A DNA stretch of 64,000 bases from Spirosoma sp. 48-14 (GCF_001898575.1 NZ_MKUD01000031.1:1035-65034); one strand, 5' to 3'. Shown: positions 1 to 64,000, counted from the stretch's first letter. The notes: generated from the sequence alone by a model not told the origin. Numbers and translations: made by a program.

Positions 1-1925
1 GACCAGCCAACGGTAGGTATTAGCTCTCCAGCCAATAACGGTACGGCAACCACCAGCCCAACGGTTTCAGGTACAGCAACGCCCGGCAGTGTAGTAACGC
101 TGACCGGACCGGGTAACCAGACCCTGTGTACGACCACGGCTTCGGCTTCGGGTACCTATAGTTGTCCGGTAAGTGTACCGGCAGGCCCCAACAGCATCAC
201 AGCGGTGGCATGTAACGTGGGTGGCTGTTCAACGCCGACAGTAAGCAACTTCACGGCGGTGGGTCCGCCCAGTCTGACGGTCGTGCAACCACCAACCGGA
301 GGCACTACTCAGCCAATTACGGGTACGGCGACGCCAGGTAGTACGGTAGCTATCACGGGCCCAGGGAACACCACTTTGTGTACGACCACGGCATCAGCCT
401 CGGGCACCTTCAGTTGTCCGGTGAGCATACCGACGGGTGTTACGCCTTTGACGGTGACAGCCTCGGGGCCGGGTGGTACCACGACGGTGCCCATAACCGT
501 AACCGCGACGCTGGCAACGCCCTGTACGCCACCTATTCCTGGGCAGGTTATTGCGGCTGCGACTAGTCCGCTTGTCGTCAATAGCAGTACGAACTCCTTT
601 AGCTACATTAGTGGTAATAGTGGAACGAGCACAAGGTGGTTCATTGTACCGTCAACAACGGCATCACCCAATAGTGGTACAGGAACGGTAACCGGAAACA
701 TAACCTTCCTGAATGCTGGCTGGTATCAGGTGATTTTTGAAGAGACCAATAGTAATCAACCTGTAGGCTGTTCTATACCCGGTACTGTCCAATCATCACT
801 GGATGTTTATATAAGCCCACCAGTTGTACCGTGTGCAAGTCCAAGTTCGAGTACGGTATTGGTAACGCCATCGAACGGGGCTGTGGCCATTGGAGGAACC
901 GCTAGTTTCTCGTTGACAGGAGGGCAGCCTTACCAAAACGTACAGTGGCAGATAGTACCCAGCACGGGAGCTACGCCCCTTGTCGGAACGGGTAGTACGG
1001 CTACTGTGACCTTCAGTCAGCAGGGGTTGTACCGGATCGTCTTTACGTTGACCAACGCAGGTGATTTAACCTGTATACCGGTACAAAGCGTTAGCTCGGC
1101 GTTAGTGGCGGTTGGCTTAAATCCCTGTGCGACGCCATCACCCATTACGATCGTCAATACGACGTCTTCGTCGGGAACTGCCGCTGCTGGAACAACGCAG
1201 ACGTTCCAGGCTGTGGGTGGAATTCCTGGACAACTGGCCTGGAAAGTATATCCAACAACCGGCGTATCCAGTGTGAGTGGTATAGGTGGTACAGCGACAA
1301 TCACGTTCTCACAAGCGGGTAATTATGTCGTTACCTTCCTGTCTGTCAATAGTTCGCTGCCGCTGGGATGTACCATGCCAACCGGACTGGCAAGCAATCT
1401 TGGGATCACGATTGTTAACCAGCCTACGGTAGCCATCACCTCCCCAGCCAACAACGGTACGGCCACAACGACGCCGACGGTTTCAGGTACGGCGACACCG
1501 GGTAGTGTGGTGACGCTGACAGGTCCGGGTAACACCACCCTGTGTACCACAACAGCCAGCGCATCAGGTACGTATAGCTGCCAGGTGAGTGTACCGGCAG
1601 GTCCTTCCAGCATCACGGCTGTAGCTTGTAACACAGGCGGCTGTTCGACACCCGTAGTGAGCAACTTCACAGCGGTGGGTCCGCCTAGTTTGACGGTAGT
1701 TCAACCACCAGCCGGGTCTACCACGCAGCCGATTACGGGTACAGCGACACCGGGTAGTGTCATTGTGATCACCGGGCCGGGTAACACCACCCTGTGTACG
1801 ACTACGGCCTCTGTGTCGGGTACTTTCAGTTGTCCGGTAACGGTTTCTACGGGCGTAACACCGGTAACGGTAACAGCCTCGGGGCCGGGTGGTACCAGCA
1901 GTGTTCCGTTGAGCCTGACGGCCAC
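1..1925 (+). repeat. Internal Ig-like repeats; about 500-bp block at 1-510 closely repeated at 1420-1925, with three related units between
   Basis: Both blocks encode near-identical SPANNGTATT(S/T)PTVSGTATPGSVVTLTGPGN.TLCTTTASASGTYSC...GPPSLTVVQPP runs. Confidence 0.8.
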
Positions 1926-3009
1926 GAATGCGCCTACAGTGATTATTGCTGGACCTCCTGGTGCTATTCTGACCAATAGCCCAACGGTTTCGGGGACAGC
2001 CACACCGGGTTCGCTGGTCACGATTGTTGGCCCGGGCAATACGACCTTGTGTACAACGACCGCTGCCGTGAACGGCAATTATGCCTGTACGGTGAATCTG
2101 CCAACGGGTCCGACTACCCTGACGGCTATTGCGACCAACGGCGGAGGAACGGGTACGGCAACGACAACCGTCACCGTGACGGGATTACTGGCCAGGGTTT
2201 ATTTGCAGGGCGCTCTGATCAATACCCCTGTTGCGGGCAGGATGCGGGATGACCTACGGGTTAAAAACCTGATTCCGACCACAGAACCCTATACGAGTCT
2301 GGGCTTTACCCAGATAGGTGGAGGGGGAGGAGAGGCCATCGCCAATCCATCGGGTGTCTTTGCGGTAACGGGTGCCAATGCTATTGTCGACTGGGTGCTT
2401 GTTGAACTTCGGGACGCCAATGCCCCTGCAACCATCGTTGCTACCCGATCCGCCCTGGTTCAGGCTGATGGCGACATTGTCAGCGTTGATGGAACCTCGC
2501 CCGTAACGTTTGGACAGGGTGTGACACAAGGCACTGCTTACTACGTGTCGGTACGCCACCGTAACCACCTGGGAGCGATGACCGCATCGCCGGTGTCAAC
2601 AACAGCCCCAACGGCACCAGTTGTTGACTTTACCAACGCAGGAACACCTGTTTATCAGTATCCAGTGGGGAATATACTTCGCTCAACGGCTCCGTTAGCG
2701 ACTCAGGATGGCTTGCCAGCCTTATGGGCCGGTAATACCCTCAAGGATAATCAAGTGATATTCCAGGGACCTAGTAACGATGTAGACCCGATCTTCTTCG
2801 ATGTATTGGGCGATCCAGGCAATACCGGCGGATTCAGTAATTACATCCGCAATAATGTCTATACGGTGAGTGATGTGGACATGAACGGTCGGGTAATCTT
2901 CCAGGGGCCATCCAATGAAGTGGATACCATCTTCTTCGAGATTATGACCCATCCCGATAACGTCGTCAATCAGTACGTCAACTTCATTATCCGTCAGCAG
3001 CTTCCCTAA
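1..3009 (+). CDS. Large secreted/surface repeat protein with bacterial Ig-like repeats, C-terminal dockerin/EF-hand-like tandem module; 5'-truncated by window start
   Basis: Frame 1 is open from base 1 (DQPTVGISSPANNGTATTSPTVSGTATPGSVV...), so the ATG at 205 is internal. Repeated TATPGSxVxITGPGNTTLCTTTASxSGT(F/Y)SC units; C-terminus VIFQGPSNDVDPIFF...DVDMNGRVIFQGPSNEVDTIFF. Confidence 0.85.
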   Translation, partial: DQPTVGISSPANNGTATTSPTVSGTATPGSVVTLTGPGNQTLCTTTASASGTYSCPVSVPAGPNSITAVACNVGGCSTPTVSNFTAVGPPSLTVVQPPTGGTTQPITGTATPGSTVAITGPGNTTLCTTTASASGTFSCPVSIPTGVTPLTVTASGPGGTTTVPITVTATLATPCTPPIPGQVIAAATSPLVVNSSTNSFSYISGNSGTSTRWFIVPSTTASPNSGTGTVTGNITFLNAGWYQVIFEETNSNQPVGCSIPGTVQSSLDVYISPPVVPCASPSSSTVLVTPSNGAVAIGGTASFSLTGGQPYQNVQWQIVPSTGATPLVGTGSTATVTFSQQGLYRIVFTLTNAGDLTCIPVQSVSSALVAVGLNPCATPSPITIVNTTSSSGTAAAGTTQTFQAVGGIPGQLAWKVYPTTGVSSVSGIGGTATITFSQAGNYVVTFLSVNSSLPLGCTMPTGLASNLGITIVNQPTVAITSPANNGTATTTPTVSGTATPGSVVTLTGPGNTTLCTTTASASGTYSCQVSVPAGPSSITAVACNTGGCSTPVVSNFTAVGPPSLTVVQPPAGSTTQPITGTATPGSVIVITGPGNTTLCTTTASVSGTFSCPVTVSTGVTPVTVTASGPGGTSSVPLSLTATNAPTVIIAGPPGAILTNSPTVSGTATPGSLVTIVGPGNTTLCTTTAAVNGNYACTVNLPTGPTTLTAIATNGGGTGTATTTVTVTGLLARVYLQGALINTPVAGRMRDDLRVKNLIPTTEPYTSLGFTQIGGGGGEAIANPSGVFAVTGANAIVDWVLVELRDANAPATIVATRSALVQADGDIVSVDGTSPVTFGQGVTQGTAYYVSVRHRNHLGAMTASPVSTTAPTAPVVDFTNAGTPVYQYPVGNILRSTAPLATQDGLPALWAGNTLKDNQVIFQGPSNDVDPIFFDVLGDPGNTGGFSNYIRNNVYTVSDVDMNGRVIFQGPSNEVDTIFFEIMTHPDNVVNQYVNFIIRQQLP

Positions 3010-3010
3010 T

Positions 3011-3042
3011 GTATGGCTTCCCAGAATTCTGGGAAGCCATAC
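3011..3042. terminator. Perfect 32-bp palindrome (16-bp arms, no spacer), probable terminator
   Basis: gtatggcttcccagaa|ttctgggaagccatac directly after the stop at 3007-3009. Confidence 0.7.
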
Positions 3043-3069
3043 CATATCTAGTATTAAGCCTATAAACCG

Positions 3070-6000
3070 ATGAAATACAGATATCTATACCTTTTCGCGC
3101 GGATGCTGCTTTGGGTAGTATTATGTCCGCTGAGTGTATTAGCCGCTACACCGGTCAAATTTAAAATTGATCGGGACGCCACCGGAACCTACCGGGTGTA
3201 CATGACCTCGACCACTTCGTATACGGGTACTCAGGCCCGCATTGCCACGGCCCAGGTGACGGTACGGGTACCGACGGGCACCTTTTCCAGCTTACCGCAG
3301 GGAACAGGCTCGCCAACGGTTACGGGTTATCAGAGTATGGGGTGGACCGCGTCTACCCGTGTAAATGCCCCCTCCGAAAATCCTGGGGTTGATTATATCT
3401 CCTTTGGCTTTAGCCAGTCGGCAACCCCTACGTTGTTTACGATTCCGGCGAACACGGATATACTGCTGTTTTCATTTTCGGATAACGGCAACTGTCCGGG
3501 ATCGATTCAGCTCTGGTCATCGACCGATCCGTTTCAAGGGGTATCGACCAGCACAAATCCCGGGAACCAGATCACAATTCTGGGGAATGGGGGGGATGCC
3601 TACGGCGGGAACTATGGGAGTGCAACAACCTGTGGCGCCCCAGACCTGGTATCCAGCGTGGGGCCTGTTCCGACCCTAACGGCCGGGCAGACGTCTAGCC
3701 TTCCCGTTAGCCTGAGCAATATCGGTACAGCGCCAGCAACAGGGCCCATCAGCTTTGTGACGGTGTTGCCTACGGGTATCAGCTCGCCGTCCAGCTTTTC
3801 CAGCAACGGCTTTGGCTGCACAACCAGTGGGCAGACTGTAAGCTGTAGTAATCCGAATACGCTGGGTGCCGGTAGTCAGATTGGTTTTGTGATTCCCATC
3901 ACGCCGAGTACCAATGCCGTTGGGACAACCCCCGTTTTTTCGGGTACCGTGTCAACCCCTACGGTCGAGAGCAATACCACCAATAACACGGCTCCACCCG
4001 TATCGGCCCCTTCGCCCGTTCAGCAGGTATCGCCAGGCTGCGTAGCAACGGACTGTAATACGGGCGTTCGCTACGGCTTAAAGTTAGGGGCCGATGGTAT
4101 TACCTACACCGTCTATATGAAGTCGGCTACGGCATATTCCGGTGCGCAGGCCCGCATTGCTACGGCTCAGGTAACGGTTAATCTGCCAGCTGGTACGCAA
4201 ATTACCAACCTGCAAAACTTACAGGTTGGTATGAGTTGGGTAATGAATGCCCGGGTAAATACCCCCGCTGAAGCAACGAGCCGTGATTATGCCTCGTTTG
4301 GGTATAGCCAGAGCGCCAGCCCAAGTTTGTTTCCGATCGGATCGAATGTCGAAATTCCACTCTTCAGTTTTCAGCGGGTTGGGGCCTGTACAGGTGCCAT
4401 CAGTTTGTGGAATACAACGGACCCCTTCCAGGGCGTATCGACAACCACGAATCCCGGTAACCAGATGACCATTCTGGGCAATGGCGTTGCCAATGCCTGG
4501 ATGTGCAACTATACCTGCCCGGTTGTTTGCCCGGCCCCAGTACTCAGTCTGGTCAAGCAGGCTCCGGCCAGTATCACCCAGAATACACCGTTCAGCTATA
4601 CATTCACGGTGTCCAATAGCGGAAATCTGGCAACCAGTGGGCCTATCACCGTGTCGGACGTACTACCGGCTGGCCTTCAGTTTGTAACGGGTGGCGGGAA
4701 TGGCTGGACCTGTTCGGCAGCTGGCCAGTCGGTTAACTGTACGAGTTCCGTACCCATTGCGGCAAGCGCCAGCAGTAGTTTTTTACTAACGGTAAACCCG
4801 ACATTAGCTGGCACGGTCCTCAATAATGCGACAGTGAGTGGAGGGGGTTCAACTACAGTAACCCCATCGCAGCCCTGTGCCGTATGCCCACCTGGTTCAA
4901 CAACGGCCATTGTCAACCTTCAGCCATCCGACCTGGCGTTGTCGATCAATCAGCCGGGAACCTTGATTGCCGGGCAGGCAAGTCCATTGACGCTTAACCT
5001 GACCAATATACTGGCAGGGATCGCCAGTGGTCCCCAGACCATCACGTTAACCCTGCCAACCGGAGTTAGTGCGCCTTCGACCTTTACGGCTACAGGGGGC
5101 TGGGGCTGTTCAACGACAGGCCAGAAGGTCGTTTGTAGTACAGCAACCAATCTGGTCAATGGACAAACGATAACGCTGACAGTCCCCGTAACGCCATCCA
5201 GCTCGGTTATCGGTACTACGCTTGTATTCAGCGCCACGGCGGCAGCGTCCAGTACGGAAACAAACCTGACCAACAATACCGCCACCATTACGACCTACAC
5301 GCCCGTTATTGGCAGCGATCTGGCCTTGACATTCGGCACCCTGCCCACGTTAGTGCCTGGTCAGAATGGCTATCTGCCCCTGATCATCACCAATGTTGGT
5401 CCGGCAACAGCGCCCGAAGCCCTAACCCTGGCCGTCACCTTGCCCGCTGGCATTTCCCTCAATCAGGCGGCTTTACCGGCAGGCTGGTCGCTCGTGAGTA
5501 GTTCGAACGGGCCAAATGGGACCACCATCGTTACGCTGTTGAATGCAAACAGCGGATCACTGCCAAGTGGAAGTAGCCTGACGCTGAATCTCCCTATTTC
5601 CATTGGAGCCGGTACGTCGGGCACGGTCAATTTCCTGGCTACGGTAACCCCGGTAACTTCTGAAACGAATACGGCCAACAATACCGCCACAACATCGGCT
5701 ACGCTGGGATCGCCTGATTTACAGACCTCGATTAGCGGCCCAAGCCCGGCATTGGTCGTTGGACAATCGTCTACCATCACCGTTACGGTACAAAATGTAG
5801 GTAATGCGACCGCAACAGGTCCGATTACGACCCGGATTACCATTCCGGCAGGCTATGCCATCAACCAGGCAGCCATTCCCGCCGGATGGACGGTCCAGTC
5901 GATCACGACTAACCCGGATGGAAGTACAACGCTGACATTGGTTAATAGCGTCAGTTCGCTGGCACCGGGCCAGAGCATTGCCTTCAGCCTGGGGCTGACC

Positions 6001-9000
6001 CCAAGTCCTCAGGTAGCCAATGTGACAGGAGTTATTTCGGCAACAGCGATTCCCGTATCGGGAGAAACCAATACATCCAATAACGTAAGTAGCCTACAGG
6101 TCACACCCGTTGCGGCCAACATTGTAACCAACCTGACGCTGCCGACCCAATTTACGGCCGGGCAGCCGTCCAGTGCTACGATTACCTTCACCAACACGGG
6201 GACCAGTGGCTACACAGGACCGTTGACGGCTCAGATAACGCTGCCGAGTAGTGTGACGGTGGGCGCACTGCCTCCAGGCTGGACGTATACGAATCAAACG
6301 TTGAATGGGAATGGGACCATCACCTACACTATTACCAATCCGAATGTCAGTCTTCCAGTCGGTGGTAGTACAGTCGTTCTGTTGCCGCTAACCCCTGGAA
6401 GCGGTTTAATCGGTCAGCAATTGCCCGTGACGGTAATTACGCCGACGATTCCCTACATCCCAGGAACCGTTTCGACCAGTACACAGAGTAGCCCGGTGGT
6501 GGCTCCAGCGGCCCCCAATGTTATTGTCGTGATTGGGAACCCAACGCCACCGTTGTCGGTCGGTCAAATCTCGATTATTCCCATTACGTTCACCAACATC
6601 GGTAACGCGACAGCGAATGGCCCGATTAGTACAACCATTAGCTTGCCAGCGGGTGTTTCGATTGTCGCTGGTCAATTACCAGCCGGTTGGGTAATCAGTG
6701 GAACGACTTCCGGTCCCAATGGCAGTACGATCTATACGCTGACCAATCCGACGGCCTCAATACTCGCCAATGGAGGGCAGCTCGTGCTGAATCTGCCCGT
6801 CTTTACCAGCCAGCCAGCCGCCGGAACAACGCCCTCGATCGTGGTTATCATACAACCAGGAGGTCAGACGATACCGGGCTCCGCTACCAACGTATGTACG
6901 ACGATTACCGCGCCGAATATGGTGCTGACCGTTGGCCAGCCTACACCCGCCTTGGTGGTCGGGCAGACGTCTATCTTACCGGTTACTATCCAGAACATTG
7001 GCAATGGAGCGGCTTATGGTCCGCTGACCGCTCAGGTAACGCTTCCGGCTGGCGTTTCGCTCAATCAGAGCCAGTTAACGTTACCAGCTGGCTGGACGCT
7101 GACCAGCAATGTGCCCGGCCCAGGCGGAACAACGGTTCTTGTGTTCAGCAACGCGAATGCCTCTGGATTTGCGCCCGGTAGTTCGGTCGTTCTCAATCTG
7201 CCGATCACGCCAAACGCATCGACTGCCGGATTGACGATACCCTTTAGTGCCACCCTGTCGCCTGTTCTGGGCCAAACCACGGGCGCTACGCAGACAATCT
7301 ATGCGCCGGTACAAGCCGCTCCGGTTGCCGACCTGACCATTAGTGGGGGGCAGCCGCAGCCCAATCTGGTTGTGGGTCAAACCTCCGTTTTCCCGATAAC
7401 GATCCAGAACGTGGGCAATGCCGCAACGAGTGGCCCGATCTCCTTCCAGATGGGTTTACCGGCCGGGGCAACGATCAATACGGCTCAGTTACCCGTAGGC
7501 TGGACGATCCAGTCACAGGTGCCACAAGGGAATGGGACTGTTGTAACCCTAGTGAACTCAAGCCTGGTTTTGGTGCCGGGGCAAAGCACTACGGTCAATG
7601 TTCCAGTTATTCCAGCGGGCTCGCTGGCGAATGCGTTACTCACGATAGGGTTATACGTTAATCCGGCCACGGGCGAAACCAATCTGTCGAATAATTCAGC
7701 GACCATTGTTACAACCGTTCCCGTTCAGCCAGCACCCGCTCCTGATTTAGCCGTAACGATACCTTCGCAATCGTTTACTCTGGCGGTGGGGCAAGTCTCG
7801 AATGTCGCGTTTAACGTTACCAACATTGGGAATGGAGCCGCAACAGGTCCGTTAACCCTCCAGTTTTCGATGCCAACGGGCTTCAGCACCCAGCCGACAT
7901 TCTTCTCGACGGGGGGATGGGGATGTGCCAGCACAGGCAGTGTGGTATCCTGTACCAATGCGAGTGGTTTGGGCATAGGCGCATCGTCGGCCCTGATCGT
8001 TCCGGTACTTACAACGGCAACAGCGGGTGGTCTTATCAATCCGACATTTGCCATCACTGTTGCTCAGGCTACGGGTGAAACGGTGTTGTCCAACAACATT
8101 GGCACCATCAATTATGTGGGTACAGTTGTGGCTGCTGATCTGGCTATTAGCTTTCCAAGCCAGTCCTTCACCTTGACAGCCGGGCAGGTATCGTCGGTGT
8201 TGCTTCAGGTGTCTAATGTGAGCCCCTGGGCGTCGGCGCCGGGCCCACTATCGGTAACCCTGGCCATGCCCGCTAATTTCTCGACAGCTTCCAGTACGTT
8301 CACGACTAATGGCTGGACGTGTTCGTTAATCGGTACGGTTGTGGGTTGTACCACCTCGGCTAGTCTGACAGCCGGTGCATCGACTACCCTTGCCATTCCG
8401 GTTGTTCCCCTGGCGGCTGCCGTTGGCTATTCGAATCTGACGTTTGGCGCTGCCGTGGCCCCGGTACAGGGCGAAACCAACCTGGCGAATAACATAGCGT
8501 ATCTGAACTATGTGGGCAGTGTGCTGCCGGGAGGGGTTGTATTAGCGGTCAAAGCCCTGTTACAGGGAGCCTATGACCCGTCGACGGGACTCATGCAGGA
8601 TAAGTTAAGACAGAAAAACCTGATTCCATTGGCTCAGCCTTACGGAACCGTGGCAGGTGGTAATTCGGTCTATACATTTATCAATAGTGGCAACGAGACC
8701 ACCACTTCGGCTATCCTGTCGCTTACGGGTGCCAACGCCATTGTCGACTGGGTAATGGTTGAGCTTCGGAGTGCGGCCAACCCGCAAACGGTAGTGGCTA
8801 CCAAGCCAGCTCTCATTCAGCGGGATGGAGACATTGTAAGCTCTGTCGATGGTGTTTCGCCATTAACCTTGCCGAATCTGACAAGTGGGTCTTACTACGT
8901 GGTTGTACGACACCGGAATCACCTGGGTGTGATGTCGGCTCAGCCGATTGCCCTCTCCAACAGCGCTTCTACCGTCGACTTTACGAATATGGCGAACGTA

Positions 9001-9339
9001 TATAAGCGACCGGGTGCCGGCAACTATCCTGAATACATCCAGAATACGAAGGCGATGTTATGGGCTGGTAATACAGATGGCGATACACAGGTGATCTTCC
9101 AGGGACCCAATACCGATGTCGATCCAATCTTCTATCGGGTGATGGCCGATCCTGCCAATACGGGCTTTATCGCCAACTATATCGCGTCCGGCTATGATGT
9201 GACCGACGTCAATATGGATGGTACGACCATTTTCCAGGGACCAACCAATGAAGTAGACACTATTTTCTTCAATGTGGTCGGTCACCCAGACAATACAAAC
9301 CTATTAGCCAATTTCATTATTCAGCAACACTTGCCCTAA
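3070..9339 (+). CDS. Giant secreted protein: signal peptide, two copies of shared beta-rich N-terminal module, about ten CARDB/DUF11-like repeats, C-terminal dockerin/EF-hand-like tandem module
   Basis: 2089-aa ORF; N-terminal hydrophobic signal; repeated LVVGQxSxxxVTxxNxGNAxATGPxT units; C-terminus matches the preceding gene. Confidence 0.9.
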   Translation: MKYRYLYLFARMLLWVVLCPLSVLAATPVKFKIDRDATGTYRVYMTSTTSYTGTQARIATAQVTVRVPTGTFSSLPQGTGSPTVTGYQSMGWTASTRVNAPSENPGVDYISFGFSQSATPTLFTIPANTDILLFSFSDNGNCPGSIQLWSSTDPFQGVSTSTNPGNQITILGNGGDAYGGNYGSATTCGAPDLVSSVGPVPTLTAGQTSSLPVSLSNIGTAPATGPISFVTVLPTGISSPSSFSSNGFGCTTSGQTVSCSNPNTLGAGSQIGFVIPITPSTNAVGTTPVFSGTVSTPTVESNTTNNTAPPVSAPSPVQQVSPGCVATDCNTGVRYGLKLGADGITYTVYMKSATAYSGAQARIATAQVTVNLPAGTQITNLQNLQVGMSWVMNARVNTPAEATSRDYASFGYSQSASPSLFPIGSNVEIPLFSFQRVGACTGAISLWNTTDPFQGVSTTTNPGNQMTILGNGVANAWMCNYTCPVVCPAPVLSLVKQAPASITQNTPFSYTFTVSNSGNLATSGPITVSDVLPAGLQFVTGGGNGWTCSAAGQSVNCTSSVPIAASASSSFLLTVNPTLAGTVLNNATVSGGGSTTVTPSQPCAVCPPGSTTAIVNLQPSDLALSINQPGTLIAGQASPLTLNLTNILAGIASGPQTITLTLPTGVSAPSTFTATGGWGCSTTGQKVVCSTATNLVNGQTITLTVPVTPSSSVIGTTLVFSATAAASSTETNLTNNTATITTYTPVIGSDLALTFGTLPTLVPGQNGYLPLIITNVGPATAPEALTLAVTLPAGISLNQAALPAGWSLVSSSNGPNGTTIVTLLNANSGSLPSGSSLTLNLPISIGAGTSGTVNFLATVTPVTSETNTANNTATTSATLGSPDLQTSISGPSPALVVGQSSTITVTVQNVGNATATGPITTRITIPAGYAINQAAIPAGWTVQSITTNPDGSTTLTLVNSVSSLAPGQSIAFSLGLTPSPQVANVTGVISATAIPVSGETNTSNNVSSLQVTPVAANIVTNLTLPTQFTAGQPSSATITFTNTGTSGYTGPLTAQITLPSSVTVGALPPGWTYTNQTLNGNGTITYTITNPNVSLPVGGSTVVLLPLTPGSGLIGQQLPVTVITPTIPYIPGTVSTSTQSSPVVAPAAPNVIVVIGNPTPPLSVGQISIIPITFTNIGNATANGPISTTISLPAGVSIVAGQLPAGWVISGTTSGPNGSTIYTLTNPTASILANGGQLVLNLPVFTSQPAAGTTPSIVVIIQPGGQTIPGSATNVCTTITAPNMVLTVGQPTPALVVGQTSILPVTIQNIGNGAAYGPLTAQVTLPAGVSLNQSQLTLPAGWTLTSNVPGPGGTTVLVFSNANASGFAPGSSVVLNLPITPNASTAGLTIPFSATLSPVLGQTTGATQTIYAPVQAAPVADLTISGGQPQPNLVVGQTSVFPITIQNVGNAATSGPISFQMGLPAGATINTAQLPVGWTIQSQVPQGNGTVVTLVNSSLVLVPGQSTTVNVPVIPAGSLANALLTIGLYVNPATGETNLSNNSATIVTTVPVQPAPAPDLAVTIPSQSFTLAVGQVSNVAFNVTNIGNGAATGPLTLQFSMPTGFSTQPTFFSTGGWGCASTGSVVSCTNASGLGIGASSALIVPVLTTATAGGLINPTFAITVAQATGETVLSNNIGTINYVGTVVAADLAISFPSQSFTLTAGQVSSVLLQVSNVSPWASAPGPLSVTLAMPANFSTASSTFTTNGWTCSLIGTVVGCTTSASLTAGASTTLAIPVVPLAAAVGYSNLTFGAAVAPVQGETNLANNIAYLNYVGSVLPGGVVLAVKALLQGAYDPSTGLMQDKLRQKNLIPLAQPYGTVAGGNSVYTFINSGNETTTSAILSLTGANAIVDWVMVELRSAANPQTVVATKPALIQRDGDIVSSVDGVSPLTLPNLTSGSYYVVVRHRNHLGVMSAQPIALSNSASTVDFTNMANVYKRPGAGNYPEYIQNTKAMLWAGNTDGDTQVIFQGPNTDVDPIFYRVMADPANTGFIANYIASGYDVTDVNMDGTTIFQGPTNEVDTIFFNVVGHPDNTNLLANFIIQQHLP

Positions 9340-9347
9340 GGATCAGC

Positions 9348-9377
9348 CTGTTGGCTCCATTCAGGGGCCAACAGGCC
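9348..9377 (+). terminator. Hairpin terminator after giant repeat gene
   Basis: cctgttggct...ggccaacagg inverted repeat just after the stop codon. Confidence 0.55.
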
Positions 9378-9410
9378 TGACCTGAAACGGCAAATAACCA
9401 GCTTTTTATT

Positions 9411-10235
9411 ATGAAAATCCCTTTCAAAAAATTCGGATTCGTGCTGACGTTAGCCAGTGTTAGTCTGGTGGCTCAGGCACAGGTGAAATTTAAGTTAACC
9501 CGTACCGATGATGCGACCTACACGGTCAGTATGGTGCCTCAGCAAACGGTTCCCGACCGCCTGGCCATTACCGGCACCATGCAGGTCAGTATGAAAATCA
9601 AAGCATCGGAAGGTTTTGAATTAGGTGGTATAACTTCCCTACTCCCCAGTGTTGAATGGGATAAAGGAACGCTCATCAAAAGCCCGGAAGGCGCTCGTGA
9701 CTTCGATTATCTGTCTATTGCTCTGCAATCGATGGCGACACGGGGATTGGCTTACAAGGCAGATGAAGAAGTTGCCCTATTTTCCTTCCACAATGTCGGC
9801 AATCCGGTTTCGTCGATTCAGCTATTGGAGAACGATTCCGATCCACTGGTTAAATCCATTACCAATCGATTCAATGTCCAGAACCACATCAGTGTGCTTG
9901 GATTTGGCCAAAAGAACGCCTATACCGGCAATTTGGCGGACGACTCCCCAACCAGCCTGAAAATTGGCCTGCGACGCCTGTTTCCTAACCCAGCCAATAA
10001 TCAGGTAACTGTTCAGTGGTCGAATTTCATCAATGGATTTGAGGGGGAGGTAGAGCTGGCTATTGTTGATGCGGGTACTGGTCGGGTACAAACTCGCCAT
10101 AAAGCTTATATGAACGCCGGAAACAATGAAACCTCCATTCCTGTAGCCCAACTCCCGGAAGGACACTACCTCATTCAACTGGAGAAAGGTGGACGCCAGG
10201 TGGGGCAGGGACTTAAACTGCTAATCGCTCGCTAA
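9411..10235 (+). CDS. Secreted protein with shared N-terminal module and T9SS type A sorting domain
   Basis: Signal peptide; VKFKLTRTDDATYTVSM module; C-terminal LRRLFPNPANNQVTVQW...LPEGHYLIQLEKGGRQVGQGLKLLIAR. Confidence 0.85.
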   Translation: MKIPFKKFGFVLTLASVSLVAQAQVKFKLTRTDDATYTVSMVPQQTVPDRLAITGTMQVSMKIKASEGFELGGITSLLPSVEWDKGTLIKSPEGARDFDYLSIALQSMATRGLAYKADEEVALFSFHNVGNPVSSIQLLENDSDPLVKSITNRFNVQNHISVLGFGQKNAYTGNLADDSPTSLKIGLRRLFPNPANNQVTVQWSNFINGFEGEVELAIVDAGTGRVQTRHKAYMNAGNNETSIPVAQLPEGHYLIQLEKGGRQVGQGLKLLIAR

Positions 10236-10236
10236 A

Positions 10237-10273
10237 AACGATAAGGGAGACTGTCAAAGCCTCCCTTATCGTT
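10237..10273 (+). terminator. Hairpin terminator
   Basis: aacgataagggag...ctcccttatcgtt, 13-bp perfect stem. Confidence 0.65.
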
Positions 10274-10313
10274 CCAACTAGTTACCAATTCAGGTATAAA
10301 ATTTCAACGTATC

Positions 10314-12356
10314 ATGCATACAATTCGGCTGGGTTTCGGCACACTATGGCTGTTGATCCTGGGGCTAACATCGGCCTTTGGTCAAGTTAAATTTAGAGTA
10401 GGCATCGACTCCGATAAAGTCACCTATCGGGTTTATATGACCTCAACAACCAGTTACACAGGCAATAATGCCCGGATTTCTACATCTCAGGTAACTCTTT
10501 TGGTGCCCCACGGGATGGGTAGTAATCAGTTCATGGTTAATAACCTTACCGGCAAGCAGGTAGGATCAAATCAAATGGCATGGAGCCTCAATGCGCGCGT
10601 AGATGCCCCTACGGAAAATCCTGGTGTCGACTATCTGTCGTTTGGGTTTAGTGGTAGTGCCAGTCCAGTACTCTTCGATATTCCGGCCAATCAGGAAATC
10701 GAACTCTTTTCATTTAAAAATACAGGTGCCTGCTTAGGGATTGTGAGTTTGTTTGAGAACAATACCGACCCATTTCGAACGCCTAATTCCCGCAATACGA
10801 ACCCAGGGAATCAGATGACCATCCTGGGGCATGGACCTGGTAATACGTACGTTGGAAATTACGGGAGCGGTGCTTCGTGCTCCAGAGCAGTACCGGATTT
10901 AACGGCGTCAATTTCCGGGCCGTCCAGTTTAACGACGGGTAATTCGGGCAACTATGTCGTAACTGTAAGCAATGTCGGTTCTGCTTCGAGCGCCGGGGTA
11001 ATCTCCGTTAACATGCTCATACCGGCAGGCTTAACCTTTACCAGTGCCACTGGGTCTGGCTGGAGTTGCACAACGGGTAACCCATCCGCTGGAAGTCAAC
11101 CCGTAAGTTGTACCAGTGCAGCCGTTTTAGCCGTAAGCGCTACGTCGAGCTTCACGCTTAATACGATTGCGTCAGCTTCATCAGCAATCACAACCACCCT
11201 CTCCGGCTCTGTGAGTGGCGGAGGAGAAACGAACTTGACAAACAATACCTTTAGTCAGCCAGTAACCATACAACCGGTAAGTTCAGGTGCCTACGATTTA
11301 AGTTTGGCCATCACAGCCCCGAGCTCGTTATCGTCGGGCGGTACGGGGAACGTCGTGTTAACGGTTACCAATGTCGGTACAGGGTCGTACATAGGGAGCA
11401 CCACCATAAAAACATGGCTTCCTACCGGATTTACCTACAACGGGACCTCTACTTCTGGCTGGACCTGCAGTTCAGCCAATCAACCCAATCAGGTAGAAGT
11501 CACGTGCACAACGTCACAGTCTGTTGGCGCAGGAGCCGGCTTGCCTCCTGTACAACTTTCTGTGACAGGGGTAAACTCGGGAACGTCGGTTATACAGCTA
11601 CCCGTAAGTGGAACATTGATTGTCGGCGGTGGCAACGATAACCCTTCGAACAATTATGTCTACTGGCCAATCAGTATTCTTGGAAACCCAACCAAGCCTG
11701 TTAGCGCTACCGCCGATTTATCGACCACCGTGAAGGTAACCAACTCAGCCCCCAACCAATATGAATCGGTACAGGCAATCATCGTGGTAACCAATACGGG
11801 TCCTAATTCGGCCACTGGTATCACCTCAAAAGTAACGATACCTTCAGGCTATCCTGTTGTTTCCTATACGGCTTCGGGCGGTACCTTTTTGTCCGCTACC
11901 GGAATTTGGAATGTAGGGAGTCTGGCAGCGGGCCAGAGTGTAACCTTGACCGTTACCTTGTCGGCCAATACGGAAGGGGTAGCCAACATCAGTAATGAGA
12001 TTATCACCTCCGGGCAGTATGATCCAGATTCAACGCCGAACAACCATGTTGAGGGGGAAGATGATCAGGCCCAAAGCTGTTTTTCCGTTCCGATCGTGTT
12101 ATGCCCAGGCCAGGCCGTTGAAACCAGTGTTCCTGGCTCGTTAACGGCTATTCAGTGGTACCGTAATGGACAGCCTATTCCACAGGCTACCTCCGCTACG
12201 CTAACGATTACGCAGGAGGGCACCTACACGGTCATGACGAATGTAAGCTGCCCTTCCAGTGGGTGCTGCCCGTTGATCGTTCGCATGAATCCGGCCGGAA
12301 GCTGCTGCCAGCCAGTACAATGTGTTCCCTTTGTTGTCAGGAAAAAAAGCCGGTAA
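10314..12356 (+). CDS. Secreted DUF11-repeat protein with shared N-terminal module and C-terminal Ig-like segment
   Basis: 680 aa; signal peptide; VKFRVGIDSDKVTYRVYMTSTTSYTGNNARISTSQVTL; DUF11-like NTGPNSATGITSKVTIPSG. Confidence 0.85.
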   Translation: MHTIRLGFGTLWLLILGLTSAFGQVKFRVGIDSDKVTYRVYMTSTTSYTGNNARISTSQVTLLVPHGMGSNQFMVNNLTGKQVGSNQMAWSLNARVDAPTENPGVDYLSFGFSGSASPVLFDIPANQEIELFSFKNTGACLGIVSLFENNTDPFRTPNSRNTNPGNQMTILGHGPGNTYVGNYGSGASCSRAVPDLTASISGPSSLTTGNSGNYVVTVSNVGSASSAGVISVNMLIPAGLTFTSATGSGWSCTTGNPSAGSQPVSCTSAAVLAVSATSSFTLNTIASASSAITTTLSGSVSGGGETNLTNNTFSQPVTIQPVSSGAYDLSLAITAPSSLSSGGTGNVVLTVTNVGTGSYIGSTTIKTWLPTGFTYNGTSTSGWTCSSANQPNQVEVTCTTSQSVGAGAGLPPVQLSVTGVNSGTSVIQLPVSGTLIVGGGNDNPSNNYVYWPISILGNPTKPVSATADLSTTVKVTNSAPNQYESVQAIIVVTNTGPNSATGITSKVTIPSGYPVVSYTASGGTFLSATGIWNVGSLAAGQSVTLTVTLSANTEGVANISNEIITSGQYDPDSTPNNHVEGEDDQAQSCFSVPIVLCPGQAVETSVPGSLTAIQWYRNGQPIPQATSATLTITQEGTYTVMTNVSCPSSGCCPLIVRMNPAGSCCQPVQCVPFVVRKKSR

Positions 12357-12361
12357 ACGAC

Positions 12362-13930
12362 ATGCGCCCCTGTCAGAGACGTAGAAACTATGTTGGCCTA
12401 CTGGTTCTGGGCTTCTTTATCAGTATTTCAGCACAGGCGCAGGTATACTTACGCCTGGCGCTGGATGCCGATGGAATGACTTATAAAGTTTACATGCGTT
12501 CGACGACAGCCTATTCAGGACGGCAGGCTTTACTAAGCACAGCTCAGGTTACCCTGGCAGTACCCCACGGCACAGGCTCTAATCGGTTTGAGGTAACGGA
12601 TTTGACCTCGCCCATTGCATCGATGCACTGGCTTCAGAAAGATCGTGTCGATGCGCCAATCGAGGAGCCTCTTAAGGATTATTTGTTTTTTAGCTTTATT
12701 AACAACAGTAATCCGCTTGTGGCTTTTGATATTGCGGCCAATACCGATATACTTCTGTTTCAGTTTAAGCGCAAAGGGAATTGCCTAGGGCGAGCCGAGC
12801 TACTGGATAATCAAACAGACCCCTTTCGAACGCCCAATTCAAAAGGCATCAATGTAGGCAATAGTGTTTCCCTGTTAGCTACTTCAGGGAATGCCTATTT
12901 GGGTAATTTGGATAAACTGCCTTCATTGACGCTAAAAGCAACAGAATTGATCTGTGTTGGTCAGCCAGTCGAACTGCTAGCGGTGGTTTCGGGCTCAGAA
13001 CCACTGGCAACGTACCAATGGTTCGTCAATGGGAAGTCAATCAGTGGGCCATCGGGGTCTCCCCGGTTCACGTATTATTTCCCGTCCGGATTGGCCGGTA
13101 ATTGGGTCGACATTCAGGTTGTGGGGACACTCAAAGGATCATCGGCTTGTGATGAGCGGAGTGTAACTGCGCATGAGAAGCGATTTGTAAAACCAGTACC
13201 AGCCGCGACATTGTCGGTAAAGGGCGACACCTGTGCGGAGCTGCCCATGACGCTGGATACACCATTCATTCCCCAGGCAAGTTATCAATGGTATGCTGAT
13301 ACGCTACCTATTTCAAGAGCTAACCAGGCTGCGTATGCGGTAAAGCAGAGTGGAAACTATTCCGTTAAAGTAACTATTGAGGGCTGTTCCAATTCATCAC
13401 GGACGATAGCACTAATTGGCATTAAGGCGGCCGATCGAATTGAGATCTCTGCGCCAGCCTCCCAAACATTGATCGCCGGTATGGCTGTACCAATGAATGC
13501 ACGTGTAAGTAATGCCAATTCATACCATTGGCTGCCTGCCAGCGGACTTAGCTCTCCTACTATAGAAAACCCGGTGGCCAACCCAACTCAAACGACTACC
13601 TATACCTTAACCGCTCAAAATGACTCCGGTTGTGTTGTAAGTGACACGATTCAGCTTTTTGTTATGCCCGGCTTATACATGCCATCTGCCTTTTCACCGA
13701 ATAACGATGGGGTCAATGACAGTTGGTTAATTGAAAATCTTGAATATTATCCAACAAGTCAGGTTACGATCGTAAACCGATGGGGCGTCATTATTTATTC
13801 GCAGAGAGACTATCATAATGCCCCCTGGAATGTACAAAATCAGGGACGTGAAATCGACTCGGGTATTTATTATTACTCAATTCGAACGCCATTTTCGTAC
13901 CAGACCGGAACTATAACAGCTATAAAATAA
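12362..13930 (+). CDS. Secreted Ig-like protein with T9SS type B (gliding motility-associated) C-terminal domain
   Basis: Start corrected to ATG 12362 (MRPCQRRRNYVGLLVLGFFISISAQAQ signal) rather than 12263; C-terminal MPSAFSPNNDGVNDSWLIENL...VTIVNRWGVIIYS...GIYYYSI. Confidence 0.85.
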   Translation: MRPCQRRRNYVGLLVLGFFISISAQAQVYLRLALDADGMTYKVYMRSTTAYSGRQALLSTAQVTLAVPHGTGSNRFEVTDLTSPIASMHWLQKDRVDAPIEEPLKDYLFFSFINNSNPLVAFDIAANTDILLFQFKRKGNCLGRAELLDNQTDPFRTPNSKGINVGNSVSLLATSGNAYLGNLDKLPSLTLKATELICVGQPVELLAVVSGSEPLATYQWFVNGKSISGPSGSPRFTYYFPSGLAGNWVDIQVVGTLKGSSACDERSVTAHEKRFVKPVPAATLSVKGDTCAELPMTLDTPFIPQASYQWYADTLPISRANQAAYAVKQSGNYSVKVTIEGCSNSSRTIALIGIKAADRIEISAPASQTLIAGMAVPMNARVSNANSYHWLPASGLSSPTIENPVANPTQTTTYTLTAQNDSGCVVSDTIQLFVMPGLYMPSAFSPNNDGVNDSWLIENLEYYPTSQVTIVNRWGVIIYSQRDYHNAPWNVQNQGREIDSGIYYYSIRTPFSYQTGTITAIK

Positions 13931-13931
13931 A

Positions 13932-13964
13932 CGTTCCAGCAGCCAATGAAGGGAGCCTGGAACG
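13932..13964 (+). terminator. Hairpin terminator
   Basis: cgttccag...ctggaacg after the stop. Confidence 0.45.
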
Positions 13965-14159
13965 GATACCGCCATTGCTGGTTGTAATCCGCTTGGCATG
14001 CACCAGAACGCCTTCCCAACGGAATTTTATGCACTTGTCGGCTTACAGGGTTTTCCTGTCAGATTAAGGTAAGCCATGTGAGCGGTAACGTATAGTGGAT
14101 ATCGTTTGTGTTTGGGGTCAGATAAAAATTAAAAACATACCCGTTAAACCCTTAAACGT

Positions 14160-14564
14160 ATGAATGAAATAGTGCAAATTTTATATAGCTACTTTAGATT
14201 TCGCGCTGCCGTATTGCGGACAGCCAGCCTGAAAGGAATATCGCATAAAACTTTTGTGAATGTAACCGGCTTGAACATTGAACGAAAATACAAAAGAAGG
14301 TACAATCCGGAGTCATGGAAACCCAGCGAGATACACAGGCTTTGTATTGAAATGAATTTACCAACCCTGGCAGCAAAAAAAATTGACATGGTCGCCCCGT
14401 TTATTATGAACTTACCTCTTTTAGTGAAGCAAAAAATCTTTAAATCCTGTTCACTCGATCAAAGGAAGCTTAATTCGCGATTAAGGAACGCTGACAACTG
14501 GCAGTTAAATGAGTTGGAGCGGATCGCTTTTGTGCTCGAGGAATTTCAACGGAACAGTAGTTAA
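14160..14564 (+). CDS. Hypothetical protein, possible duplicated HTH-like small protein
   Basis: 134-aa ORF; two similar segments (IERKYKRRYNPESWKPSEIHRLCIEMNLP / LDQRKLNSRLRNADNWQLNELERIAFVLE). Confidence 0.55.
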   Translation: MNEIVQILYSYFRFRAAVLRTASLKGISHKTFVNVTGLNIERKYKRRYNPESWKPSEIHRLCIEMNLPTLAAKKIDMVAPFIMNLPLLVKQKIFKSCSLDQRKLNSRLRNADNWQLNELERIAFVLEEFQRNSS

Positions 14565-14661
14565 TTAATATAGCTTGCAGTTGTTAGATTTATGATCCAT
14601 GACATTTATTGTTTTTTAATTATTTAATAGGCTGAATTGTTGAAAATATAATGGTATTTTT

Positions 14662-14719
14662 CTACACAAAAGCTCCTGTACTATGTCTCATGAGACATAG
14701 TACAGGAGCTTTTGTGTAG
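14662..14719. terminator. Perfect 58-bp palindrome (29-bp arms, no spacer); probable bidirectional terminator between convergent genes
   Basis: ctacacaaaagctcctgtactatgtctca|tgagacatagtacaggagcttttgtgtag read directly. Confidence 0.8.
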
Positions 14720-14753
14720 GCTATTTTAGTTGTTTTTGTATTTTTTATAAGCT

Positions 14754-15650
14754 TTATTTTACACCATTTATAATACGATCAACGATCCATAAGTTATTAA
14801 AAACGGCATTAAAACTTATCCATTGGTATATACAACTAGTTGGCAATAGGAATTCATGCGAATTATGCCAGGTTTGTGAGTTTATGATACGATACCTGTA
14901 ATACAGATACTTACTTGTTTTGTTTTTAATGTCTATTTCTATCTGAAATTTCTTTTTTAGTAATTCAAAGAACATGGTAATGCTTTTAACTTTATATCTG
15001 ACAAGTGCATCGTATATTGCTCTGCCAATGTAGCGTTCCTGTTCAATACTTGATAGGTTAGATAAGTTACTTGTTTTGGTGCCCAGCGCTGTATTTAAAT
15101 TTATACCATAATACGTCGGTTTGAGGAGCCATATAGCAATCTGCAAAGCCATAAATTCATATAAAATCGACTGGTGCTTTTTATATAGTTCATTGTTAGG
15201 GTACAGTGAAGATGATTGGATAATTAACTCTAATGTATTATTCGATGTGGGATTAGTGAACACCACACTTGGGGATTCCATCGCATCTAAACTGTACAGG
15301 CAATAGCGAATAATCTTATAATACTGGGTGTCGTCTAATGGTATCGAAACGGGTAATTCGATTCGAAGACATATAATTGTTTCATTATTTTTAATTATTT
15401 CATTGAAGGCATCGATGCAATGCGTCTCTGTTATATTTCTACGAAAGAATACTTTTTCATTTGTCCACTCCGTTAATCTAGGCCCAAGACTTTTTACTAA
15501 TAGATACCTTAACCCAAGGCGTTTTGAGCTATACCCACTAATTAATGAACTTATTTGAACCATATTGTTTAGTGAGTAAGGCACAAATGAACTATGCCCT
15601 AAGATGCTTGTATTCAACCGATCTGGTTTTGCTTCGTAATCTGATAACAT
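14754..15650 (-). CDS. Hypothetical protein (298 aa), AT-rich
   Basis: Single long ORF without competing frames; no recognised family. Confidence 0.55.
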   Translation of the reverse strand: MLSDYEAKPDRLNTSILGHSSFVPYSLNNMVQISSLISGYSSKRLGLRYLLVKSLGPRLTEWTNEKVFFRRNITETHCIDAFNEIIKNNETIICLRIELPVSIPLDDTQYYKIIRYCLYSLDAMESPSVVFTNPTSNNTLELIIQSSSLYPNNELYKKHQSILYEFMALQIAIWLLKPTYYGINLNTALGTKTSNLSNLSSIEQERYIGRAIYDALVRYKVKSITMFFELLKKKFQIEIDIKNKTSKYLYYRYRIINSQTWHNSHEFLLPTSCIYQWISFNAVFNNLWIVDRIINGVK

Positions 15651-15731
15651 GAGTAGGTAGTAGTTAAAACGATATGGCTGTCTAAATAGCCATCTTGGTC
15701 AGAAAGGGAAAAGGAAAGGGTTAGAAATAGG

Positions 15732-15947
15732 TTAGAAATAAAGTAGGCTTAGTAGTAATACATAAGCCAGTATTATAATAAGAACGGTAAGTCGAATAGT
15801 TTTTTTAGATACCGTAAAAAGCTTCCTTAGTTTGTAGAAAATGTACATCTGCTTATTGTTTAGTAGAACGACAGAGTCAACTTCAGCAATTTTAATTCTG
15901 TACAGACATGAACTTCTTACTTCGTAAAAGCCGTTGAATAGTAACAC
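15732..15947 (-). CDS. Small hypothetical membrane protein (C-terminal TM helix)
   Basis: 71 aa with hydrophobic C-terminus LTVLIIILAYVLLLSLLYF. Confidence 0.35.
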   Translation of the reverse strand: MLLFNGFYEVRSSCLYRIKIAEVDSVVLLNNKQMYIFYKLRKLFTVSKKTIRLTVLIIILAYVLLLSLLYF

Positions 15948-16545
15948 TGAAAAAATAAATCCAGACGTATTATTCTTTACTTTATAAGATTGAGCAGCAT
16001 TAGGATTTTTTTACCCAAGAGCAATAAAATCTTAAATACGGAGATGCACTCAATAAGAAGCTTCATCAAAATGAGCCAGAGCATACCAGTTTTACTACGC
16101 TAATAAAGTGCATGTAGCTTTGAGTAGTAATCTAAATCTATTATTAAAGATAAACACGATAGGTGCCATTTGCAGTGTTGATGGCATTTGTGGTGTATTT
16201 GTGCGTTGACTATTAAACCAACTATTTGATTCGCTTAAGCTATGCTTAAGAAATTAAACCAATGCTTAGATTTATCTATAAATAAGGTTATACTAAATTT
16301 GAATAGGATTAAAGGTATTTTATAAGGATATATTGTGTGTTTGTGAAAAGATATCGTGTTGCAGAATGCTGGCAATATTATTGTTTAAGGGTTTATACTT
16401 TCCAACTTAACACCCTCAACAGTATCAGATAGGCTATATTGTCTTGATATAGTCTATCTCTTTATCGGTAATAATAAAATGATACAGTACTGGGGTAATT
16501 CTAAAAATACAGCCAGTTAGTATGGTTTAGATAAAATCCGTGAAC

Positions 16546-17097
16546 TTATTCATCCTTTAGCGATTGGAGAAAAAGTTTATAGATTTTCCGGCGACTTCTA
16601 AATTGACGCATTTTTACAGCGCATACTTTAATTTTTAATTGATCGGCAATCTCAGATTGTTCTAACCCTTCTTCGTATTGCATACGAAGAAGCTTCTGAT
16701 TTAAGGCAGGTAAGCTTTCAAATATTTGAGAGATGCGTTCCAGCCGATCATCTGTTAACTGGTCATCAAAAGGGACGTCATATCCTTCTTTAAGACGATT
16801 GAATGACGTTCGTTGGTTAATACGAAGCTGATCCATGCAACAGTTATGCGTTATGGCATATAACCAGGTCGTGAAAGAAGAACGGTATTGAAAGGCATTT
16901 ATATTTAAAAAAATTTTTATGAAAATATCCTGAGTAACGTCTTTAGCCATCTCATCATTTTCAAGTAGATAAAGGCATTTGGAATAAACCTTAACTGCAT
17001 ATCGATTATATAGTAATTCGAAATAAGTATGATGCTGAGTTTCCTGGAAAAGCCTGATTAGCTTGCTGTCATCTAAGTTCAGATAATGAGTTCCCAT
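16546..17097 (-). CDS. RNA polymerase sigma-70 factor, ECF subfamily
   Basis: Region 2 (DVTQDIFIKIFLNINAFQYRSSFTTWLYAITHNCCMDQLR) and region 4 (LPALNQKLLRMQYEEGLEQSEIADQLKIKVCAVKMRQFRSRRK). Confidence 0.9.
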   Translation of the reverse strand: MGTHYLNLDDSKLIRLFQETQHHTYFELLYNRYAVKVYSKCLYLLENDEMAKDVTQDIFIKIFLNINAFQYRSSFTTWLYAITHNCCMDQLRINQRTSFNRLKEGYDVPFDDQLTDDRLERISQIFESLPALNQKLLRMQYEEGLEQSEIADQLKIKVCAVKMRQFRSRRKIYKLFLQSLKDE

Positions 17098-17359
17098 TGG
17101 CTTATTAGTTTACAGCCGGAAGTTAGTAGTATTGTATAAATTATGTAATAATGTAACTATGTATGTAATCAAACTGTAAAATGGATACTATGAAAGATGT
17201 ATAAATTAAACAAACAAGCGTAATTGTATCTTGATGAGACTATTTCTATAATAAGGCTAATTATATGTGTTTGAGGAATAATGTAATTAATGCCCAAAGC
17301 GAAGTTTCCGGTCGGCTTCTTCTGTTCGGTGCTAGGAAAAGAAAGGCACATACTTTATA

Positions 17360-17706
17360 ACTGTATGTGGTCAGCCAAAAGTGGACAGATGCGGGTGAAA
17401 AGAGAAAAGATGGTTTTACCCACTTTGGACGCGCTGAAAAATATGACCACAGCGGTGGGCCGCTTTTCTGTCGTTGGGACAAAGTTAGTTGCTTAGTTTT
17501 TTTGCCGCTCGGCCAAGATCTGCGCTTGGCGGTCCCAATAAGCATCTGCTGGCCATACATTGTCTAGTGATCGCTCCGGCGACCCGGTCATGGTAGCGCT
17601 GGTGATTATAATACTCCACCCACTCGGTTAAGCGCTGACTGTTAATAGACTCCAAACTTCCACAAGTACGGGGAAATCGGTCTACTACTACACACGAATC
17701 ATGCAT
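17360..17706 (-). pseudogene. IS remnant: frameshifted C-terminal fragment of DDE integrase-type transposase (IS481/IS3-like) plus putative IS end
   Basis: WVEYYNHQRYHD in one frame continues as ERSLDNVWPADAYWDRQAQILAERQKN* in another; the rest of the transposase is absent. Confidence 0.7.
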
Positions 17707-17880
17707 GATGCGAATTAAATAGAATAATACTAGTGTCTAATTATCAGGGCTTTATGGTTATTGAAAGGATCTTGGCACAGTTTAGGCTAATAAGTAAGTA
17801 ACGCTATGAACTTTGCCAGCTGCCAGCGATAAAGGCAGCATCTTTATAGATTACATACTCAACGTTAAGAAAACTGAAAA

Positions 17881-17911
17881 GAAAGAAGCCCGGTGTATGC
17901 TGGGCTTCTTT
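17881..17911. terminator. Perfect-stem hairpin terminator
   Basis: gaaagaagccc ggtgtatgc tgggcttctttc followed by a T-rich tract. Confidence 0.65.
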
Positions 17912-17985
17912 CGCTTTTTACGGGCCTCAGTTTTAACTTTCCGGTTCTAATAAGTACGTTTGAGAAGCTCTTTACTAGTTGACTA

Positions 17986-18273
17986 ATGGACTATTCAGAC
18001 CTGACGAATACGGGATTCATTGATGCAGCTCATTACCTGATTGAGCTACCAGCTACAGTCAGTGCGGTTCAGATTAACCGGGTGTATTGGTCAGTGCGCG
18101 CCGAATTAGAGTATCTAATCGACAACACCGATAACGCTTCCGTGTATGCCCCTGCCTGGCAACTTGTCGGCGTGCAGGCCCAGCAGTACCTTCGGGACTA
18201 TCTCAGCGGTAATGATATGGCTCTAGAACGGTTAAAACGGAATGTAGCTGAGAGCATCCGAGTATTGCCGTAA
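17986..18273 (+). CDS. Hypothetical protein (95 aa)
   Basis: ORF with protein-like composition; no family recognised. Confidence 0.45.
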   Translation: MDYSDLTNTGFIDAAHYLIELPATVSAVQINRVYWSVRAELEYLIDNTDNASVYAPAWQLVGVQAQQYLRDYLSGNDMALERLKRNVAESIRVLP

Positions 18274-18660
18274 TCGCTACTTACTGGCTGTTTGCCGGGT
18301 CAATTGTTTGCTGAATTTAGTGGCTAGCAGGAGACGAATGCTGCATTGCTCCCGGCGACCGTGTATTAGTTACTCCTTATGTGCGAGGTTATGCCAGAAA
18401 GCCCTACCGAGCCACCTGGGAGACTTCCCCAACCTGAAGCGCTTTGAAATAAATGTTGTTTTCGCTCTCACTTTTCCCACCATTGGGATCAATTGGGCCT
18501 GTAAACCGTCCTGGAGAGTGGTGAAAGTGAGAGCCAGAATAACATGTTTTATTGTCAATGGGGCGTTTCGGTAAGTCTCCTACTTACTCCTCGATAATCA
18601 TTGGGAATATATTTGGCATACTGAGACTACGCTTAGGTGATAGGTTATTCCCAACCTGTT

Positions 18661-21015
18661 TTAATCTATATTTCTTTCTATAATTCTAACGAAATTTCCT
18701 GTTTTGCTGGTTTGAATAAAGACGGGAGAGTCTGTAAATGAGTAAAATATACGTAGGGGATCATTTGTCTCTTGGATTTCCTCCGAGACCTTTGCAAAAC
18801 CAAATAGATAACCATTACCTCCAAGCCGGGGATCATCCGATTTGTCTATTGGTATATAGTGCTGAGCTAGGGCTGTCGGCATTATTGGCAAGAAAAGCCC
18901 ATTTGTCCAATCTGGAATCGTTCGGAAAGTAATAAGCCAATATTCTGATTTCTTCACTTTCCTGTTTTCGTGGGCTTCTACTGCCGCTGCTAAAGCGTTC
19001 ATTCGCCGAATGACCTCAGCGGAATCAACTTGTCTGAGCATATCAAACTTAAACAGCATTCGAAGGCCATTCGACACATAATCTGATCGAAGTATATTGG
19101 CTCCATTAACTCCCCAGTTACCATCCTTATTAGTAATAAAAGGCCCATATTCACCATCCCAACCACGAAAATTTAAGCCCACTGATTGAGAGGCAAAAGA
19201 ATCTGGATGAATGCCAAGTTCTTCGTCAGTCAGCGGTATAGCCGTTGGGGTATCCTTGCGATTGAATGTTCTGGAAGCGTCTGGTGAGGCTGCTGCCCAC
19301 ATGCCGTTTGCAGCAGCACATAGCTTTGTATCCTCTGGGAATGGCAATCCCAGGCCTACCGTATGATAGTAGGGCGGTGAAAACAGTGAATCTCTACCAT
19401 AGGTAACATCCCATCCGGGAGCAAATATATTGGAAGCACCATCTGTTAAAGTTGTGCAAAGATGAGTGCTAGCCAATGAGGCAGGTTCCTCTACTCCCAG
19501 GCCTCTGGGAGCGAATCCTACAATCGATACAACCGTTTCGTCGTCGCCAAAAATAGTCGCATCGGTTTGGGGGTCACGCAATCGTTGATTAGCCAGTAAG
19601 CGCCCCTCGCAAAGGGGCGATGGACCTCCCTGTTTAAAATGGTCCTCAAATTCAGCTAAGTCTATATTTTTAACGTAAGGGAAGAAATCAGGGGCGGTTA
19701 TGATAGAAAACGCGGGGGCTAGTCCAAGTTTTTTGTTATTACAAGTGATATCCGCAGAAATAAAGCCATCGCAAATATTATCTAAATAAAATACAGCACG
19801 ATAGTTCCCATCATGAATAAGTTGTAAAAATTCAGCCTCGGATGGTATTGTATTTAAATCATCAATCAAGCCATTATTAGTTAGTCTATGCCTCATATTG
19901 ATGAACTCTGGGCAATTGCGTGGTGAGAAAAAAGGACGTGTACCACTTAAACGCTCTAAAATTTCGGACACACCATAATCAATTCCAGCTAATAACTTAG
20001 ATTGCCCAACTCTAAGCGTTGAGTAGCGTCGGTTCGCACTGAAACCTGCTGTCTCTGGGCGAGCTGGTGGCACATTAACCCAAGCGTAACGTACTTGACC
20101 AGTATTATTACCCGCTGAAACAAGGCACTCTCGGATTAATGGGGCTTCCATCGATTCGTATAGAGTGCTACCTGAAAATGACGTCTCTCGTACACTAAGC
20201 CCCCCATTGACTGTGTCTCGGACAAAAGGAGGTTGAGATAAATTGTTTTGTTGGTCCCCTTCTAAATCACCTATCGTAAATATTCGTCGAAGTCTATCGG
20301 TTGTATGAAAGCTTTTGAAGCGAATCGTTATATCTCCTTTATTTTGTATAGATCGGCCAGTAAACAACTTCGTGACGGGTATAAAAAAATCTCTGTCATC
20401 ATCACCATGCTGGCTGTTGCCAAGTAATTGTCTATCCAAATCGTTAAAATTTAGCTTTTGAGCCATGAAAATTCCATACCGAACTGGCATTACACGTGTT
20501 TCATGCTGAACAGCTGAGTCAGGCACAAAACTTCTACGTTTCTTGTCAAAGAAAGAAGGAGCATTGCCGACGCGACCAATACCTGTTCTGCTAAATACAA
20601 AATCGGCATGTTTTTTATGAGTTGTATTAGCTGCGCAGCGATATTCATACGCAAATATGACTGGGAATAGCTCGTCTAAATCCGCACTTTTTATTGGAGT
20701 GAGTCCATATATATAATTTTCAATTAGATCGATTTCGGCCAATGAAAGATAGTCATCCTGAGCTAAATCATCACTTAGTACAGCTGGGCTTGCCACCGCA
20801 TGATACAGCAGGCTTAAAGCCGGGTCGCCAGCTTTAATAAGGTGGGCGTTTGGAGCCGCAAAATCTTCAAAACCTGGACAGGTCCTGTCCACAGCTACAA
20901 GAGTTTGAGTCAGGTTAGTTTGTTTATTAACCTGATGGCGTTGAAAAATGTCTTGCCAGCCTTTTTTGTCTAATAAGCTTTCGAAAATGTTTTTAACTTC
21001 TGTTGCTAGATCCAT
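18661..21015 (-). CDS. LodA/GoxA-like CTQ-dependent amino-acid oxidase (quinoprotein)
   Basis: 784 aa; LCAAANGMWAAASPDASRTF motif, FFSPRNCPEFINMRHRL, LCTTLTDGASNIFAPGWDVTYGRD; adjacent to a LodB-like flavoprotein. Confidence 0.8.
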   Translation of the reverse strand: MDLATEVKNIFESLLDKKGWQDIFQRHQVNKQTNLTQTLVAVDRTCPGFEDFAAPNAHLIKAGDPALSLLYHAVASPAVLSDDLAQDDYLSLAEIDLIENYIYGLTPIKSADLDELFPVIFAYEYRCAANTTHKKHADFVFSRTGIGRVGNAPSFFDKKRRSFVPDSAVQHETRVMPVRYGIFMAQKLNFNDLDRQLLGNSQHGDDDRDFFIPVTKLFTGRSIQNKGDITIRFKSFHTTDRLRRIFTIGDLEGDQQNNLSQPPFVRDTVNGGLSVRETSFSGSTLYESMEAPLIRECLVSAGNNTGQVRYAWVNVPPARPETAGFSANRRYSTLRVGQSKLLAGIDYGVSEILERLSGTRPFFSPRNCPEFINMRHRLTNNGLIDDLNTIPSEAEFLQLIHDGNYRAVFYLDNICDGFISADITCNNKKLGLAPAFSIITAPDFFPYVKNIDLAEFEDHFKQGGPSPLCEGRLLANQRLRDPQTDATIFGDDETVVSIVGFAPRGLGVEEPASLASTHLCTTLTDGASNIFAPGWDVTYGRDSLFSPPYYHTVGLGLPFPEDTKLCAAANGMWAAASPDASRTFNRKDTPTAIPLTDEELGIHPDSFASQSVGLNFRGWDGEYGPFITNKDGNWGVNGANILRSDYVSNGLRMLFKFDMLRQVDSAEVIRRMNALAAAVEAHENRKVKKSEYWLITFRTIPDWTNGLFLPIMPTALAQHYIPIDKSDDPRLGGNGYLFGFAKVSEEIQETNDPLRIFYSFTDSPVFIQTSKTGNFVRIIERNID

Positions 21016-22061
21016 GCACGTAGGGTAGGGTAGTAGTGATTAATACGGGAAAGAAAGCCTATCGGGTCGTTGGTGTGACTGACACTTGCATACACGTTAT
21101 TTAACTGAAAGCAATCGTCAAAAAACCACCCAGTTAGCCAGTCACAATACGCATATTTGGTTTGCTCTTTGTTTGTTGAATCCCTCAAGCATTTTGCCAC
21201 AGCAGTCGCAGCTGATGTACCTGATAAGATTGCCCTTAATATGCCGTGGGAGCAAGCAGGATCTATCATACAGGCGGAGTCTCCTACTAGAAAATAAGAT
21301 TCTCCAGCCAACTGCTCGGCAATTCGCCAGGTTCCATTCGCTCCGTATTCCCCATCTTTAACTTTTCGTTCAATAGGAGCTGAAGGGGAATGTGTACTAT
21401 TGGGAAAAAACAATCGACACTCCACTTCAAGGCTTTTACTGACGGTTGCCTGCCAGACCCATCCAGTATTATCGATGAGAAAGCTGGTATTTGGCTGCTG
21501 CCGCAAGTTTTCGACATATCGGTACTTAATTGGTAAGGGCTTTGAAAAAATCAAATTAGTAATCCCTAATTGACGCCTTACAAAGCTATTCGCCCCTGAT
21601 GCATCTATGATGTAAGTGGCTTTTATTGTCTCTTCAGAAGTTAGTATACTAATTCGTTCTTCTTGCTGAATGAGTTTGAGTGCTTTAGTTTGTTTTACAA
21701 TAGAGGGCTCGATGCCGATTACCGTCTTTAATAGAATTGAATCTAAAACTGAGCGCTCAATATGGATTCCATCCCAATTATGTTCACTTCCTCCGTAGCT
21801 ATGGTAATGTTTAGTGCCATTCATAATATGGTCAAAACCAGTATGTAAAATGGCATTTGAGTTTTCTAATAAATTTACCCCTGTTAAATTGTTGATGGCT
21901 TCTATGGTTCCTGGTGATAGAGTTTCTCCAGGTCGAAACCGAGGGAATGTCATGTATTCAAGCAGACAGACAGTAAGGCCCTCCCTTAATGATTGAATTG
22001 CCGCAGCACAACCCGCAGGGCCAGCTCCAACAATCACTAAGTCGTACACCTTATTCTGCAT
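21006..22061 (-). CDS. LodB/GoxB-like FAD-dependent flavoprotein (putative CTQ maturation factor)
   Basis: N-terminal DLVIVGAGPAGCAAAIQSLREGLTVCLLE dinucleotide-binding motif; GESYFLVGDSACMIDPACSHGI; overlaps the lodA-like start. Confidence 0.8.
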   Translation of the reverse strand: MQNKVYDLVIVGAGPAGCAAAIQSLREGLTVCLLEYMTFPRFRPGETLSPGTIEAINNLTGVNLLENSNAILHTGFDHIMNGTKHYHSYGGSEHNWDGIHIERSVLDSILLKTVIGIEPSIVKQTKALKLIQQEERISILTSEETIKATYIIDASGANSFVRRQLGITNLIFSKPLPIKYRYVENLRQQPNTSFLIDNTGWVWQATVSKSLEVECRLFFPNSTHSPSAPIERKVKDGEYGANGTWRIAEQLAGESYFLVGDSACMIDPACSHGILRAILSGTSAATAVAKCLRDSTNKEQTKYAYCDWLTGWFFDDCFQLNNVYASVSHTNDPIGFLSRINHYYPTLRAWI

Positions 22062-22447
22062 TTTTTCGAACGCGTTGATTTATGGAGCTTAAGCTTCTAG
22101 TCTAATGGGCGAAGACTATAAACCGTATCTCCGGTAGTTAGCAAAAAACTGATTTATAATAAAGGATGTCAATGGGAAAATTACCCGTTTTGGCTGTATA
22201 TCATACCACGAATACCAATCGGCTGAGTTGATAAGACGATTTAAATTGCTGGACAGGCTAGATAATCGTTACTGAATGTAACTCAGATCAATTAACTCCT
22301 GACGAAGTAGACATGGTCACTGGGCTGGATTCATCCATCTATGAATAGAGTAGAATTATGGTTTTTACCTTGCTTCAATCTTTTTTATAGTATACCAATC
22401 AGCTAATAAGATTGGTTGGGTATTGTGCTTACTTTTGAGGGGATGGT

Positions 22448-22681
22448 ATGGAACTTGACGAACTGATTAAGGAGTTTGTCGGCGAAGCCTGGTCTGGAGA
22501 TAACGTCGCCGTAATTAACGAGCTATTTTTTAGATGGATTAAGCACATGCCGCGCCGAACAAACCCGGACTTTCGCAATCACATCGCCTTTCACACGCTG
22601 CGCATCACGACGTTCCTGACCAAACTTGCCGAGAGGTGGGAGCGACTGGAAGAGTTAGAAAAGCAGGCCGAAAAGCCCTAA
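22448..22681 (+). CDS. Hypothetical protein (77 aa)
   Basis: Short ORF with protein-like composition. Confidence 0.4.
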   Translation: MELDELIKEFVGEAWSGDNVAVINELFFRWIKHMPRRTNPDFRNHIAFHTLRITTFLTKLAERWERLEELEKQAEKP

Positions 22682-23362
22682 AATGAACCTGTTTTTGGAT
22701 TACTTTTTTAAGTCAAACCTCTGGCACAACGTCGGGGGTTTTATGTTGATAAAAGCTCTCGTCTAGCCCTGTTTCTTATTCTTCATTCGCCGATTAACCG
22801 TAACTGATTCTAGCCAGTCATCAATAATGCCTTTTATATATTAACGATCTTTACCGATTTTGTAGAATCATGTCCCAACGCACGGTACTACCGAAGTGTA
22901 TCTGTATCACGTTGCAGATACTCCTGGGCCTGCTATTCGGTTAACAACTTTCCCCAGTCTTCCGCTTTTTGAAGTTCCTTAGTTGCTTCACTTAGTGTAG
23001 GCAGCAGATGATCTAGAAGGTGACCTTCAGTAATGTAATTCATGAGATAGATTAATTAGCGTTTTAATCATTTTGCTGGCTGATACAAACTTTTCTAAAC
23101 CAAAAACGCTAATCCAATTGCTGGCAAAACCAGCATAATAGCTTTTGCCTCTTTTGCTGGTTCATTATTCTAGGCTTTCCGTAAAATCCGTGTCCGATGC
23201 ACTCACTTTTTCGGCAGAGCATTACAAGCCTGTCAGAAGGTTGAAGTAGACGAATAGTAGTCTGGGTCTATTCCTAGTTGACGCTAATTGAGAAGCCGAC
23301 AGTCAGTAGGATTGTCAGCTTCCTTCAACATATTAGCAATCGTCTGCCTCCAGAGCATAGCG

Positions 23363-23635
23363 CTATTCAGCACTGGTGGGGTCAATGATGGCAGATACCT
23401 TACTCCCTGAGTTCGCCGGAAATACGCCTTCTACAGCGTGCTGGCGGATCAGTTCCTCATTTGGTACATTATAGACACAGTAAATTTTGTCCGTCGTTAC
23501 GTAGCTTTCCACCTATTGAATTTGTGGGCCCAGGTTCCGTAAAACATGACAAGAGGTTTGGGAGATGGTCTTCAACTGTTCAGCCGTCAGCTTTCCAGCC
23601 CCAGGAATTTTCCATTCAATCACATACTTAGGCAT
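23363..23635 (-). pseudogene. DUF4242-like (nickel-binding-like) small protein interrupted by an in-frame TAG at 23513-23515
   Basis: MPKYVIEWKIPGAGKLTAEQLKTISQTSCHVLRNLGPQIQ * VESYVTTDKIYCVYNVPNEELIRQHAVEGVFPANSGSKVSAIIDPTSAE* in one uninterrupted frame; a Trp is expected at the stop. Confidence 0.7.
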
Positions 23636-23923
23636 AGTCATTTTAGTTTAAATAAATACGAGTCAAAAGGTGTCAAACGTTTGATAACCAGCCTGATTTG
23701 TTTGAGTCAACGGTTAGCCGCCTGGTTATGAACTTAGCCGCTGTTAGGATGAGTAGACTTATAAACGCTGGCCTTGAAAAGGGCTGGCTTTTTTGCGTTT
23801 TTAGTCAGATTCTGATAGAATCGTAGTAGAAATAATCGACAGATGTTTGTATCTTATGGTATGATTTCTGCTCCCTGAATCACCGTTTATCATTTACCAG
23901 ATTAATCACAGTCACTCTTACTC

Positions 23924-25621
23924 ATGAACTATTTTTTCTACCTGTTAACCATTCTACTACCGATCTCATTAGTGGCTCAGAACAATTATGTTGCTACAGC
24001 ACCTAACTCAGCTATCCCAAGTAATAATAATACGCTGGTTGGCCCTGAAGCAGGGAATAGTGGAATATCGGGTGAGAATAATTCGCTATTCGGCTATCGG
24101 GCTGGCGCTTCTCTTACATCAGGTAGTCGAAATGTCTTTTTAGGTATGAATGCGGGGCGTTATACCACAACAGGGTATGTAAATGTATTTATTGGTTGGG
24201 AGGCTGGCAATAATACAGATACTGGTTTTAACAATGTATTCGTGGGCTCAGGAGCGGGCCGATACACAAGTTCTGGATCAAGTAATACATTTATCGGTGC
24301 ACAGGCAGGTATATTTAACACAACGGGTGGTGGGAATGCATTTTTAGGGATGAGTTCGGGGACAAATACGAGTACAGGATACAATAACACATTTATAGGT
24401 GGATTTGCGGGCTGGCAAAATACATCAGGCTTTTACAACACATTTTTAGGGAATGGCTCAGGCAGTTTCAACCGTAGCGGCTACTCGAATGTATTTATTG
24501 GTGTTGCTGCTGGTAGCAATAATCAAGATGGACACAATATAGTTGCCATTGGCGATTCGGCGGGCTATAATAATAAGGTATCGGGTAATGTGTTTGTGGG
24601 CTCTAAAGTGGGGCTGAATAATACTACAGGTGAGGCAAATACATTTGTAGGCTTTCATGCTGGTTTTCTGAATACTACAGGATTTTCCAACACCTTCATC
24701 GGCTTAAATGCAGGCTATCAAAACAATGTAGGTGCTGAAAACACTTTTTTAGGCTTTGGAGCTGGCTTTCTAAATACGACTGGCGGGCATAATACGCTCT
24801 TGGGCGCTGCGGCAGGAGCAAACAGCACGACTGGCACCCAGAACACGTTTACAGGAAATAGCGCAGGCTACAACGTTACGACAGGTAGTAACAATACCTT
24901 CATGGGTTATCAGGCAGGTTATAATGTTACCACAGGTAGTAGCAATATTATTATTGGCCCCCTATCTGGCACAGCCATCACCGATGGCAGCGACAATGTG
25001 CTGATGGGCTACAACAGCCAGGCGGAAGATGGACTGAAAAACGCCATCGCCATTGGTGCTAACAGTCGGGTAGCGACTAGTAACGCGCTGGTTCTGGGCC
25101 ATCAGGCGAACGTCGGCATTGGCACATCAGCTCCCACTAACCGCCTGGAAGTCGTCAGTCCGTCAGCCAATACCAGCGGATTAACCTTAACCAACTTAAC
25201 AGATGATAGCCCAACGACCCGAACCACTGACCAATTTCTGACAGTCAGCAAAACGGGGGAGGTTGTCAAAGCCCGGTACAAACTCCGTATCAACAGCCCT
25301 AGTGAGTGGAGCGATAAAGTCTTTAGCCCTTCTTACCAACTTCGCCCATTGGCATCAGTAGCAGCTTATATCGACCAGCACCGCCATTTACCGGGGATAC
25401 CCTCGGCAGATGAGGTCAACAGAGAAGGGGTCGATTTGGTTAAGATGAACGCTGCCCTACTGGAAAAGGTGGAAGAATTGACCCTGTATAGCATTCAACA
25501 AGATAAGGCCATTCAGCAGCAGCAACTGGTAAATCAACAACATCAACAGGAACTACAAGTGATGAAGCAAAGGCAAACGGACTTAGAACGACTGATCCAG
25601 CAACTGCTGAAACAGAAGTGA
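23924..25621 (+). CDS. Secreted YadA-head/trimeric-adhesin-like repeat protein with C-terminal tail-fibre-like domain and coiled coil
   Basis: Signal peptide; about 20 repeats of N(T/V)F(I/L)GxxAGxxNTTG; C-terminus LRPLASVAAYIDQHRHLPGIPSADEVNREGVDLVKMNAALLEKVEELTLY. Confidence 0.85.
   Translation: MNYFFYLLTILLPISLVAQNNYVATAPNSAIPSNNNTLVGPEAGNSGISGENNSLFGYRAGASLTSGSRNVFLGMNAGRYTTTGYVNVFIGWEAGNNTDTGFNNVFVGSGAGRYTSSGSSNTFIGAQAGIFNTTGGGNAFLGMSSGTNTSTGYNNTFIGGFAGWQNTSGFYNTFLGNGSGSFNRSGYSNVFIGVAAGSNNQDGHNIVAIGDSAGYNNKVSGNVFVGSKVGLNNTTGEANTFVGFHAGFLNTTGFSNTFIGLNAGYQNNVGAENTFLGFGAGFLNTTGGHNTLLGAAAGANSTTGTQNTFTGNSAGYNVTTGSNNTFMGYQAGYNVTTGSSNIIIGPLSGTAITDGSDNVLMGYNSQAEDGLKNAIAIGANSRVATSNALVLGHQANVGIGTSAPTNRLEVVSPSANTSGLTLTNLTDDSPTTRTTDQFLTVSKTGEVVKARYKLRINSPSEWSDKVFSPSYQLRPLASVAAYIDQHRHLPGIPSADEVNREGVDLVKMNAALLEKVEELTLYSIQQDKAIQQQQLVNQQHQQELQVMKQRQTDLERLIQQLLKQK
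23990..25080 (+). repeat. About 16-aa (48-bp) degenerate tandem repeats encoding NTFIGxxAGxxNTTG units
   Basis: Repeat periodicity visible in the translation. Confidence 0.8.
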
Positions 25622-25650
25622 ATAAGCAAGAATCTGGACAGCCCTCAGTA

Positions 25651-26157
25651 CTAATTCCGGCAGTACTCTTCCAGTCGCAGCCATATTTGCCGGTTGAGAT
25701 GTGGTGCCTGGGGTACAATGTTTGTCAGGATAAACGTAGTCCGGTTTTCTTCGGCTGTACTATCCCGATCATCCGACGGGCAAAGGTGCCCTCTGTCGAA
25801 ACCCGTATTGGTATAATCACTATGCTTAGCCTGAAAGAAGCTGGCAGGTAAGGTCTGATCGGGGATGAAATTACCTGTATAGCGCGAAGCCGATCCTTTC
25901 CAGGCCGTTGATAGATGCCAGCTACACCAGTTGGCTATGCCTGTCGAATTGTTATAAGAAAGGGAATAGGTTGAGCGGGTAACCAGGTAAGCATTGGGAC
26001 TGGATTCTGATGTCTTGGCACCATCAGGATTGCCCAGCGCCATATTGTCGTCCGGAATAGGGGCAGTTTCCTTAAGAGCCGTATCTGACGGTTCTTTACA
26101 CTGAGTCAGCGAAAGGGTTGTTAAAAACAGTAAACAGACGTAGCTAAATGATTTTAT
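25651..26157 (-). pseudogene. DNA/RNA non-specific endonuclease (NUC1) lipoprotein, C-terminally truncated and lacking a standard start codon
   Basis: Lipoprotein signal [19 protein letters not shown] preceded by ATA at 26155-26157; NUC1 motif [14 protein letters not shown]; ends early at LEEYCRN*. Confidence 0.65.
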
Positions 26158-26221
26158 ATACTCTTGGTAAAAGTTAACTCTTTTGTGCGATCCGAGAAAA
26201 TGTATTGCAACCTAAATAAAA

Positions 26222-26250
26222 AAGCCACTTAGTTTTTAAGCTAAGTGGCT
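26222..26250. terminator. Hairpin terminator downstream of tRNA-Arg
   Basis: aagccacttag ... ctaagtggct flanked by A/T tracts. Confidence 0.6.
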
Positions 26251-26261
26251 GATAATCTTAG

Positions 26262-26335
26262 TGCACTCGTAGGGATTCGAACCCCAAACCTCCTGATCCG
26301 TAGTCAGGTGCTCTATCCAATTGAGCTACGAATGC
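26262..26335 (-). tRNA. tRNA-Arg (anticodon ACG)
   Basis: GCATTCGTAGCTCAATTGGATAGAGCACCTGACTACGGATCAGGAGGTTTGGGGTTCGAATCCCTACGAGTGC; complete acceptor stem GCATTCG/CGAGTGC, anticodon loop CTACGGA. Confidence 0.95.
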
Positions 26336-26388
26336 ATTTCCCGTTGATTGGGAGTGCAAAAGTAGGAATAAAAAGCACTATTGTCAAC

Positions 26389-27186
26389 CTATTTGCCCGA
26401 AAAATTTGGTTTTCTTTTCATCAGAAACGCGCCTATCCCTTCCATCGCATCGGCCGACTGACCTAAAGTGTTCTGATTGTCAGCTTCTTGTTCAAGCTGG
26501 TCGTCGAGGTCTGAATACAACGATTGATTCAATACTTTTTTCATGGCTCCAATGGCACGGGTGGGTGCTGAGGCATAATAGGCCACTACCTGGTTTATAG
26601 CATCGTCGAGCTCAATGGCGGGGACAGAATGACTTACCAGACCCAGTTGAGCAGCCTCTGGACCGTATACCCGACGCCCTGTACTGCATAACTCAAACGC
26701 ACGTTGTGGACCGATCAGCCGTGGTAGAAAGAACGTGGAGCCTGCATCGGGCATTAGGCCGATGTTGATGAAAATCTGACTGAAGTAGGCTTCATCAGCG
26801 CATATAATCTGATCACAGGCCAGCGCTAATGAGCAGCCTGCACCAGCCGCTACGCCATTGATTCGCCCAATTACGGGTTTAGGCAGGTTTCGAATGGCCC
26901 GAATCATGGGATGATAGGTGCTCCGCAATGAGTCACCTAATTGTAGAGAACCACCTACAGAGGCCGCTTTGGCAAACCCTTCCTTCAGGTCAGCGCCCGA
27001 CGAAAAAGCCTTGTCGCCTGCGCCCGTCAGAACCACAACGCGTACCGCATCATCGGCACCGGCGGCTTCAATGGCTGAAGTAATATCCTGAATCAACCCC
27101 GGGCTCAGGGCATTGTATACCTGCGGGCGATTCAGCGTAATCCGACAAACGGATTCAGTGACTTCGTAAAGTAGGTTTTCGTACAT
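26389..27186 (-). CDS. Enoyl-CoA hydratase/isomerase family protein
   Basis: ITLNRPQVYNALSPGL, AFSSGADLKEG, GAGCSLALACDQIICADEAYF. Start placed at MYENLL. Confidence 0.85.
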   Translation of the reverse strand: MYENLLYEVTESVCRITLNRPQVYNALSPGLIQDITSAIEAAGADDAVRVVVLTGAGDKAFSSGADLKEGFAKAASVGGSLQLGDSLRSTYHPMIRAIRNLPKPVIGRINGVAAGAGCSLALACDQIICADEAYFSQIFINIGLMPDAGSTFFLPRLIGPQRAFELCSTGRRVYGPEAAQLGLVSHSVPAIELDDAINQVVAYYASAPTRAIGAMKKVLNQSLYSDLDDQLEQEADNQNTLGQSADAMEGIGAFLMKRKPNFSGK

Positions 27187-27238
27187 ACGTGCTAAAGGGC
27201 GTTGTTGGCCATTTATAGTCAATACCTTAAACAACGTC

Positions 27239-27952
27239 TTAAATGAGCCAAATTACCGTTAGTAAACTGACACCAAACCCCAGGGCTAAACCAGCGGTGA
27301 TCTGTGAGAGTGTGTGGGCATTTAGTTTTAGTCGGGCACTTGCTACAAATCCTGTCAGAAGTACAAGCAGGAGCAGCGGGATGAACAGATCGTTGATGCT
27401 GAATTTAAGCATGACGCTGCCGATAACGCCCACCACTCCGCCAATTCCTACACTATGGGCGCTAATTTGCCAACTCAGGCTGATCAGACCCACTAACAGT
27501 ATAGAAATGGCTGTACTGGCTAATAAAACACCAATCTCAGGCGCAACGGTCGATACCAGCTCCATCCGAAAGGTGAATAAATACGCCAGAAATAAATAAA
27601 CCAGGGCGGTCAGAAAATACGGTAACCGTCGATCTTCAAGCGTGTTGAGTTGAAGGCTTTTGACGTAACCACTGCGGAAGAGGTAATAGATCAATAGCGA
27701 TGGTACCGCAAACGTCCCTACAAAAATCAGAACCAGTAAGCTGAGTCGTAATGAACTGGAAAAGGCATCCATACCCAATACGCTGGGAACCTGAAACAGC
27801 AATACGCCAAACAACAGCGTTGGCATCAGCAACGGATGAAAAATAACCGAAAGAAAACGGGCAAAACTGTTGGTCAATGGATAATGAACCGCGCGAGCGG
27901 CCCCGAATGATGATGAACGATGATGCAAAAGTAGAGTATACAGCTCATACAC
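27239..27952 (-). CDS. PAP2-like integral membrane protein
   Basis: Multiple TM segments; EDRRLPYF...SAHSVGIGGVVG resembles Bacteroidota PAP2-like proteins. Confidence 0.55.
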   Translation of the reverse strand: MYELYTLLLHHRSSSFGAARAVHYPLTNSFARFLSVIFHPLLMPTLLFGVLLFQVPSVLGMDAFSSSLRLSLLVLIFVGTFAVPSLLIYYLFRSGYVKSLQLNTLEDRRLPYFLTALVYLFLAYLFTFRMELVSTVAPEIGVLLASTAISILLVGLISLSWQISAHSVGIGGVVGVIGSVMLKFSINDLFIPLLLLVLLTGFVASARLKLNAHTLSQITAGLALGFGVSLLTVIWLI

Positions 27953-27982
27953 TATTCATTGTACATTATCCATTGTTCACAA

Positions 27983-29431
27983 TTATAGCTGTTTTCGTAA
28001 CCGGGCGACCGGAATATTGAGTTGCTCGCGGTATTTGGCAACGGTACGCCGGGCTATGTTGTAGCCCCGGTCATTGAGTATCTTTTCCAGTTTATCGTCC
28101 GATAAGGGATGAAGCTTAGGTTCGGCATCGATCAGGTCTTTTAAAATATTCTTTACTTCCCGGCTACTGACGTCCTCGCCCGTATCGGTCGAAATACCTT
28201 CTGAGAAGAAATATTTGAGTGGATAAATCCCGAACTCAGTCTGTACGGCTTTGCTATTGGCAACCCGCGAAACGGTCGAAACGTCCATGTCGATCAGCGT
28301 CGCAATATCTTTCAGGATCATGGGTTTAAGCCGCGATTCGTCGCCTGTCAGGAAAAAGTCGTACTGGAAACGAACAATAGCATTCATCGTTTTGAGCAGG
28401 GTTTGCTGGCGCTGTTTGATGGCGTCGATAAACCATTTGGCTGCATCCAGCTTCTGCTTTACGAACGTGACCGTTTCTTTGAGGGATTTGTTCTGTTTTT
28501 TGCTCTTGTCGTAGGTATCAAGCATATCAGCAAACGATCGGCTGATCCGTAGCTCAGGGGCGTTTTTAGAATTCAGCGTCAGTTCGAGCTTTCCGTTGTT
28601 ATTGGTCAGAATAAAGTCAGGGACCAGGTACTGGGCGGCTCCGGCTTCATCTTCGACTGAGCCGGGCTTGGGGTTAAGCTTGATGATGATATCAATGACT
28701 TTTTTGAGCGAATCATCGCTAATATTAAGTCGTCGCTGGATTTTGTCGTAATGCTTTTTGGAGAATTCATCGAAGAAATCCTCGATGATACGGATGGCCA
28801 GTACGTTGTACGGATCGGCCGGGTCTTTCCGGCGAAGTTGCAGGATCAGGCACTCCTGTAAGGTACGGGCGCCAATGCCAGGGGGATCGAATGACTGAAT
28901 TTTATGCAGAATAGCTTCGACCTCTTCGGTAGAGGTAAATACGTTCTGCCCAAAGGCCAGATCGTTGACAATTGCCTGCAATGATCGACGGATATATCCA
29001 TCGGCTTCGATACTGCCAATGAGCTGAAGACCAACAATTCGCTGTTGTTCGGTCAGGTTGAGGTAGCCAAATTGCTGGAGTAGTGCATCGGTCAGGCTAG
29101 AGCTGGTGGCTAGCGGCATTTCGCGTTCTTCTTCGGCATAGTTACCGTCGCCCTGCATTTTGTAGCCCGTATAGTCTTCGTCTTTAATGTAACTATCGAT
29201 ATCCAGATCGTCGTCACGGTCTTTGTATTCGTCTACCTCATCGTACGGATCGTCTTCCTCTTTTTGCTCATATTCTTCATCCATACCCTCTTCCAGGGCT
29301 GGATTAATTTCCAGTTCTTCTTCAATTCTGGTGTCTAATTCAGCGGTTGGTATCTGCAGCAGCTTGATAAATTGTATCTGCTGCGGAGATAGCTTTTGCT
29401 GAAGTGATTGGGATAGGCTTAACTTCTGCAT
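27983..29431 (-). CDS. rpoN: RNA polymerase sigma-54 factor
   Basis: N-terminal SLSQSLQQKLSPQQIQFIKLLQIPTAELDTRI; acidic linker; core-binding domain; C-terminal GYNIARRTVAKYREQLNIPVARLRK (RpoN box). Confidence 0.95.
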   Translation of the reverse strand: MQKLSLSQSLQQKLSPQQIQFIKLLQIPTAELDTRIEEELEINPALEEGMDEEYEQKEEDDPYDEVDEYKDRDDDLDIDSYIKDEDYTGYKMQGDGNYAEEEREMPLATSSSLTDALLQQFGYLNLTEQQRIVGLQLIGSIEADGYIRRSLQAIVNDLAFGQNVFTSTEEVEAILHKIQSFDPPGIGARTLQECLILQLRRKDPADPYNVLAIRIIEDFFDEFSKKHYDKIQRRLNISDDSLKKVIDIIIKLNPKPGSVEDEAGAAQYLVPDFILTNNNGKLELTLNSKNAPELRISRSFADMLDTYDKSKKQNKSLKETVTFVKQKLDAAKWFIDAIKQRQQTLLKTMNAIVRFQYDFFLTGDESRLKPMILKDIATLIDMDVSTVSRVANSKAVQTEFGIYPLKYFFSEGISTDTGEDVSSREVKNILKDLIDAEPKLHPLSDDKLEKILNDRGYNIARRTVAKYREQLNIPVARLRKQL

Positions 29432-29556
29432 GTTGATGCTATAAGCGGTAGAGTTGATCCGTTATGTTGAGCGGTTAAGTTGGTAGCGCAAAACTGCCCC
29501 TCACAATTATCAGACCAAAATAATCGATTTTTTGTTTTTGTGCACATAAATTTTCT

Positions 29557-31065
29557 GTGAAGTTGTTAGTTACTACCTTCGCCCTCATGACCAATAAGCT
29601 TTACGATACGTCATTAAGCCTGCTGACGGACCTGTACCAGGTGACCATGGCATATGGATACTGGAAATCGAAAACGGCTGAGAAAGAGGCTGTTTTTAAT
29701 CTATACTTTCGCAAAAACCCATTCAATGGGGGCTTTACAATCGCCTGTGGGCTGGCCAATGTGATTGGCTACATCCAGAATTTCGGCTTCTCAAAAAAAG
29801 ATCTACGGTACCTCCGAACGCTCCGGGGGAATGATGGAGAGCCGATGTTTGAAGAGGCTTTTCTGGAGTATCTGGCCAATTTGAAGCTGACCTGTAGCGT
29901 TTCGGCCATTCCCGAAGGCACGGTTGTTTTTCCAAATGAGCCGATGATTCGGGTACAGGGACCAATTTTACAGTGCCAATTACTCGAAACTCCGTTGCTG
30001 AATCTGATTAATTTTGAATCGTTGATTGCGACTAAAGCGGCCCGATTGAGGCTGGTGGTTGACACCGATAAACTGCTTGAGTTTGGCTTACGAAGAGCAC
30101 AGGGGATCGACGGAGGAATGACAGCCAGCCGGGCGGCTTATATTGGGGGCTGTGATGCTACCTCCAACGTACTGGCCGGTAAGCTTTACGATATTCCCGT
30201 TCGGGGAACACACGCTCATAGCTGGGTGATGTCGTTTGACGACGAACAGCATGCCTTCGACACCTATGCCCAGGTGTTGCCCAACAATGTTACCCTGCTG
30301 GTCGATACCTACGACACCTTGCAGGGAGTTCGACATGCAATAGCAACGGGGAAGAAATTGCGGGAGCAAGGACACCGACTGGCTGGAATCCGACTCGATT
30401 CGGGCGATTTAGCTTATTTGAGTATCGAAGCCCGCAAACTGCTCGATGCCGCCGGGTTTGAGGATACTGACATCGTGGCCAGTAATGACCTCGACGAAAC
30501 AATCATCAACAGTTTGAAGCAGCAGGGAGCCAAAATCAATATTTGGGGTGTTGGCACCAAACTCGTTACTGCATTCGACCAACCAGCGCTGGGTGGGGTT
30601 TATAAACTAGCGGCTCTTCGGAACGATACAGGCGAGTGGTCTTATAAAATGAAGCTGTCGGAACAGGCCATTAAAATATCGACACCGGGTATTCAGCAGG
30701 TTCGCCGGTTTCGGGACGAACGCGGATTTCTGGCCGACATGATTTATGATACGGAGGTTATGCATGAATCGACAGGGACGGCCACTATGATTGATCCCCT
30801 CGATTTTACCAAGCGTCGTCGTTTTAATGCAGACCAACCCCACGAAGACTTGCTAGTGACCGTATTTCAGGACGGTCAGTGTGTGTATACCTCGCCGGGC
30901 ATTCATGACGTACGAGCACGGGTGCAGGAACAGCTGGCGGGCCTGCACCCTGGCGTAAAGCGTTTCGTAAACCCGCACATTTATCCGGTAGGATTAGAAA
31001 AGCGGCTACATGATCATAAAACGGAACTGATCCTTAAACTTAGGGAAGGTCAGACCAAAAAATAA
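29557..31065 (+). CDS. pncB: Nicotinate phosphoribosyltransferase (start probably 29587)
   Basis: LLTDLYQVTMAYGYWK, RRAQGIDGGMTASRAAYIGGCDATSNVLAG, GTHAHSWVMSF, VASNDLDE. Confidence 0.9.
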   Translation: MKLLVTTFALMTNKLYDTSLSLLTDLYQVTMAYGYWKSKTAEKEAVFNLYFRKNPFNGGFTIACGLANVIGYIQNFGFSKKDLRYLRTLRGNDGEPMFEEAFLEYLANLKLTCSVSAIPEGTVVFPNEPMIRVQGPILQCQLLETPLLNLINFESLIATKAARLRLVVDTDKLLEFGLRRAQGIDGGMTASRAAYIGGCDATSNVLAGKLYDIPVRGTHAHSWVMSFDDEQHAFDTYAQVLPNNVTLLVDTYDTLQGVRHAIATGKKLREQGHRLAGIRLDSGDLAYLSIEARKLLDAAGFEDTDIVASNDLDETIINSLKQQGAKINIWGVGTKLVTAFDQPALGGVYKLAALRNDTGEWSYKMKLSEQAIKISTPGIQQVRRFRDERGFLADMIYDTEVMHESTGTATMIDPLDFTKRRRFNADQPHEDLLVTVFQDGQCVYTSPGIHDVRARVQEQLAGLHPGVKRFVNPHIYPVGLEKRLHDHKTELILKLREGQTKK

Positions 31066-31414
31066 GCAGCTAACCGGACTCGTAGAACCCACTAAGACGT
31101 GGACCTAGCCCGGACGCAGGTTGGTCAGGCGTGAGGAATGGATGGGTGATAGTAAAGTTTGACCATAGCGTTTTGATTGAGCAGGTGTGAGCAAAAACGG
31201 AAAGCGGAAACAAATAAAGGCTACCTACTGACAGGTAAATATTTACAAATAAGTCTTATTGTAAAATCAGTAACAAGAGAACCTACCTCAACCTTATACT
31301 TTTTCTTGCCAATCACCATTTTTTTCTTGTGGGAAAAATAATTGTCTAGATAAACAAGAGGTTGAGTAGATTTGCTGGCAGAGGGGTTGTTGAATACCTA
31401 TTGACTATCACACC

Positions 31415-33166
31415 ATGGCGTGCTCTTTGCGTTCCTTTTTTGTTTGCCTTGGAGGGTTATGGCTAATTGCGTTCCACCCAGGCCTTGCGCAGGAGCCTTC
31501 CTATCTGAAAGTGCAGACCAATCGACTGCAAAAGGCACAGCAAACAGAGCAGGAGGCATTGATAAAACGGGATTCGTTGTTGCTGGCAGAAGCCTATTAC
31601 CTGTATGGGAAAACCTACTCGTTTACGGGCGATTATCAGAATGCACATCGATATTTTATCAAATCACTTCGTATTCTTGAACCCAAAGGTTTCTCGGAAC
31701 AGCTCAGTCGACTGTACTACCGGCTAAGTAACATTGAAATCAAGCAAAGGCATCTGGCAGAGGCAGTACGTTATGGCCGATACGCTATGCATATTGCGCG
31801 GGCCTTGAAATCCGATACTGCCCTTTCCCGAGCGGGTATCGGGTTGGGGCAGGCCTACGCAAATATCTGGACGAGCCAGCGCCCACAGGCCCGAACATCG
31901 TACGACAGTAGCCTGTTCTTCTATAGCGAGGCCGAAGCGGCTTGTCGACGATTGAACGATACCGTTGGCGTCGCCGATGTGTATGCCGCGCTGGGAGAGC
32001 TCCTGGCCAGTGCCCGACACCCGCAGGCCGCTACCTATCTGGAGAAGGCATTGACCTTATTTCAGGCTAAGAAGAAAGCAGACATTTTAGTGAAAGTAAT
32101 GTCACAACTGGCCGGGATCTACCTCGATAACGGAAAGCTCGACAAGGCCTGGCAATTGCTGAACGATGCCGAAAAACGATATAAATTGCGAAATCTGAAC
32201 GATTACGATACCCAGATAGGTATTGATGTTCAGCTTGTTCGCTATTATGAAAAAACGAACCAGTGGAAACTAGCCTACGAACGATTGAGGCAGTTGGAAA
32301 GTCTTCAGAACTATGCCTTTCGGGCCGATCATCAGGGAGCCATTACCCGGCTCAATGTAGAATATGAAACTGAAAAAAAAGAAGCCCAACTGAAAGCCCA
32401 ACATCGTGAATTGATATTACGTACCGAAAATTTGCAGAGTCAGCGTCGATTTACCATTACCCTATCGTTACTTCTGGCGCTGGTAACGGCTATGAGCCTG
32501 GTGTTTTTTCGGCTTAATCGACGCAATCAGCGGATTAGTCATCAGAACGAAACGCTGGTGAAAGAGCAGAATCACCGGGTCAAGAACAATCTACAGGTCG
32601 TAGCCAGTCTGCTGAATCTTCAGGCTAAACGATTGTCGGACGAATCGGCCAGGAAAGCGGTAGAAGAAAGTCGATTACGGATTCAGGCTATGGCAATTGT
32701 ACACCGACGACTCTATGATGGCGAGAAACTGGCGCAGATTGATCTGGACGAATTTGTCCGGGAACTCGTGCAGGGTGTCTTGAAAACGTTTGGATACGCA
32801 TCTTTAGAGCCTCATTTTACCATTGTACCCATGTCGCTCACGGTCGATAAAGCTGTGCCGATGGGGTTGATCCTGAATGAGTTGATAACCAATGCCTGTA
32901 AATATGCGTTTCCTGCTAATGCTACCCCTCAGCTTTGGATTAGCTGCCGCCAACGGGGAGCACAGCTTGAATGCACAGTTGCTGACAATGGGCCTGGTTT
33001 CGATACTACGGAAACGTCATTTTGGGACGATAATCCAGTAATTCAGCGTACCTCGTTTGGTATGGCACTGATCGATGCGCAGGTAGCCCAGTTATCGGGA
33101 ACCTATTCGTTCAGCACGGGAGAAGGCGGAAAGGGAACGCAGTTTAGTATGGTCTATAAACTGTAG
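31415..33166 (+). CDS. TPR-containing sensor histidine kinase (HisKA_2/HATPase)
   Basis: N-terminal TPR-like repeats, TM, EQNHRVKNNLQVVASLLNLQAKRL, HATPase motifs NELITNACKYAF and DNGPGFD. Confidence 0.9.
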   Translation: MACSLRSFFVCLGGLWLIAFHPGLAQEPSYLKVQTNRLQKAQQTEQEALIKRDSLLLAEAYYLYGKTYSFTGDYQNAHRYFIKSLRILEPKGFSEQLSRLYYRLSNIEIKQRHLAEAVRYGRYAMHIARALKSDTALSRAGIGLGQAYANIWTSQRPQARTSYDSSLFFYSEAEAACRRLNDTVGVADVYAALGELLASARHPQAATYLEKALTLFQAKKKADILVKVMSQLAGIYLDNGKLDKAWQLLNDAEKRYKLRNLNDYDTQIGIDVQLVRYYEKTNQWKLAYERLRQLESLQNYAFRADHQGAITRLNVEYETEKKEAQLKAQHRELILRTENLQSQRRFTITLSLLLALVTAMSLVFFRLNRRNQRISHQNETLVKEQNHRVKNNLQVVASLLNLQAKRLSDESARKAVEESRLRIQAMAIVHRRLYDGEKLAQIDLDEFVRELVQGVLKTFGYASLEPHFTIVPMSLTVDKAVPMGLILNELITNACKYAFPANATPQLWISCRQRGAQLECTVADNGPGFDTTETSFWDDNPVIQRTSFGMALIDAQVAQLSGTYSFSTGEGGKGTQFSMVYKL

Positions 33167-33179
33167 TTAGTGAGGAATT

Positions 33180-33917
33180 ATGAATCCGTTAACGATTCTG
33201 ATTGTTGAAGATGAAACCATTACGGCTATGGACCTGCGCGAAACGCTTCAGGAAGCAGGGCATAGGGTAGTGGCTATTGCGCGTACATTCGATCAGGCCC
33301 TGGAAGCTGTTAAGCAGCATCGGCCCGATCTGGCGCTGATCGATATCCAGTTGGAAGGGTCCAGTGCTGATGGAATAACAACAGCGCGTGAACTGCTGGA
33401 AATTCATCGAATGCCCATTATTTACCTGACAGCTAATTCGGAGCCGTCAACATTTCAGGCGGCTAAGAAAACGCTTCCGGCTGCCTATTTGCTCAAACCT
33501 TTCCGGCACGACGAGTTGAAATTGCAGGTCGAACTGGCCTACTATTATTTCCAGTCGATGCTCAAAGAACTTGAAGAAAATACGCCGTCGGGGTATTTGT
33601 ATCTACCTGTCGATAAAGGGTATGAGAAAGTGGCTCCCAAAACAGTGCTCTATGTTGAAGCCGACGGGGCTTATGTGAAAGTGTACCTGACTAATGGGAA
33701 AACGCACCATATCAGCACGAATCTGAGCCACTTGGCGCAGTACTTTCAGGCACCTAATTTTTATCGCCTTTCCCGTTCGTTGCTCATTAATCTCGACTAC
33801 GTTGAGCGTGTGGAATCTAATTATTTGTTTCTAACCGACCATCGACCGGCTATTCAGATCCCAGCGACGGGTCGGAAAGAACTGCTGAAAAAGCTGACCA
33901 TTGTGCGAACTAAATGA
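33180..33917 (+). CDS. LytTR-family response regulator
   Basis: REC domain (ILIVEDE, ALIDIQL, YLLKPF) and LytTR DNA-binding domain. Confidence 0.9.
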   Translation: MNPLTILIVEDETITAMDLRETLQEAGHRVVAIARTFDQALEAVKQHRPDLALIDIQLEGSSADGITTARELLEIHRMPIIYLTANSEPSTFQAAKKTLPAAYLLKPFRHDELKLQVELAYYYFQSMLKELEENTPSGYLYLPVDKGYEKVAPKTVLYVEADGAYVKVYLTNGKTHHISTNLSHLAQYFQAPNFYRLSRSLLINLDYVERVESNYLFLTDHRPAIQIPATGRKELLKKLTIVRTK

Positions 33918-34070
33918 GGAGGCTACCAGCTCTCTGGAAATTGATGGGCCCCTCTGTTCCGGCTTAACCTAGGCCGAACGGCTAAAAATATTCTCTATTT
34001 CTTAATATGGAGTAGGTGGCACATACTGAAAAAATCCGTTGCTTTACTCCTCCTCAGATAAATTCAATCC

Positions 34071-34808
34071 ATGCAACCCATTGAATTAGTGGTTTTTGAT
34101 ATGGCAGGCACTACCGTTACCGACCAGCACGAGGTGGAGCGGTGTTTTGCCGAAGCGGCTGCCCAAACGGGCCTGTTCGTGACCGACGAACGCATTCTGG
34201 CTATGCAGGGCCTGGCCAAACGGTATGTGTTCGAGACACTCTGGAAAGAACAACTCGGTGAACTGCATGCCGACATTCAGCGGCAGGTCGATGTGTCGTA
34301 TGCCACCTTCCGGCATATTCTGGAAGCGCATTACCGGGATCATGGGGCTACGCCAACCGAAGGTTGCCTGGATACATTTGCCTATCTACGAAGTCAGGGA
34401 ATTGCCATCGCGCTTACCACAGGTTTTTACCGGGTTGTAACCGATATTATTCTGGAGAAGCTGGGCTGGCTCGAGGGGCTTGATAAACGATACATGGGCG
34501 GTCCACAGAGTATTATCCAACTTTCTATCGCCAGCGATGAAGTAGAACGTGGACGGCCTTATCCGCATATGATTGAACGGGCTATCAACTGGTTAAACGT
34601 GTCTAGCCCCAAAGCGGTGATCAATGTTGGCGATACGCCTTCCGATCTGCTGTCGGGTCGGGCGGCTGGCGTAGCGCTCAATCTGGGAGTGACCAACGGC
34701 ACTCATTCCCGCGATCAACTGGAAGCGTATCCACATGATTTATTGATTGGGTCGTTGGCCGAATTACCGGCTCTGATTGAGTCTCAAAAAGAAAAGATTG
34801 AAGTGTAG
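34071..34808 (+). CDS. PhnX-like (phosphonatase-like) HAD hydrolase
   Basis: DMAGTTV, MQGLAK, LTTGF, GRPYPHMI, NVGDTPSDLLSGRAAG resemble phosphonoacetaldehyde hydrolase. Confidence 0.8.
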   Translation: MQPIELVVFDMAGTTVTDQHEVERCFAEAAAQTGLFVTDERILAMQGLAKRYVFETLWKEQLGELHADIQRQVDVSYATFRHILEAHYRDHGATPTEGCLDTFAYLRSQGIAIALTTGFYRVVTDIILEKLGWLEGLDKRYMGGPQSIIQLSIASDEVERGRPYPHMIERAINWLNVSSPKAVINVGDTPSDLLSGRAAGVALNLGVTNGTHSRDQLEAYPHDLLIGSLAELPALIESQKEKIEV

Positions 34809-34829
34809 CGGAGGAACGTACGTCGATAT

Positions 34830-35981
34830 ATGCTTACTTACGACCTGATTATTGTTGGAGCCGGAGCGCTCGGGACATTTCATGCCTATCACGCAGCTAA
34901 AGCCGGGCTGCGGGTTTTACTGCTCGAAAAAGATCGTTATCCCATTCAGGCTACTGTGCGGAATTTTGGGCAGGTGGTGCCCTCCGGGCTGGCTGGCCGA
35001 TGGTTCGATTACGGGCGTCGGAGCCTGGAGATTTACCAGCGTATTCAGCAGGAAACTGACCTGACTGTTCGGGCCAATGGGACCATCTACATCGCGTCAG
35101 ACAACGATGAGTGGACATTGGCCAATGAGCTTTATGACCGATACCGGCAGATTGGTTATCCCTGTTCGCTGCTGACCAAAGCGGAGTGCCTGGATAAATA
35201 CCCTACCTTGCAGCCAGGTTATGTAGTGGGCGGGTTGTTTTTCCCTGATGAGATGAGTGTGGAGCCGGAGCAGATGATTCACCGGCTCATTGCGTATGTT
35301 CAGCAGAAATACAGTGTGGAGTATCGACCAGGTTCGGCAGTTATTGATGTGCAGCCGGATGGGGGAGGAGCTACCGTAACCCTTAGTAACCGCCAGCGTT
35401 TTCAAGGGGGGCGTGTACTCATTTGTGGAGGGCATGAAGTTCGTCTGTTGTACCCGGAAATTTTGGCTAAAGCCGGATTAGTTGTCAGTAAGCTGCAAAT
35501 GCTCCTGGCCGAACCTGTAGCTGGTCTTCAATTGCCCGGCAATATACTGACCGGATTGACCATTCGTCGGTATGAGTCGTTTCAGGAATGTCCGTCGTAT
35601 GCGGCTATCAAAACACCCGATTCGCTGGCCGAACTGAAAAAATGGGGCATTCATATCCTGTTCAAGCAAGCCATTGATGGGTCGATCATTGTGGGGGATT
35701 CGCACGAATATGCCGACGCTACCCAGGCTGAAGATCTGGGCTATCATACGCAGGATTACATCAACGACCTCATGCTGGCCGAAGCCCAACGGATTGTGTC
35801 GTTTCCAATTACCATCAAAAAAGCCTGGGCCGGTTTTTATAGCCAGACCCCAGCCGAAATCTTCGAGTATGATGTCGATCCGACCATTCGAATCGTGACC
35901 GGTATTGGGGGGAAAGGCATGAGTTCGGGAGCCGGTTACGCCGAAGAAAGTATCCGTCAGTGGTTAGGTGTATACGTATAA
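34830..35981 (+). CDS. TIGR03364-like FAD-dependent oxidoreductase (phosphonate-associated)
   Basis: DLIIVGAGALGTFHAYHAAKAGLRVLLLEKD; GQVVPSGLAGRWFDYGRRSLEIY; downstream of a phosphonatase-like HAD gene. Confidence 0.75.
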   Translation: MLTYDLIIVGAGALGTFHAYHAAKAGLRVLLLEKDRYPIQATVRNFGQVVPSGLAGRWFDYGRRSLEIYQRIQQETDLTVRANGTIYIASDNDEWTLANELYDRYRQIGYPCSLLTKAECLDKYPTLQPGYVVGGLFFPDEMSVEPEQMIHRLIAYVQQKYSVEYRPGSAVIDVQPDGGGATVTLSNRQRFQGGRVLICGGHEVRLLYPEILAKAGLVVSKLQMLLAEPVAGLQLPGNILTGLTIRRYESFQECPSYAAIKTPDSLAELKKWGIHILFKQAIDGSIIVGDSHEYADATQAEDLGYHTQDYINDLMLAEAQRIVSFPITIKKAWAGFYSQTPAEIFEYDVDPTIRIVTGIGGKGMSSGAGYAEESIRQWLGVYV

Positions 35982-36146
35982 AGGCTGTAAAACCGAAAAA
36001 TAACGATTTGGTAAAGTTGCCTTAATGTTCGGCTCGGCTTGTCTTATCTTATTGATAATGAAGTAAAATAGGGGTAATACTGGCGTAATAGCCGGATCAT
36101 ACTTTTGCGGAAAAGTACTTAAGCAATACTAACCTGCAAAACACGT

Positions 36147-39100
36147 ATGAAGCCTCTTTTACTGTCTTCAACGTCACTAACCGGCTCATTGCGACGCCTG
36201 CTGGTGACGTTTTTAGTTAGTGCGGTGCCAATCCTGTCGGTTTGGGCGCAAACCGTATCAGGGCGAGTGACCTCGGCCGACGATAATCAACCCTTACCGG
36301 GTGTATCCATTGTGGTTAAAGGCTCCACCACAGGTACTACGTCCCGCGCCGATGGAACCTATTCACTAAACGTACCAGCCAACGGTACGCTGACGTTTTC
36401 TTTCATTGGCTATCAAACTCAGGAGTTTGCCGTTGGTAACCGGACCACAATCGATGTGGCCATGGCCGTAGGTACGGCTACCCTGAGTGAAATAGTCGTG
36501 ACGGCGCTGGGTATCAAGAAAGATATTCGCCAGACCGGGGTGGCCATTCAGTCGGTCGATGGCGCGCAACTGCTCAAAGCGCGTGAGCCGAACCCGATTA
36601 ACTCGCTCACAGGAAAAGTAGCCGGTTTAACCATCGGTGCTTCGTCGGAACTGTTGGGCCGCCCGAACATTTCGTTGCGGGGTAACTCCGATGTGCTGTT
36701 TGTGGTCGATGGTATCCCGATCACGTCTGATACCTGGAACATCAGTGCCGACGATATCGATACCTACACGGTGCTGAAAGGCGCATCGGCCTCCGCCCTG
36801 TATGGTTTCCGGGGTAAGAACGGGGCCATCCTGATTACGACCAAACGCGGTACAAAAGATAAGCGTGGTTTTTCGGTGGAAGTGAACACGAGCCAGATGT
36901 TCGATCAGGGATTCATTGCCATTCCGAAAGTACAGGATGAGTACGGCCCTGGTGATCACGGGGTTTATGCCTTCGGCGATGGCAAAGGAAACGGCCTGAA
37001 CGACGGCGACTACGACATTTGGGGACCAGCTCTGAACGGTCAGCTGATTCCGCAATATGATAGTCCGGTAGTACCTGGTCAGACATTCACGACCAAGTTT
37101 CCAAATGGAGCTACGTTTACCAGCGACCGGCAGCCTACGCCATTTACTCCTCGCGGAAAAGACAACCTCCGTCGGTTCATCCAGACGGGTATCCTGTCGA
37201 ACAATAACGTAGCGGTAGCCGCAACGGGCGAGAAATACGATATGCGCTTTTCGCTGTCGTATAACTACCAGCGTGGTCTGGTACCCAACACCAAACTGAA
37301 TGTGGCTAACTTTAACATTACAGGGGGCTATAACTTTTCGCCGAAGCTGCGTTTTGAAACCAGTCTGAACTACAATCGGCAGTTTACGCCCAACTTCCCC
37401 GACGTAAATTACGGGCCGAACTCGCTGATTTATAATATTATTGCCTGGGGTGGTGCCGACTGGAATATCGACGATATGAAGCAGATCTGGCAGCCGGGTA
37501 AAGAGGGTACACAGCAGATTTATGCCGAGTATCAACGCTACAATAACCCCTGGTTCCTGGCCAAATACTGGTTACGCGGTCACTACAACAACAACGTATA
37601 TGGTTATGCGTCATTGCGGTATCAGCTTGCCGATGGGCTGCAACTGACAGCTAAAACGCAGTTGACGACTTACAACCTGCTTCGCACCGAAAAATTCCCT
37701 TATTCGGCCACTACCTACGGCCGGGAAGAAGCGCGGGGCGATTACCGTGAAGACCGTCGGGCCCTGTTCGATAACATCAACCAGGTTCTGTTGCAGTACA
37801 ACAAAAAAGTGACGCCCGATCTGACCATCAATGCTCTGGCGGGTGGCGAAGCGCGGGTGTTCAATTACAATTCCGATTTTGCCAGCACCAACTACCTGAA
37901 CGTTCCGGGCGTATACAACTTTGCCAACTCGTCGAATGCACTGATTGCCAATAATTTTCAGGCCGATATGCGGGTATTGTCTGCTTATTATTCCGCCGAC
38001 TTTACCTTCCGCGATTACGTGACGCTGACCACAACAGGCCGCGTGGACAAACTGTCGACCCTCCCCAAAGGCAACAATGCATACTTCTATCCATCGGTAG
38101 CGCTGAGTACGGTTCTGTCGGATTATATCAATCTGCCGACGAACCTGGGCATCTCATTCCTGAAACTACGGGCGTCGTATGCGAATGTTAAAGACGGTCT
38201 GACCCAGTCGACGATTGGTACGACACCAGGCGCTTCGTATCCGCTGGGCTATGGGGTTGACTACAGCTCGTCGTACGGTGGGCCAACCTACCAGAACTCG
38301 GCGGTATATTCGCTGCCTTTGGTGTACAATAACAAACCGGCAGCGTATTACACCAATACGCTCAACAACCCGAACCTGAAGCCGAACTCCACATCGCAAA
38401 CGGAGGTAGGTCTGGACATTCGCTTCCTGAACAACCGCTTGGCGCTGGATGCGGCTTACTTCATCAGCAACGACGGGCCACGTATCTTCACGCTACCCTC
38501 CTCGGAATCAACGGGATACACGGGCCGACTGGTAAACGGGATCATGACCCAGAAAAAAGGCGGAGAAATCTCGCTGACGGGCCAGGCGATTCGTTCGCCT
38601 AAAGGCTTCAACTGGGACGTGGTTGCCAACTACTCGACCTATACCGAGCGGCTGAAAGAAGTGTATCCCGAAGGTGGTATCAATACCCTGGCTTCCAACT
38701 ATTTTGTGGGGAGCAGCAGCAGTTCACGCTTTATCAACATTGGCGACCGGACCGACGGGTTCTATGCAGGTTCGTTCATCCGTACGCCCGATGGGCAGTT
38801 GATCAACGATGCGGGTGGACGGCCGATTGTGAATCCGGTGGCTCAGTTCCTGGGGTATGTGAATCCGAAGTTTGTATGGGGACTTAATAACCGCTTCAGC
38901 TACAAAAACATCAACTTTAGCTTCCAGTTCGATGGGCGAGTAGGGGGGATCATTGGCGATTATGTCCGGCAGAAAACTTTCCAGGGCGGTCGTAACATCG
39001 AAACCATTCAGGGGGCCTATGGCGAAGCGCGCAAGAATGATGTACAGGCTGTCAAATCGTATGTGGGTGAAGGCGTTGTACTGACGAGTGGCTCAATTAA

Positions 39101-39452
39101 CTACGACGTAAACGGGAATATCCTGAATTACGGCGAATTGAAATACGCACCCAACACGACCAAAACGTATGCACAGGACTACATCGCCCGAGTATATGGG
39201 CAGGCAGAGTCTTTCCTGATGGATCGGAGCTATGCCAAACTACGTGAGGTAATCATTGGTTACACGCTGCCACAGACCGCCCTGCGTCGGCTGGGGGTAA
39301 AACAGGCCAGTGTGTCGGTGGTTGGTCGTAACCTGCTGTATTTCGCTAAATACAAAGACATTGACCTCGACCAGTATCTGACAGGTGGCGTTTCGGGCCT
39401 TCAAACCCCAACCACCCGGCGGTATGGTATCAATCTAAATCTGGTGTTTTAA
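36147..39452 (+). CDS. SusC/RagA-type TonB-linked outer membrane protein
   Basis: CarboxypepD_reg-like N-terminus (VSGRVTSADDNQPLPGVSIVVKG), plug domain (LRGNSDVLFVVDGIPI...KGASASALYGFRGKNGAILITTKRG), beta-barrel. Confidence 0.95.
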   Translation: MKPLLLSSTSLTGSLRRLLVTFLVSAVPILSVWAQTVSGRVTSADDNQPLPGVSIVVKGSTTGTTSRADGTYSLNVPANGTLTFSFIGYQTQEFAVGNRTTIDVAMAVGTATLSEIVVTALGIKKDIRQTGVAIQSVDGAQLLKAREPNPINSLTGKVAGLTIGASSELLGRPNISLRGNSDVLFVVDGIPITSDTWNISADDIDTYTVLKGASASALYGFRGKNGAILITTKRGTKDKRGFSVEVNTSQMFDQGFIAIPKVQDEYGPGDHGVYAFGDGKGNGLNDGDYDIWGPALNGQLIPQYDSPVVPGQTFTTKFPNGATFTSDRQPTPFTPRGKDNLRRFIQTGILSNNNVAVAATGEKYDMRFSLSYNYQRGLVPNTKLNVANFNITGGYNFSPKLRFETSLNYNRQFTPNFPDVNYGPNSLIYNIIAWGGADWNIDDMKQIWQPGKEGTQQIYAEYQRYNNPWFLAKYWLRGHYNNNVYGYASLRYQLADGLQLTAKTQLTTYNLLRTEKFPYSATTYGREEARGDYREDRRALFDNINQVLLQYNKKVTPDLTINALAGGEARVFNYNSDFASTNYLNVPGVYNFANSSNALIANNFQADMRVLSAYYSADFTFRDYVTLTTTGRVDKLSTLPKGNNAYFYPSVALSTVLSDYINLPTNLGISFLKLRASYANVKDGLTQSTIGTTPGASYPLGYGVDYSSSYGGPTYQNSAVYSLPLVYNNKPAAYYTNTLNNPNLKPNSTSQTEVGLDIRFLNNRLALDAAYFISNDGPRIFTLPSSESTGYTGRLVNGIMTQKKGGEISLTGQAIRSPKGFNWDVVANYSTYTERLKEVYPEGGINTLASNYFVGSSSSSRFINIGDRTDGFYAGSFIRTPDGQLINDAGGRPIVNPVAQFLGYVNPKFVWGLNNRFSYKNINFSFQFDGRVGGIIGDYVRQKTFQGGRNIETIQGAYGEARKNDVQAVKSYVGEGVVLTSGSINYDVNGNILNYGELKYAPNTTKTYAQDYIARVYGQAESFLMDRSYAKLREVIIGYTLPQTALRRLGVKQASVSVVGRNLLYFAKYKDIDLDQYLTGGVSGLQTPTTRRYGINLNLVF

Positions 39453-39455
39453 CAT

Positions 39456-39492
39456 TCGGTTTACCCCTAAATCCCCTTTAGGGGTAAACCGA
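39456..39492 (+). promoter_or_regulatory. Strong intercistronic hairpin between susC-like and susD-like genes
   Basis: tcggtttacccctaaa tcccc tttaggggtaaaccga, 16-bp perfect stem, no clear T-tract. Confidence 0.7.
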
Positions 39493-39509
39493 TTATCGAC
39501 TTTACAATC

Positions 39510-41081
39510 ATGAAACTTCATAAACACATACTCCTTTCGGTTTTGGCGCTGGGCCTGATGCTGACCAGTTGCGAGAAACCGTTCGATCAACTCGAACAGG
39601 ACCCTAACCGGCCCACGAGCGCACCCGCATCGCTGGTATTCAATGGCGTACTGAACGATATGTACAGCATTGCGGGTGGTGGTGCCTGGAACGACTCCCA
39701 GCGCTATAACCAGTTCTACGCCAGTAACTACAACTACTACGCCACCAACGAATACTCCTGGACATCGACCGGGCTGTATTATACGACGCTGAAAAATGTG
39801 GTAAAAATGGAGCAGGAGGCTAAAAAAGCGGGCCTTCCCGATGTGAATGCCTATTCGGCTCTTGGTAAATTTTTCCGGGCTTATTTTTTCGAGCAGATGA
39901 CCAAGCGCCTGGGCGATATTCCTATGACACAGGCACTACAGGGACTCGACAATCAAACGCCGAAGTATGATTCGCAGAAGGACGTGTATGTGCAGATTCT
40001 GAAATGGCTCGACGATGCCAATAGCGATCTGACTTCGTTGATTGCCAAAAACGACAATAATCTGTCGGGCGACATTTACCTGAACAACAGCCTGGCCAAG
40101 TGGCAAAAAGTGGTAAATAGTTATAAGTTGCGGGTGCTGGTTAGCCTGTCGAAAAAAGAATCAGATACGGATCTGAACGTTAAAGCGCGATTTGCCGATG
40201 TGGTGAATAACCCCACCAAGTATCCGTTGATGGCATCGATGGACGATAACCTGCAATACATTTACAACAACCAGTACAACAAGTATAATCGGAACCCCGA
40301 TAACTTTGGTCAGAATGCCACGCGCGAAAATATGGCCGCTACCTATCTGGGTACCCTGACCTCGTTGAAAGATCCACGCACGTTTGTGGTCGCTGAACCG
40401 GCTACGGCCAAAATTGCAGCGGGTCTTAAACCTACCGACTTTGCTGCGTTTGTCGGCGCATCGTCGGGCGAAGATCTGGCGATCATGTCATCGAACGCCA
40501 ATCAGGGGCTTTATTCGTTCCAGAACCGAAAGCACTACTATAGCACCTATACGGCTGAACCTTATATCCTTGTTGGTTATCCTGAACTACAGTTTTCCCT
40601 GGCCGAAGGGATCAATCGGGGCTGGGCGGCTGGCAATGCCGAAGACTACTACAAAAACGGCATTCTGGCATCGTGGGGATTTTATGGGCTGAAAGATGGA
40701 GCCAATACGGTGTATTTCTCGGCCGATGGTGGGTATAAAGTATTCAATACCTATACGGTCAGTGTAAGCTTTGCCGATTACTACGCGCAGTCGGCGGTGA
40801 AGTATGCGGGCAATTCGGCTGATGGATTGAAGCAGATTCTGACGCAGAAATACCTGGCCTTTGCTCAGCAGTCGGGTCTGGAAGCGTTTTATAATCAGCG
40901 TCGGACGGGCGTACCAACCTTTTTGGTTGGTCCCGGAACGGGCAACAGTCAGCGAATTCCGCTCCGCTGGCAGTATCCAGCTACAGAACGGTCGTATAAT
41001 GCCGCCAATAACACATCGGCTGTTCAGAGCCAGTACGGCGGTAACGACGACATCAATGCCGCTATGTGGAGTTTGAAATAA
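39510..41081 (+). CDS. SusD/RagB-like nutrient-binding lipoprotein (SusD-like family)
   Basis: Lipobox LMLTSCEKPFDQLEQDPNRPT; follows susC; SusD-like C-terminus. Confidence 0.9.
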   Translation: MKLHKHILLSVLALGLMLTSCEKPFDQLEQDPNRPTSAPASLVFNGVLNDMYSIAGGGAWNDSQRYNQFYASNYNYYATNEYSWTSTGLYYTTLKNVVKMEQEAKKAGLPDVNAYSALGKFFRAYFFEQMTKRLGDIPMTQALQGLDNQTPKYDSQKDVYVQILKWLDDANSDLTSLIAKNDNNLSGDIYLNNSLAKWQKVVNSYKLRVLVSLSKKESDTDLNVKARFADVVNNPTKYPLMASMDDNLQYIYNNQYNKYNRNPDNFGQNATRENMAATYLGTLTSLKDPRTFVVAEPATAKIAAGLKPTDFAAFVGASSGEDLAIMSSNANQGLYSFQNRKHYYSTYTAEPYILVGYPELQFSLAEGINRGWAAGNAEDYYKNGILASWGFYGLKDGANTVYFSADGGYKVFNTYTVSVSFADYYAQSAVKYAGNSADGLKQILTQKYLAFAQQSGLEAFYNQRRTGVPTFLVGPGTGNSQRIPLRWQYPATERSYNAANNTSAVQSQYGGNDDINAAMWSLK

Positions 41082-41086
41082 ACTCA

Positions 41087-41126
41087 TTGGGAATGCCTGG
41101 ATAACTGATTGTCTGGGCATTCCCAA
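41087..41126 (+). terminator. Hairpin terminator after susD-like gene
   Basis: ttgggaatgcc...gggcattcccaa. Confidence 0.6.
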
Positions 41127-41179
41127 CGATTGAACATTCAATAGCCAACCATCAATCGTCTGTTTGGACCAATTATTAA

Positions 41180-41209
41180 AACCGTTCCTGGCTTTTACCG
41201 GGAACGGTT
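41180..41209 (+). terminator. Second hairpin downstream of susD-like gene
   Basis: aaccgttcc tggcttttacc gggaacggtt. Confidence 0.5.
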
Positions 41210-41300
41210 ATTGGGCGTTTAAGGGGATTCCTTTATTTTTAACGCATTCCTGCTTGAAGACGCCCCAACTGATCTATTTTCGTCCATCCGCTTTTACCCT

Positions 41301-42221
41301 ATGAACCGTCGAACCCTTCTCAAATCGGCCAGCTTACTACCGTTTGTACCTGATTTAACACCTGAATCGTCGTCACAGAATCTGGCCCGCAAGCGTAGTG
41401 TTCGATTCGCCTACGTGGGCGATACGCACATTACACCCGAAACGACGCCCATGAAAGGGGTGGCGAGCTGTTTTCATCATGTACAAAATCAGGCCGATAA
41501 GCCCGCGTTCGTTTTGCACGGGGGCGACGTAATCATGGATGCGCTGAAGCTGGGTCGGGCTGAGGTGCAGAAACAGTGGGATGCCTGGCATACGGTCGTC
41601 AAAGCGGAGAACTCGCTGCCCATCGAATACTGCATCGGCAACCACGACGTATGGGGATATGACGAGGCTAAAAATGACCCGATGTATGGTAAAAAATGGG
41701 CCGTCGATCTGATGCGTATTGGCGACCGATACCGTAGCTTTGATCGGAACGGCTGGCATTTTATCATCCTCGACAGTGTTCAGCTGACGCCTGAAAACAA
41801 ATGGTATACAGGTTTTATTGACCCACAGCAGCTGGAATGGCTGAAGAACGATCTGGCAAAAACGAATCCGAAAACGCCCGTGCTGATTCTGTCGCACATT
41901 CCTATTTTCAGCCCTACGGCCTTTTTCAGTGAAGCGAACGTAAAGAATGGCAACTGGGCTATTTCGGGAGGGCTTGTGTTGAGCAATACGCCCGATTTGC
42001 TGAAACTATTTTATCAGTACCCAAACATCAAAGCGGCCTTGAGTGGGCACATGCACCTGCTCGACCGGGTCGATTACAACGGTGTGTCGTACTTCTGCAA
42101 TGGGGCTGTGTCGGGAAACTGGTGGAAAAGCGATACCTATCAGCAAACGAAAGCGGGGTACGCCCTTTTTGACCTGTTCGACGACGGAAGCATTGAACGA
42201 ACTTACCTTCAGTACACATAA
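41301..42221 (+). CDS. Metallophosphoesterase (calcineurin-like)
   Basis: YVGDTHIT, LHGGDVIMD, YCIGNHDVWG, ILSHIPIF, ALSGHMHLLD. Confidence 0.9.
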   Translation: MNRRTLLKSASLLPFVPDLTPESSSQNLARKRSVRFAYVGDTHITPETTPMKGVASCFHHVQNQADKPAFVLHGGDVIMDALKLGRAEVQKQWDAWHTVVKAENSLPIEYCIGNHDVWGYDEAKNDPMYGKKWAVDLMRIGDRYRSFDRNGWHFIILDSVQLTPENKWYTGFIDPQQLEWLKNDLAKTNPKTPVLILSHIPIFSPTAFFSEANVKNGNWAISGGLVLSNTPDLLKLFYQYPNIKAALSGHMHLLDRVDYNGVSYFCNGAVSGNWWKSDTYQQTKAGYALFDLFDDGSIERTYLQYT

Positions 42222-42224
42222 TCT

Positions 42225-42773
42225 ATGCAAGTCATCGCTGATCTTTTTGCCCAGGGCGGGCAGGACGCTTATTACGGAGAGCCTGTAACCCAGATCGAAC
42301 ACGCATTGCAATGTGCCTATCTGGCCGAAAAGGCAGGGGCCGATGAAGAAACCATTGTAGCTGCTTTTCTGCACGATATTGGCCATCTGCTCCCACCCGA
42401 CTTAGCCAATGGCTACATGGATGGATATGGTACGGTCGATCACGAACGGCTCGGTGCCGACTACCTGCGGGAACTTGGTTTTTCGGAGAAAGTGGCACAA
42501 CTAATTGAGCACCACGTGAATGCTAAGCGGTATCTGGTCTATAAAAATGCGGCTTACTTTGATCGGCTGTCGGAAGCCAGTCTGAAAACGCTGGAGTTTC
42601 AGGGCGGTCCTATGAACGTAGGCGAAGCGCTGGCCTTTGAAACCAATCCCTATTTTCGGGAAATTCTACAGGTACGTGGCTGGGACGAACAGGCGAAAAT
42701 ACCCGGTTTGCCTACGCCGGATATGGCCTATTATCTGGCAATGGCCCAACGTGTAGAGAATTCTGCCAATTAA
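42225..42773 (+). CDS. PhnZ-like HD-domain oxygenase (phosphonate-associated HDIG protein)
   Basis: AYYGEPVTQIEHALQCAYLAEKAGADEETIVAAFLHDIGHLL...HERLGADYLRELGFSEKVAQLIEHHVNAKRYL...LEFQGGPM closely resembles PhnZ as remembered. Confidence 0.85.
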   Translation: MQVIADLFAQGGQDAYYGEPVTQIEHALQCAYLAEKAGADEETIVAAFLHDIGHLLPPDLANGYMDGYGTVDHERLGADYLRELGFSEKVAQLIEHHVNAKRYLVYKNAAYFDRLSEASLKTLEFQGGPMNVGEALAFETNPYFREILQVRGWDEQAKIPGLPTPDMAYYLAMAQRVENSAN

Positions 42774-42775
42774 CT

Positions 42776-45571
42776 ATGAGAGCAAGTCTCCTTTCTATCC
42801 TGTTTTTTGCTTCGCTGCCTGCGTTCGCCCAGCGTACCTATACGACCTTGCAGGTGCCAGGGCGAGCGGAGTTCTGCAAAATTGATACGGCTGGCCGATC
42901 TGTCCTGCCAAGCGGACGCTATGTGACGCCCGCAGGCCAAACCATTCGCATCACAAACGATCCGTTTGGGCTGGCTATATCGCCCAATGGGCAGCGTGCG
43001 GTTTCGCTGCACGACGGAGTGTTGACCGTTCTGCAGTTATCACGAGCCGGGACCTCACAGCCTGAGTCGGTTACGGCTCTCCGCGTTCCCGATTATGCCG
43101 GTAAAATTCCTGAAGCGTTAAAAGCAGGCTCATTTCTTGGCGTTGCCTTTGCTGCCGACAGCAAAACGGCTTACCTGAGCAACGGCGATAAAGGCCGGGT
43201 TTTGATCTTCGACACCGATCAACTCCGAACTATCGACAGCATTAATCTGGATGGCAATGGCTATACCGATAGTTTTACATCGGACCTGCTCCTGAATGGC
43301 AATGAATTGCTTGCGCTTGATCGCGCCAATTTCCGGTTGGTGCGGATTGATCTGGCAACTAAACGAATCACCGCTTCGATTCCGACCGGACGGCAACCCT
43401 TCGGCCTGGCCATTAGCCCGGATCGGCAGCTGGCGTTCGTAGCGAACGTAGGGCTATATGCCTATCCCAAAGTACCTGGCGTAACGAAAGAGAATCAGGA
43501 AACAACGGCTCTAAAGTTTCCGCCGTATGCGGCTCATACCAAAGAGTCGGAGGAGGGCGTAGAAGCAGAAGGCCGCCGGATACCGGGCCTGGGAAGCCCC
43601 CTGGCCGATGAAGCCATGAGTGTCTGGACGGTTAGTTTGCGGACCAACAAGGTCGTGCGTAAAATCAAGACCGGCGTTCAGATTGGCGAAATGATCGAGG
43701 AGGCCGAAGTGGTTGGTGGAGCTTCGCCAAACTCGGTGGTGGTCGGAAGTCGATTCGCGTACGTTTCCAATGCCACCAACGACAATATTTCCATTATCGA
43801 CTATAAACCCGGTGGACGGTCAGTTCCCAAACTGGCCGGAACCATTGCCCTGAAAATTGACCCGAAACTGGATCGGTATCGCGGGCTGATGCCATTTGGT
43901 ATGGCGCTGACCAAAGACGAAAAAACGCTGTACGTGGCGCTGCTGGCTTTCAATGCCGTCGCTGTTGTCGATGTGCCAACCCGCACCGTTCGCGGACTAA
44001 TCCCGACAGGCTGGGGCCCTACGCGGGTAGCACTGTCGCCGGATGAAAAAATGCTGTATGCGATCTCGGCAAGAGGATATGGGGCCGGTCCAAACGGAGG
44101 GGCCAGTTTCGTGAAGCCGCCACAGGGAACCTACATTGGCGATATTCAACTCGGTACATTTCAGGCCATTCCCGTGCCGGAGAAAACCCAACTGACCACC
44201 TACACAAAGCAGGTTCTGGAAAATACCTATCAGGCCGTTACCATTACCGACGATGGCCGCAATCCCTTACCCGCTTTGCCCAATATACGGCCGACCCCAG
44301 CCAGTAAGTCGCCCATCAAATACATTGTCTACATCACGAAAGAAAATCGTACCTACGACGAGGTGTTAGGCCAACTACGAACGGGCAATGGGGATTCAAC
44401 GCTGGCCCGATTTGGGCAGGGGGTAACCATCAAAACCCGAGTGTCGACCAGTCGTGGCAATAGCGGTCGAACAACCGATACTGCCCTCGATAGCGTTCGG
44501 ATCACGGCCGCCGATGTGATGCCCAATCACCTGGGAGTAGCACGTCAGTTTGCATTTTCGGATAATTTTTACTGCGATTCGGATGCCAGTATTCACGGAC
44601 ATCACTGGATGATGGGCACGATTCCGAATGAGTGGGTGGAGGCCAATGCGGCCTCGAAAGGGCGATTCGATGCCGATTCAAAAGCGCCGGGTCGGCGTTT
44701 CCCCAAAACATCAGGTGCTATTGACCCGGAAGATTACAACGAAATCGGTGGACTCTGGGAAGCGCTTGAACGCAACAAAATCCCGTTCTACAATTTTGGG
44801 GAAGCGAATGAATATGCCGGATCAGTCGAAGAGTGGACAACTACCCAGTTTGGCGCGGCTCAGCCGGTGGTGTTCCCCATGCCGAAAGCCGTGTATCCGC
44901 ATACCTCCCGCGATTATGCCGGGTATAATACCAACGTGCCTGACCAGTATCGGATGGAGCAGTTCGAGCGGGAGTTTACGGCTAAGTGGTTAGGCAAGAG
45001 CAAGCAAACCATGCCGCAACTCGTAACGATGCAGATACCGAACGATCACGGTGCTGGTCCGCGACCTGATTTTGGTTATCCCTATCTGCACTCATACATG
45101 GCCGATAACGATCTGGCAGTGGGTCGGGTACTGCATTTTCTGTCGCGCACGAAATACTGGAAAAACATGCTCGTCATCATTACGGAAGATGACCCACAGG
45201 GCGGTGTTGACCACGTAGATGCGCACCGATCGCTATTAATGATGGCGGGGCCGTATGTAAAGCGTGGATATGTATCGCACACCCATGCCAATTTCGGCTC
45301 GATCCTGAAGGTGATGTATAACATCTTGGGCGTTCCGTATGTGAACCAGTACGACCAGACGGCTTCGCTCCTGCAGGATTTTTTTACCGACAAACCTGAT
45401 TTTCACCCTTACGACGCGGTACTGCCCGATGCTCGCGTTTTCGACCCACAGGCAGCAATGAAACCCTACAAAAAACCGTTCGACTGGCGCAAAATCCAGA
45501 AAGGCCCCGAAATGGACGACCGGGCCGATCAGCGTGCCGAACATTACCGCCAACAGAACGGCGATTATTGA
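42776..45571 (+). CDS. YncE-like beta-propeller fused to phosphoesterase (PF04185-type) domain
   Basis: Propeller repeats (GRQPFGLAISPDRQLAFVANVG); YIVYITKENRTYDEVLG; SDNFYCDSDASIHGHHWMMG; ITEDDPQGGVDHVDAHRS. Confidence 0.85.
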   Translation: MRASLLSILFFASLPAFAQRTYTTLQVPGRAEFCKIDTAGRSVLPSGRYVTPAGQTIRITNDPFGLAISPNGQRAVSLHDGVLTVLQLSRAGTSQPESVTALRVPDYAGKIPEALKAGSFLGVAFAADSKTAYLSNGDKGRVLIFDTDQLRTIDSINLDGNGYTDSFTSDLLLNGNELLALDRANFRLVRIDLATKRITASIPTGRQPFGLAISPDRQLAFVANVGLYAYPKVPGVTKENQETTALKFPPYAAHTKESEEGVEAEGRRIPGLGSPLADEAMSVWTVSLRTNKVVRKIKTGVQIGEMIEEAEVVGGASPNSVVVGSRFAYVSNATNDNISIIDYKPGGRSVPKLAGTIALKIDPKLDRYRGLMPFGMALTKDEKTLYVALLAFNAVAVVDVPTRTVRGLIPTGWGPTRVALSPDEKMLYAISARGYGAGPNGGASFVKPPQGTYIGDIQLGTFQAIPVPEKTQLTTYTKQVLENTYQAVTITDDGRNPLPALPNIRPTPASKSPIKYIVYITKENRTYDEVLGQLRTGNGDSTLARFGQGVTIKTRVSTSRGNSGRTTDTALDSVRITAADVMPNHLGVARQFAFSDNFYCDSDASIHGHHWMMGTIPNEWVEANAASKGRFDADSKAPGRRFPKTSGAIDPEDYNEIGGLWEALERNKIPFYNFGEANEYAGSVEEWTTTQFGAAQPVVFPMPKAVYPHTSRDYAGYNTNVPDQYRMEQFEREFTAKWLGKSKQTMPQLVTMQIPNDHGAGPRPDFGYPYLHSYMADNDLAVGRVLHFLSRTKYWKNMLVIITEDDPQGGVDHVDAHRSLLMMAGPYVKRGYVSHTHANFGSILKVMYNILGVPYVNQYDQTASLLQDFFTDKPDFHPYDAVLPDARVFDPQAAMKPYKKPFDWRKIQKGPEMDDRADQRAEHYRQQNGDY

Positions 45572-45673
45572 TCGGAAATGAGGTGTTACAATCGAGAATG
45601 AGCGGGTTGTAACGAGACTTTTAGGCTTCGTTCAATGGATTCTCAAGCAACAAGCCAATTTGGAATTAGCCTT

Positions 45674-45754
45674 TTTGTATGACCCCGTCGGGGTCAAATG
45701 TCTATAGGAGATCGGTTAAGCTATAAACATTTGACCCCGATGGGGTCACACAAA
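45674..45754. repeat. MITE/REPIN-like inverted-repeat element with nested TGACCCCGWYGGGGTCA palindromes
   Basis: 34-nt arms 45674-45707 and 45721-45754 match as inverted repeats at 31/34 positions, 13-nt spacer. Confidence 0.7.
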
Positions 45755-45821
45755 ATGATCGTATCAAACATAGTTACTCTAAGTTGCTTATCTTGCGTTA
45801 AAGTAGTGGAAGCTAACAGCG

Positions 45822-45980
45822 CTAAAGAAGGCCATTTATCTGTTGAACCATACAATACAAGTCATCTCCTGGAATCTTGGTCCGCAGGGAGTTCAGCCCG
45901 TAGCAACGGGTATGGATGTGGCCGTTATTGAAAATGACCAGATTAAAGCCTTATATTTATTTTTAGACGCAGCCGACTAG
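45822..45980 (+). pseudogene. Remnant of SnoaL/NTF2-like protein C-terminus
   Basis: Frame reads ...IQVISWNLGPQGVQPVATGMDVAVIENDQIKALYLFLDAAD*, NTF2/SnoaL-like, without a recognisable N-terminal half. Confidence 0.45.
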
Positions 45981-46031
45981 AGACAGCCGAAGGCTGACTG
46001 ATACCTCATTCATCAACATAAACTCCCCCTT

Positions 46032-47318
46032 GTGAAATCACCCGCTTTTCTTCGTAACCCAACGGCGTTCGTTCTGTATGGCGCTACTGTCGCGTTTTGT
46101 ACGTATGCCTGTATGTATGCCTTTCGTCGGGGGATTACGGCGGTTACGTTCGAGGGAATGATGTTTGCCGGAGTGAGCTATAAAATATGGCTCGTCACGG
46201 CGCAGGTGTTTGGCTATGCCGTGTCGAAAGGCATTGGCGTAAAAGTTGTGTCGGAGATGTCACCCAGCCGTCGGGCGGTTAACATTCTCTTTTTTGTGGG
46301 GGTGGCGTTGCTGGCGTTGTTGGGCTTTGCGCTGGTGCCTGCGCCCTGGAATATCGTTTTTCTGTTTCTGAATGGCCTGCCACTCGGGCTAGTGTATGGA
46401 ACTATGTTGGGTTTCCTGGAAGGACGCCGTCAGACCGATGCGCTGGTGGCTGGGCTGACAGCTTCGTTCATCTTCGCGTCTGGTTTCGTAAAAACAGTGG
46501 CCCTGACCATTAAAAGTGCGTGGGGAGTTTCGGAGTTCTGGCTGCCGTTTGTTACGGGCAGTCTGTTTGTGCTCCCCATGCTGATTTCTATCTACGCGCT
46601 TACGTTATTGCCGCCCCCAACCGACGAAGACCGGGCCTCGCGGACCTTACGCAAACCGATGGATGCCGATGAGCGTCGCGCCTTTGTTGCCAATTTTCGC
46701 CCCGGCCTGATTCTATTGATCCTTTCCTATGTCCTCCTCTCTGCCTTCCGGGACTTTCGGGATAATTTTGGTCCCGAAATTTTAAAAGACGCGGGTGTCG
46801 AGAATCCGGGCATTTTTGCCAAAACCGAAACGCTAATTGCCGTTGGGGTGCTGATTATTATGGCGATGCTTCAGCGCGTGACCAATAACTTTCGCGCGTT
46901 TACGCTCCTGAACGGGCTGATGCTGGTGGGTGGGGCGCTGGTGGGCCTGAGCACGTATGCGTATGCAACGGGCACATTATCGCCCGGTAACTGGTTTCTG
47001 CTGACAGGGTTGGGCTTGTATATGGCCTATGTGCCTTGCAATGGCTTGTATTTTGAGCGATTAATTGCCTCGTTCCGTTATGTCAGTACGGTTGGTTTTA
47101 TTGTCACGTTGGCCGATTGGTATGGCTATCTGGGCAGTGTAGGCGTATTGCTCTACAAGAACTTTGGCCATGCCACGATCAGCTACCGTGAATTTTTTAT
47201 CTACGGAGCCTACATTATGGCTGCTCTCTACATCGTGTTGGTCATTGGCTCCTACCTCTATTTTAAAGGCCGTTTTCAGGCAGAGGCCGTGCTGCGGGAA
47301 AGGGCCAGTGTTGCCTGA
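46032..47318 (+). CDS. DUF5690-like MFS-type membrane transporter
   Basis: About 12 TM segments; YGATVAFCTYACMYAFRRGITAVTFEG...KIWLVTAQVFGYAVSKGIGVKVVSEM. Confidence 0.7.
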   Translation: MKSPAFLRNPTAFVLYGATVAFCTYACMYAFRRGITAVTFEGMMFAGVSYKIWLVTAQVFGYAVSKGIGVKVVSEMSPSRRAVNILFFVGVALLALLGFALVPAPWNIVFLFLNGLPLGLVYGTMLGFLEGRRQTDALVAGLTASFIFASGFVKTVALTIKSAWGVSEFWLPFVTGSLFVLPMLISIYALTLLPPPTDEDRASRTLRKPMDADERRAFVANFRPGLILLILSYVLLSAFRDFRDNFGPEILKDAGVENPGIFAKTETLIAVGVLIIMAMLQRVTNNFRAFTLLNGLMLVGGALVGLSTYAYATGTLSPGNWFLLTGLGLYMAYVPCNGLYFERLIASFRYVSTVGFIVTLADWYGYLGSVGVLLYKNFGHATISYREFFIYGAYIMAALYIVLVIGSYLYFKGRFQAEAVLRERASVA

Positions 47319-47517
47319 AAGGAACTAATCGTGTATTCCGGTAAGCTGTAACTCCGCAAAAGCGGCCGAAATATTATTGTTTGCCCGCTATAAATCTATT
47401 TTCCCTCCATCTTTGTTATTCTTGCAGACGATTATCTCATGAGCGACGAGCCTTGTGTATGTAGTTGCTATTGGCAGCTGTTCGCTCTTTCACTCGTTCG
47501 CTCTTTCGCCATTGAAT

Positions 47518-49602
47518 ATGAAACTTCTGAAAATTGCCGCTGGAGTCCTGAATCAAATCCCGTTAGCCTGGGAACATAACAAACAAAATATTATCAACGC
47601 CATAGAGGAAGCACAGCGGCAGAATGTAAGCCTGCTGTGCCTGACCGAGTTGTGTATTTCTGGCTATGGGTGTGAAGATGCTTTTTTTGCCCAGAATACC
47701 ATCGATCAGTCCGTAGCTTCTCTGCTCGATATTGTGGAGCATACGAGTGGAATTGCCGTGGCCGTAGGCCTGCCGCTGCGTCACAATAATCGCACCTTTG
47801 ATGTGGCCTGCCTGATAGCGAACAAACGGATTCTGGGCTTTACGGCCAAGCAGTTTATGGCCAATAATGGCGTTCATTACGAAACCCGATGGTTCCAGCC
47901 CTGGCCACCTTACGTTCGGGATGAGATCAAAATCGGTGATTTTATGTATCCCTTTGGCGATGTCGTTTTCGATTTGTCGGGTATTCGGATTGGCTTCGAG
48001 ATTTGCGAAGATGCGTGGGTAGCTAGTCGGCCGGGGCGGCTGCTGTATGAGCGTGGTGTCGACATTATCCTGAATCCGACAGCCAGCCATTTTGCGTTTC
48101 TGAAATCGCAGGTGCGCGAACGGTTTGTAGTCGATGCATCACGATCCTTTGGGGTGAGTTATGTGTACAGCAACATGCTGGGCAACGAAGCGGGCCGGAT
48201 GATCTACGACGGCGATGCTATGGTGGCGTCGAATGGCGAATTGCTGGTGTCGGGGCCACGGTTGAGCTATGAAGATTTTCTGATTGTTTCGGCTGTAGTG
48301 GATGTGGAAATTACCCGCCTGAATCAGACGCAGAATCGAGCCAATCTCGCTTTGGCCTATCCGAACCTACGCGTGACGACGACTTTCGACTGGCCTGACA
48401 TTGCTCCTGTCATCCAGAAAGCTGAACTTGAAGCCTGGGAACGGGGAGGTTATCTGAAAGAAGAAGAATTTGCCCGTGCCGTTGCGCTTGGATTGTTCGA
48501 TTACCTGCGGAAAAGTCGCTCGCATGGGTACGTACTGTCGCTGAGTGGCGGAGCCGATTCGTCGGCCATTGCGGCTCTGGTCTTTCTGATGATTCGGATG
48601 GCCGTTCAAAATATCGGTCTGGATGGGGTGAAGAAAAAGATGGGTTATATCAAGGCCATTCAGACCTGTAAAACACCCGAAGAAATGGTCGGTAAGCTCC
48701 TGACGGTCATGTATCAGGGCACCGAAAATTCTTCCGACGATACATTCAATTCCGCCAAAACCCTGGCCGACGACATAGGGGCCACGTTCATGAATATCAA
48801 CATCAATGGGCTGGTTGAAGCCTACCGGGGACTGATCGAAGAACAACTAGGCCGTAAGCTCTCGTGGGATAGCGATGATCTGGCGTTGCAAAACATCCAG
48901 GCGCGGGTGCGGGCTCCGAGTATCTGGATGCTGGCGAACCTGAACAATGCGCTGTTACTCAGTACGTCGAACCGTTCGGAAGCGGCTGTGGGATACGCTA
49001 CGATGGATGGCGACACGGCCGGTAGTATTTCGCCCATTACGGGCATCGACAAGCATTTTCTGCGGGGCTGGCTGCGTTGGCTCGAAACGGTGGGCCTGAA
49101 CGTAAAAAACGAATGGACACCCGCCGACCGAACAGGCACCGTCAGCGACCCGTCAGCGTCCGATCAGTTGATCAAGGTCAAAGGGTTGAGTGTGGTTAAT
49201 AACCTGCAACCTACGGCCGAACTGCGCCCGCTGGACAAGAAGCAAACTGACGAAGACGATCTCATGCCCTATGATGTGCTGAACTCGATTGAAGAATGTG
49301 CCATTCGGGATAAGCAGCCACCCGTAGAGGTCTTGAAAATGATTGAAGTGCGCTATGCAGGCAGTTACGACCGGGATCGGTTGTTGCTTTGGGTTGAGCG
49401 GTTTTTCAAACTCTGGAGCCGCAACCAATGGAAACGTGAGCGGTACGCGCCTTCCTTCCATCTTGACGACCATAACCTCGACCCTCGTTCGTGGTGTCGC
49501 TTCCCCATTCTATCGGGAGGTTTCGAAAAAGAACTGGCCGACATGCGCGACTGGGCCGCCGACCAGAAACCCAACACCCGAAAAGGGAAGATTGGGTTTT
49601 AG
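47518..49602 (+). CDS. nadE: Glutamine-dependent NAD(+) synthetase
   Basis: N-terminal nitrilase-type glutaminase (LCLTELCISGYGCEDAF, FEICEDAWV) and NAD synthase (LSLSGGADSSAIAALV, NRSEAAVGYATMDGD). Start placed at ATG 47518. Confidence 0.92.
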   Translation: MKLLKIAAGVLNQIPLAWEHNKQNIINAIEEAQRQNVSLLCLTELCISGYGCEDAFFAQNTIDQSVASLLDIVEHTSGIAVAVGLPLRHNNRTFDVACLIANKRILGFTAKQFMANNGVHYETRWFQPWPPYVRDEIKIGDFMYPFGDVVFDLSGIRIGFEICEDAWVASRPGRLLYERGVDIILNPTASHFAFLKSQVRERFVVDASRSFGVSYVYSNMLGNEAGRMIYDGDAMVASNGELLVSGPRLSYEDFLIVSAVVDVEITRLNQTQNRANLALAYPNLRVTTTFDWPDIAPVIQKAELEAWERGGYLKEEEFARAVALGLFDYLRKSRSHGYVLSLSGGADSSAIAALVFLMIRMAVQNIGLDGVKKKMGYIKAIQTCKTPEEMVGKLLTVMYQGTENSSDDTFNSAKTLADDIGATFMNININGLVEAYRGLIEEQLGRKLSWDSDDLALQNIQARVRAPSIWMLANLNNALLLSTSNRSEAAVGYATMDGDTAGSISPITGIDKHFLRGWLRWLETVGLNVKNEWTPADRTGTVSDPSASDQLIKVKGLSVVNNLQPTAELRPLDKKQTDEDDLMPYDVLNSIEECAIRDKQPPVEVLKMIEVRYAGSYDRDRLLLWVERFFKLWSRNQWKRERYAPSFHLDDHNLDPRSWCRFPILSGGFEKELADMRDWAADQKPNTRKGKIGF

Positions 49603-49633
49603 AAACGCCTGTCGTTAAATTTGTAAAAAGCCG

Positions 49634-50914
49634 TTGGGTATGATTACACCAGAAGAATTTCCCTACATCAAATCCTTGTACGTAAACGACTGTTACGCGT
49701 ACAAGGATTTCAATATTGACTTACACGGCTATAAGCCATTCAGCCATTTGATTCTAACCGGCAAAAATGGCTCAGGGAAGAGTACGATTTTGGAGCATTT
49801 ACATAACTACATTTCTGGATGGCAAACCATAGATGGTAGATGGTTTCAGGCTAATACTAACTCTCTTTTATTGTATATTGATACTTTACAACACGAAAGA
49901 GATGATAAGCTAAAAACCTATAAGCTTTATGATGAAACAGATAATGATTATCGCCAAAGATTGATAAATGAGCTTAATAAGTACGAGCGAGTAGTACCAT
50001 CAATAAATGCAGTAGTAGAGGGTTTTTGGGAACAGAATAAATCACTAATTGTCTACTCTTATTTTAAGGCAAAACGAGAGAGTAGAGTAAAGGTAGTTAA
50101 TACTGTTACAAAAGATAATGACTTTACTAATAAGCTGATTGATAGTAACTCAACAGATTATTTTATTGAGCAGTTTAAACAATATTTGGTTAATAAAAAA
50201 GTTGAACAAGCATTCTATCAGATCGAAAAACAAAAGGATGAGTCAGATTACATAGATAACTTTTTCTCTATATTGACTAAGCGTTTCCGTCAAATTTTTG
50301 AAGATGAAAGCCTTCAGCTTGTTTTTCAGCGAGAAAATTTCGAGTTCTTTATTCAACTTTCCGATGGCCGTCAACTTACATTTGATGTTTTGTCCGAAGG
50401 GTTCTCTGCTTTACTCAGTATCCTAATGGACTTGTTTATACGTGTTGATCTAATCCGTAAACAAGTTGGAGGTTTTGCCTATAATCCCTGTGGAATAGTT
50501 CTAATTGATGAGCCGGAAACGCATTTGCATCTTCAATCACAAGAACAGGTTCTTCCGTTATTAACAAGTCTATTTCCTAATATTCAATTCATTGCGGCTA
50601 CACATTCTCCGGCCGTAATTGCCAGCATAAAAAACGCGACCATTTTTGATTTGACAACCAAAGAAACGCGTATCAGTGAAGAAGCGGTTGGACGTAGTTA
50701 TTCCGACTTGATGCGATCACATTTCGGTATGAACAATGAATATTCTGGAATTGCCGATGAGCTATTTAAAAAGGTTGATGAAATTCTGAAAGAAAATAAG
50801 AATAAACCGGAAGAGTTAAAATCTAAACTCCAACAGTTTTTTGTAGAAAATGAAGCTTATTTTTCGCCCAGCTTTCGGGTTGAGTTAGAGTCGATGATTT
50901 TAGAAAACGCTTAA
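49634..50914 (+). CDS. PtuA-like AAA ATPase (Septu-type defence)
   Basis: Walker A LTGKNGSGKSTILEHL; Walker B GIVLIDEPETHLHLQSQEQVLPLL; H-loop AATHSPAVIAS; followed by an HNH protein. Confidence 0.75.
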   Translation: MGMITPEEFPYIKSLYVNDCYAYKDFNIDLHGYKPFSHLILTGKNGSGKSTILEHLHNYISGWQTIDGRWFQANTNSLLLYIDTLQHERDDKLKTYKLYDETDNDYRQRLINELNKYERVVPSINAVVEGFWEQNKSLIVYSYFKAKRESRVKVVNTVTKDNDFTNKLIDSNSTDYFIEQFKQYLVNKKVEQAFYQIEKQKDESDYIDNFFSILTKRFRQIFEDESLQLVFQRENFEFFIQLSDGRQLTFDVLSEGFSALLSILMDLFIRVDLIRKQVGGFAYNPCGIVLIDEPETHLHLQSQEQVLPLLTSLFPNIQFIAATHSPAVIASIKNATIFDLTTKETRISEEAVGRSYSDLMRSHFGMNNEYSGIADELFKKVDEILKENKNKPEELKSKLQQFFVENEAYFSPSFRVELESMILENA

Positions 50915-50926
50915 TCCAGTTGCTTC

Positions 50927-51679
50927 ATGATTAATATAGTGCGAAGCCCACAAGCTCCGAAGTCGCTGGATAATGCCGGAATTAGGAAGTACTTAGACGA
51001 ACTTGAGGCTTATAAAAACGATCAACAGTTGCCACCAGAACAGCAAACGCTGAAAAAGCCCAAATGCCATGAGTCGTATCGTAACACTGATTTATTTGAA
51101 GCTTTTGATGACTGTTTTTTCAAAAAATGCTATCTGACTGAAGAAGCCTTTTTTACGTCATGGGCTATGGATGTTGAGCACTTTGTTCCTCAAAATGAGA
51201 AACCTGAGTTAAAATACATTTGGTCGAATTTGTACCCGGCATCTCATGATGCCAATATGATGAAGCCGCGAAATACCCCCGATGGGGGCTATTTGAACCC
51301 CTGTGAACCAATTGATGATGTTGAAAATGATCTGCTCTACTTTTTCGATTATGAGAATGATGCAGTCCATTTCGAAGCTGTAGACCCTTCTAATAAGAAA
51401 GCCACCAATACTGCCAAGCTTTTACAAAAACTTCATAATGGAGATAGTGAGGAAACTCACCGTAAAACAGCTGAGTTAAGAAATGCTATTCATAAACGGT
51501 TTATAAGAATACTGGAACTAATCATTGAGTGGCGACAAGCTCGTGAAGTCTCCGAAAGACACGCTGAGTTTGAGGCAGCTCGTAAACTCAAAGCTTTGCT
51601 TTCCCGTAAGGCTTCATTTACTATGTTAATGCGTTCCATAAAAGCAGTCAGGGACTTGCCCTCTGAATTCTTCGATTGA
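50927..51679 (+). CDS. PtuB-like HNH endonuclease (Septu-type defence)
   Basis: CYLTEEAFFTSWAMDVEHFVPQNEKPELKYIWSNLYPASHDANMMK HNH-type core; 12 nt downstream of the ATPase. Confidence 0.75.
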   Translation: MINIVRSPQAPKSLDNAGIRKYLDELEAYKNDQQLPPEQQTLKKPKCHESYRNTDLFEAFDDCFFKKCYLTEEAFFTSWAMDVEHFVPQNEKPELKYIWSNLYPASHDANMMKPRNTPDGGYLNPCEPIDDVENDLLYFFDYENDAVHFEAVDPSNKKATNTAKLLQKLHNGDSEETHRKTAELRNAIHKRFIRILELIIEWRQAREVSERHAEFEAARKLKALLSRKASFTMLMRSIKAVRDLPSEFFD

Positions 51680-51758
51680 ACGACTTTAAATCGTGTTTCG
51701 TCAGGCATTTCTGCGAAAGGCGTATCTTTGTGCCGTTTCAATCGGCATATTTTGTTAC

Positions 51759-54587
51759 ATGGCTTCATCCCTTTTCGATCAGTTTCGACGGTTTCCGGCT
51801 ACTACACAGGCCGCACCATCTGCCAAAGTCGAAGCTCTGAAAGTGCAACTCTGTTTCGATACCGATGGAAGCTATGTCCAACTGATTAACGAGAAAGAGG
51901 TTGTTGTTGAGCCTGATTATCAGGGTTATAGTGGTGCCCTGCGAAATCTGGTACGGGCCATGCAGCAACTTCGCGAACGCAATGGCTTCGTGATCGACTG
52001 GGAGAACCCATCGGCCCAGCTCTACCTTCATCAGTACGACTACCTGATTGATTACATCAGAAATTGCCCCGTCGTCATTGATGAGCGGCAGCATCCGATT
52101 CGGTTTACCGACGAAACGGGCGAGTTACGACTTCAGATTATAGCAATTGCCAATCCAACAACCGACACCGACGAGTCGGCCCCAACAAGTCTGGAAGCGA
52201 GTGTCCGGCTATTGGTGGCGGGTCGGTACGAAGAAGACTTTCTGCTGCTCAACGAACGGTATGTGCTATCGGCAGGGCGGGTGGTGGAAATTAATGAAGT
52301 AGGCCCGGCATTTAATCGGGTTCCGCTGTTTGATACATCACTCACAACGGGCGATTTGACCAAATATCTGTCGTTGGCGTTGTCGAATCTGGATAATGTT
52401 CAGGTTGAGTACGACGATTATCGGTTAATCACCACCGGAACCGAGCCAATTATGGCCCAGCCCTGTCTGGTGTTTGAGAAAATCGACGCCGATCAGTCGC
52501 TCTATGTACGGGTGACCCAGCAGCTACCGAACACCGATGCCGGTTTTCTGGATGAGTTCGATCTGTATCGCTATGCCGATGTTAACCCGCTCGAACGTAC
52601 CATTTCCGTTCGGATTGTAGAGCGCCAGCCACTGGCCCGGTTAATTGACGAGGTAAGCCAGTTGATTGAGAAACACACGGTTAAAGAGAAAGGACGGCGA
52701 AAATCGCAGGGGCAGTATATCGTAGAAGGTAACCTGTTTGTGTTGCCACAGGAAATAGCCGGTGCGTTTATTTATCAGGAACTGCCCCGGTTGCTCGAAA
52801 CCTTCCAACTGTTTGGAGCCGAAAAGCTGAAGCAGTATCGCATTAGTACCCATCCACCCCGATTGAACCTCAGCCTGAGTCATGGAATCGACTTTCTGGA
52901 AGGTGAAGCCACGGTAAGTTTCGGCGAACAAAAGCTTGGTTTACTCGATGTGATTCGGCAGTATAACCAGCAACGCTATATTCAGTTGTCGGACGGGAGC
53001 CATGCGCTGGTCAATGAAACCTATATCCGCAAACTCGAACGGCTGTTTCAGAAGAGTAAAAAAGATACCGTCAAACTGTCGTTTTTCGATTTACCACTGG
53101 CCGAAGATCTGCTGGACGAGGCCGTTGCCGGAGCAGCTTTTCAGAAATCACGGGCTTTCTTTACCGGCTTCAACGAACTGGCCAGCCAGAAACCGCGACT
53201 GCCATCGGTCGATGCGACACTCCGACCGTATCAGAAACGAGGTGTGCAATGGCTCGAACATCTGCATGAATATAGCCTCAACGGTTGCCTGGCCGACGAC
53301 ATGGGTTTGGGTAAAACTCTGCAAACGATTACATTACTGTCGCGCTTTTATCCGGGCGAAACCTTGCCTACGCTGATCGTGATGCCCAAAAGTTTGCTGT
53401 TCAACTGGCAGAAGGAAGTGGAGCGGTTTAACCCCCGGCTGACGACTTATACCTACTACGCCGACAATCGGGATCTGGATGCGGCCTGCCAGTGCTCACT
53501 CATTTTTACGACCTATGCTTTGCTCCGAAACGACATCGAGAAATTTCGGGAACGGCCATACTTCTACGTGATTCTGGACGAGTCGCAGAATATCAAAAAT
53601 AGCCAGTCGCAGGCTAGCCGGGCGGTTGTGTTGCTCAATGCCCAGCATCGGTTGGCCTTGAGTGGCACGCCCATCGAAAACAACCTGTCGGAACTCTATT
53701 CGCTATTCAGGTTTCTGAATCCGGCTATGTTTGGGTCGATTGAGCAATTTGGTCATAACTACCTGACTCCCATTCAGAAACATAATGATCCCGATGCCAT
53801 TGCTGAGCTTCGGAAGAAAATTTATCCGTTTGTACTACGTCGGTTGAAGAAAAATGTGCTGACCGAACTGCCCGACAAAATTGAGCAGGTATTCTACGTA
53901 GATATGTCGGACGAACAACGGCGTTTTTATGAGCAGCGACGCTTGTTCTATAAAGAAGCCATTGAACGTCAGATTGCCGACAAGGGTGTGGAGCAAAGCC
54001 AGTTTTTTATTTTTCAGGCCTTTAATGAGCTTCGTCAGATTGCCAGCATTCCCGAAGCAAAATCGGGCGGGGCTATTGAGTCGCCCAAAGTCGAAACATT
54101 GGTGGAGCAACTCATCGACGCAGCCGCCAATGGCCACAAAATGCTGGTGTTCGTCAACTACCTGGCCGCTCTCGAACAAATTGGCGATCAATTGGATGCA
54201 CAAGGTATCGACTACGTAAGCATGAGCGGCTCCACCCGCGACCGCCAACGGCTGGTTGAGCGGTTCCAGACCGACCCCGCCTGTAAAGTTTTTTTGATGA
54301 CGCTGAAAACGGGCGGTACCGGACTGAACCTGACGGCTGCCGATATGGTCTTTATTTTTGACCCCTGGTGGAACAAAGCTGCCGAAAATCAGGCCATCGA
54401 CCGAAGCCACCGAATTGGGCAAAGCCGAAAGGTAATGGCGTATAAGATGATAACCCAGGGCACCATCGAAGAGAAAATTCTGCAATTGCAGGAAAAGAAA
54501 GCCGAACTCTTCAATGCCGTAATCAGCGCCGATGCGTCGGCCCTGAAGTCGTTTAGTGAGTCGGACATTGCTTTCCTGTTAGGGTAA
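51759..54587 (+). CDS. SNF2-family DEAD/DEAH helicase
   Basis: LADDMGLGKTLQTI, ILDESQNIKN, LALSGTPIENNLSELYSLF, TLKTGGTGLNLTAADMVFIFDPWWNKAAENQAIDRSHRIGQ. Start moved to MASSLFDQF. Confidence 0.92.
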   Translation: MASSLFDQFRRFPATTQAAPSAKVEALKVQLCFDTDGSYVQLINEKEVVVEPDYQGYSGALRNLVRAMQQLRERNGFVIDWENPSAQLYLHQYDYLIDYIRNCPVVIDERQHPIRFTDETGELRLQIIAIANPTTDTDESAPTSLEASVRLLVAGRYEEDFLLLNERYVLSAGRVVEINEVGPAFNRVPLFDTSLTTGDLTKYLSLALSNLDNVQVEYDDYRLITTGTEPIMAQPCLVFEKIDADQSLYVRVTQQLPNTDAGFLDEFDLYRYADVNPLERTISVRIVERQPLARLIDEVSQLIEKHTVKEKGRRKSQGQYIVEGNLFVLPQEIAGAFIYQELPRLLETFQLFGAEKLKQYRISTHPPRLNLSLSHGIDFLEGEATVSFGEQKLGLLDVIRQYNQQRYIQLSDGSHALVNETYIRKLERLFQKSKKDTVKLSFFDLPLAEDLLDEAVAGAAFQKSRAFFTGFNELASQKPRLPSVDATLRPYQKRGVQWLEHLHEYSLNGCLADDMGLGKTLQTITLLSRFYPGETLPTLIVMPKSLLFNWQKEVERFNPRLTTYTYYADNRDLDAACQCSLIFTTYALLRNDIEKFRERPYFYVILDESQNIKNSQSQASRAVVLLNAQHRLALSGTPIENNLSELYSLFRFLNPAMFGSIEQFGHNYLTPIQKHNDPDAIAELRKKIYPFVLRRLKKNVLTELPDKIEQVFYVDMSDEQRRFYEQRRLFYKEAIERQIADKGVEQSQFFIFQAFNELRQIASIPEAKSGGAIESPKVETLVEQLIDAAANGHKMLVFVNYLAALEQIGDQLDAQGIDYVSMSGSTRDRQRLVERFQTDPACKVFLMTLKTGGTGLNLTAADMVFIFDPWWNKAAENQAIDRSHRIGQSRKVMAYKMITQGTIEEKILQLQEKKAELFNAVISADASALKSFSESDIAFLLG

Positions 54588-54592
54588 ACTGT

Positions 54593-56500
54593 ATGGAGCA
54601 AATCGAATTAATTACCAGGCTGGATGCGCTCATCAAAAGCAATACCAATAGTGAGCGAAACCGAAACAACATTGCCAGCGAAATTGCCAAAGTATATATT
54701 AAGCAAACAGGGGCTGCTATTTCGCCAGCACTGATTCGGGATATTGACCAGAACTACAACAAAGATGGATTGCAGTCGCTGGCCAAATACGCCCGTAAAG
54801 TGGTCGAAACTTGTCAGGATTTGCTGGATGGGTTGTCGCTTAATTTGCCCTATACGCTCCTGAAAACAATGGACCTCAGTACGGCCAACAAAGCCCGGTT
54901 GATTTGGAGTGTAGCGTTTGTTTTTAGTGATGCCGATGTGTATCGACTGTTTCATAACTTCTTGCCGACCGATATTCAGAAGGCCGCCGAGCAACTGACC
55001 TGGCTCCCGAGAGTATCGGCCGACGTGTTGGGGCCACTGATTGGTACCAAAATGACCCTTAAGGAGCGAGATAACCATTATTATAGTGGTGGTACGGTGA
55101 AATTGATCAGTCAGTTCAAACTGTTGCCACACAAGGGCGAAGGCTGGGAGGGAAATGTAATTCTGGAATGGCCTCCACACATTCGGAAATTTCTGCAAAC
55201 GGCCTATCCACAGCCCGAAAACTACCATATTCGAACTTCATCCGAACCTCCTGCCGGTCTGTTACGGTGGGAAGATGGCGAAACAATCATTTTTGAAGAC
55301 ATTCAGAAGTTGATTGCGTATCGGATGCAGGACAGTATTCCGATCAATAACTCCGGGAAAGTAGCGGCCAATGGCTTGAAAAAAATGCGTAAGCTTCTGG
55401 GACTACGTGAATTTTTTCCTGACAATGCGGACTTCCCACTGGTTCGTACTGCTTGCCTGGCACAGATACTAGCCCCTTATCAGCCGAAGAAGAACCAACT
55501 AGCCCCCGATTCGCTCGAAGCCCTGATCCAACTCCGCAAAACGTTCGAAAAACATGCTACGGTCTTGTTTTTATTGAACGACCTGAAAAATCATGGGTTT
55601 GTGAGTCTGTACCAGTATAAGCAGGATGCCGAATTGGCCTTGCTGGAGTGGATGAACCGGCTGCCCGTGGGCGAGTGGGTATCCGTAACAAATATACTGG
55701 CGTATGGACAGATTCATGATTTGTCTGTACGGCCCTGCCATGCTGGCGAATACCCGTCTCTAGTCTACGAAACTGAAGCCGAAGTGTCGTGGCGAGCGGG
55801 ATCAATGGATCGCCGGAATGTGAGTTCGGGAAATGCCTATCTGTTTGTTGAGCGACCTGCGCTCTTGGGCAGTTTTTTTCTATTTGCCTCGCTGGGCTGG
55901 CTCGACATTGCCTACGAAGCGCCCACCGGCAAATTTGCCAGCGATTACTACTCGGCTTACGATGGCTTGCGCTACGTTCGGCTCAATGCCCTGGGGGCCT
56001 CTATTTTTGGGCGGACAAAAGCGCCTTACGTTCCTAAAGTGAACACAGCCACTCAGGAGCTTCGTTTCGACGAGCAATCGTTGCTGATTTTCTGCGATCC
56101 TGAACATGTAGTAGCCGAGACCATCCTGGCCAATTATGCCGAGCGGGTAAGTCCAACCCGTTTTCGCGTAACACCCGAGACATTTTTGAAAGACTGTAAA
56201 ACCAAACAGCAGCTTCGAGCCAAGGTTGACCTGTTCTGTAAATCGGTTGCCCCGAATCTGCCCGCCAATTGGCTAACGTTTTTCGATGAACTCATGAGTA
56301 AGGCCGATCCCTTGACATCCATTACGGACATGACGGCCTACTCCATTGCTTCCACCAATCAACCGCTCATTCGCTTGCTGGCTCAGGACCCGGTGCTCAA
56401 ATCGATTGTGGTAAAAGCCGAAGGCTTTCGGATTCTGATTGCTACTGATAACCTGCCCCGGTTTCGGAGCCGTCTGCGCGAATTGGGCTACCTGATATGA
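54593..56500 (+). CDS. Hypothetical protein (635 aa), possible XPB/Ssl2-N-terminal-like C-terminal segment, coupled to SNF2 helicase
   Basis: Start 5 nt after the helicase stop; C-terminus LIRLLAQDPVLKSIVVKAEGFRILIATDNLPRFRSRLRELGYLI resembles Helicase_C_3-type domains. Confidence 0.6.
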   Translation: MEQIELITRLDALIKSNTNSERNRNNIASEIAKVYIKQTGAAISPALIRDIDQNYNKDGLQSLAKYARKVVETCQDLLDGLSLNLPYTLLKTMDLSTANKARLIWSVAFVFSDADVYRLFHNFLPTDIQKAAEQLTWLPRVSADVLGPLIGTKMTLKERDNHYYSGGTVKLISQFKLLPHKGEGWEGNVILEWPPHIRKFLQTAYPQPENYHIRTSSEPPAGLLRWEDGETIIFEDIQKLIAYRMQDSIPINNSGKVAANGLKKMRKLLGLREFFPDNADFPLVRTACLAQILAPYQPKKNQLAPDSLEALIQLRKTFEKHATVLFLLNDLKNHGFVSLYQYKQDAELALLEWMNRLPVGEWVSVTNILAYGQIHDLSVRPCHAGEYPSLVYETEAEVSWRAGSMDRRNVSSGNAYLFVERPALLGSFFLFASLGWLDIAYEAPTGKFASDYYSAYDGLRYVRLNALGASIFGRTKAPYVPKVNTATQELRFDEQSLLIFCDPEHVVAETILANYAERVSPTRFRVTPETFLKDCKTKQQLRAKVDLFCKSVAPNLPANWLTFFDELMSKADPLTSITDMTAYSIASTNQPLIRLLAQDPVLKSIVVKAEGFRILIATDNLPRFRSRLRELGYLI

Positions 56501-57354
56501 AAACAATTCTTCCCGGTCTTCTCTTTGCGGCTTTGTGGGCGTCGGCTTCGGTAGCGACCAAGTTTGGGGTACAGTCGGCGCATCCACTGATTCTGGCGAA
56601 TATTCGGTTTTTAATTGCGGGTAGTGGAATGCTCCTGTTTGCGTATAGTGTGCAACGTATGCCAAACGCCTGGCCTACGCGTACCGAATGGGGACGGTTA
56701 CTAATCTTCTCCCTCCTGAATACCACAATTTACCTGGGTGCTTTTGTATTGGCCATAAAACAGGTATCAGCCGGGATTGGAAGCCTGTCTACCGCTACGA
56801 ATCCATTGTTTATTGCCCTACTATCGGCTCTATGGTTGCGTCGGAAACCGGGCTGGAACGAAATCGGCGGGTTATTGCTGGGCCTGGTTGGGGTAGGGGT
56901 TGCTACCTATCCGCTTCTGCAAAACAGCTATGCCACGGTAGAAGGGTTATTGATTTTGCTGGTGGGCATGATTTCGGTGTCGGCGGCAACGGTCTATTAT
57001 GCCCGTTTCGAATGGCGGCTACCGAACCTGGTTATCAATGGATGGCAGGTATTTCTGGGTGGGTTACAATTGGTCCCTTTTACACTGCTGTTTGCCGATT
57101 TCTCGTCGTCTCATTACGACATGCGATTTTGGGTATCGCTATTTTGGCTCATTCTGCCCGTATCTGTAGCGGCTTTGCAATTGTGGTTTTATCTGGTTCG
57201 GCAAGATCCAATCCGGGCCTCACTCTGGCTTTTTCTTTGCCCGATTTTCGGTTTCGCTTACTCGTATCTACTTATGGACGAACCCATCACAGGGTACACA
57301 CTGGCAGGTACGGCGCTCGTAATAGTCGGGTTGTGGCTAGGCCGAAAAGCGTAG
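56497..57354 (+). CDS. EamA/DMT-family transporter
   Basis: Ten TM segments in two EamA-like halves; overlaps the previous stop (ATGA). Confidence 0.85.
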   Translation: MKTILPGLLFAALWASASVATKFGVQSAHPLILANIRFLIAGSGMLLFAYSVQRMPNAWPTRTEWGRLLIFSLLNTTIYLGAFVLAIKQVSAGIGSLSTATNPLFIALLSALWLRRKPGWNEIGGLLLGLVGVGVATYPLLQNSYATVEGLLILLVGMISVSAATVYYARFEWRLPNLVINGWQVFLGGLQLVPFTLLFADFSSSHYDMRFWVSLFWLILPVSVAALQLWFYLVRQDPIRASLWLFLCPIFGFAYSYLLMDEPITGYTLAGTALVIVGLWLGRKA

Positions 57355-57444
57355 AGACGCATCCTTGCGTCTCCTGACCAGGTGGTTTTCAGTTAATCTG
57401 GATTATTGCTGACGCGTAGGAGACGCGAGGTATCGCGTCTCTAC
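57351..57444. repeat. REP/MITE-like inverted-repeat element (GTAGAGACGC...GCGTCTCTAC)
   Basis: Left arm gtagagacgcatccttgcgtctcct, right arm aggagacgcgaggtatcgcgtctctac, each with an internal hairpin. Confidence 0.75.
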
Positions 57445-58385
57445 GGTTTTAATACTGTCATTTCGACCCGGCGGTTAAGCTTCCGTGTCGCTTCTGAATT
57501 GTTGCTGGCAATGGGACGCGTTGGTCCAAAGCCACGGGTGGTAATCCGATTGGCTGCAACGCCGTTCTTCACCAGATAGTCCTTCACTACATCGACACGC
57601 TGCTTGGAAAGGCGGAGGTTCTCATCGAAATCGCCCTGATTGTCGGTATGGCCCGCCAGTTCGATTTCGGCGGTAGGATGTTCCTGCATGAACCCCAGAA
57701 GCTGATCTAAAGTTGGCTGGGCTTCGGGCAGGAGTTCGGCTTTGCTCTGGACAAATTGAAGGGCTTTAAGCTGAGTCGTTGTTCCAGCGGCAGCAACCAG
57801 TGGAGGAGGGGTATAAACTACTTTGGCATCCAGCGTTTTGGGAGGAGTTATACGCGAACGATCAGCGGTTGTACTGTTGCTGGCTGCTGGTTGCTCCGAA
57901 ATGGGGGGCGTGGTCGCTGGAGTTTTTACAGGAGGTACCGTAACCGTTGAGGTGGTTGTATGAACAGGGGGAGGGTTGTTGGGTCTGACAGGATTTGAGC
58001 TTGCGCGATAAAGTAACGTTGGGTTCCTGGATCGATCCATGCTAGTGGCTGTTGGCGAAGAGAAATAAAGCTGTTCGTCAAGCGTACTATAGCCTTCTGC
58101 TTTTGCCGTAAAAATGTACGATTGCTTTGGATCAAGCTTGAGTTGATAGGCACCCTGAGTATTGGTGGTCTGTTGGTCCCGAATGGCTCCAGCCTGATTT
58201 TTGGCGATGACCGTAGCTCCAGCAATAGGTACTTTGGTCTGACCATCCAGAACAAATCCCTGAACAACAGCAGAACCATTCGTGGGAGCTACCTGATGGG
58301 TAGGTGTGGTTTGGGCCCATACGACAGATGCCATGCTGCTACTGAAGATACACCCGGCAATTACTATATATTGAAAACACATCAT
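57441..58385 (-). CDS. OmpA-family protein with N-terminal carboxypeptidase-regulatory-like domain
   Basis: VVQGFVLDGQTKVPIAGATVIAKN; OmpA motif IELAGHTDNQGDFDENLRLSKQRVDVVKDYLVKNGV. Confidence 0.9.
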   Translation of the reverse strand: MMCFQYIVIAGCIFSSSMASVVWAQTTPTHQVAPTNGSAVVQGFVLDGQTKVPIAGATVIAKNQAGAIRDQQTTNTQGAYQLKLDPKQSYIFTAKAEGYSTLDEQLYFSSPTATSMDRSRNPTLLYRASSNPVRPNNPPPVHTTTSTVTVPPVKTPATTPPISEQPAASNSTTADRSRITPPKTLDAKVVYTPPPLVAAAGTTTQLKALQFVQSKAELLPEAQPTLDQLLGFMQEHPTAEIELAGHTDNQGDFDENLRLSKQRVDVVKDYLVKNGVAANRITTRGFGPTRPIASNNSEATRKLNRRVEMTVLKP

Positions 58386-58588
58386 GGTTTAAAGGCAACG
58401 TTGAAACGTCCCTCAAAAGTACGTTAAATGCCTAAGAAATGGGCTATCGGCTATGTTCTGTTGGTCTGTTTTAAGAGTAGTTTTTGGGGTGAAAAATTGC
58501 TATTTAAATAACTGATTATCAATGGTTTAATTATTGAAAATAATGATACGAAAATGAACGGGAAAAAGTCTTTTTTCGTTACTATTGT

Positions 58589-59671
58589 ATGACACAGAAA
58601 ACCAACGCAACGATGCATTCCCCGAACGCTCAGGCATCCCTTACACCCGCTTCAACGGGCAATTTGCCGCTCGACGATAGCTGGCGGAAATCTATTCCAG
58701 CGCAAGTGTTTCTGAACCATTTTTTCTCGATGGATTATCATATTCATCACCAGAACGACCTCTTCGACCTCGCTAAATTTCCCATTTTTCAGCAGTTTTA
58801 TGGGCGCGTGACGGACGAGAGCCGGAAAGCTTTGGAAAAACTATTACTCAATAGCTGGAGTGCCGAATACGCCTTGCGGATTACGCCAGTTGTTAACGAC
58901 GAACAGTATCTGCAAAGCTCCCTGCACTGGACATTTCCTCAGGCCTATTACAGTGCGTTGTTTAGCGCACGGGCGTTTCTGGCCGTTCAGGGCATCAATG
59001 TGAGCAATGAAGAGTTAATTCGGAAGCGGATTGGAAACATGGTCGTACGTGGCTATTACCCCGCTTCGATTGGTTATTACGCCCTTGGGCCAATCAATAA
59101 CTACCGTATTCAACGGCTACCAATGGCCAAACGGTTTAGTGTAGCGGCTAAATCGGACCTGCTGCTGCCTTCGCGCGAAGGGTCTGTTCAGGCCGAACTG
59201 GCACAGTTTCTGAAAACCACGCGGGATCAACGGGTGAAAGCCTTGCGCAACGCGATTCAGAATAACCCGAAAACAGCGCTACGAAGCCCCAAAACGGGGG
59301 AGATTTTACAGAAATTTAGTGTGGAGCAATACAAGCAACTAGCCAAGCAGATTGGTTACACCACCTATTTCGACATGCTGAGCCGTCTACGTATTTCGTC
59401 GACCAATCGGGAAATCGAACGGTTTGTCGATTCGGAAATTGATGTGAAGCTGTTTCATCAGAGTCTGGTCAATATTGTTGCCCATGTGAACTCCGTCCAT
59501 GAAGCGTACATTGCGAAAGCGCTGGGTATGCAGGCCTATCGTCAATTAGTGGCTAAGTTACCTTCCTATTTGCAGGAGAGTTTCGTACGCGAACGAATGA
59601 ACACCATCATTGCGCCCATGCTAAGTGCCCCGGCTTCGGAGCACGATTCATTTCTGCGCATGGCCGCCTAA
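58589..59671 (+). CDS. Hypothetical protein (360 aa)
   Basis: Long ORF; HEPN-like feel around FPQAYYSALFSARAFLAVQG, unproven. Confidence 0.6.
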   Translation: MTQKTNATMHSPNAQASLTPASTGNLPLDDSWRKSIPAQVFLNHFFSMDYHIHHQNDLFDLAKFPIFQQFYGRVTDESRKALEKLLLNSWSAEYALRITPVVNDEQYLQSSLHWTFPQAYYSALFSARAFLAVQGINVSNEELIRKRIGNMVVRGYYPASIGYYALGPINNYRIQRLPMAKRFSVAAKSDLLLPSREGSVQAELAQFLKTTRDQRVKALRNAIQNNPKTALRSPKTGEILQKFSVEQYKQLAKQIGYTTYFDMLSRLRISSTNREIERFVDSEIDVKLFHQSLVNIVAHVNSVHEAYIAKALGMQAYRQLVAKLPSYLQESFVRERMNTIIAPMLSAPASEHDSFLRMAA

Positions 59672-59807
59672 AAAAGAATAGAAATAGTCAGGTATAGACA
59701 GGATTGCTTAGTCATGGCAATCCATAAATTGAAACCCCGGTCGACAGTTTGCTGGCTGGGGTTTTGTTGTAAATAAGGGCTTTCAAGGGCACTGATCCGA
59801 AAGAAGT

Positions 59808-62618
59808 TCAGAGCAGCTTTGTATTGTCCCGTTTATTGGGCTCCAGCCATGCACCTAACGGGTCAATAACGACCTTTCGGGCATTGGGCAGCGGAGGAAG
59901 GGCTATGAACCGCTCATCGGGATTGGGGTGGGCCAATTGTCGATACACTTCGTGGCCCGCTTCATCCAGAACGACCAGGGGAATATAATCATTGATCGGT
60001 ATCGGCTGGCGACGTCCATTGGGTTCTTCCCGCCATTTGCTGGTAAGAATTTCGACAGTCAGGCCGTTGGGTAAGTTCGCTACATGGCCTACTTTAAAAT
60101 CGAACGCTAAAGGTTCACTCAGGTACGTTTTCAGGTATTTTAATTGGTCGGGTAATTGGTTTGATAACTCCTGAGCAAAGGCGACCGCTGTTGCTGAAGA
60201 TGGCTCCTGAATTGCTTTCTGATAAAACTGGCCAATCGTAAGGCTGAGTGGCCGGGAGCCCCAGATTTGTTCAATGCTGGTTAAAGCCAGCGCGGCCCGT
60301 CCGCGTTCAACGGCATCGTTTCCATTCGATTGTAAACTTGAGGTCGCCTGCTGGCGGTTGCGTTGCCGACTGTTGGCGTACCACATGGCCCGTTGCGCAA
60401 GTCGATCCCGAAGCCGTTCGGAACCATACTGTTTGGCGACGGTTTGCAGGGCCAGGTATTCGGGCAGGCTTTGTTTAAGGAAGCCTGCTCCTGGTTGGCT
60501 AACGGGATGTAAGCGATGGACGAGCCACTGTTTAAATACCTCCCGCGAAACCAGGTAATCGATATAATCGAGTTGCGTAGGCTTTCGGTAATCGGCTGTC
60601 CAGCCCTGATTTTCGGCTATCCGAATTTCTCCCGGTCGCGACCCTACTTCAGTCGTCCCCAATGGCGTTTCCGTAATCTGTAGTTGCGAATAGGGGTAAG
60701 GACCAAAAATCTGTTCGCCATTCCGAAGAGCGTTTCTGACTGAGCGCAACATATGCTGGGTCAGGTAAGCATGGTGATGGCGTAATCGAATTTGTACAGG
60801 TCTGCCCGATACTGATGAAAAAGTAGTTGACTGAGTAGCAAGATGAGTTGATTGGTTATCACCAAGGGATGGTGACTGGTGCTTTAGTTGCCAGACCGAC
60901 AGGCACAGAAAAACGCATAAAGTACCAAATGCAACGTTGTATGGAGCCTGAAATCCAGCGGACCATTGTCGGATGCGGTCGGGGAATGAGCCCGCTACGC
61001 CCCGGTTCCAGGTGAGAAAAAACGTAGTGATAAACAGCCCGGCGACACTCCACCAGACTCTATGCATAACTGGACGAAGCTGCGAATTAGCGCCATAACC
61101 TATCAGATCAGAATAGGTCGTTGAGCCGGGTAAAAAACTGTATGCGTAAACGAGTTGTCCATTTGCATGGAACTGGTAGCTACTAAACAGAGCCGCAAAA
61201 ATCAGTAGATTAATTAGGTGACTCAATAGCCGATTATTCACCAGAACAGCGATCAGCGCACCAAGCGCTATCAACTGGCAATAGCGCAGAAATCCGTCCA
61301 TGAGCAGGTCGTCGGTATATTGCATCCAGTCGATGTCATAGAAATGACTGGCTAGTTGCACCGCAACACCTGTCAGGAAGAGCACGAGCGTTAGAAAAGC
61401 GGCAATACCGATCATCGCCAGGAGCTTGGCGGCCAGGAAAACAAAATTTGGTTGAGGCAGTGCATCATGAATGGGCCAGAACCCGACGGTCCGTTCGGAG
61501 AAAATCAACTCACCAGTCATAACCAGTAAGAATAGGCCAATGAATACCCCCATGGATAGTCGTAAGGCGGTCATCTGTGAGGTAATGGGTAGTGTCGGAA
61601 AATTCTGCTGACCTGACAGAACGGTGACAGACAGAATGGATAGCAGCACCAGCAATCCAAGGGTAATGAAAAAGATGGGCTGACGGGCTAGATTCCGCAA
61701 TTCAAGTTTAGCCAGGTGGAGAATGGTGGGCCCGACAAATCGCGCCCCGAATTCTAATCGAATCGTGGTTGGCAGGTCGTTCGGCTGGTGTTGATTGACA
61801 GGCTGTGTTTCTTTCTGTTTAGTATCGGGTTGCTTTGCTGTGAAGTAATCGAACGAAAACCGTTGCTCGGCATAGGCTAGTAACCCTAGCGCCAGGCCCA
61901 GCCATAGCATCCGGTTAATGAGAAACAGGTCTGAAAAAACAAGAAATCCTGCTGGCTGTTCGCTGAATGTCATCGATTCGACCGATTCCCGCGCCATACC
62001 CACGCCAAATGGGTCCAGCAAATGCCCTAAATCAGACTCTCCTATAATGTTTTGGCCTGATTCAGTCAGTAAAAAATAAAGAACGACTAAAAACAGACTG
62101 ACATACGCTCCCCGCATGCTCCTCAGGAAAACAGTGAAGGCAAAGGGTAAACTCACGGCTATCAGGAGGTTCTGGGCCACTAGCCGAACGAAGCCATCGA
62201 GCAGAGCTAGCCAAACATCTGGACCATTCAGGTTATAGAAAGATAGAAAAAGCAGAATACCGAGTGGATAAAACAGGGCAAGCAGCAGCACCGTGGCAAA
62301 CGTACCCAGAAACCGCCCGGCAAAATAGATGCGTGGGGTGATGGGCAGCGTGAACAGATAGGCCGTTGTTCGATAGTCGAGGTCTTTTGTAAGCGACTGT
62401 CCCGCCAGCAGCGTCGCAATCACGGCCAGCATTACACCCAGCGAGGACAAAATCAGGTAGACGACCTGAGTAGTGTCCATATAGGCATATACAGTGGTGA
62501 ACTGATTGGAGTACCAGATTCCCTGGCCTAGCGCCATCAGGACGTACAGGTAAAATGTCGGCTGTCGTAACTGATAACGCAGCTCAAACTGGGCAATAGT
62601 AAGGAGTGGATTGATCAT
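59808..62618 (-). CDS. ABC-2-type permease fused to degenerate M1-aminopeptidase-like domain
   Basis: Two membrane blocks; C-terminal region with REVFKQW and KQSLPEYLA where M1 enzymes have HExxHxW and E-x-x-x-E-Y. Confidence 0.8.
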   Translation of the reverse strand: MINPLLTIAQFELRYQLRQPTFYLYVLMALGQGIWYSNQFTTVYAYMDTTQVVYLILSSLGVMLAVIATLLAGQSLTKDLDYRTTAYLFTLPITPRIYFAGRFLGTFATVLLLALFYPLGILLFLSFYNLNGPDVWLALLDGFVRLVAQNLLIAVSLPFAFTVFLRSMRGAYVSLFLVVLYFLLTESGQNIIGESDLGHLLDPFGVGMARESVESMTFSEQPAGFLVFSDLFLINRMLWLGLALGLLAYAEQRFSFDYFTAKQPDTKQKETQPVNQHQPNDLPTTIRLEFGARFVGPTILHLAKLELRNLARQPIFFITLGLLVLLSILSVTVLSGQQNFPTLPITSQMTALRLSMGVFIGLFLLVMTGELIFSERTVGFWPIHDALPQPNFVFLAAKLLAMIGIAAFLTLVLFLTGVAVQLASHFYDIDWMQYTDDLLMDGFLRYCQLIALGALIAVLVNNRLLSHLINLLIFAALFSSYQFHANGQLVYAYSFLPGSTTYSDLIGYGANSQLRPVMHRVWWSVAGLFITTFFLTWNRGVAGSFPDRIRQWSAGFQAPYNVAFGTLCVFLCLSVWQLKHQSPSLGDNQSTHLATQSTTFSSVSGRPVQIRLRHHHAYLTQHMLRSVRNALRNGEQIFGPYPYSQLQITETPLGTTEVGSRPGEIRIAENQGWTADYRKPTQLDYIDYLVSREVFKQWLVHRLHPVSQPGAGFLKQSLPEYLALQTVAKQYGSERLRDRLAQRAMWYANSRQRNRQQATSSLQSNGNDAVERGRAALALTSIEQIWGSRPLSLTIGQFYQKAIQEPSSATAVAFAQELSNQLPDQLKYLKTYLSEPLAFDFKVGHVANLPNGLTVEILTSKWREEPNGRRQPIPINDYIPLVVLDEAGHEVYRQLAHPNPDERFIALPPLPNARKVVIDPLGAWLEPNKRDNTKLL

Positions 62619-62690
62619 ACCCCCAAGATACGAAATCCAGGCATTTTGTCAGTACATAAGAGATTATTGTGTATTAATGCTGATTCCTGC

Positions 62691-63752
62691 CTATACCCGT
62701 ACCAGTTCGGCCAACCCTATGCCCGAGTCGGCAGCTCCGTAATACATCCAGATACGCCCGGAATCGGGCCATTGAATCCAGCCGTTGGAGAACACAACAT
62801 TAGGAAAGAAGCCTTCCCGCTCCCATGGATGTTCGGGGGTAAGCAAAGGGAGATTGGAGCGATCGAGTACCCGCGCGGGATCGTCTTTATCCAGCAGGGC
62901 GAGTGCCAGCGAATACGAGTGAGTGGCGTCGGCTCCGTGATAACAGACCAACCAGCCCTCCTCGGTGAGTATTGGTTCAGGCCCGGCTCCGATTTTGCCG
63001 CCTTCCCAGCTAAAGGGATGACCCAGTGGATCGGTGTCAATATGCCCACGCCCACCAAACAGAAAGCGATGATTGCCCCAGTGGATACTATCGTCCGATT
63101 CGGCTAGCCAGATCGACGGTTTCCCAATTTCCGAAACCATGGGCCGGTGCAGCAGCATGTACTTCCCGTTGATCCGTTGGGGGAACAGGGCCACATCTTT
63201 GTTGGGCGGGGGGAGGATCATTCCGATGCGTTCTACGTGCACAAAATCGGTGGTGACGGCCAAGCCCACACCCGGCCCATGCTCGGATACGGCTGTATAG
63301 GTGATCCAGTATTTTCCCTCCAGAAACGTAATGCGGGCATCTTCAATACCAAAAGCTTCGTCCAGGCGGGCCGGGAATAAAAAGGGTTTGTCCTCGATCT
63401 GAAAGTGAATTCCATCCCGACTGCGGGCCAGTCGCAAATGGCTCATGGACGTTAAATAGACTTTTCCATTCAGCGAAAGCAAGCGTGGGTCGTAAGGTTC
63501 GCTGGGTTCCGGAAATTGTTTGACCAACAGCGTAGGAACGCCATTTACTATGTCGATGAGCGGAATGCGAATAAAGCCTGGTTCGGCTTTTGGCGCTTCG
63601 GCCACACGTACTAGAAGAATAACTTCGTCGTTGAAGAGGCAGGCTGCCGGATTAAAGGCGCCCAGAACGTCGAATCCCTCAACGCTTGGTTTGACATCCT
63701 GGGTTTGCAGAATAGGCTGATCAGACAACCGTCGGAGTTGGTAATTCTTCAT
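62691..63752 (-). CDS. GH130-family glycoside phosphorylase/hydrolase
   Basis: FNPAACLFNDEVILLVRVAEA, YDPRLLSLNGKVYLTSMSHLRLARSRDGIHF, FGIEDARITFLEGKYWITYTAVS, KDVALFPQRINGKYMLLHRP. Start placed at MKNYQLRR. Confidence 0.88.
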   Translation of the reverse strand: MKNYQLRRLSDQPILQTQDVKPSVEGFDVLGAFNPAACLFNDEVILLVRVAEAPKAEPGFIRIPLIDIVNGVPTLLVKQFPEPSEPYDPRLLSLNGKVYLTSMSHLRLARSRDGIHFQIEDKPFLFPARLDEAFGIEDARITFLEGKYWITYTAVSEHGPGVGLAVTTDFVHVERIGMILPPPNKDVALFPQRINGKYMLLHRPMVSEIGKPSIWLAESDDSIHWGNHRFLFGGRGHIDTDPLGHPFSWEGGKIGAGPEPILTEEGWLVCYHGADATHSYSLALALLDKDDPARVLDRSNLPLLTPEHPWEREGFFPNVVFSNGWIQWPDSGRIWMYYGAADSGIGLAELVRV

Positions 63753-63931
63753 TCGCTGAGTCAAAAAGCTTTTTTTTTCCGGTTGATGCAACAATTGTGG
63801 CACTATTATGCATAAACTTGATAGCAGGCTTGTAGTTTTGAGCTTTTATTGAATAAGTTTGAGCGCTGGCTAAACCTTCCGGGAAAGAGCCGCGTTATGT
63901 CGAGTGAACCAACATTTATCCTTTATTGACC

Positions 63932-64000
63932 ATGATTTACCAGCCAACGTTTGATCAGGATGAAGACGTGCTGATGTTGAACCCTGATCCCAAATTTGCT
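63932..64000 (+). CDS. Start of a CDS truncated by window end (MIYQPTFDQDEDVLMLNPDPKFA...)
   Basis: ATG at 63932 with open frame to the window end. Confidence 0.45.
   Translation, partial: MIYQPTFDQDEDVLMLNPDPKFA

Follow-up and report, generated by a model that had tools for sequence, protein, structure and literature searches.

A divergent cohesin/X-dockerin-like module pair predicted for giant surface proteins and T9SS anchors of Spirosoma

The window analyzed here is a stretch of 64,000 nucleotides (C31:1035-65034) from an 8.7 Mb genome of Spirosoma, a soil-type bacterium, and all positions are counted within it. Four consecutive co-directional genes, separated by short gaps (Table 1), each encode a signal peptide (assigned by eye) that is followed directly by a module named here MOD. 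An earlier note on this DNA had described one module in five copies across these genes, and an iterated HMM recovered all five at 159-212 bits, two in the first gene and one in each of the other three, which confirmed the counts per gene and located the copies. The identity to copy 1 is 57, 31, 58 and 47% for copies 2 to 5 in window order, and this similarity is far above chance since even the weakest copy reached E = 1.2e-10 when searched by tblastn against the whole genome. The C-termini diverge as the note had claimed: a 264-aa region named TAIL, a T9SS type A domain (TIGR04183), a CVP-CTERM motif (NF058574) and a T9SS type B domain (TIGR04131), in gene order. The giant open reading frame upstream of the four genes also ends in TAIL and has no MOD in the part that lies within the window. 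Dockerin-like tails had been reported beside the module, and this was correct for the 2089-aa protein and for the upstream reading frame, which lies beyond the range given in the note, but such tails are absent from the three short MOD proteins. When tested with TIGR04183 and TIGR04131, the 274-aa and 522-aa proteins scored as T9SS substrates and the TAIL giants did not. Moreover, three further clusters in the same genome (C1, C77 and C86) repeat the partnership of MOD and TAIL.

Table 1. Features of the MOD/TAIL locus, in window positions
Feature	Position	Strand	Basis
Giant Ig-repeat (Big_6/Big_13) protein	1..3009	+	open-ended ORF, 5' end outside window; Pfam Big_6
TAIL of upstream giant (X-like half and dockerin-like half)	2188..3006	+	HMM residues 730-1002, 349 bits
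2089-aa giant: signal peptide, MOD1, MOD2, DUF11/CARDB repeats, C-terminal TAIL; no T9SS signal	3070..9339	+	
MOD copy 1 (candidate cohesin-like module)	3145..3630	+	HMM residues 26-187, 177 bits; 2089-aa protein
MOD copy 2	4057..4527	+	HMM residues 330-486, 177 bits; 2089-aa protein
TAIL of 2089-aa protein	8545..9336	+	HMM residues 1826-2089, 365 bits
Dockerin-like half of TAIL, duplicated EF-like loops	9043..9336	+	internal repeat; hhalign vs PDB dockerins
274-aa protein: signal peptide, MOD, T9SS type A sorting domain	9411..10235	+	PF18962 E 4e-9, TIGR04183
MOD copy 3	9474..9950	+	HMM residues 22-180, 159 bits; 274-aa protein
680-aa protein: signal peptide, MOD, DUF11 repeats, putative CVP-CTERM sorting motif	10314..12356	+	NF058574
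MOD copy 4, copy folded by AlphaFold2	10377..10877	+	HMM 212 bits; 680-aa protein
CVP-CTERM motif (CVPFVVRKK), putative	12303..12347	+	NCBIfam residues 664-678, 20.5 bits vs cut-off 19
522-aa protein: signal peptide, MOD, Ig-like domains, T9SS type B sorting domain	12362..13930	+	PF13585 E 1.8e-18, TIGR04131
MOD copy 5	12434..12925	+	HMM 183 bits; 522-aa protein, start ATG 12362 as in the note
T9SS type B sorting domain (CHU_C)	13673..13927	+	end of 522-aa protein

The CxPxxIxKxKR ends of MOD proteins, in the window and in loci L048, L016, L069 and L099, match the putative CVP-CTERM family NF058574, and this putative motif belongs to the MOD/TAIL cluster. Such ends were called from NCBIfam together with the C-terminal motif, since a CVP HMM came to match Ig repeats upon iteration and its hits were dropped. 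Shorter variants of the CVP-type end (CKPICVPITI...RRR) are not called by NF058574.

TAIL is made of an Ig-like half, whose motif is VDWVxVELR...HRNHLG, and a second half with internally duplicated EF-like loops. The family form of the second half is LWAGN..D..VIYQG..ND..I / GDVNMDG.VI.QG..ND..IF, which reads LWAGN..D..VIFQG..TDVD..I / DVNMDG..IFQG..NEVD..IF in the 2089-aa protein with a terminal IIQQHLP, and TAIL ends in a strongly conserved Q-[QEH]-[LI]-P. The internal repeat had a mean z of about 10.8 (z above 3 in 44 of 45 homologues) and, together with the loop and helix pairs of the AlphaFold2 model, gives the two duplicated EF-hand-type segments by which dockerins are recognized. Compared by hhalign with four PDB dockerins, whose sequences were read off PDB alignments, the dockerin-like half matched in the expected register (P 5.7e-5, prob 66; one comparison of three tried). 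However, the canonical 12-residue loop DxNxDGxIxxxD is replaced in TAIL by loops about 4 residues longer, the extra residues standing between positions 8 and 12 (DVNMDGTTIFQGPTNEVD). Pfam PF00404 (Dockerin_1) gave no match for the window TAIL or in its own genome and reached one of 45 TAILs at E 0.12, which places TAIL outside this Pfam family, and the sequence-profile match of full TAIL to X-DocII had a P of only 0.019. The Ig-like half itself is present in many Bacteroidota genomes, and elsewhere in the phylum it is followed by ordinary dockerin repeats with canonical loops, for example GDVNQDGNINSTDLSTW or EDLNLDGIVDNVDISFF; Dockerin_1 appeared at the expected place in 4 of 10 such relatives, with E values (0.0025-0.03) below the curated cut-off. 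Judging from motifs and model, TAIL is probably an X-module and dockerin-like dyad with putative calcium binding.

In the case of MOD, Pfam, NCBIfam, PDB profile and hhalign searches found no Pfam or PDB sequence relative, PF00963 (Cohesin) was matched neither in the own genome nor among the top families for 84 MOD sequences, and hhalign against three PDB type II cohesins gave E 0.66; hence sequence homology between MOD and cohesins is not detectable. The AlphaFold2 model of copy 4 (84 natural homologues; pLDDT 94.5, pTM 0.90) was compared by Foldseek with 350,542 PDB chains, and every one of the top 8 matches was a cohesin or a cohesin-like module, type II in most cases, among them 4fl4_B, 4wi0, 2jh2, 5k39, 2b59, 3ghp and, as the best, the type II cohesin 3fnk (E 5e-3, prob 0.97), with a modest E value and TM of at most 0.42 for MOD alone. 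A fold unlike a binding module would have spoken against the earlier note, and the retrieval of cohesins ahead of all other chains was in its favour. We also obtained weaker matches of the MOD model to carbohydrate-binding modules (CBM3-type entries). These would suit a different explanation, in which MOD and TAIL work independently as beta-sandwich adhesin modules on external ligands (glycans, surfaces or other cells) and the clustering is that of co-inherited adhesin genes, and so would the giants, in which scanning found only Ig, DUF11 and cadherin-like repeats and no enzyme domains. A cellulosome-like enzymatic complex was set aside because the scanned giants lacked enzyme domains.

When both modules were modelled in one chain, as a natural 448-residue stretch from locus L054 (pLDDT 85.5, pTM 0.71), the three best PDB matches were the CohI9-X-DocII chains of CipA (4fl4_C, 4fl4_I and 4fl4_L, E 8e-8 to 2e-6). 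The alignments ran end to end over about 420-441 columns with a low overall TM (about 0.3) and the residue mapping not displayed; a low TM is expected if the domains are hinged differently. Many isolated cohesins followed further down the list with TM (target) of 0.45-0.54. The arrangement typical of the X-DockerinII dyad, an Ig-like X module before the dockerin and both in the same order after the cohesin, was thus found at Foldseek E 8e-8. We presume on the strength of these models that MOD is, with somewhat better than even chances, a highly divergent cohesin-like module.

The rules of architecture were derived from 44 loci of family genomes. MOD starts at residue 18-69 in all 113 MOD proteins, TAIL lies at the extreme C-terminus in 67 of 69 TAIL proteins, and a T9SS type A or B signal was present in none of these 69. 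All MOD and TAIL genes share a single strand in 43/44 loci, and whenever a gene of the cluster lay within 400 bp downstream of a TAIL gene, it encoded MOD (64/64, median gap 72 bp). The usual order is TAIL-only giant, MOD-TAIL giant, MOD-T9SS A, MOD-CVP and MOD-T9SS B; the same gene set exists in L099, a contig labelled Flavobacterium sp. SUN052, and shorter versions exist in two other genomes of the class. Such architecture could also mean that TAIL is a third kind of T9SS C-terminal domain, a sorting or secretion signal, while MOD is an unrelated N-terminal adhesion module and the operon merely shared: TAIL occupies the C-terminal slot, is never combined with a type A or B signal and has a conserved end, and the giants otherwise have no known secretion signal. 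The duplicated dockerin-like unit in the second half, with ordinary dockerins in the relatives, argues against a sorting signal, as do two proteins in which TAIL is not terminal (L065, described next, and L124, described below).

The only clearly internal TAIL seen was in the L065 ORF 14848-19104, where a full TAIL (residues 538-796) stands mid-protein in an RHS-repeat/DUF6443 context. TAIL or MOD-TAIL genes were broken by apparent frameshifts or an in-frame stop in L051 (14304-16058 and 13758-14213), L080 (6876-12175) and L050 (1577-7869), and genome G216 has one TAG inside TAIL; these could be assembly errors or decay.

Among 223 family genomes, MOD was present in 54/55 genomes with full TAIL, in 3/40 with the Ig-like half only and in 15/128 with neither form (Fisher p 8e-35 for full TAIL and 0.57 for the Ig-like half alone, with genome relatedness not corrected for). 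Therefore, MOD tracks the dockerin-like form of TAIL and not the Ig-like half. The earlier note had proposed co-occurrence of the two modules in other genomes as a check, and the 54 genomes, as well as the adjacency of the genes in the 44 loci, support it. Spirosoma panaciterrae, to which the genome of the window is close, was found to have a MOD 94% identical to that of the window. The sole full-TAIL genome without MOD was G180 (L124, ORF 7043-11521, minus strand), where 195 residues follow TAIL and the terminus resembles T9SS type A by eye, which is expected if other TAIL proteins need a partner for anchoring. With TAIL presence tracking MOD presence, and TAIL placed before an end that looks T9SS-like in L124, we regard the sorting-signal explanation as unlikely. 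The 15 genomes with MOD and no TAIL match would suit independent adhesins; against these stand the near-perfect adjacency and order of the genes, the tip-to-base rules of architecture and the coupling of MOD specifically to TAIL in its dockerin-bearing form, and we consider independent adhesins more unlikely still. In one genus of the family (G134-G141) each genome had a single weak MOD match (E about 1e-12 to 1e-16), mostly without any TAIL, which may be a related but different module.

Further, the distances of MOD and TAIL were correlated over 37 loci (Mantel r 0.91) and over 16 loci within the genus (r 0.93). Such parallel divergence fits co-evolution and also linkage; as linked genes are inherited together, the correlation is not taken to prove contact, and the co-occurrence, too, could stem from joint inheritance of the cluster.

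In Bacteroidota genomes without MOD, we picked X-dockerin loci blind to their neighbours (L111-L121, L125 and L126, with one further locus cut by a contig end), and in 12 of the 13 judged the next gene encoded a short (327-442 aa) T9SS type A or B protein. One of these partners had a sub-threshold Pfam cohesin match (E 0.016) and the others had no Pfam cohesin match, and hhalign found no tie of their N-terminal domains, which matched no recognized family, to cohesins or MOD. It is conceivable, and we put it forward tentatively, that across Bacteroidota signal-less X-dockerin proteins pair with short T9SS proteins encoded next to them, on which divergent cohesin-like modules form the socket, that this couple lets the partner export or anchor the giants, and that Spirosomaceae link them serially into fibres encoded by gene order. 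The same neighbours bear on a variant compatible with the plug-and-socket reading, namely that the giants pass the T9SS pore as passengers of short MOD-T9SS proteins that have already bound TAIL in the periplasm. The giants have no T9SS signals and the smallest partners consist of MOD and a type A signal only, as piggyback secretion would have it; however, we found no precedent for such giant passengers, and the data are equally compatible with capture at the surface. We hold this route to be improbable.

From the computational results on modules, predicted folds, architecture rules, clustering and co-occurrence, we predict, as the probable reading, a divergent cohesin/X-dockerin system in which TAIL plugs the signal-less giants into the MOD sockets of T9SS anchors. 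Giant Ig/DUF11-repeat surface proteins, themselves devoid of a T9SS signal, would carry TAIL as a plug at the C-terminus, short type IX-secreted anchors (T9SS type A, type B or CVP-CTERM) would carry MOD as a socket at the N-terminus, and through the binding of TAIL to MOD the giants would be held at the cell surface. The predicted binding and its calcium dependence are drawn by analogy from the known behaviour of the cohesin and dockerin families. Giants with both modules may act as links chained in series, so that the gene order (TAIL-only, MOD-TAIL, MOD anchors) may spell out a fibre assembled head to tail, tip first and base last. LPS is the attachment site of T9SS type A proteins, and type B proteins seem to bind to PorP-like ones (PMC9143113); the three short MOD proteins would thus serve as sockets at the surface. 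As for the outer membrane, the giants might cross it and be captured outside, be exported piggyback, or use TAIL as a signal; we infer this route, the polymer order and the adhesive role in the same conditional way. If the reading is true, Gram-negative Bacteroidota use a plug-and-socket principle, missed by Pfam, for adhesive surface fibres, which would explain the surface retention of giants without a T9SS signal and offer a source of new orthogonal binding pairs.

Cohesin-dockerin coupling is best known from anaerobic cellulosomes, and cohesin-dockerin systems outside cellulosomes are also known. No description of the Spirosomaceae MOD/TAIL system or of X-dockerin/T9SS neighbour pairs was found in the literature searched. 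MOD/TAIL is filed here as a variant of a known system that would work like cohesin/X-dockerin; neither module falls into the corresponding Pfam family. The closest likeness is to the clostridial type II cohesin/X-DockerinII system (CipA with SdbA/OlpB; PDB 2b59, 4fl4, 4wi0): the predicted MOD fold retrieves cohesins first, Coh-X-Doc follow in this order in one chain, the X-like Ig half is followed immediately by a duplicated dockerin of the calcium type, a W-x-G-[DN] motif marks the X/Doc junction, and the cohesin is on anchors with the dockerin on a long scaffold. In contrast to CipA, MOD has no detectable sequence homology to cohesins, the dockerin loops of TAIL have about 4 more residues, anchoring is by T9SS signals instead of S-layer domains, and the giants bear Ig-type repeats and no enzymes. 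In Cloacimonadota (Ca. Stygibacter), a cohesin scaffoldin with a T9SS-type CTD was described, and secreted dockerin-bearing proteins were proposed to dock on cohesins so anchored (PMC8542988), as we presume for TAIL and MOD; there, the cohesins and dockerins are recognizable by InterProScan and the dockerin cargo is hydrolases, whereas in the Spirosoma cluster neither family is recognized and the cargo is adhesin-like giants. SprB-type giant adhesins (PMC9143113) are likewise giant repeat-rich Bacteroidota surface proteins that need T9SS, but SprB has its own type B signal and a PorP/SprF-like protein, whereas the giants here bear TAIL and only a separate MOD protein carries a type B signal.
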